From: a virus
Direction: 5' to 3' (one strand)
IMG/VR virus record: IMGVR_UViG_3300027659_000252
Location: 1 to 21,338 of that record
DNA: 21,338 nucleotides
In this document: one piece after another, positions 1 to 21,338 of the stretch
Position numbering within the stretch: position 1 is the first letter of the stretch
Layout of the letters: every line of letters begins with the position of its first letter
The notes under the pieces: model-generated
The model's database searches: none
The model's input: only the letters and a program-made list of their open reading frames with translations
What the model was told of the DNA's origin: nothing
Position numbers and translations under genes: made by a program

Positions 1-150
1 CAAAAAAGAAACATTGTGTTTAATATTCATTCTACGACCAGCGTATGTTAGTTTATCAACACAAAGAACATCACATTCAAAGTTATCTAATAGGTGATTT
101 ATAAATGCGGATCCTATAAACCCTGCTCCTCCTGTTACTACTATTTTCAT
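1..150 (-). CDS. rmlB: dTDP-glucose 4,6-dehydratase, N-terminal part only
   Basis: The first 50 residues are visible; the rest lies beyond the left edge of the window. They start [14 protein letters not shown], the glycine-rich NAD-binding turn of extended short-chain dehydrogenases, and continue with VDKLTYAG, the stretch after the second beta strand that is characteristic of RmlB/RfbB. RmlB converts dTDP-glucose to the 4-keto-6-deoxy sugar on the way to rhamnose and related deoxysugars. In a phage this could serve decoration of the host surface or of phage components (inference). The ATG overlaps the stop of the upstream DUF3310 gene (ATGA), so translation is probably coupled. Another NDP-sugar epimerase/dehydratase of the same fold is possible, because the catalytic Tyr-x-x-x-Lys is outside the window. 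Confidence 0.85.
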
Positions 151-428
151 TTTTTCTCTAATGTTTCTATATGATGTTGGAGGTACCAAAGGGCTTTTCT
201 GAGGTCTTCAAGTTCTGTATCTTTTCTTTTTTTTCCTGCACGACTAATATATTTTATTGTGTTTCCTAAACTAAACCCCAAATCCCAAGCGTCAATAACT
301 TTTATTGCTTCATATTCATTATTTTTACCAAATTGGTAATGGTCAGGGTGATTAACTTGTTCTATTTTTATCGGTGGACACTGACAAAGTCCGGTGCCTC
401 CACATACACATTCTTTTTCCATTATCAT
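147..428 (-). CDS. DUF3310 family protein with Cys-rich N-terminus
   Basis: A 93-residue protein. Residues about 26-90 match the phage DUF3310 family by eye: NHPDHYQFG, then a pattern of an acidic helix, [13 protein letters not shown], and [12 protein letters not shown] near the end. The family is common in phages, sometimes annotated as a nucleotide kinase-like protein, and its biochemical role is not established. The N-terminus adds [11 protein letters not shown] (Cys 7, 9, 15 and 17), a compact CxC-GGTG-CxC cluster that could bind a metal. The start is either the first ATG or the third codon (MIM). The first is preferred because it gives an ATGA overlap with the glutamine synthetase stop. 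Its own stop overlaps the rmlB start in the same way, so the three genes look like one coupled transcript. Confidence 0.85.
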
Positions 429-1543
429 TCTTCTCGATATTCTTTCAACAAATCATCATTAGACACGGTTCCGTATTTTCCAGTAAGATTATCTGTATCA
501 ATATCTTTAGTCATCATAGTCTTTATATGATATATTTGTTTTGTTTCGTGGAGTGATGTGACAATCTCAGAAATAATTTTATATGGGTCTGCGTTTGATC
601 CTGGTCTTCTGTCTTCAAGATATCCTTTCCATTCCTCTGCGGTTTCTTTTGGGACTCTAATTGATGCTCCTCGATCAGAGACACCCCAACTAAACTTATC
701 TATTGATTGTGTTTCGTATTCACCAGTAAGTCTTAAATTATTGTTTGACCCATAAGATTTAATGTGTTGTTGATGTCTTGATTCAAATGCGTTAAACAAT
801 GACATAAAATAGTCTTCATTTCCATCATTTCTCATAATATCTGTTGAAAAGTTTGTATGAAGACCAGATCCATTCCATTCACCGTGTCTAATTGGTTTTG
901 GGTGTAAATCAATGTAGTGTGAATATTTTTCTGATGTTTTAAAAAGAAAATATCTTGTCATCCAAAGATCATCCCCACTTTTTAATTTTTCTTTAGATAA
1001 TACTTGGTATTCCCATTGTCCTAACGCAACCTCAGCATTAACTCCTGTAATATCAATTCCATAATTTAAACACATATTTAAATGTTCATCAACAAAATCT
1101 CTTCCCGCAACATATTGACCAACTCCACAATAATATTTACCTTGTGGTTCCAAGTTGTTTTGATCGTGACCTAAAACACATTTGTTTTTTTTATCGTAAA
1201 TAAAATATTCTTGTTCAAAACCAAACCAAAGATCATCATAACCTTCTTTTATTTTTGATCTATTGTTTGTTTTATGTGGTGTTTTGTCAGAATTTAATAC
1301 CTCACATAAGACATATACGGTTGATTCCATATCTTTAAAATAATGTCTAACAGGTTTTAAAATACAATCTGAACTTCCTGTTTCAGCCTGTAATGTTGAA
1401 GACCCATCAAAGTTCCAAATTGGGAAATTTCCATCAAGAAATGCTTCCTTAATAGATTGATAGTCAACTATTTTTACCTTACTTCTAAGATTTGGTTCTG
1501 GTTTATATCCATCTAACCATACATATTCTAATTTAATTTTCAT
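425..1543 (-). CDS. glnA: glutamine synthetase, GSII (eukaryote-like) class
   Basis: A 372-residue protein with the expected GSII length and motif order: WNFDGSST (43-50) in the beta-grasp part, GFEQEYF (108-114), PQGKYYCGVG (133-142), NAEVALGQWEYQV (169-181), NGSGLHTNFST (224-234), RLTGEYET (271-278), FSWGVSDRGASIRVP (284-298) and YLEDRRPGSNADPY (308-321). The likely metal and substrate residues E110, E112, E171, E178, H229, R271, E277, R291, R296, E310 and R312 are all present, so an active enzyme is predicted. It would make glutamine from glutamate, ammonia and ATP. The usual His before the catalytic flap Glu is Tyr here (GEYET rather than GxHET). The gene is first in a coupled trio with the DUF3310 and rmlB genes. 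No Shine-Dalgarno sequence is visible; an AT-rich leader containing TATTTATA abuts the ATG. Phage-borne GS is unusual and would fit an auxiliary metabolic gene. Confidence 0.93.
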   Translation of the reverse strand: MKIKLEYVWLDGYKPEPNLRSKVKIVDYQSIKEAFLDGNFPIWNFDGSSTLQAETGSSDCILKPVRHYFKDMESTVYVLCEVLNSDKTPHKTNNRSKIKEGYDDLWFGFEQEYFIYDKKNKCVLGHDQNNLEPQGKYYCGVGQYVAGRDFVDEHLNMCLNYGIDITGVNAEVALGQWEYQVLSKEKLKSGDDLWMTRYFLFKTSEKYSHYIDLHPKPIRHGEWNGSGLHTNFSTDIMRNDGNEDYFMSLFNAFESRHQQHIKSYGSNNNLRLTGEYETQSIDKFSWGVSDRGASIRVPKETAEEWKGYLEDRRPGSNADPYKIISEIVTSLHETKQIYHIKTMMTKDIDTDNLTGKYGTVSNDDLLKEYREE

Positions 1544-1589
1544 ATATAAATAATTTACATATTAATTTTAAACTATTATATCTAATTTG

Positions 1590-2324
1590 TCAATTATTTA
1601 TTTTAATTAATTTAGACTGTATCATGTAGTTCATGATCTTTCTTTTTGATATTGGTAATAACGTTTCTTTAAAAGGGAACTGGTCAGTGTGATGAACTTT
1701 AAAAATTATTAATTTTTTTCTATAATTAATATCATTAATGTTTTTTATTAAAGGTGATTTAACATTAATAATAATATTTTCAATGTCAGATTCTTTAGAA
1801 ATACAAATATTTTTGATTACACATTTACTCTCGACAACTCCTTTTTTTATTTTTTTAATTATAAACTCATAAAGATGTGTGTTTCCATTATTTTCAATAA
1901 AAAACAAACCTTCTTTAGGGTTTATGTTTTTTGAATTAAATATTGGATTAATGGATATTGAGTCATTTGATATCTCCCATAGAGCCTTAGATCTATTAAA
2001 GTAATCTTTGATAATAATATTAGAGTATTCACAAATTTTATTTATTTCAAATTCTTGGTCATTTGTAAATAATGGTATACTATTGGTCAATAAATCAGAT
2101 ATTAGTATTTCATCGTCTACAGTTTTAAGTGATCGATTAAGAGTTAAATATTGTTTTTTTTCAATAATAAGATTTAGACTTGCAAGGTGTAATGAAACTT
2201 GTTGAAAGTTTGGGTATAGTTTTAAGTTTTGTAGTTGCTTATCTAATTTTTGTATGTAACCTAAAAGAACATATTGTTTATGTTCAAAATCTATTGGTTC
2301 CTGAAATAACCAGTCAGTTTTCAT
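1590..2324 (-). CDS. hypothetical protein, 244 aa
   Basis: No family is recognised. The N-terminus WLFQEPIDFEHKQY is followed by a predicted helical stretch (to about residue 60). The rest is a lysine- and isoleucine-rich mixed alpha/beta sequence without Cys pairs, signal peptide or membrane segment. The ORF fills its interval, with its stop 46 bases before the glutamine synthetase ATG. Its upstream side opens into the longest intergenic gap of the window, from which the plus-strand genes also diverge. It is likely real because of its length and position, but no function can be assigned. Confidence 0.7.
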   Translation of the reverse strand: MKTDWLFQEPIDFEHKQYVLLGYIQKLDKQLQNLKLYPNFQQVSLHLASLNLIIEKKQYLTLNRSLKTVDDEILISDLLTNSIPLFTNDQEFEINKICEYSNIIIKDYFNRSKALWEISNDSISINPIFNSKNINPKEGLFFIENNGNTHLYEFIIKKIKKGVVESKCVIKNICISKESDIENIIINVKSPLIKNINDINYRKKLIIFKVHHTDQFPFKETLLPISKRKIMNYMIQSKLIKINN

Positions 2325-2503
2325 TATTTTTTTAATAAAGGTAAATAATTAATTAATGAGTGTAAATATATTAATTAATTGTAAAAATATGTTGTGATAT
2401 AAAATTTATAATTACAATAATAAATACTTTATTATTATAAAATAATAAACTAACATTATTAGATATTTATATATAAAAAATAAACAATTAAAAATTTACT
2501 AAA
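2325..2503. promoter_or_regulatory. divergent intergenic region, probable promoters for both directions
   Basis: This is the largest non-coding gap, about 180 bases, between a minus-strand gene (start at 2324) and a plus-strand gene (start at 2504). It is almost pure A/T. It holds an 11-base inverted repeat, AATTAATTAAT at 2347-2357 against ATTAATTAATT at 2370-2380, with 12 bases between the arms. It also holds the AGATATTTAT element at 2461. A divergent promoter region with possible operator symmetry is the natural reading. No Bacteroidetes TAnnTTTG box was found in it, and the low complexity makes the repeat only weak evidence. Confidence 0.4.
2461..2470 (+). promoter_or_regulatory. AGATATTTAT element upstream of the 2504 gene
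   Basis: One of five exact copies of this 10-mer found by eye. Four of them lie in short intergenic gaps, reading toward the next gene. This one is 33 bases before the ATG of the Cys/Gln-rich small gene. It is a candidate phage promoter element, but the AT-rich background makes it uncertain. Confidence 0.3.
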
Positions 2504-2650
2504 ATGGGATGTGGATGTAAAAACAAAGGTCAAGAGCAAACTCAACAACCTCAAATACAAACTCAAGTACAAACTCAACAACAACAAAATAGTGACTCAG
2601 TAAAAAGTGCAGTTACAAAAATTGTTGAAAAATACTATAATAAAAAATAA
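2504..2650 (+). CDS. small Cys/Gln-rich protein, 48 aa
   Basis: The protein starts MGCGCKNKGQ, continues with a Gln/Thr repeat-like stretch (QTQQPQIQTQVQTQQQQ, residues 12-28), and ends in a short charged amphipathic helix (SVKSAVTKIVEKYYNKK). It is not recognised as a named family. The Cys-x-Cys start and the low-complexity middle suggest a small metal-binding or flexible linker-like protein. It is preferred as a real gene because it starts just after the divergent promoter region, is co-directional with the next gene, and has a clear codon pattern ending in TAA. Its length is below usual ORF cut-offs, so it may often be missed. Confidence 0.65.
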   Translation: MGCGCKNKGQEQTQQPQIQTQVQTQQQQNSDSVKSAVTKIVEKYYNKK

Positions 2651-2714
2651 TTAGTCTTTAATCTATATTTTATTTTATTTAAAATTATTAAAAATAAAAG
2701 TTAAATAAAATAAA

Positions 2715-3602
2715 ATGAGTGAGATAATAGTTTATAATTTTTTAGATGGTAAAAATATATGTAATATTTTTGCAAAATTAATTGTTAATGAAATTAATAA
2801 TATAACACCAGAATCTAAAGTTAACATACAAGTAGTAAATGTTAGAACTTTTTTTGTAGTTAGGGGTGTTTCTTCATCAGGTACAGTTTTAAATTTATCA
2901 GAAATTTTTCAAAAATATTTAAAAAAATACGATGAAGATTTATCAAAAAAAATAAGAGTAATAGATAATATTATTTATAACCACAATTTTGATTTAATCC
3001 CAATACATATTACTAATCATGATAAAAAATTAATAAATTTAAAAAAAGATAAAATACAAAAAATAATTGACGTTTACGCTAAGAATAAAATCTATTTTAA
3101 CGTTAAGATAGAAGAGGTAAATGAATATTTATATTACGATTGTATTGAGGAAGAACTATCCACTGTGATTAAAATATTAAAAACCCATTTTCCAAAATAC
3201 GAACTAATAAAATCTGATTTTTCACAGGAGGTATACGTTTCAGACAAATTTCACGGACTATCAAACAATGGAGAAAAACTATATTATTTTTTATTAAAAT
3301 ACATAACAAACCACATATTTAAACTTGGGATCTCAAAAGAAATGGAATTATCACTTTATTCTAATATAAACGTTAATGATATTGATAATAATAATTGTAA
3401 GTTTGAAATTTTAAACAATAACCACATAGTAAAAACAGAATGGTTAAGGTCACTAATTTTAGACGTTTTTCCATTTGAATATTCAAAATTAGTGTCTAAG
3501 TTTGGTAATTTTAATTATTCAGATTTGGATTTATCTGATATATCATCTGAAGATTTAATATGGGAGGATTTAGATTTAATATCTGAAATAGTATTAGTCT
3601 AA
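2715..3602 (+). CDS. hypothetical protein, 295 aa
   Basis: No family is recognised with confidence. The sequence is soluble mixed alpha/beta and ends in an acidic Asp/Ser/Leu-rich tail (YSDLDLSDISSEDLIWEDLD). The first 80 residues faintly recall the first domain of S-adenosylmethionine synthetase: a DGKNICN helix, then a hydrophobic strand containing RTFFVVRGVSSS where the family has its GLVLVAGEITT-like strand. The catalytic residues of that family are not evident, so this is only a hint. The 3' end runs 9 bases into the minus-strand glutaredoxin gene, so the two stop codons lie inside each other's coding sequence. It is probably co-transcribed with the small gene upstream, 64 bases away. 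Confidence 0.75.
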   Translation: MSEIIVYNFLDGKNICNIFAKLIVNEINNITPESKVNIQVVNVRTFFVVRGVSSSGTVLNLSEIFQKYLKKYDEDLSKKIRVIDNIIYNHNFDLIPIHITNHDKKLINLKKDKIQKIIDVYAKNKIYFNVKIEEVNEYLYYDCIEEELSTVIKILKTHFPKYELIKSDFSQEVYVSDKFHGLSNNGEKLYYFLLKYITNHIFKLGISKEMELSLYSNINVNDIDNNNCKFEILNNNHIVKTEWLRSLILDVFPFEYSKLVSKFGNFNYSDLDLSDISSEDLIWEDLDLISEIVLV

Positions 3603-3881
3603 TAGATAATTTTTAACTATTTCTACACCTTCATGTATATCATTATAGTCTTTATCAGGACTTAAATATTTAACGTTGTGAGCAACCTTATTTTCATCTA
3701 AAGTCATTAACAATAGTGCGGGTACATATTCGTTATTAACAATCTTAGAAAAATCATCATACTCAGATTCATGCTCGTAAATATCTCGGTCTATAAAATT
3801 TATTTTATTTTTTTTAAACTCCTCTTTAATGTGATCACAATGAGGACAACCATTCATACTGTATAATATAGTTAATTTCAT
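3594..3881 (-). CDS. glutaredoxin/thioredoxin-fold protein
   Basis: A 95-residue protein that starts with a beta strand (MKLTILYSM) followed directly by the redox motif CPHC (Cys12 and Cys15) at the head of a helix. At about residues 52-55 a VPAL stretch supplies the expected cis-proline. This is the layout of a small glutaredoxin. Such proteins reduce disulfides, and in large phages often serve ribonucleotide reductase, though no reductase lies in this window. A YDDFSK...YVPALLLM middle and a C-terminal helix complete the fold. Its start overlaps the stop of the upstream gene as ATGA. Its 3' end overlaps the convergent plus-strand gene by 9 bases. Confidence 0.8.
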   Translation of the reverse strand: MKLTILYSMNGCPHCDHIKEEFKKNKINFIDRDIYEHESEYDDFSKIVNNEYVPALLLMTLDENKVAHNVKYLSPDKDYNDIHEGVEIVKNYLLD

Positions 3882-4216
3882 ATTTTATCTATTGTGTAAA
3901 ATTTATTAAGACCCATAAGTAGTAAACTTATATTTTCTAAATCATCTGTTAATATAATTATTCCGTAACATAAACTATTTTCAATTTTTTTAAAATTAAT
4001 CATAACTTTATTATTATTTCCCCAAGTAATAACTCCATCCATATAATCAAAAACATTATCATAATATTTAGAATACGACCAATAAAGTTTGTTTTTATTT
4101 ATTAATAGGTCTAAACCTTCTTTTGTTATATTTTTTGTTTTTACAATATTCGGATAGAGTATTTCTGGAAAACTATTTTTATACATCTCAATAATATTAT
4201 CTTCAATAATTTTCAT
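3878..4216 (-). CDS. hypothetical protein, 112 aa
   Basis: Not recognised. It is a small soluble protein with aromatic-rich stretches (LYWSYSKYYDNVFDY, about residues 44-58) followed by alternating hydrophobic beta-strand segments. It has one Cys and no signal peptide. It is directly upstream of, and coupled (ATGA) to, the glutaredoxin-like gene, which suggests joint expression but not necessarily a joint function. The upstream gap of 47 bases separates it from the PcfJ-like gene's neighbour side. Confidence 0.65.
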   Translation of the reverse strand: MKIIEDNIIEMYKNSFPEILYPNIVKTKNITKEGLDLLINKNKLYWSYSKYYDNVFDYMDGVITWGNNNKVMINFKKIENSLCYGIIILTDDLENISLLLMGLNKFYTIDKI

Positions 4217-4263
4217 AACACTAAAATAGTATATTATAACATTAAGTTTGTAAATCTAAAACA

Positions 4264-5883
4264 CTAAAATAAATCCATTAGGTCAAAAAAAGACTCGTGT
4301 TTATTAGATTCACCATCCCATTTAGGATAATCAGAATGTGACAAATCATCATCTATTATGAATTTTGATTCTTTAATTATGACTTTATTATTTGGATATT
4401 TAGTTGTCATTACTGGTAGTTTAATCATTTTTTTAGAGTATAAATATGAAATAAACTTATCTAATTCATGTAATGGTATGTCCCAAGTATTGTCTAAACT
4501 TAAGTTAAATCTACCAAGTGTTTGTTTTCTAACTATTGTATTTTTTGTAAATACATATTCAATAGTTGCTCTGTCTTTACCATTAGAACTACCTTTTCTT
4601 AAAGACACAATTAAATTATGTGGTTGTTTGTAATATGTCCTTACACAATTTTTTTGGTGTGATGACTCGTTTTCATAATCATCCGTATTTTCAAGTAAAA
4701 TTGGGTAGTAAGTTATATCATCAATAGTTTTAATTGTATTTTCAATAAGTTTAGAGTCTATTCCATAAAATCGACTAACATAACCAACATCATAACTAAC
4801 AAGTAATTTACTCCATTCGGAGTGTTCAATAATAAATGACTCATAATCTCTTGCTTTAATTTTAACGTTTTCTCTGTAATCAACACGTAAAGTATTTTTA
4901 AAAGATAAATGATCATATAAATCAGACATATTTATAGAACTAGAAAAAGAATTAATAATTTTTAAAATATTTATTTTTTCTGCATTTGTTAATTTTAAAT
5001 TCGGTAAAGTATTATTTGGGTAATAGTAAGTTGGCGAATCAATATTTAAAAATTTTTGTTCATCAATTTTATTAAAATGATCAATACCAATTAAGTTATA
5101 GACATTTATTAGATTGTTTAAATTAACATTATCATATTTATTTAAAATATTTTTTATTTTTTTACCATTTAAACCGTTTTTAGTCATAAAACAAGTAACC
5201 AAATTATTATCATTTTTTTTAACTTCCTTCTTAGTAAAATAGCAATTTAAAAAATTAATAAATGAATTTGGATATTTTATATCATTAATTTTTAAATAAG
5301 CTTGATATAATTTATATTTTGGTGAGTATAATTCATCATCATATTTAAAGTTCATTTTTTCTGAAATTCTATTAAAAAAAATATTTAACATGTTGTTGGT
5401 ATCATCATGTGGATAAAGTGAACATAATGTGTTAAATAAAGAACTACTATTAAGATTAACTTGATTAACTTTTATGCTTTTTGATATTATTTTTTTATTC
5501 ATTTTATTAATAACACCTGTATAAAATAATTTTGTTTTATAATTAAAAGTTAAATAATATGTGGATCTTCTAATTTTAAAATATCTTTGTCCAGAACACC
5601 TACTTTTATTATAAAGGTATAATTTAATAGAAACTTTATCCAAAACTTCTTCAATAACAACAGTTTCTCGAGATGAATAAATCTCACATAATAAATTACC
5701 ATAATTATCACAAAAATCCTCCTCAGTTGTAAATTCTTTGTCAAACTCAAAAAATCCGTACTTAATTCGTTTTCTATTTAAGTCCACAGACGGAATAGGA
5801 CTATCTAATCTATTGTAGTTTTTTTTTAGTAGAGTTCTATATTTTTTGGTCTGTTGTTTAAACAAAACATTAGAAAAGTCCAT
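4264..5883 (-). CDS. PcfJ-like protein, 539 aa
   Basis: The C-terminal third carries the PcfJ-like signature: a polar ENESSHQKNCVRTY box (His409, Cys413 region), LIVSLRKG, RATIEYVF, and then KQTLGRFN, where the family has a Q-x-(R/K)-G-x-x-N pattern. PcfJ-like proteins occur on conjugative plasmids and in many phages, and their biochemical role is unknown. The N-terminal 380 residues are Lys/Asn/Tyr-rich and not assignable. A Cys (RCSGQRYFKIRRS, about residues 95-107) lies in a basic stretch that could bind nucleic acid (inference). It ends in an acidic tail, HESFFDLMDLF. Assignment is by motif recognition only, so moderate confidence. Confidence 0.65.
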   Translation of the reverse strand: MDFSNVLFKQQTKKYRTLLKKNYNRLDSPIPSVDLNRKRIKYGFFEFDKEFTTEEDFCDNYGNLLCEIYSSRETVVIEEVLDKVSIKLYLYNKSRCSGQRYFKIRRSTYYLTFNYKTKLFYTGVINKMNKKIISKSIKVNQVNLNSSSLFNTLCSLYPHDDTNNMLNIFFNRISEKMNFKYDDELYSPKYKLYQAYLKINDIKYPNSFINFLNCYFTKKEVKKNDNNLVTCFMTKNGLNGKKIKNILNKYDNVNLNNLINVYNLIGIDHFNKIDEQKFLNIDSPTYYYPNNTLPNLKLTNAEKINILKIINSFSSSINMSDLYDHLSFKNTLRVDYRENVKIKARDYESFIIEHSEWSKLLVSYDVGYVSRFYGIDSKLIENTIKTIDDITYYPILLENTDDYENESSHQKNCVRTYYKQPHNLIVSLRKGSSNGKDRATIEYVFTKNTIVRKQTLGRFNLSLDNTWDIPLHELDKFISYLYSKKMIKLPVMTTKYPNNKVIIKESKFIIDDDLSHSDYPKWDGESNKHESFFDLMDLF

Positions 5884-5917
5884 TACAGTTTAAGTATTTT
5901 AAATTATAAAAAATATG

Positions 5918-6205
5918 TTAATTAAGACAAATAAATCCCATATGGTGAGACATAAACCCATTAACTGAGGTTTCAATTTTTTTAAAAGACGTTTTAGTAT
6001 TGATTTTTAATATTATTTCTAACATTTGTGATCTAGTTAACTCTAACGTATTTTGAGTATTAATGTTATCTTCTACAACTATTCTAACATGATTGTAAAA
6101 TATTGTTGGGTCAACGTCACCAATTAATTCTTTTAATTGGTTTGGAGTTTTTTCAAAAAAAGTTTTTAATTTATTTAAATATATTTCTAATTCTATGTTT
6201 TTCAT
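5918..6205 (-). CDS. hypothetical protein, 95 aa
   Basis: Not recognised. The start chosen is the internal ATG giving MKNIELEIYL, because the ten extra residues of the longer reading (from 6235) are leader-like and would overlap a candidate promoter box. The predicted structure is mainly helical (KLKTFFEKTPNQLKELIG, then a long middle helix with LTRSQMLEIILKINTK), with a C-terminal His-His-Met (SHHMGFICLN). The gene is isolated by short gaps on both sides (34 and 56 bases), and so may have its own promoter. Confidence 0.6.
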   Translation of the reverse strand: MKNIELEIYLNKLKTFFEKTPNQLKELIGDVDPTIFYNHVRIVVEDNINTQNTLELTRSQMLEIILKINTKTSFKKIETSVNGFMSHHMGFICLN

Positions 6206-6224
6206 ATTAAAAAATTTATTTATA

Positions 6225-6255
6225 CAAAAATACAAAAATTTTCTTTATATATCAA
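6225..6255 (-). promoter_or_regulatory. candidate Bacteroidetes-type promoter
   Basis: On the minus strand TATTTTTG (6225-6232) matches the -7 box TAnnTTTG. It is preceded after 20 bases by TTG (6253-6255), within the 17-23 base spacing known for Flavobacterium-type promoters. It lies 20 bases before the ATG at 6205. The AT-rich context raises the chance of a coincidental match. Confidence 0.3.
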
Positions 6256-6261
6256 TCAAAA

Positions 6262-7638
6262 TTAATTATTAAAGAAAAAAGTTTCGTCTGATTCCATTTT
6301 TTGTTTTAATTTTTCAGGTATAATTAATTTTGGATTAGAACCTACAAGGTTTATTACACATAACCTATTTAAATTAACTAAACATTCAGGTAAAGAATTT
6401 AAATCTTTATTATCCGGTAAAGATAAAAATTGTAATTGGGTTAAATTACATATTGAGTTAGGTAACGTTTTAACACAATTAACAAAATGTATTGCCGTTA
6501 AATCTTTGAATCTACCAAGAGTATCTGGTACGTTTAAACTAAGATTATTAGTTGATTTATTAACAAATTCAAGTCTTTTTATCCCGTTTGGTAATGTTTC
6601 AAAAAACTCATCAAAGCCATATAAAGCAATGAATTTAGAACTACTATCATTTGGATAAGTAACAGAAACTTTAGTTCCGTCACTATTAGATAAGGATTTC
6701 ATAAACTCTGGTTTAAAAAAATCTTTAAGACTAGATTCTTGTTTATTTAAAAATTCAATTAAATCGATTTGTCTGTCATCAGCATCCATAAATTGACTAT
6801 CAGGAAAATGGAATTGGTATCTATTTGCGGGTAAACCTGAAACGTCTCCAATTTCTTTTCCGTAATTTTTAAAAGTAGTTGGGGTATTTGGTATTACCAC
6901 ATATAATGGTCCTTTATTAATATATCTTTCAAACCAAGTTAATCCAGGTGAGGATGTGCACCAATTAGTCTCTCCTTTTCTTGCCTCATTATGAGACCCA
7001 CCATAAAAACATGCTGCGTCCTTACCTAATTGACCTGTGTTACTAATTTTAATAACAGTCCAACTACCACCTCTATAAACAACTTCACCACCTGGATGAT
7101 CATATGTTATAGAAGCCGTTTTTTTCTCATCGGCCGTAGCTTTAGTTTTTTCTAAACTAAAATCTTTAACATTATCATATAAAGTTTCAATAGTTAATTT
7201 ATTAATATCTCGATACTCTTGTGATAACTTATTTTTAAATCTTTCATATTTTTTAAGGTTATTCGTTGTTTTGTATAAATCCTCAAGATATAAAGATTGA
7301 TAAGACTTAAGAGCTTCTTTATATTGTCCTGATTTTGGGTCAGAAATCATTAAAGGGTGGTCACCTGGTAATTTTGGAGTTACAAAGTTTTTTAATAACC
7401 ATTGAACATATTTACCAATTTTAACATTTTCCATGTCTTCAGGTTTAAGTTCATCGATATCTTTTCCTTCAGGAAATTTTGATGTAGGGTCTGCAGCGAT
7501 TATAGCAACTAACGTTTCAAAAGGTACCAATCCTTTTGATCCCCGTTCTTTTGGTTTTACAAATTTGTCAAATAAAACTGAAAATCTTGATCCCTCAATT
7601 ATTAAGTCTTTAAGGATAGTGGTAAATCTAATAGCCAT
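6262..7638 (-). CDS. 458-aa phage protein with C-terminal leucine-rich repeats
   Basis: Three parts are visible. Residues 1 to about 160 are helical and charged (KYERFKNKLSQEYRDINKLT), similar to a segment seen in other large-phage proteins. The middle, about 175-290, has a Gly/Tyr-rich region with GETNWCTSSPG, a LYVVIPN strand and YQFHFPDSQFMDADDRQID, a pattern I associate with unassigned phage proteins. Residues about 345-445 contain three to four leucine-rich repeats, such as LPNGIKRLEF, LPNSICNLTQLQFLSLPDN and LPECLVNLNRLCVINL. LRRs normally mediate protein binding. There is no signal peptide or membrane segment, so a virion or cytoplasmic role cannot be separated. The start MAIRFTTILK sits behind an AGATATTTAT element, and the next gene upstream is dam. 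Confidence 0.85.
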   Translation of the reverse strand: MAIRFTTILKDLIIEGSRFSVLFDKFVKPKERGSKGLVPFETLVAIIAADPTSKFPEGKDIDELKPEDMENVKIGKYVQWLLKNFVTPKLPGDHPLMISDPKSGQYKEALKSYQSLYLEDLYKTTNNLKKYERFKNKLSQEYRDINKLTIETLYDNVKDFSLEKTKATADEKKTASITYDHPGGEVVYRGGSWTVIKISNTGQLGKDAACFYGGSHNEARKGETNWCTSSPGLTWFERYINKGPLYVVIPNTPTTFKNYGKEIGDVSGLPANRYQFHFPDSQFMDADDRQIDLIEFLNKQESSLKDFFKPEFMKSLSNSDGTKVSVTYPNDSSSKFIALYGFDEFFETLPNGIKRLEFVNKSTNNLSLNVPDTLGRFKDLTAIHFVNCVKTLPNSICNLTQLQFLSLPDNKDLNSLPECLVNLNRLCVINLVGSNPKLIIPEKLKQKMESDETFFFNN

Positions 7639-7655
7639 AATTAAATGTTTTAATT

Positions 7656-7665
7656 ATAAATATCT
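7656..7665 (-). promoter_or_regulatory. AGATATTTAT element upstream of the LRR gene
   Basis: An exact copy of the recurring 10-mer, read on the minus strand, 17 bases before the ATG at 7638 and inside the 48-base gap after dam. A candidate promoter or leader element; see also the copies at 2461, 8539 and 13605. Confidence 0.3.
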
Positions 7666-7686
7666 CATAATTTAAAAAATAACAAA

Positions 7687-8526
7687 TCAGTAATTAAATA
7701 TTAATAATTCCTCACCCATGTTTTGTTTTTTTCCCTTTTTTGCTGCTGCCGCTTTAGCGAACTCTTTTTTCTCCCATTTGTACTGATCTTCAGGAAACCA
7801 TTCGTGTAATAATTCAAAATCATAGTACGATAAACTGAATTTACCTTCCATATTTATTAATGACTTTGAAAGTCTTTCGTGATCTTCCCTATCAAAATCG
7901 TGATTAGAATAATAATTCTCAGTCTTCCAATATGGTGGATCAACATAGAAGTAAGTTGTTGGTGAATCATACTTTTCAATCGCCTCAGCAAAATCCATAT
8001 TCTCAACGTGAGTTATCTTTAAGAAATGTTCTACCCATTCCGGTTTTGATAGTTTGTCTCTAAATGTTAAATATTTTGATTTGTACTTACCTTTAAGGTC
8101 AATGAAAGAACTTTTTTCAGGTTTAGACCCACTGAAAACTTGGGTTAAAACATAAACGTATTTTGCAGCAACTTCGTAATCGCCAGGTTTTACGCTGAAA
8201 CCTTCATTAAATATTTCAGCCTGGAACCTGATAAATTGTTCTTTATATAATGGTGGTGTAATTTCTACACCAAATTTTTGACAATCAATTGAGTTGATTG
8301 CCTTTAATAACTCCGTTGGGTTTTGAATGCACTTAAATAGATTATAATTTAGTGGATTAAAGTCGTTGTAAACAACTTTCTTTAGGTTGGGGAATTGTTT
8401 TAGATCCATATTAAAAAAACACCAGAACATTCCACCAAAAACCTCAACATATGTCTCCATATTTTTATCATAGAAAGGGACTATCCACTTTCCTATCTTA
8501 CTCTTACCACCAATATAACTTAACAT
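7687..8526 (-). CDS. dam: DNA adenine methyltransferase, D12 class
   Basis: A 279-residue N6-adenine methyltransferase. The N-terminus YIGGKSKIGKWI (4-15) is the D12-class form of the AdoMet-proximal motif, VEVFGGMF (about 28-35) is the FxGxG-type motif I region, and YVDPPYW has the catalytic DPPY at 196-199. KFSLSYYD and a C-terminal GEELLIFNY match the family's later blocks. It should methylate adenine in a short site, typically GATC for this class, but the recognition site cannot be read from sequence. No restriction endonuclease is adjacent, so it is an orphan, consistent with protection from host restriction or with regulation. An Ala/Lys-rich loop (KAAAAKKGKK) near the C-terminus is unusual. 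The gene looks less AT-rich than its small neighbours. Confidence 0.92.
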   Translation of the reverse strand: MLSYIGGKSKIGKWIVPFYDKNMETYVEVFGGMFWCFFNMDLKQFPNLKKVVYNDFNPLNYNLFKCIQNPTELLKAINSIDCQKFGVEITPPLYKEQFIRFQAEIFNEGFSVKPGDYEVAAKYVYVLTQVFSGSKPEKSSFIDLKGKYKSKYLTFRDKLSKPEWVEHFLKITHVENMDFAEAIEKYDSPTTYFYVDPPYWKTENYYSNHDFDREDHERLSKSLINMEGKFSLSYYDFELLHEWFPEDQYKWEKKEFAKAAAAKKGKKQNMGEELLIFNY

Positions 8527-8538
8527 AGATAAAATATA

Positions 8539-8548
8539 AGATATTTAT
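8539..8548 (+). promoter_or_regulatory. AGATATTTAT element between dam and the 8620 gene
   Basis: An exact copy of the recurring 10-mer on the plus strand, 71 bases before the ATG at 8620, in the divergent gap. Confidence 0.25.
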
Positions 8549-8559
8549 GGTAATCAGTC

Positions 8560-8593
8560 AATGGAAATTTTTTTAAAATAAACCATTTCCATT
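8560..8593. repeat. inverted repeat in the dam/8620 divergent gap
   Basis: Perfect 9-base arms, AATGGAAAT (8560-8568) and ATTTCCATT (8585-8593), are separated by 16 bases. The gap is the presumed divergent control region. The repeat could be an operator or a leader hairpin for the plus-strand gene. It lacks the GC-rich stem and U-tract layout of a terminator. Confidence 0.35.
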
Positions 8594-8619
8594 TAAAAAA
8601 TATTAAATTATAATTAATT

Positions 8620-8808
8620 ATGGAAAATATAGAACAAAACTCAGAAAACTCAGAAAACACAGAAAACACAGTAGGTTGCAGAACTTGTAAAAATAGTGGT
8701 ATAAATTCAACACAAAAATGGATAGTAGCGTTATCTATTTATATTTTTTTAACTTCAATATTTGGTACCTACGTATTAATTAAATCGTTATTCGATTATA
8801 TTCAATAA
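8620..8808 (+). CDS. small single-pass membrane protein, 62 aa
   Basis: The N-terminus is a Glu/Asn/Ser/Thr repeat (NSENSENTENT), followed by CRTCKNSG with a CxxC pair (Cys20 and Cys23) and one hydrophobic segment from about residue 34 to 57 (WIVALSIYIFLTSIFGTYVL). A single transmembrane helix with a short polar N-terminal domain is expected. Not recognised as a family. It starts in the dam/8620 gap, and its last 21 bases overlap the 3' end of dnaJ on the other strand. It is judged real because of its non-random composition, membrane segment and fitting position. Role unknown. Confidence 0.6.
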   Translation: MENIEQNSENSENTENTVGCRTCKNSGINSTQKWIVALSIYIFLTSIFGTYVLIKSLFDYIQ

Positions 8809-9780
8809 TTTTTTAATATTTTCTTTTGTTTCTTGATTAATTTCGTAATTATTGGTTACGGATATTTTTATAAAAAAATCACCAATACCATCGTTATATT
8901 TAAACCCTTTATTCACAACTCTAAGAGGGTTATCCGAATTTAAATTATTTGGTATGTGTATATTTAATTCACCTTCTGGATGTGGTACTTGTATTTTACT
9001 TTTAGTGATTAACTCAATTGCTGTTAATGTTTTATAGTAAATTAAATTTTTACCATTTTTTTCAAACCCATCAGTCTTATTAAGAATAATTTTTAAGATT
9101 AGATCCCCTCTATTTTGTGTTACTTGATTAAAGTCTCCTTTTGATCCTAACCTAACAAAATCTCCGTTATCAACATTCCTTGGTATATTAACAGAAACAG
9201 TATCTACTTCTTTAATAACACCATTACCACTACATAACGAACACGGATTACTAATAACGTTACCAGCCCCACCACAAGTCGTACATTGTGTGTTAATGAT
9301 TTGTTGGAACATTGAGTTTCCTATTTTTTGTACAATAAATCCTTGACCATTACAAGTTCTGCAAGTTTTTCGATCACCCCCAGAACCATTACAAGGGTTG
9401 CAATAATTAAAAAACTCATATTTAAATTCTTTTTTTACGCCATAAAAAGACTCACTAGGTGTTATATCTACACCTATAACCTTATCAGGAGCCTTTCTTT
9501 GTGTTTGTCTACCCCCATTCATCATTTCATTAAAAACGCTATGTATATCAAAACCACCACCATTGAAACCATGAAACGGGTTATTTTTTTGGTTGTCGTA
9601 ATTATTTTTTTTATCCTGATTACCTAAAACATCATAAGCTTCTGAAATTTCTTTAAATTTTTCATTTCCTTCAGGGTTTACATCTGGATGATATTGTTTA
9701 CTTAATAATCTATAAGACTTTTTAATTTCGTCTTGTGTCGCGTTTTCGTTTACGCCTAATATGTTGTAATAGTTTTTCAT
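8788..9780 (-). CDS. dnaJ: DnaJ co-chaperone (Hsp40), full type I layout
   Basis: A 330-residue protein containing every type I DnaJ part. The J domain (1-62) has HPD at 31-33. A Gly/Phe region follows (NNPFHGFNGGGFD, about 66-78). Four zinc-finger repeats are present: CNPCNGSG (127-134), CRTCNGQG (140-147), CTTCGGAG (166-173) and CSLCSGNG (180-187). A C-terminal substrate-binding region follows. It should stimulate the ATPase of an Hsp70 and deliver clients. No dnaK is in the window, so host DnaK is the likely partner. The start at 9780 is fixed by the J domain beginning MKNYYNILGV; the longer reading adds only hydrophobic non-homologous residues. The start codon overlaps that of the plus-strand gene at 9779, and the 3' end overlaps the small membrane-protein gene. 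Confidence 0.96.
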   Translation of the reverse strand: MKNYYNILGVNENATQDEIKKSYRLLSKQYHPDVNPEGNEKFKEISEAYDVLGNQDKKNNYDNQKNNPFHGFNGGGFDIHSVFNEMMNGGRQTQRKAPDKVIGVDITPSESFYGVKKEFKYEFFNYCNPCNGSGGDRKTCRTCNGQGFIVQKIGNSMFQQIINTQCTTCGGAGNVISNPCSLCSGNGVIKEVDTVSVNIPRNVDNGDFVRLGSKGDFNQVTQNRGDLILKIILNKTDGFEKNGKNLIYYKTLTAIELITKSKIQVPHPEGELNIHIPNNLNSDNPLRVVNKGFKYNDGIGDFFIKISVTNNYEINQETKENIKKLLNIIE

Positions 9781-10420
9781 GAAAAATAATTTTATTATAG
9801 TTTTATTTAATAATAAAGAAAAAAAAAAAATTATCAAACGTTTTTATAAAGAAAAAAACGCAGTAATAAAATTTGAATATCTAATATCGAATAATGATAT
9901 TTTATTTGAAAAAAAAATAAATAATACAACGCAAGTTAATTATGAATTGGGGTTATTAACAGACATCAGTAAAGTACAAAAAAGTTTATACACTACTGAT
10001 GAAATGGGTAGAAACCAAACTGTTAATTTAGACGATCCTAACTATATTTTTTTAGACATTAAAAAATATAAAATTGAAGAAACTATTTTTGACTGTCAAA
10101 AAAAAATTAAAATAACATTCAAAGAATTTATATTTAACTATTGTAACAATAAAGATTTAAAAAACATATTCACATTAAATAATAAAATATGTGTACAAAT
10201 TGATTTGAATGTTTTTATTTTTTCATTAAAGAATAAATCTGAGTCAGATAGATTTTTATCAGTAACTGAAGATTATTTTTATAACAATAATAGGTCAGAT
10301 GCATTATTCGTTAAAGATGTTTCAACAACACAAAGAAAATGGTTATACGATATGTTGGAAAATAAAGGTTTCAATAGACAAACGTTGTATAGACAAAAAA
10401 CTACGTATTCAAAAAGATAA
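9779..10420 (+). CDS. hypothetical protein, 213 aa, start overlapping dnaJ
   Basis: Not a named family. The N-terminus (MKNNFIIVLFNNKEKKKIIK) and the C-terminus (TTQRKWLYDMLENKGFNRQT) look like conserved globular coding sequence rather than a shadow, and the frame is open for 640 bases opposite no other gene except at its ends. No signal peptide or membrane segment is present. A run of twelve A (9819-9830) encodes the lysines near the start and is prone to slippage or assembly error. The start shares CATG with dnaJ, so its promoter must lie inside dnaJ. The last 20 bases overlap the convergent gene ending at 10401. Confidence 0.75.
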   Translation: MKNNFIIVLFNNKEKKKIIKRFYKEKNAVIKFEYLISNNDILFEKKINNTTQVNYELGLLTDISKVQKSLYTTDEMGRNQTVNLDDPNYIFLDIKKYKIEETIFDCQKKIKITFKEFIFNYCNNKDLKNIFTLNNKICVQIDLNVFIFSLKNKSESDRFLSVTEDYFYNNNRSDALFVKDVSTTQRKWLYDMLENKGFNRQTLYRQKTTYSKR

Positions 10421-10622
10421 AATCAACATTACCAATAGATAACACACATCTATTTTCCTTTGATTGGTTATTTAACGATCTCATTAATTTATTAAAGTCT
10501 TCTTCAGGTAACTTAGTAGTTACACTAATATCCCCATTAATTAAAAATGAATTTTCTAAAATTTCTACAGATTCGGCTAACTTAGTTAATTGATCCCTAA
10601 AGTTTTCAATATCCTTTCCCAT
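10401..10622 (-). CDS. small hypothetical protein, 73 aa
   Basis: An N-terminal helical half (IENFRDQLTKLAESVEILEN) with a heptad-like spacing is followed by a beta-like half ending VLSIGNVDFIFLN. Not recognised. It starts inside the end of the 66-residue gene (37-base overlap) and ends inside the convergent plus-strand gene. Last member of the long minus-strand series of small genes. Confidence 0.55.
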   Translation of the reverse strand: MGKDIENFRDQLTKLAESVEILENSFLINGDISVTTKLPEEDFNKLMRSLNNQSKENRCVLSIGNVDFIFLNT

Positions 10623-10786
10623 ATACTATATTTTTTTTTAATTAAAATTGTATTTTTAATTTCGCTTCTATCTATCTCTTTAATTTCTTTAGATATTTTT
10701 TTTTTATAGTCTTGAGAAATAGCGTCTAATGAATCATTATTAATTAATAAATCATTAAATTCATTAATTAAGGGTTTTTTCATCAT
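10586..10786 (-). CDS. small hypothetical protein, 66 aa
   Basis: A helical, charged protein (Lys/Glu/Ile-rich middle) ending in YSIWERILKTLGIN, an amphipathic helix with a Trp, as in other small phage proteins. Not recognised. The start MMKK overlaps the upstream gene end by 23 bases, and its own end overlaps the next gene by 37 bases. A run of nine A lies near the 3' end (10631-10639). Confidence 0.5.
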   Translation of the reverse strand: MMKKPLINEFNDLLINNDSLDAISQDYKKKISKEIKEIDRSEIKNTILIKKKYSIWERILKTLGIN

Positions 10787-11171
10787 TATCTATTGTTAAT
10801 TTTGTAAATTCTTCAACATCAAACTTTAATCCTCGTAAATTATCTAAATTTTCATTTTCAAAAATATTTTTTAACTCAGTAACTTTAAGTTTAAATAGTC
10901 TTCCTTTTTCTTCTTTTTCAATATTTGTACGAATAATCTCATCTAAATATAATTCTAAAATATCTATTAGTTTATTATCGATTTGACAAACAAAAGAAGT
11001 TATTTTTATTCCATCTTGTCCTACATTTTCTAAAACCTCAATACCTTCTGTCGTATTTTTTAATACTAACCAAGAATCTGAAAATATCATATCAAAACTG
11101 ACGTATGTTTTTAAAATCCTTACAGATTTAAGATATTTATTCGTTTTATTTATAAAATTGTTGAATATCAT
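10764..11171 (-). CDS. hypothetical protein, 135 aa
   Basis: Not a named family. YLKSVRILKTYVSFDMIF near the start and a helical KEEKGRLFKLKVTELKNIFE stretch later make this look like a conserved soluble phage protein with a beta-rich N-terminal half and a helical C-terminal half. The start at 11171 gives a TAATG junction (one shared base) with the upstream membrane-protein gene. An internal Met at about residue 28 (DMIF) is a less likely start, because conserved-looking sequence precedes it. Confidence 0.68.
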   Translation of the reverse strand: MIFNNFINKTNKYLKSVRILKTYVSFDMIFSDSWLVLKNTTEGIEVLENVGQDGIKITSFVCQIDNKLIDILELYLDEIIRTNIEKEEKGRLFKLKVTELKNIFENENLDNLRGLKFDVEEFTKLTIDNDEKTLN

Positions 11172-11365
11172 TAGTGTGCGTATATTAAATAGGTTAGTAT
11201 ATATGATAAAAATAATCCATAAATTATTTTTGAATTCATTTCAAAAATAATTGTTTTTGGTGGTGTCGAGGTTATCGATTTTATAAAATAAAAAACTAAG
11301 TTTAAAAAAGCCATTATTGAGTAAATAAAAATAAACGTAGTTAAATATATTAATATATTATTCAC
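11171..11365 (-). CDS. small two-helix membrane protein, 64 aa
   Basis: Two hydrophobic segments at about residues 4-28 (ILIYLTTFIFIYSIMAFLNL) and 45-62 (IIYGLFLSYILTYLIYA) are joined by a short polar loop (ITSTPPKTIIFEMNS). No cleavable signal is likely. Not recognised; holin-like size and topology are noted, but nothing else supports that. It overlaps the histone H1-like gene by 8 bases upstream and joins the next gene by TAATG. Confidence 0.58.
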   Translation of the reverse strand: MNNILIYLTTFIFIYSIMAFLNLVFYFIKSITSTPPKTIIFEMNSKIIYGLFLSYILTYLIYAH

Positions 11366-11540
11366 TTTTTTTATTTTTAGTGTGTTCTAAGATTTCTGTT
11401 CTTAATTTTTTAATTTCTAATTTTAGGTCTTGTGATAATTTTCTTGCTCTAGTACCTGCAGATTTATTACCGTTATAAAATTTTGTACCCTCTAAGTATA
11501 GAGTTTCTGTTAATGTTTTAATTTGTTCTAAAGTTTCCAT
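11358..11540 (-). CDS. histone H1-like (Hc1-type) DNA-binding protein, 60 aa
   Basis: A short helical basic protein whose core FYNGNKSAGTRARKLSQDLK (residues about 22-41) matches the Bacteroidetes histone H1-like/Hc1 pattern KGNKxAGTRxRKxLQxLK, followed by the expected lysine-rich helix. The family binds and compacts DNA non-specifically in host cells, and a phage copy could act on host or phage nucleoid structure. The whole 60 residues fit the bacterial family size of roughly 55-65. It is first in a run of overlapping small genes. No Shine-Dalgarno; the leader is AT-rich. Confidence 0.75.
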   Translation of the reverse strand: METLEQIKTLTETLYLEGTKFYNGNKSAGTRARKLSQDLKLEIKKLRTEILEHTKNKKSE

Positions 11541-11608
11541 TTTTTTATATGTATTTTATTTTATGTTATAACAAATAATATATTAATATTTAAATATGTA
11601 AATATTTT

Positions 11609-12103
11609 TTATATAATTTTTATTGATCTTTCTAAAACTTTATATATGTCTGTGAATATTTCAATATCCGCTTTTGTTTTAGTATTATTATTTATGTTAA
11701 ATATTTGTTTAAAGAACTGATCAACACTATTTTTAAAATTATTATCGGATTGATTATAAAATGAATCAAAAAAAAACGATTCAAAAAACTCAAAATCATT
11801 TAAATTGAAAATAAAATTAATCTTTTCCATATTAAAATTTTTTATTGTTTTTTCCCAACACCATTTAAAATGATTTTTTTTTTGTTCGGTGGACATACCT
11901 ACTTTAGTTTCATTACCTATTAAAGTGTCATCACCTAAATAAGTATCATTAATTAAAATTAATAATGAAAAACAAAAGTCTCTAAATAATTCAGTAAATT
12001 CTGCAGTAATGTTATTAGCTAAATACCAAGCCGAGATATCTTCTTGATTCATTGGTTTTGATAACCAATCAAAAAACTTACCAATATTATTGTCTGAATT
12101 CAT
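11609..12103 (-). CDS. hypothetical protein, 164 aa
   Basis: Not a named family. The N-terminal half (FFDWLSKPMNQEDISAWYLA, then ITAEFTELFRDF) looks well conserved in character: aromatic and acidic with a helical pattern. A TYLGDDTLIG loop and HFKWCWEKTIKNFN helix follow. The C-terminal half is Phe/Asn-rich and more variable in appearance (FEFFESFFFDSFYN). No signal peptide, no membrane helix. Isolated by gaps of about 40 and 70 bases. Function unknown. Confidence 0.7.
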   Translation of the reverse strand: MNSDNNIGKFFDWLSKPMNQEDISAWYLANNITAEFTELFRDFCFSLLILINDTYLGDDTLIGNETKVGMSTEQKKNHFKWCWEKTIKNFNMEKINFIFNLNDFEFFESFFFDSFYNQSDNNFKNSVDQFFKQIFNINNNTKTKADIEIFTDIYKVLERSIKII

Positions 12104-12144
12104 AAACTAATAATACTATGATAAACATTAAAACAAAATAGTTA

Positions 12145-13599
12145 TTATTGTGTTTTTACGTTATACCCCATTAAATTACTAATTTTTTTAGTTTCAGCTA
12201 TGACAGAAGCATTTTCAATTGACTCTAAACGTGTAAGGATATCATGTGTTTTTTTAGATCTAGGTTCGTTTTCAACAGGTTGAGATGCTTTATTATACGC
12301 CTTACTTTTTACTACTGATAAAAGATTATTTTTTCTAATAGTATTTCTTTTTTTATTGTTTGGTGTTTCAACAGCATTTGCCCATTTAGGATTATTTCCT
12401 GTTTTTGAACTACCTACAATATTATTTGTAACCCAATCTTCATTAGGTTTAATTTCATCGTAGTCTAAATTTTCTAATCCCGCGGCGGTAAAATTATCAA
12501 TATACTCTTCAACGTCATTTGAGGCTTTATATGCCATCTTATCCATTTTAGCTAACTCGCCATTTCCTTTAGGAAAATGTTTAGGATTCATATCGTAAAC
12601 ACCTTTAGAACCAGTCTTAAGATAGTCTTTCATTTTTTTAACAACACTATCAATGTAACTATCATTTTCCTTTTTAGATTTATCTAAATTAGTTTTTGTT
12701 ATTTTAATTGGATTATTTTTTGTTTTTTTAATTTTAGCTTTTTTCTTTTCTTCTAAAACAATATTTTCAATAATATCTATAATTTCATTTTCATTAAAAA
12801 TAAATTTTTTATTAACTCCATTTAATGTTAATTCGTAAGTTTCTTTTCTTAACATTTTAAAATCTTCAGAGTCAATTCTGTTGTTCTTGTTCTTATCTAT
12901 TCTACTTTGATTCCCGTATAGTCTTTCACCTAATTCGCCATCTCTTTTTTTATCTCGGTCATCCATATGTTTTTTTAATTTTTCCCATTTTGGGAATCCT
13001 TCCTCATCGTTGTCATCTTTTATTTGACGCATTAAATTGTTAATATTTTTATTTCGATCATCAATTTGTTTTTTATCTCGATCATCCATATGCTTTTTTA
13101 ATTTTTCCCATTTTGGGAATCCTTCCTCATCGTCACCTTCACCTAATTCTCTATCTATTCTTTTAATCTCTTGAGATTCTTTATCAAACTTATCGTCATA
13201 ATCTTCATTAGCATAATCATCATAATCATCATCATCAAAGGTTTTATCACCATAATAGGGGTTATTCATACTTAGGTCTTTATAATCTTCGTCATCATTA
13301 TCTTCGTCACCTCTAAGTAAATTGTCAATTTCTTCTGGACTCATTTTTTTAGGAAATCTTTTATGACCAAATTTTGGATGTCCATCATCCATACCTCCCA
13401 ACTCTTGAATATCTCCTTCGTACATACTACCGCATTCTTCACATACATTACCTTCATTTGTTTCTCCACCACATGACTCACAAACTTTTTTATTGTTAAC
13501 TTCTTCATCTTCAAATAATCTATATTTGAATTTAGATATATTATTTGAAATCTCTTCAGATAATACTTTATTTACTATTTTTACAATTTCTTTATCCAT
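12145..13599 (-). CDS. 484-aa acidic protein with zinc ribbon, duplication and EF-hand-like loop
   Basis: Visible parts: a CxxC-x9-CxxC zinc ribbon (Cys40, 43, 53 and 56; CESCGGETNEGNVCEECG), a long acidic Asp/Glu/Tyr stretch (about 95-145), and two near-identical copies of EGFPKWEKLKKHMDDRDKK (about 156-177 and 197-218). A canonical-looking EF-hand/dockerin-type loop, DKNKNNRIDSED, falls at 235-246. Then come a basic Lys-rich section and a C-terminal KISNLMGYNVKTQ. No homologue is recognised. The mix of acidic and basic low-complexity parts would fit a scaffold or internal virion protein (inference only). The two copies are 123 bases apart with two mismatches in 60, so the duplication is recent. 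Confidence 0.85.
   Translation of the reverse strand: MDKEIVKIVNKVLSEEISNNISKFKYRLFEDEEVNNKKVCESCGGETNEGNVCEECGSMYEGDIQELGGMDDGHPKFGHKRFPKKMSPEEIDNLLRGDEDNDDEDYKDLSMNNPYYGDKTFDDDDYDDYANEDYDDKFDKESQEIKRIDRELGEGDDEEGFPKWEKLKKHMDDRDKKQIDDRNKNINNLMRQIKDDNDEEGFPKWEKLKKHMDDRDKKRDGELGERLYGNQSRIDKNKNNRIDSEDFKMLRKETYELTLNGVNKKFIFNENEIIDIIENIVLEEKKKAKIKKTKNNPIKITKTNLDKSKKENDSYIDSVVKKMKDYLKTGSKGVYDMNPKHFPKGNGELAKMDKMAYKASNDVEEYIDNFTAAGLENLDYDEIKPNEDWVTNNIVGSSKTGNNPKWANAVETPNNKKRNTIRKNNLLSVVKSKAYNKASQPVENEPRSKKTHDILTRLESIENASVIAETKKISNLMGYNVKTQ
12951..13133. repeat. in-frame direct repeat inside the 484-aa gene
   Basis: Copy 1 (12951-13010) and copy 2 (13074-13133) differ at only two of 60 positions. 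The 123-base spacing is a multiple of three, so the reading frame is kept (41 codons per unit). A degenerate DDRNK motif in the spacer suggests further, older repetition. Confidence 0.9.
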
Positions 13600-13604
13600 A
13601 ACTA

Positions 13605-13614
13605 ATAAATATCT
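13605..13614 (-). promoter_or_regulatory. AGATATTTAT element upstream of the 484-aa gene
   Basis: An exact copy of the recurring 10-mer on the minus strand, only 5 bases before the ATG at 13599, in the 31-base gap. Its closeness to the start suggests a leader or ribosome-loading role as much as a promoter. Confidence 0.25.
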
Positions 13615-13630
13615 TTATTTATGTTAATTA

Positions 13631-14023
13631 TTATTTATTTTTATTTTTTTTACTTAAATTAATTGCCTTAATGTCACCTTGATTGCAATATGGGTATTTT
13701 TTACATTTATTTTTTATTGAAACAAACAACCCTCCTGGTATCTGTGTCTTTTTAGATGTCCTCCAATTTTTTAAATCTTTAGCTAAAAAAAACGGAGTTT
13801 CATATGATCCTGAAGATCCGGAATCCGTACTTTCAGTCGCTTCTATTTTTTTAATTTCTTTTTTTTTATATTCATTTTTAGCTTTATCATCATTTGAAAA
13901 TAAACTAAACGGTGGTCCACCATTAAAACTACCTGAAGATGCTGATCCGGTACCTTCTTTTGCCTCGTCTTTAATTTTTTTTAATCCCTCAGTGATTAAA
14001 ATATTTAAAAATTCTTTTGTCAT
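13631..14023 (-). CDS. hypothetical Gly/Ser-rich protein, 130 aa
   Basis: Two related segments, TGSASSGSFNGGPPF (about 25-39) and STDSGSSGSYETPFF (about 65-79), are each followed by a more charged stretch. The C-terminus has CKKYPYCNQGDIKAINL, with two Cys five residues apart. I associate the SGSxGSYxTP pattern and the YPYCNQGD ending with unassigned Bacteroidetes phage proteins, without a known function. The start shares ATGA with the stop of the upstream gene. Confidence 0.68.
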   Translation of the reverse strand: MTKEFLNILITEGLKKIKDEAKEGTGSASSGSFNGGPPFSLFSNDDKAKNEYKKKEIKKIEATESTDSGSSGSYETPFFLAKDLKNWRTSKKTQIPGGLFVSIKNKCKKYPYCNQGDIKAINLSKKNKNK

Positions 14024-14268
14024 CTTTTATTTTTTAGAAATCCTTGCCATTGATTTTTTTTACTCCACATTAAATAATAGAACTCAGACATCATGGTAAC
14101 TATTACCTCGTTAATGTCTCCTCTTAAAGTCCCTGTTTTTATTTCAGATTTTAATCTATCTAATAAATTATCTTCATATTTTTTAAGCGTAGTCGCTGAT
14201 AAAAAATTTTTAATTTCTTTTCTAATTGTAACTTCAATTTCTTTTTTATCTGATTCTGATAAAGCCAT
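14020..14268 (-). CDS. hypothetical protein, 82 aa
   Basis: A mostly helical charged protein: SESDKKEIEVTIRKEIKNFL, then a LLDRLKSEIKTGTLRGDI segment and an aromatic end (SEFYYLMWSKKNQWQGFL). Not recognised. It is sandwiched by a TAATG junction upstream and an ATGA junction downstream, so it is almost certainly translated with its neighbours. Confidence 0.65.
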   Translation of the reverse strand: MALSESDKKEIEVTIRKEIKNFLSATTLKKYEDNLLDRLKSEIKTGTLRGDINEVIVTMMSEFYYLMWSKKNQWQGFLKNKR

Positions 14269-14678
14269 TATTTTATTATTGTTAATACGGTTAATGCCGA
14301 TATTATCGATCCTCCAATTATTTTTATAAATAAACTTTTAGTTTTTAATTTTTTAACTTCTTTTCTTAAATTATTATTTTGTGTGTCTACAATTACAAAT
14401 TTTTCATTTTCTTTTTTAATTTGTAATTCATAATTTTTTTCTTTTTGTTCAAAAAGATTAATAATGTTTTCTTGAATGGTAACTTTTTTTCCAATTTCAA
14501 ATATTTCTATCTTGGTTAATTTATCAATTTCAGTTAAAGAATCTAATTTATTTAAATCTAAAGCTATTTTTTTTGCAACTTTGTAAGGAATACAAATTAA
14601 ACTGGTGTCTGTATTTATTTTTTGTGAGAATGCCCACATTGGTAAAAAAATACAAATAATTAATATTATATTTTTCAT
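14268..14678 (-). CDS. secreted coiled-coil protein with C-terminal membrane segment (spanin-like)
   Basis: A 136-residue protein. The start at 14678 is chosen because it opens with a good signal sequence, MKNIILIICIFLPMWAFSQ, and lies just after the upstream stop (TAAAATG); the longer reading adds an unlikely polar leader. A cleavage site around AFS-Q fits Bacteroidetes signal peptides. No lipobox Cys is at the right place. A Lys/Glu heptad-rich coiled coil (about 55-110) follows, then a final hydrophobic helix (FIKIIGGSIISALTVLTII). This N-terminal export plus C-terminal anchor layout resembles a u-spanin without the lipid anchor. The next gene upstream encodes an N-anchored coiled-coil protein, so the pair may act on the cell envelope at lysis (inference). 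Confidence 0.7.
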   Translation of the reverse strand: MKNIILIICIFLPMWAFSQKINTDTSLICIPYKVAKKIALDLNKLDSLTEIDKLTKIEIFEIGKKVTIQENIINLFEQKEKNYELQIKKENEKFVIVDTQNNNLRKEVKKLKTKSLFIKIIGGSIISALTVLTIIK

Positions 14679-14679
14679 T

Positions 14680-15030
14680 TTAATATTCATATCTTTTATG
14701 GAATAATTTATCAATTTCAGAAGTATTCATTTTACTAATTTCCTCTCTTTTATTTTTATAAATATTAGTTATTATTATTTTTTCATTTTTAACTTTAGCT
14801 ATTGTTGAATCAATTTTATTTAATTTTTGTTTATATTCTTCAATTTTTACATCTAATTTTTTTTGATTTTCAATAATTAATTCAATACCTTGATTTAATT
14901 CATCTAATTTGTATTTATCTAATTCAGACATTTCGGGTTTTTTGGTTGTTACCCATATGACTAAATAAATTAATAAGGTTGTTAATATTATTCCTACAAA
15001 AATTTTCCAATATTTTTTAAAATATATCAT
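14680..15030 (-). CDS. N-anchored coiled-coil protein (i-spanin/Rz-like)
   Basis: A 116-residue protein. One transmembrane segment (about 9-28, WKIFVGIILTTLLIYLVIWV) follows a short basic N-terminus, so it is likely N-in/C-out. The rest is a continuous Lys/Glu/Ile heptad-rich coiled coil, ending MNTSEIDKLFHKRYEY. The topology is that of an inner-membrane spanin, and the terminal pattern recalls unassigned lysis-cassette proteins in Bacteroidetes phages. The downstream gene starts one base after its stop. The protein could alternatively be a tail or membrane-tethering protein. Identity as spanin is inferred from topology, pairing and nearness to an amidase-like gene. Confidence 0.65.
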   Translation of the reverse strand: MIYFKKYWKIFVGIILTTLLIYLVIWVTTKKPEMSELDKYKLDELNQGIELIIENQKKLDVKIEEYKQKLNKIDSTIAKVKNEKIIITNIYKNKREEISKMNTSEIDKLFHKRYEY

Positions 15031-15033
15031 TTT

Positions 15034-15576
15034 TTATATTTTTTTTGTTTTTTTTCTATTAGATATCACTCCCGCCCATTTAGATTTAAACCTGTCATAA
15101 AAAGCAGTTAATTTACCTATCAATTCTGTTAATTTATCATCTAACTTAATCATATCACCATTAACATATACTCCGTTATTTTCACCTATAGCGTAAAAAA
15201 ACTCAATATCAACATCAATAATTTTACCGCTCCACTGTACATCATTATAGTACATATTTAAAACACCAAAATCAGATAAGTCTGAAACTTCAGAAACAAA
15301 CTCATCCATAGTTTCCTGAAATGCGGTTTTTTCGTCAGTAGTTAATTCTAAATCTTTTTTATCCTTACCGTGCATAGTTAAAAGTCCACCAGAAATTCTA
15401 TAAGTTTTACTTTTATCCTTTTTAATTTGATTTATGTCAGTATTATCGTTTTTTGACTCACTATCTTGGTTAATATTTGTTTCAATACTTTTACCTAAAT
15501 TTACAATTTCAGACTGTTCGGTCAACATCCTTGATCTTTTTAGTAATAACTTAATTTCATCATATTCATTTATCAT
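15034..15576 (-). CDS. hypothetical protein, 180 aa
   Basis: After a charged, Asn/Asp-rich N-terminus (to about 55), the core is a well-formed alpha/beta domain: TYRISGGLLTMHG, then a helix FQETMDEFVSEVSDL, then beta-strand-like VQWSGKIIDVDIEFFYAIG, and NGVYVNGDMIKL followed by a C-terminal helix ending in a basic tail. No named family is recognised; I associate its core with unassigned phage proteins. It overlaps the amidase-like gene by 11 bases and lies 3 bases upstream of the spanin-like gene, so it is expressed with that group. No signal peptide or membrane segment is seen. Confidence 0.7.
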   Translation of the reverse strand: MINEYDEIKLLLKRSRMLTEQSEIVNLGKSIETNINQDSESKNDNTDINQIKKDKSKTYRISGGLLTMHGKDKKDLELTTDEKTAFQETMDEFVSEVSDLSDFGVLNMYYNDVQWSGKIIDVDIEFFYAIGENNGVYVNGDMIKLDDKLTELIGKLTAFYDRFKSKWAGVISNRKKTKKI

Positions 15577-16165
15577 AATTCAGTTGTTGTTTAAATAGTT
15601 TAAAATCAAAAGATGGGTTAACATCTTTATTATAAAAATTAAAATTGCTCCGACTAACAATGCCTTTAAAATTCTCCACATTGTCTTGTTTTACATTATT
15701 ACCTATACATTCTTTAGGTATATTAAATTCTTGACAAAGATCAATAACAAGGTTTACTAAGCTTTTAATTTGTTTACTACTATAAATATCCCAATAATAG
15801 TATTCTCTCCATTTTTTTTTTAAAACTTTATTTTTAGTTATGTCACCAATCCAATTACTATATGTTTCTTCTAATGGGTTTTTTTTTAACCATCCAAAAT
15901 TTTCTAAAGATATTATTATTGAATTTTTATCTATGGTTTCATTTTCCATATAACAGGAATACTCTTTTGGGTCTATTATTTTTATAACTTCTCCGGATTT
16001 AGAAATAACATAGTTCGGTAAATATGGATTTTTTTCATTATATCTGTACCTTAAAGATTGTATATATTTTTTATACTCTCGTTTTGTTTCAGTTAATATT
16101 ATCTGAGTTTTTTTGTTATTGGTACCAACTGAAGTAAACTCAAATGTTTTATCAATATTTTTCAT
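15566..16165 (-). CDS. amidase-2-like protein lacking all histidines
   Basis: A 199-residue protein whose motif order recalls zinc N-acetylmuramoyl-L-alanine amidases (Amidase_2/T7 lysozyme fold): a first strand IILTETKR, YLPNYVISKSGEVIKI where these enzymes have an xHYxI..dG strand, SIIISLENFGWL, a long helix with LVNLVIDLCQEFNIP, and GIVSRSNF...DVNPSFDF, where they have an HSxI....KxDPGxxFDF block. The whole protein contains no histidine, so none of the usual zinc ligands is present. It may be an inactive relative with a binding role, or the assignment may be wrong. It overlaps the upstream membrane-protein gene by 14 bases and the 180-residue gene by 11. Confidence 0.6.
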   Translation of the reverse strand: MKNIDKTFEFTSVGTNNKKTQIILTETKREYKKYIQSLRYRYNEKNPYLPNYVISKSGEVIKIIDPKEYSCYMENETIDKNSIIISLENFGWLKKNPLEETYSNWIGDITKNKVLKKKWREYYYWDIYSSKQIKSLVNLVIDLCQEFNIPKECIGNNVKQDNVENFKGIVSRSNFNFYNKDVNPSFDFKLFKQQLNYDK

Positions 16166-17153
16166 TTCTATTTGAATATGATAAACTTTTATTTTTTAAA
16201 TTATTATTAATTTTTTTTTCATTAACATTATTAATATCTACTTCAGTAATATGTGAAAAATAAACTTCAGGGGTTTCAACCTCATCATGTATGGTATCAT
16301 GTATGGTATCTTCTTTGTGAGGGACACTGGTGTCCCTCTCTGAATCTTTGTCTTTTCTTTTTCCTTTAAAGGCTTGGTTTGTAGCAATAATTAAAGTAAT
16401 AGCCAAAGGATCAAATACAAAAATTAAAAGTAAAATGAAAAGATTTGCCACCTTCTTAACATCCCAACCTGAAATCTCACTAATATATTTAATAGCCCCT
16501 AATTCACTACCTTCCAACTCCGCGGATTCCATATTAAGTATTTCAATATCTAATCTTGTAATACTATCATTTATTGCATCAATACGAGTTGAGACTTTAT
16601 CTCTATTTTCTGTGGTAAGTTTTAACTGACTCTCAAATGATTTACGGTTAGCGTTATTTGCTTTTGTAATAAGTTGTCCTGTGGTCTTATCTACAGATTG
16701 TGTAGTTGTATTTGTTGATAACCCATCTCTTAACTTTGAAATATCCTTATCTAACACATCTTTCTCTTTCTGTTGTTCGTTTTTTATTTCATTAAATCTT
16801 GTTTTTTTTACTTCAACATTTGCAATCTTTTTTTGAGTGATGTCAAGTTTTGTAATATTTCCTTGAAACCCGGTACTTAATAAACCATAAATCCCAAGTG
16901 AAGTAATCAAAGATAATGTTACAAGAGCGATTGTGAGATATATCTTTAATACTCCGTATGTTTCTTTCCATTTATCGTGTAAGTATGTTGCAATAGCAAT
17001 CTTAGATAACTCAAGGAATGATCCCATAATAATAACAGGTAAAGCAACACCAACAAATACCACCGATAACCCTACCACACTATAATAAGCTGCAGTTCCT
17101 GATAGACCAAGAGCACAAAATAATAAAAACCAAGGCAAAAATTTTTCTTTCAT
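16152..17153 (-). CDS. multi-pass membrane protein with a long coiled coil, 333 aa
   Basis: The start at 17153 (MKEKFLPWF) is chosen because the longer reading from 17204 would begin inside the terminator. Three hydrophobic helices fall at about 5-23, 24-48 and 72-94, then a long heptad-rich coiled coil (about 100-215), then one more strong helix (VANLFILLLIFVFDPLAITL) and a polar tail. Helix 2-3 contains GLSVVFVGVALPVIIMGSFL, a pattern I have seen in membrane proteins of other large phages, without a known function. A signal-anchoring, holin-related or host-membrane role is possible. The tail holds HDTIHDTIHD, a tandem duplication of 12 bases, and is next to a palindrome. First gene after the terminator. 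Confidence 0.8.
   Translation of the reverse strand: MKEKFLPWFLLFCALGLSGTAAYYSVVGLSVVFVGVALPVIIMGSFLELSKIAIATYLHDKWKETYGVLKIYLTIALVTLSLITSLGIYGLLSTGFQGNITKLDITQKKIANVEVKKTRFNEIKNEQQKEKDVLDKDISKLRDGLSTNTTTQSVDKTTGQLITKANNANRKSFESQLKLTTENRDKVSTRIDAINDSITRLDIEILNMESAELEGSELGAIKYISEISGWDVKKVANLFILLLIFVFDPLAITLIIATNQAFKGKRKDKDSERDTSVPHKEDTIHDTIHDEVETPEVYFSHITEVDINNVNEKKINNNLKNKSLSYSNRNEKY
16286..16338. repeat. tandem 12-mer and 20-base palindrome in the membrane-protein tail
   Basis: The 12-base unit CATGTATGGTAT is repeated exactly twice (16286-16297 and 16298-16309). Ten bases further, GAGGGACAC (16319-16327) and GTGTCCCTC (16330-16338) form perfect 9-base arms around TG. The palindrome is distinctly GC-rich for this genome and lies inside coding sequence for RDTSVP. 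Confidence 0.8.
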
Positions 17154-17186
17154 AATAATTAAAATATAACATATAAATATAAAAGA

Positions 17187-17219
17187 TAAATAAAAACCCT
17201 CCATTTTTGGTGGAGGGTT
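17187..17219 (-). terminator. Rho-independent terminator after the sigma gene
   Basis: A perfect 9-base stem (AACCCTCCA / TGGAGGGTT, arms 17211-17219 and 17195-17203) with a 7-base loop is followed on the minus strand by TTTTATTTATC. It is 31 bases after the sigma factor's stop and 42 bases before the next gene's ATG, so it separates the sigma unit from the membrane-protein unit. The stem is strikingly GC-rich for this window. Confidence 0.85.
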
Positions 17220-17249
17220 AGTTTGGTTATAGTTTTAAATTATAATATT

Positions 17250-18065
17250 TTAAAAATAATCAAATAAGTCTAAGCATTCATTTCTTAACTTTCTAAGTGC
17301 TTTTTCTTTAATTTGTCTAACACGTTCTTTTGTTAAGTTAAAATCTAAACCAATATCTTCTAATGTTCTAGGTGTTCCGCTAATACCATAATAATCTTCA
17401 ATAATTATTTTTTCTCTTTCATTTAAAATACCCATAATATTTGCCATTTTTTGTTTGAGTAAGTCTGTATTATTTAACATTTCGTCAGGTAAATCAGCAT
17501 TATCGTTTTTAATTATATCAATTAAAGTTCCACCATCTTCATTTATAGGTGTATCTAAATTTACCATTTTAGGTAATGACGCAAACTTTATTGATAGTTC
17601 TTCGTTGGTTTTTTCATTTATTTTTTTTTCTTTTTGCATGTCCTGAACAACATTAACAGGAAGCCTAATAGTTCTTGAGTTGTCATTTAATGATTGAAAA
17701 ATAGATTGTTTAATCCACCAAACTGCGTAAGATATAAATCTATTGTTTTTTGACCAATCAAAGTGTTTTATAGCCTTAATTAAACCATAATTACCTTCAG
17801 CAATTAAATCAGACAGATCAACCCCTTGATTTTGATATTTTTTAGCAACAGTAATAACAAATCTAAGATTACCTTCTAACAATTCTTTATGAATCTTTTC
17901 TATTTCATGGCTATCACAATCGTTATCTGTTATTTTTTTAGATAACACTAACTCCCTTTCAGGTGTCATTACTTTTAATTTTCTAATATCCTTTAAATAA
18001 ATTTGTATTTCATCTTGGTTTAAAGGGTTTGATGATTTTATATCATCCATTTGATTTATTTCCAT
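17250..18065 (-). CDS. RpoD-type sigma-70 factor, 271 aa
   Basis: All core regions of a primary-type sigma factor are present: region 1.2 (IYLKDIRKLKVMTPERE, about 22-38), region 2 (LLEGNLRFVITVAKKYQNQG, DLIAEGNYGLIKAI, FDWSKNNRFISYAVWWIKQS), a shortened region 3, and region 4 (REKIIIEDYYGI, then LEDIGLDFNLTKERVRQIKE, the -35 helix-turn-helix). Region 1.1 and most of 3 are missing. The sequence resembles the Bacteroidetes primary sigma in region 2, so it should direct RNA polymerase to phage promoters. The start at 18065 overlaps the upstream gene by 23 bases; Met6 (18050) is possible. It ends 31 bases before a strong terminator, so expression of the unit is bounded. Confidence 0.95.
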   Translation of the reverse strand: MEINQMDDIKSSNPLNQDEIQIYLKDIRKLKVMTPERELVLSKKITDNDCDSHEIEKIHKELLEGNLRFVITVAKKYQNQGVDLSDLIAEGNYGLIKAIKHFDWSKNNRFISYAVWWIKQSIFQSLNDNSRTIRLPVNVVQDMQKEKKINEKTNEELSIKFASLPKMVNLDTPINEDGGTLIDIIKNDNADLPDEMLNNTDLLKQKMANIMGILNEREKIIIEDYYGISGTPRTLEDIGLDFNLTKERVRQIKEKALRKLRNECLDLFDYF

Positions 18066-18600
18066 AATTGTCTAAAATTTCTATTTCTTTTTTTGTTAAC
18101 GAATTAATACCTTTTTCTGTTATTTTATCTAAAATTTGATCAACACTTGGTTCCTCTATTATTTTTTGTTTTTTAAAAAAATTCTCATCCATTATTGGGA
18201 ACATTATACTGTAAAGTTCATCAAATTCTATCTTTGGTTTTGTATGTTTTATTTTTTCAATATCAATAAATCCATTTTTATTTTTAACTTCATCTCCATC
18301 TATATTTAAAAAATCTTTTTTTAATTTACTATCCATTTTAATATCAACATTGTCACCAACTTCAATAAAAAAATATTGGTTAGTTACATCATTTAAACAC
18401 ATATCAAAATATTCTTTTAAATCTTCAAAAGTTTCTAAACTTCTAAAATGACAAACCATACCATACTCACCATAATTAAATTTCATATACTTTGAGCTAA
18501 TTATTCCGACAAATTGGTGTGTTATTTCATTAACAAATTCATCTGATAACGAATAATCACCAAAAATAAATAACATATATGTTTTATCTAATCTTTCCAT
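18043..18600 (-). CDS. hypothetical protein with DUF6576-like C-terminal motif, 185 aa
   Basis: The N-terminal 130 residues form a soluble mixed alpha/beta sequence (LFIFGDYSLSDEFVNEIT; LKEYFDMCLNDV) without a recognised family. The C-terminal SVDQILDKITEKGINSLTKKE matches the short helical-hairpin motif LDKI..KG..SLT..E..LL that ends some rhomboid and phage proteins in Bacteroidetes (DUF6576-like). It is co-directional with the sigma gene and overlaps it by 23 bases, so translation is probably linked. A candidate Bacteroidetes promoter lies 32 bases before the ATG. Its job next to a sigma factor could be regulatory, but no DNA-binding motif is seen. Confidence 0.72.
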   Translation of the reverse strand: MERLDKTYMLFIFGDYSLSDEFVNEITHQFVGIISSKYMKFNYGEYGMVCHFRSLETFEDLKEYFDMCLNDVTNQYFFIEVGDNVDIKMDSKLKKDFLNIDGDEVKNKNGFIDIEKIKHTKPKIEFDELYSIMFPIMDENFFKKQKIIEEPSVDQILDKITEKGINSLTKKEIEILDNYGNKSNG

Positions 18601-18632
18601 GTTTATAATAAATATTTATTGATATTGTTTTA

Positions 18633-18666
18633 CAAATATACGATTAAAATCGGTATTTATGACCAA
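18633..18666 (-). promoter_or_regulatory. Bacteroidetes-type promoter for the sigma unit
   Basis: On the minus strand TTG (18664-18666), 23 bases, then TATATTTG (18633-18640) fits the TTG/TAnnTTTG consensus of Flavobacterium-type promoters. It lies in the 95-base gap between the SbcC-like and 185-residue genes, 32 bases before the ATG. This is the best promoter match seen in the window. Confidence 0.45.
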
Positions 18667-18695
18667 TTTTTTATTTTTTTTTTAAAAAATATCGA

Positions 18696-21071
18696 TTAAT
18701 TTATCAATTTTGAAATATTATTTTCTTTTTTAATTTTAACGATCGTATCCGCCCATTGACTAACCATTGGATTGTGAGTTATAACGAATATTTTTTCAAA
18801 GTAATCTTTAATCTTAATAAAGAACTCAGATACCATTTCTAAGTTATCATTACTGATTTTACCGAACACTTCATCAAATACAACCACGTTTGGTTTTGGT
18901 AAGGAACATACCTTACTCAATACAGATCTCAGGGCTAACGAAGCAATTGTTCTTTCATAACCTGAACCTGAAACCATTAATTTTTCAATACCAGTACTAT
19001 TATCAATCATCAAGAATTCAACTTCATTCTTATCGTTAATTCTAATTTCCAATTTGAAATAACAACTATCTTCCATCAATCTTTGTAGTTCAGAGTTAAT
19101 CAAAGGCATCATTGTTTTCATAATGATTTTTGACAACCCATTCTTACCAAAAGCTTCCATATATATTTTGTAAATCCTTTCCTTCTCATCCTCCTCTTTG
19201 ATCTTAACAATTAACTTTTTATTGTTATCAATCTTTTCATTACAAGTTTTGATTTGGTACTCATTGTTTGTAATGTTTGCGTTTTTTTGTCTTTTAAGAT
19301 GATCAAGGTCATCCAACCTTAAATCAGCCTTAATCAACATTGAATCGATCTGAGTGTTTTCTTTGATCTTATCCTGAACATCACCCCAACGATCCAACTT
19401 ACCTTTTAAAACTCCAATCTTTAAATCACAACTTTCAATACTCAATTCATATTTTTCCTTAATAAGTTTGTTTTTCTCATACTCATCAAAGTCTTTCTTT
19501 AACTGAACAAAAGATTGTTCTTTGCCTGTTAAAACCTGCATTAACCCCTCTTTTTGGTCTTTATGCATGATATAACCATCAAGTTGGGCAATTTTAGACT
19601 GGGTAATCGATGCGTTCATTAACTCAATTCCACAATGTTCACATTTAATACCATCACTCACAGAACTTTTTAATTTCTCAATTTCTCTAATCTGTGTTTC
19701 AAGTTCAATTTTAGATTTGAACACGTCATTATATTCCTCTTTAATTTTATCGTGATCATCCTCATGATAAAATTTTTTTGGTTCAACAACTTTAAGTTCA
19801 TCTAATTTTTGTTGGAAAGTTGTCTTTTCTCTTTCAAATCCATCGATTTCTTCTTGAGTTTTAACCGGGTTCATCAAACTAATTTCTTTATCAATATCTC
19901 CGTGTTTCTTCTTCAACATATCATCACGATACTCTTTTCCCTTAACGATTTTATCATCTATATCATTAAGTTCCAATTTAATTGAATCAATTTGATCATT
20001 TAATTCGCCAATATTTGTTGTTAAAGATTCGTTATCCCCTTTTAATTCTTCCGAATTATAAATGTTCGACATTTTTGATTTATTAAATTCAGAATAAATC
20101 TCTTTACCAACTTCCTCTTTCCGTTTTAAAAACTCAAGTCCCATAAATCTTGACAACACCTGTCCTCTTGCGGTTGGTTTTGACTCCAATAACTCCTCAA
20201 GATTAGTTGCGGTTGTAAGTATGGTCATTAAGAAATCTTCTTTGGTTCCAATGGAATTTTTAATGAACGCCTCAGTTTCCCTTCTTTGTTCTCCAGTGAA
20301 ATTCAGTAAACTACCATCGGCCATTTTTTTGAAGAAGTCCAATTCTGTTTTTACATTCCATTCTTCTTTTTTAGAAAGTTTTCTTTCAATCTTTCTAAGA
20401 ATAATATAATCTTCCCCATCAATTGTAACCTCACCTTTAACAACTACCGAGTTTTTGTCGGTAAATCGATTAAAGATTTCTTCAGCCTTTGTAGTCTTTG
20501 TTGTCTCGTTAAAGAATAAGAACAACAATAAATCCACAGAAAGAACGGTCTTCCCACCAAAGTTAGGTGGATCTGATTCAACAACGACAACCCCGTTGCA
20601 TTTATCAAAATCCATTCTTTGATTCTCACCATACGATAAGAAGTTTGAAAACTCAATGTTTCTGATATACCACTTTTTGAATTGTGTTGTTTCAGTTTCA
20701 TCCTCTTTCATTCGGTTCTCAACCATTCTGTTGATACCTAAAATATCTTCAGTATAGTTAGTATAACCTTTAGACTCTAAAAATTTCTTTAGTAGATCAA
20801 GTTGATAATTAACATCAGTTACATTTACAGACACATCAATACTTTGCATTGTATCTGTATCATTATTTTTAACCTTAGTTAATACATTCACATTGGTAGT
20901 GTTATATTTCTTTTGGAAATAATGTTTAACACTCTTAATCTTATCTTGTGTGAAATTTTCTTGTATGTCTTCCCATACAACTTGTATTGTAGGGTTTTCG
21001 TACTTTGAAAAGTCTAAATCTTTTATCATTATATTGTAATTAAATAATCTTGGTGGGTTGAACAAGTCCAT
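18696..21071 (-). CDS. SbcC/Rad50/gp46-like recombination ATPase, 791 aa
   Basis: After an N-terminal extension (1 to about 130) comes an ATP-binding half: FSNFLSYGE (141-149) and PPNFGGKT (168-175), the Walker A position. Long coiled coils flank a zinc hook CEHC (Cys477 and Cys480). Then come VSGSGYERTIASLALR (ABC signature), VVVFDEVFGK with the DE of Walker B (about 732), and VITHNP with the H-loop. This is the SbcC/Rad50/T4 gp46 design, which with a gp47/SbcD nuclease processes DNA ends. Phage gp46 is usually near 560 residues, so the extension is notable. The Walker A first Gly is Pro here. The partner nuclease is not in the window. The start at 21071 is 9 bases after the upstream stop. 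Confidence 0.92.
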   Translation of the reverse strand: MDLFNPPRLFNYNIMIKDLDFSKYENPTIQVVWEDIQENFTQDKIKSVKHYFQKKYNTTNVNVLTKVKNNDTDTMQSIDVSVNVTDVNYQLDLLKKFLESKGYTNYTEDILGINRMVENRMKEDETETTQFKKWYIRNIEFSNFLSYGENQRMDFDKCNGVVVVESDPPNFGGKTVLSVDLLLFLFFNETTKTTKAEEIFNRFTDKNSVVVKGEVTIDGEDYIILRKIERKLSKKEEWNVKTELDFFKKMADGSLLNFTGEQRRETEAFIKNSIGTKEDFLMTILTTATNLEELLESKPTARGQVLSRFMGLEFLKRKEEVGKEIYSEFNKSKMSNIYNSEELKGDNESLTTNIGELNDQIDSIKLELNDIDDKIVKGKEYRDDMLKKKHGDIDKEISLMNPVKTQEEIDGFEREKTTFQQKLDELKVVEPKKFYHEDDHDKIKEEYNDVFKSKIELETQIREIEKLKSSVSDGIKCEHCGIELMNASITQSKIAQLDGYIMHKDQKEGLMQVLTGKEQSFVQLKKDFDEYEKNKLIKEKYELSIESCDLKIGVLKGKLDRWGDVQDKIKENTQIDSMLIKADLRLDDLDHLKRQKNANITNNEYQIKTCNEKIDNNKKLIVKIKEEDEKERIYKIYMEAFGKNGLSKIIMKTMMPLINSELQRLMEDSCYFKLEIRINDKNEVEFLMIDNSTGIEKLMVSGSGYERTIASLALRSVLSKVCSLPKPNVVVFDEVFGKISNDNLEMVSEFFIKIKDYFEKIFVITHNPMVSQWADTIVKIKKENNISKLIN

Positions 21072-21079
21072 TCATTATT

Positions 21080-21338
21080 TTATTCAGTAGTCTCGACATC
21101 TATAGACATATCTTCAATAGATAATTCTGAAAAATTAAAATTTGGTTCAATATTATGTGGATACGTATCTCTTAATTTTTCATCATTAATTTCGTTATCC
21201 GTATCTATACCATCTAATAACATAGTATCTCCTGACATAGTATCACCTGACATAGATTCCATCATTTCTTTCATTTTTTCCATTCTCTCATCAAATAAAA
21301 GTTTAAATTCCTTCTCTCTTTTATTATCGTTAATCTTA
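21080..21338 (-). CDS. hypothetical protein, C-terminal part only (cut by the right edge)
   Basis: The frame is open to the window edge: codons above the first Met (21283) read REKEFKLLFDER without a stop, so the gene starts outside the window and this is its 3' end. The visible 86 residues are charged and Met-rich, with a helical part (MEKMKEMMESM), a tandem MSGDT MSGDT repeat, and an acidic Asp/Glu/Asn-rich C-terminus. Not recognised. It stops 8 bases before the SbcC-like gene's ATG, so the two are probably in one operon. Confidence 0.68.
   Translation of the reverse strand, partial: KINDNKREKEFKLLFDERMEKMKEMMESMSGDTMSGDTMLLDGIDTDNEINDEKLRDTYPHNIEPNFNFSELSIEDMSIDVETTE
21221..21250. repeat. 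15-base tandem repeat
   Basis: CATAGTATCTCCTGA (21221-21235) is followed directly by CATAGTATCACCTGA (21236-21250), with one mismatch, and a further CATAG. Translated on the minus strand it gives MSGDT twice. In-frame, so probably a recent slippage expansion. Confidence 0.85.

Follow-up and report, generated by a model that had tools for sequence, protein, structure and literature searches.

Phage proteins with an Amidase_2 domain are routinely annotated as endolysins, and the third zinc ligand of AmpD-type enzymes is an aspartate. In the Amidase_2 endolysin Ts2631 the substitution H30N leaves 17% of the activity and H131N 3%, and non-amidase PGRPs that lack a zinc ligand recognize peptidoglycan without cleaving it (PMC4573324). 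PGRP-SA has lost two of the four zinc-coordinating residues and holds no metal (PMC515366). Loss of catalysis in the Amidase_2 fold is already known from these animal proteins.

The protein described here, a 199-residue putative pseudo-amidase without histidine, assigned to the same fold by Pfam and a structure model, is encoded at 15566..16165 (minus strand) of the virus record IMGVR_UViG_3300027659_000252. The whole linear record, analysed at its full length of 21,338 bases (25.8% G+C) and called the window below, is probably a genome fragment, and any other lysins of this phage would lie outside the 21 kb in view. Phage-like genes of the window encode a sigma factor, an SbcC-like protein, DUF3310 and adenine methyltransferase, as well as glutamine synthetase (425-1543, with its two Pfam domains each above cut-off), glutaredoxin (3594-3881) and a complete DnaJ (8788-9786).

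Fold, family and homologues

The open reading frame is intact, starts with ATG and overlaps both neighbours by 11-14 nt in an operon-like manner. Direct reading bears out the initial annotation, which had described a 199-residue product without histidine. However, histidine makes up only 1.35% of the residues of the window's ORFs, which gives a probability of about 0.067 for its absence from 199 residues, and 10 of the 31 window ORFs that were counted are likewise without it; the lack as such is therefore unremarkable, and what is informative is the positions at which histidine has been replaced. A sequencing artefact was ruled out, as two more His-free members of the family, L111 and L299, come from different contigs, and 27 sequences have the change at position 26 discussed below in common. 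The protein has no hydrophobic segment fit as a signal peptide or transmembrane helix, so a holin or another route would be needed for it to reach the wall.

Membership of the Amidase_2 family, initially proposed from a motif pattern, was confirmed by the Pfam match (PF01510, E=6.9e-8, 33.3 bits against a gathering score of 26) and by structure comparison; all ten family members scanned also matched Amidase_2. An AlphaFold2 model based on an alignment of 82 homologues (pLDDT 83.5, pTM 0.79) superimposes on AmpD (2y2b) with Z 16.9 and rmsd 2.5 over 147 residues, so that the predicted fold is the one the initial annotation had expected. The structural matches comprise AmpD, AmpDh2, AmiD, endolysins, PGRPs and T7 lysozyme, with no other fold listed, and the same matches were obtained with the model of L123, a relative that has histidine at both 26 and 156; used as a sequence query against solved structures, the window protein yielded chance matches only. 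It thus belongs to the Amidase_2 homology family and has the AmpD/T7-lysozyme/PGRP fold, shared with the zinc amidases AmpD, AmiD, AmpDh2 and T7 lysozyme over nearly its whole length. The stretch from the last long helix to the retained aspartate is about 15 residues longer than in AmpD.

Direct searches of viral contigs, phages and genome contigs with the window protein returned no matches. Relatives were found in IMG/VR through the neighbouring sigma factor and SbcC genes, and profile scans added more, the final set being 156 distinct homologues from related large freshwater phages. One relative of the same family is 41% identical over all 199 residues, its annotation resting on the domain only. 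Another relative, L211, found among genome contigs (3.3 kb, from a MAG labelled Alphaproteobacteria), is probably a phage fragment.

Active-site positions and the acid clade

To map the residues, the family was aligned to AmpD, T7 lysozyme and phage amidases; all codons cited here lie on the minus strand. The first zinc histidine (AmpD H34) corresponds to position 26, most clearly in the alignment with the phage amidase MD18, and is Glu in the window protein (GAA, 16088..16090); among the 156 homologues this position holds His in 120, Asp in 16, Glu in 11 and Asn in 9. The second zinc histidine has two candidate equivalents. Position 156 (AmpD H154) is favoured when profiles are aligned to AmpD and MD18; it is Asn within GNN in the window protein (AAT, 15698..15700) and, across the 156 homologues, His in 136 (GHN), Thr in 12, Asn in 5, Ser in 2 and Arg in one. 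Alignments to the canonical amidases L203-L206 favour position 172, Arg within GIVSR (15650..15652), which is Arg in 88 and Lys in 63 homologues (151 of 156) and His in none; this choice fits a predicted four-residue strand at 168-171, and the closest canonical phage amidases, L203-L205, read GIWSHTN with an Asp nine residues later. Whichever is the true equivalent, neither Asn156 nor Arg172 is a histidine. The third ligand (AmpD D164) is retained as Asp181 within KDVNPSF (15623..15625), Asp being present in 151 of 156 homologues. The claim that every zinc-binding histidine position had been replaced therefore holds for Glu26 and for Asn156 or Arg172, but the third ligand is an aspartate and is kept, so two of three ligands are changed.

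The catalytic residues of the zinc amidases are also missing. The equivalent of the catalytic Glu (AmpD E116) is Ser86 (15908..15910), a position occupied by Ser in 74, Cys in 57 and Val in 17 homologues and by Glu in none of the 156; the catalytic Glu is therefore gone from its canonical place in the whole family. Asn179 stands at the position of the catalytic Lys (AmpD K162), which most family members also lack. These family-wide losses, together with the lack of His at 172, strengthen the pseudo-enzyme reading of the initial annotation. The annotation had named as a refutation homologues that are by design inactive and serve an unrelated purpose; of this the first half applies, the homologues looking inactive by design. 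As Asp181 and, in most members, His26 and His156 are conserved, relatives of the His type could still bind metal.

All 27 sequences with Asp or Glu at position 26, the window protein included, form one clade, the acid clade; its SH-aLRT support is 100, the columns under comparison having been left out of the tree. Position 180 is Lys or Arg in each of these 27 (Lys in the window protein, 15626..15628) and Thr in all 129 sequences with His or Asn at 26; position 28 (AAA, Lys, 16082..16084) is Lys or Arg in 26 of the 27 and in none of the 129 others. On the tree, position 180 changed once and position 26 seven times, once to an acid and otherwise to Asn. Outside the acid clade, His26 was replaced by Asn about six times independently, Thr180 being kept always. 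Because the acid residue and its basic counterpart have a single evolutionary origin, the perfect association of 26 with 180 is not independent evidence. Within the clade, Asp and Glu interchanged five times and His156 changed four times; the charges at 26 and 180 are kept even as the residues themselves differ, a pattern suggestive of an ionic pair between the two side chains.

The closest pairs within the acid clade have dN/dS of 0.09-0.24; the medians are 0.32 for the acid and 0.36 for the His sequences, the higher values resting on near-saturated dS. Purifying selection acts on the clade; the gene is being kept and is not in decay. With His26 in 120 and His156 in 136 of the 156 relatives, the homologue alignment supplied the comparison proposed in the initial annotation. 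Its suggestion of a recent loss has to be rejected, as the tree places the loss at position 26 in the whole 27-member clade, which is under purifying selection; this loss is an old, clade-wide change.

Gene neighbourhood and other lysins

The gene order around the pseudo-amidase is near-invariant in the family: sbcC - p185 - sigma - (p350) - amidase - p180 - p116 - p148 - p82 - p130 - p484, some genes of this block being undetected in more distant relatives. All the neighbours discussed here are on the minus strand. The phage sigma factor gene (17250..18065; PHROG 351, E=7.7e-55) lies upstream in the same block. It is followed by p350 (16152..17204), a membrane protein by its hydrophobicity, whose gene overlaps the start of the amidase gene by 14 nt; it has at least three hydrophobic segments near the N-terminus and another at the C-terminus, separated by a long charged stretch. 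In part of the family p350 is missing or too diverged to be detected, and the amidase gene and p180 stay. The next gene downstream, p180 (15034..15576, overlap 11 nt), is, of all the neighbours, the one found most constantly with the amidase gene and matches no family above cut-off. Short leaders ending in L/I-x-E (MLTEQ, ILITEG, VLSEE and LIIEG) were seen on p180 and on the proteins at 13631-14023, 12145-13599 and 6262-7638; they recall the prohead-protease-processed, capsid-targeted proteins of T4-like phages.

Further downstream, p116 (14680..15030) resembles an inner-membrane spanin in topology, with an N-terminal transmembrane segment, coiled-coil-like sequence and a conserved C-terminal FxxRYxY, and p148 (14268..14714) resembles a spanin partner, with a signal-like N-terminus and a C-terminal hydrophobic segment, without a lipobox. 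Throughout the 75 distinct neighbours compared, p116 had one N-terminal transmembrane segment followed by charged, coiled-coil-looking sequence; the N-terminus of p148 was signal-like, and a transmembrane segment at its C-terminus was frequent. The position beside spanin-like genes, reported initially, thus holds at the level of architecture; p116, p148 and p350 match no family above cut-off. Beside the pseudo-amidase of the sister-group loci L118, L119, L122-L124, L127, L129, L130, L132 and L133, no p116/p148 pair was detected.

Near-complete relatives encode other cell-wall enzymes: GH19 in five (G001, G002, G005, G006 and G007), phage lysozyme in G001, G002 and G007, and a second, canonical Amidase_2 in G003, G004, G009 and G011. 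The pseudo-amidase is therefore not their only cell-wall enzyme, and the candidate role of sole lysin is ruled out for these relatives. Two of them, G001 and G002, belong to the acid clade; the G001 protein is 67% identical to that of the window, and the G002 copy is likewise free of histidine. The canonical amidases (L203-L206, 281-293 aa) are encoded elsewhere in the genomes of phages whose pseudo-amidases fall in the sister group of the acid clade. They have His, Glu, Lys and Asp at the canonical positions and share with the pseudo-amidase family the signatures NxGxL, WRxxxxxxYTxxQI and GIxSxTN-like; L203-L205 are its closest canonical sequences by profile (E ~3e-13). A scan for more long canonical amidases gave a single match, already known, and a search for Peptidase_M15_3 gave none. 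The GH108 search was also without a match, but so was its control, so absence of this family is not shown.

Function and significance

By analogy with the Ts2631 mutants and with PGRPs that lack a zinc ligand, the window protein is very probably not a zinc amidase. A functional parallel would be PGRP-SA, PGRP-SD and PGRP-LCa, which have the same fold, have likewise lost zinc ligands, and bind without cleaving the amide bond. They differ in being animal immune proteins with other ligands lost, and no recent common origin is implied. Our preferred reading, which we hold to be moderately probable, is a non-catalytic Amidase_2-fold pseudo-amidase, which selection has preserved at a constant genomic position and which would assist or time lysis by binding peptidoglycan or a partner. 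Peptidoglycan or a lysis partner is favoured as what is bound, both by the fold and by the spanin-like genes nearby; this is the likeliest role, at about an even chance, and both the binding and the link to lysis are what we infer from fold and neighbourhood.

A hydrolase whose remodelled metal site consists of Glu26, Asp181 and a further residue such as Asn156, or one cutting muropeptides without metal, is unlikely. Glu26 and Asp181 are possible ligands, and E88-N89, W119-R120, W125, Q132 and N157 are near-invariant in both clades, as expected of a working groove; however, the invariant Lys/Arg180 beside Asp181 is unfavourable for a metal site, and the positions of the catalytic Glu and Lys are lost. 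Zinc-free PGRP-SA still acts as an L,D-carboxypeptidase by means of Ser158-His42 (PMC515366), but this dyad requires a histidine, which the window protein lacks. That the protein is a lysin in decay, replaced by other lysins and on its way out, is the least probable explanation, scarcely credible in our view: complete relatives do carry other lysins and the ligands have been lost repeatedly, but the whole domain is kept as an open frame in 156 distinct homologues with near-fixed synteny, and, beside the low dN/dS of close pairs (0.09-0.24), 24 positions are almost invariant in both clades.

Another explanation starts from T7 lysozyme, which shares the fold and, apart from its catalysis, inhibits T7 RNA polymerase, an inhibition hardly affected by some active-site substitutions (PMC4573324); a comparable regulator of transcription or of a phage protein, acting perhaps on the host RNA polymerase with the phage sigma factor encoded upstream, would agree with the conserved proximity of the sigma-factor gene. 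The window encodes no T7-like polymerase, however, and closeness within an operon-like block is weak evidence, so that such a regulator is also improbable. A part of the virion, for instance a peptidoglycan-docking tail component or an internal protein with no part in lysis, is quite improbable: docking would suit a non-catalytic peptidoglycan-binding fold, and the N-terminal L-x-E motifs of p180 and other nearby proteins resemble prohead-protease sites, but the pseudo-amidase lacks a leader of this kind, and the window holds no recognizable structural genes.

Under the preferred reading of a non-catalytic pseudo-amidase, the charge pair Glu/Asp26 - Lys/Arg180 would fill the space of the zinc ion, in whose place we infer it to stand, and stabilize the groove; the protein would then bind peptidoglycan, muropeptides or a partner lysin in place of cutting, and act beside the spanin-like genes as a lysis accessory or timer, much like non-catalytic PGRPs. 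The ligands were lost stepwise, His26 giving way to Asp or Glu together with Lys/Arg180, and His156 later, several times. A more speculative scenario, offered tentatively, is that a copy of an ancestral lysin had already become non-catalytic when a large freshwater phage group began to diversify, and that in one lineage the charge pair next to Asp181 took over the role of zinc, giving rise to a metal-free regulator that times lysis or guards the wall.

A conserved phage lineage in which zinc is exchanged for a charge pair appears to be undescribed in the open literature covered by our limited search, and a similarly limited search of open-access literature returned no described case of a pseudo-enzyme controlling phage lysis. 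The endolysin annotation is very probably wrong as to enzymatic function for more than 150 distinct sequences, at least in the clade of the window protein. A single alignment holds natural intermediates on the way from a zinc enzyme to a binding protein, a change that animal PGRPs underwent independently, and, if the role in lysis is true, the family would provide phages with a pseudo-enzyme that controls it.
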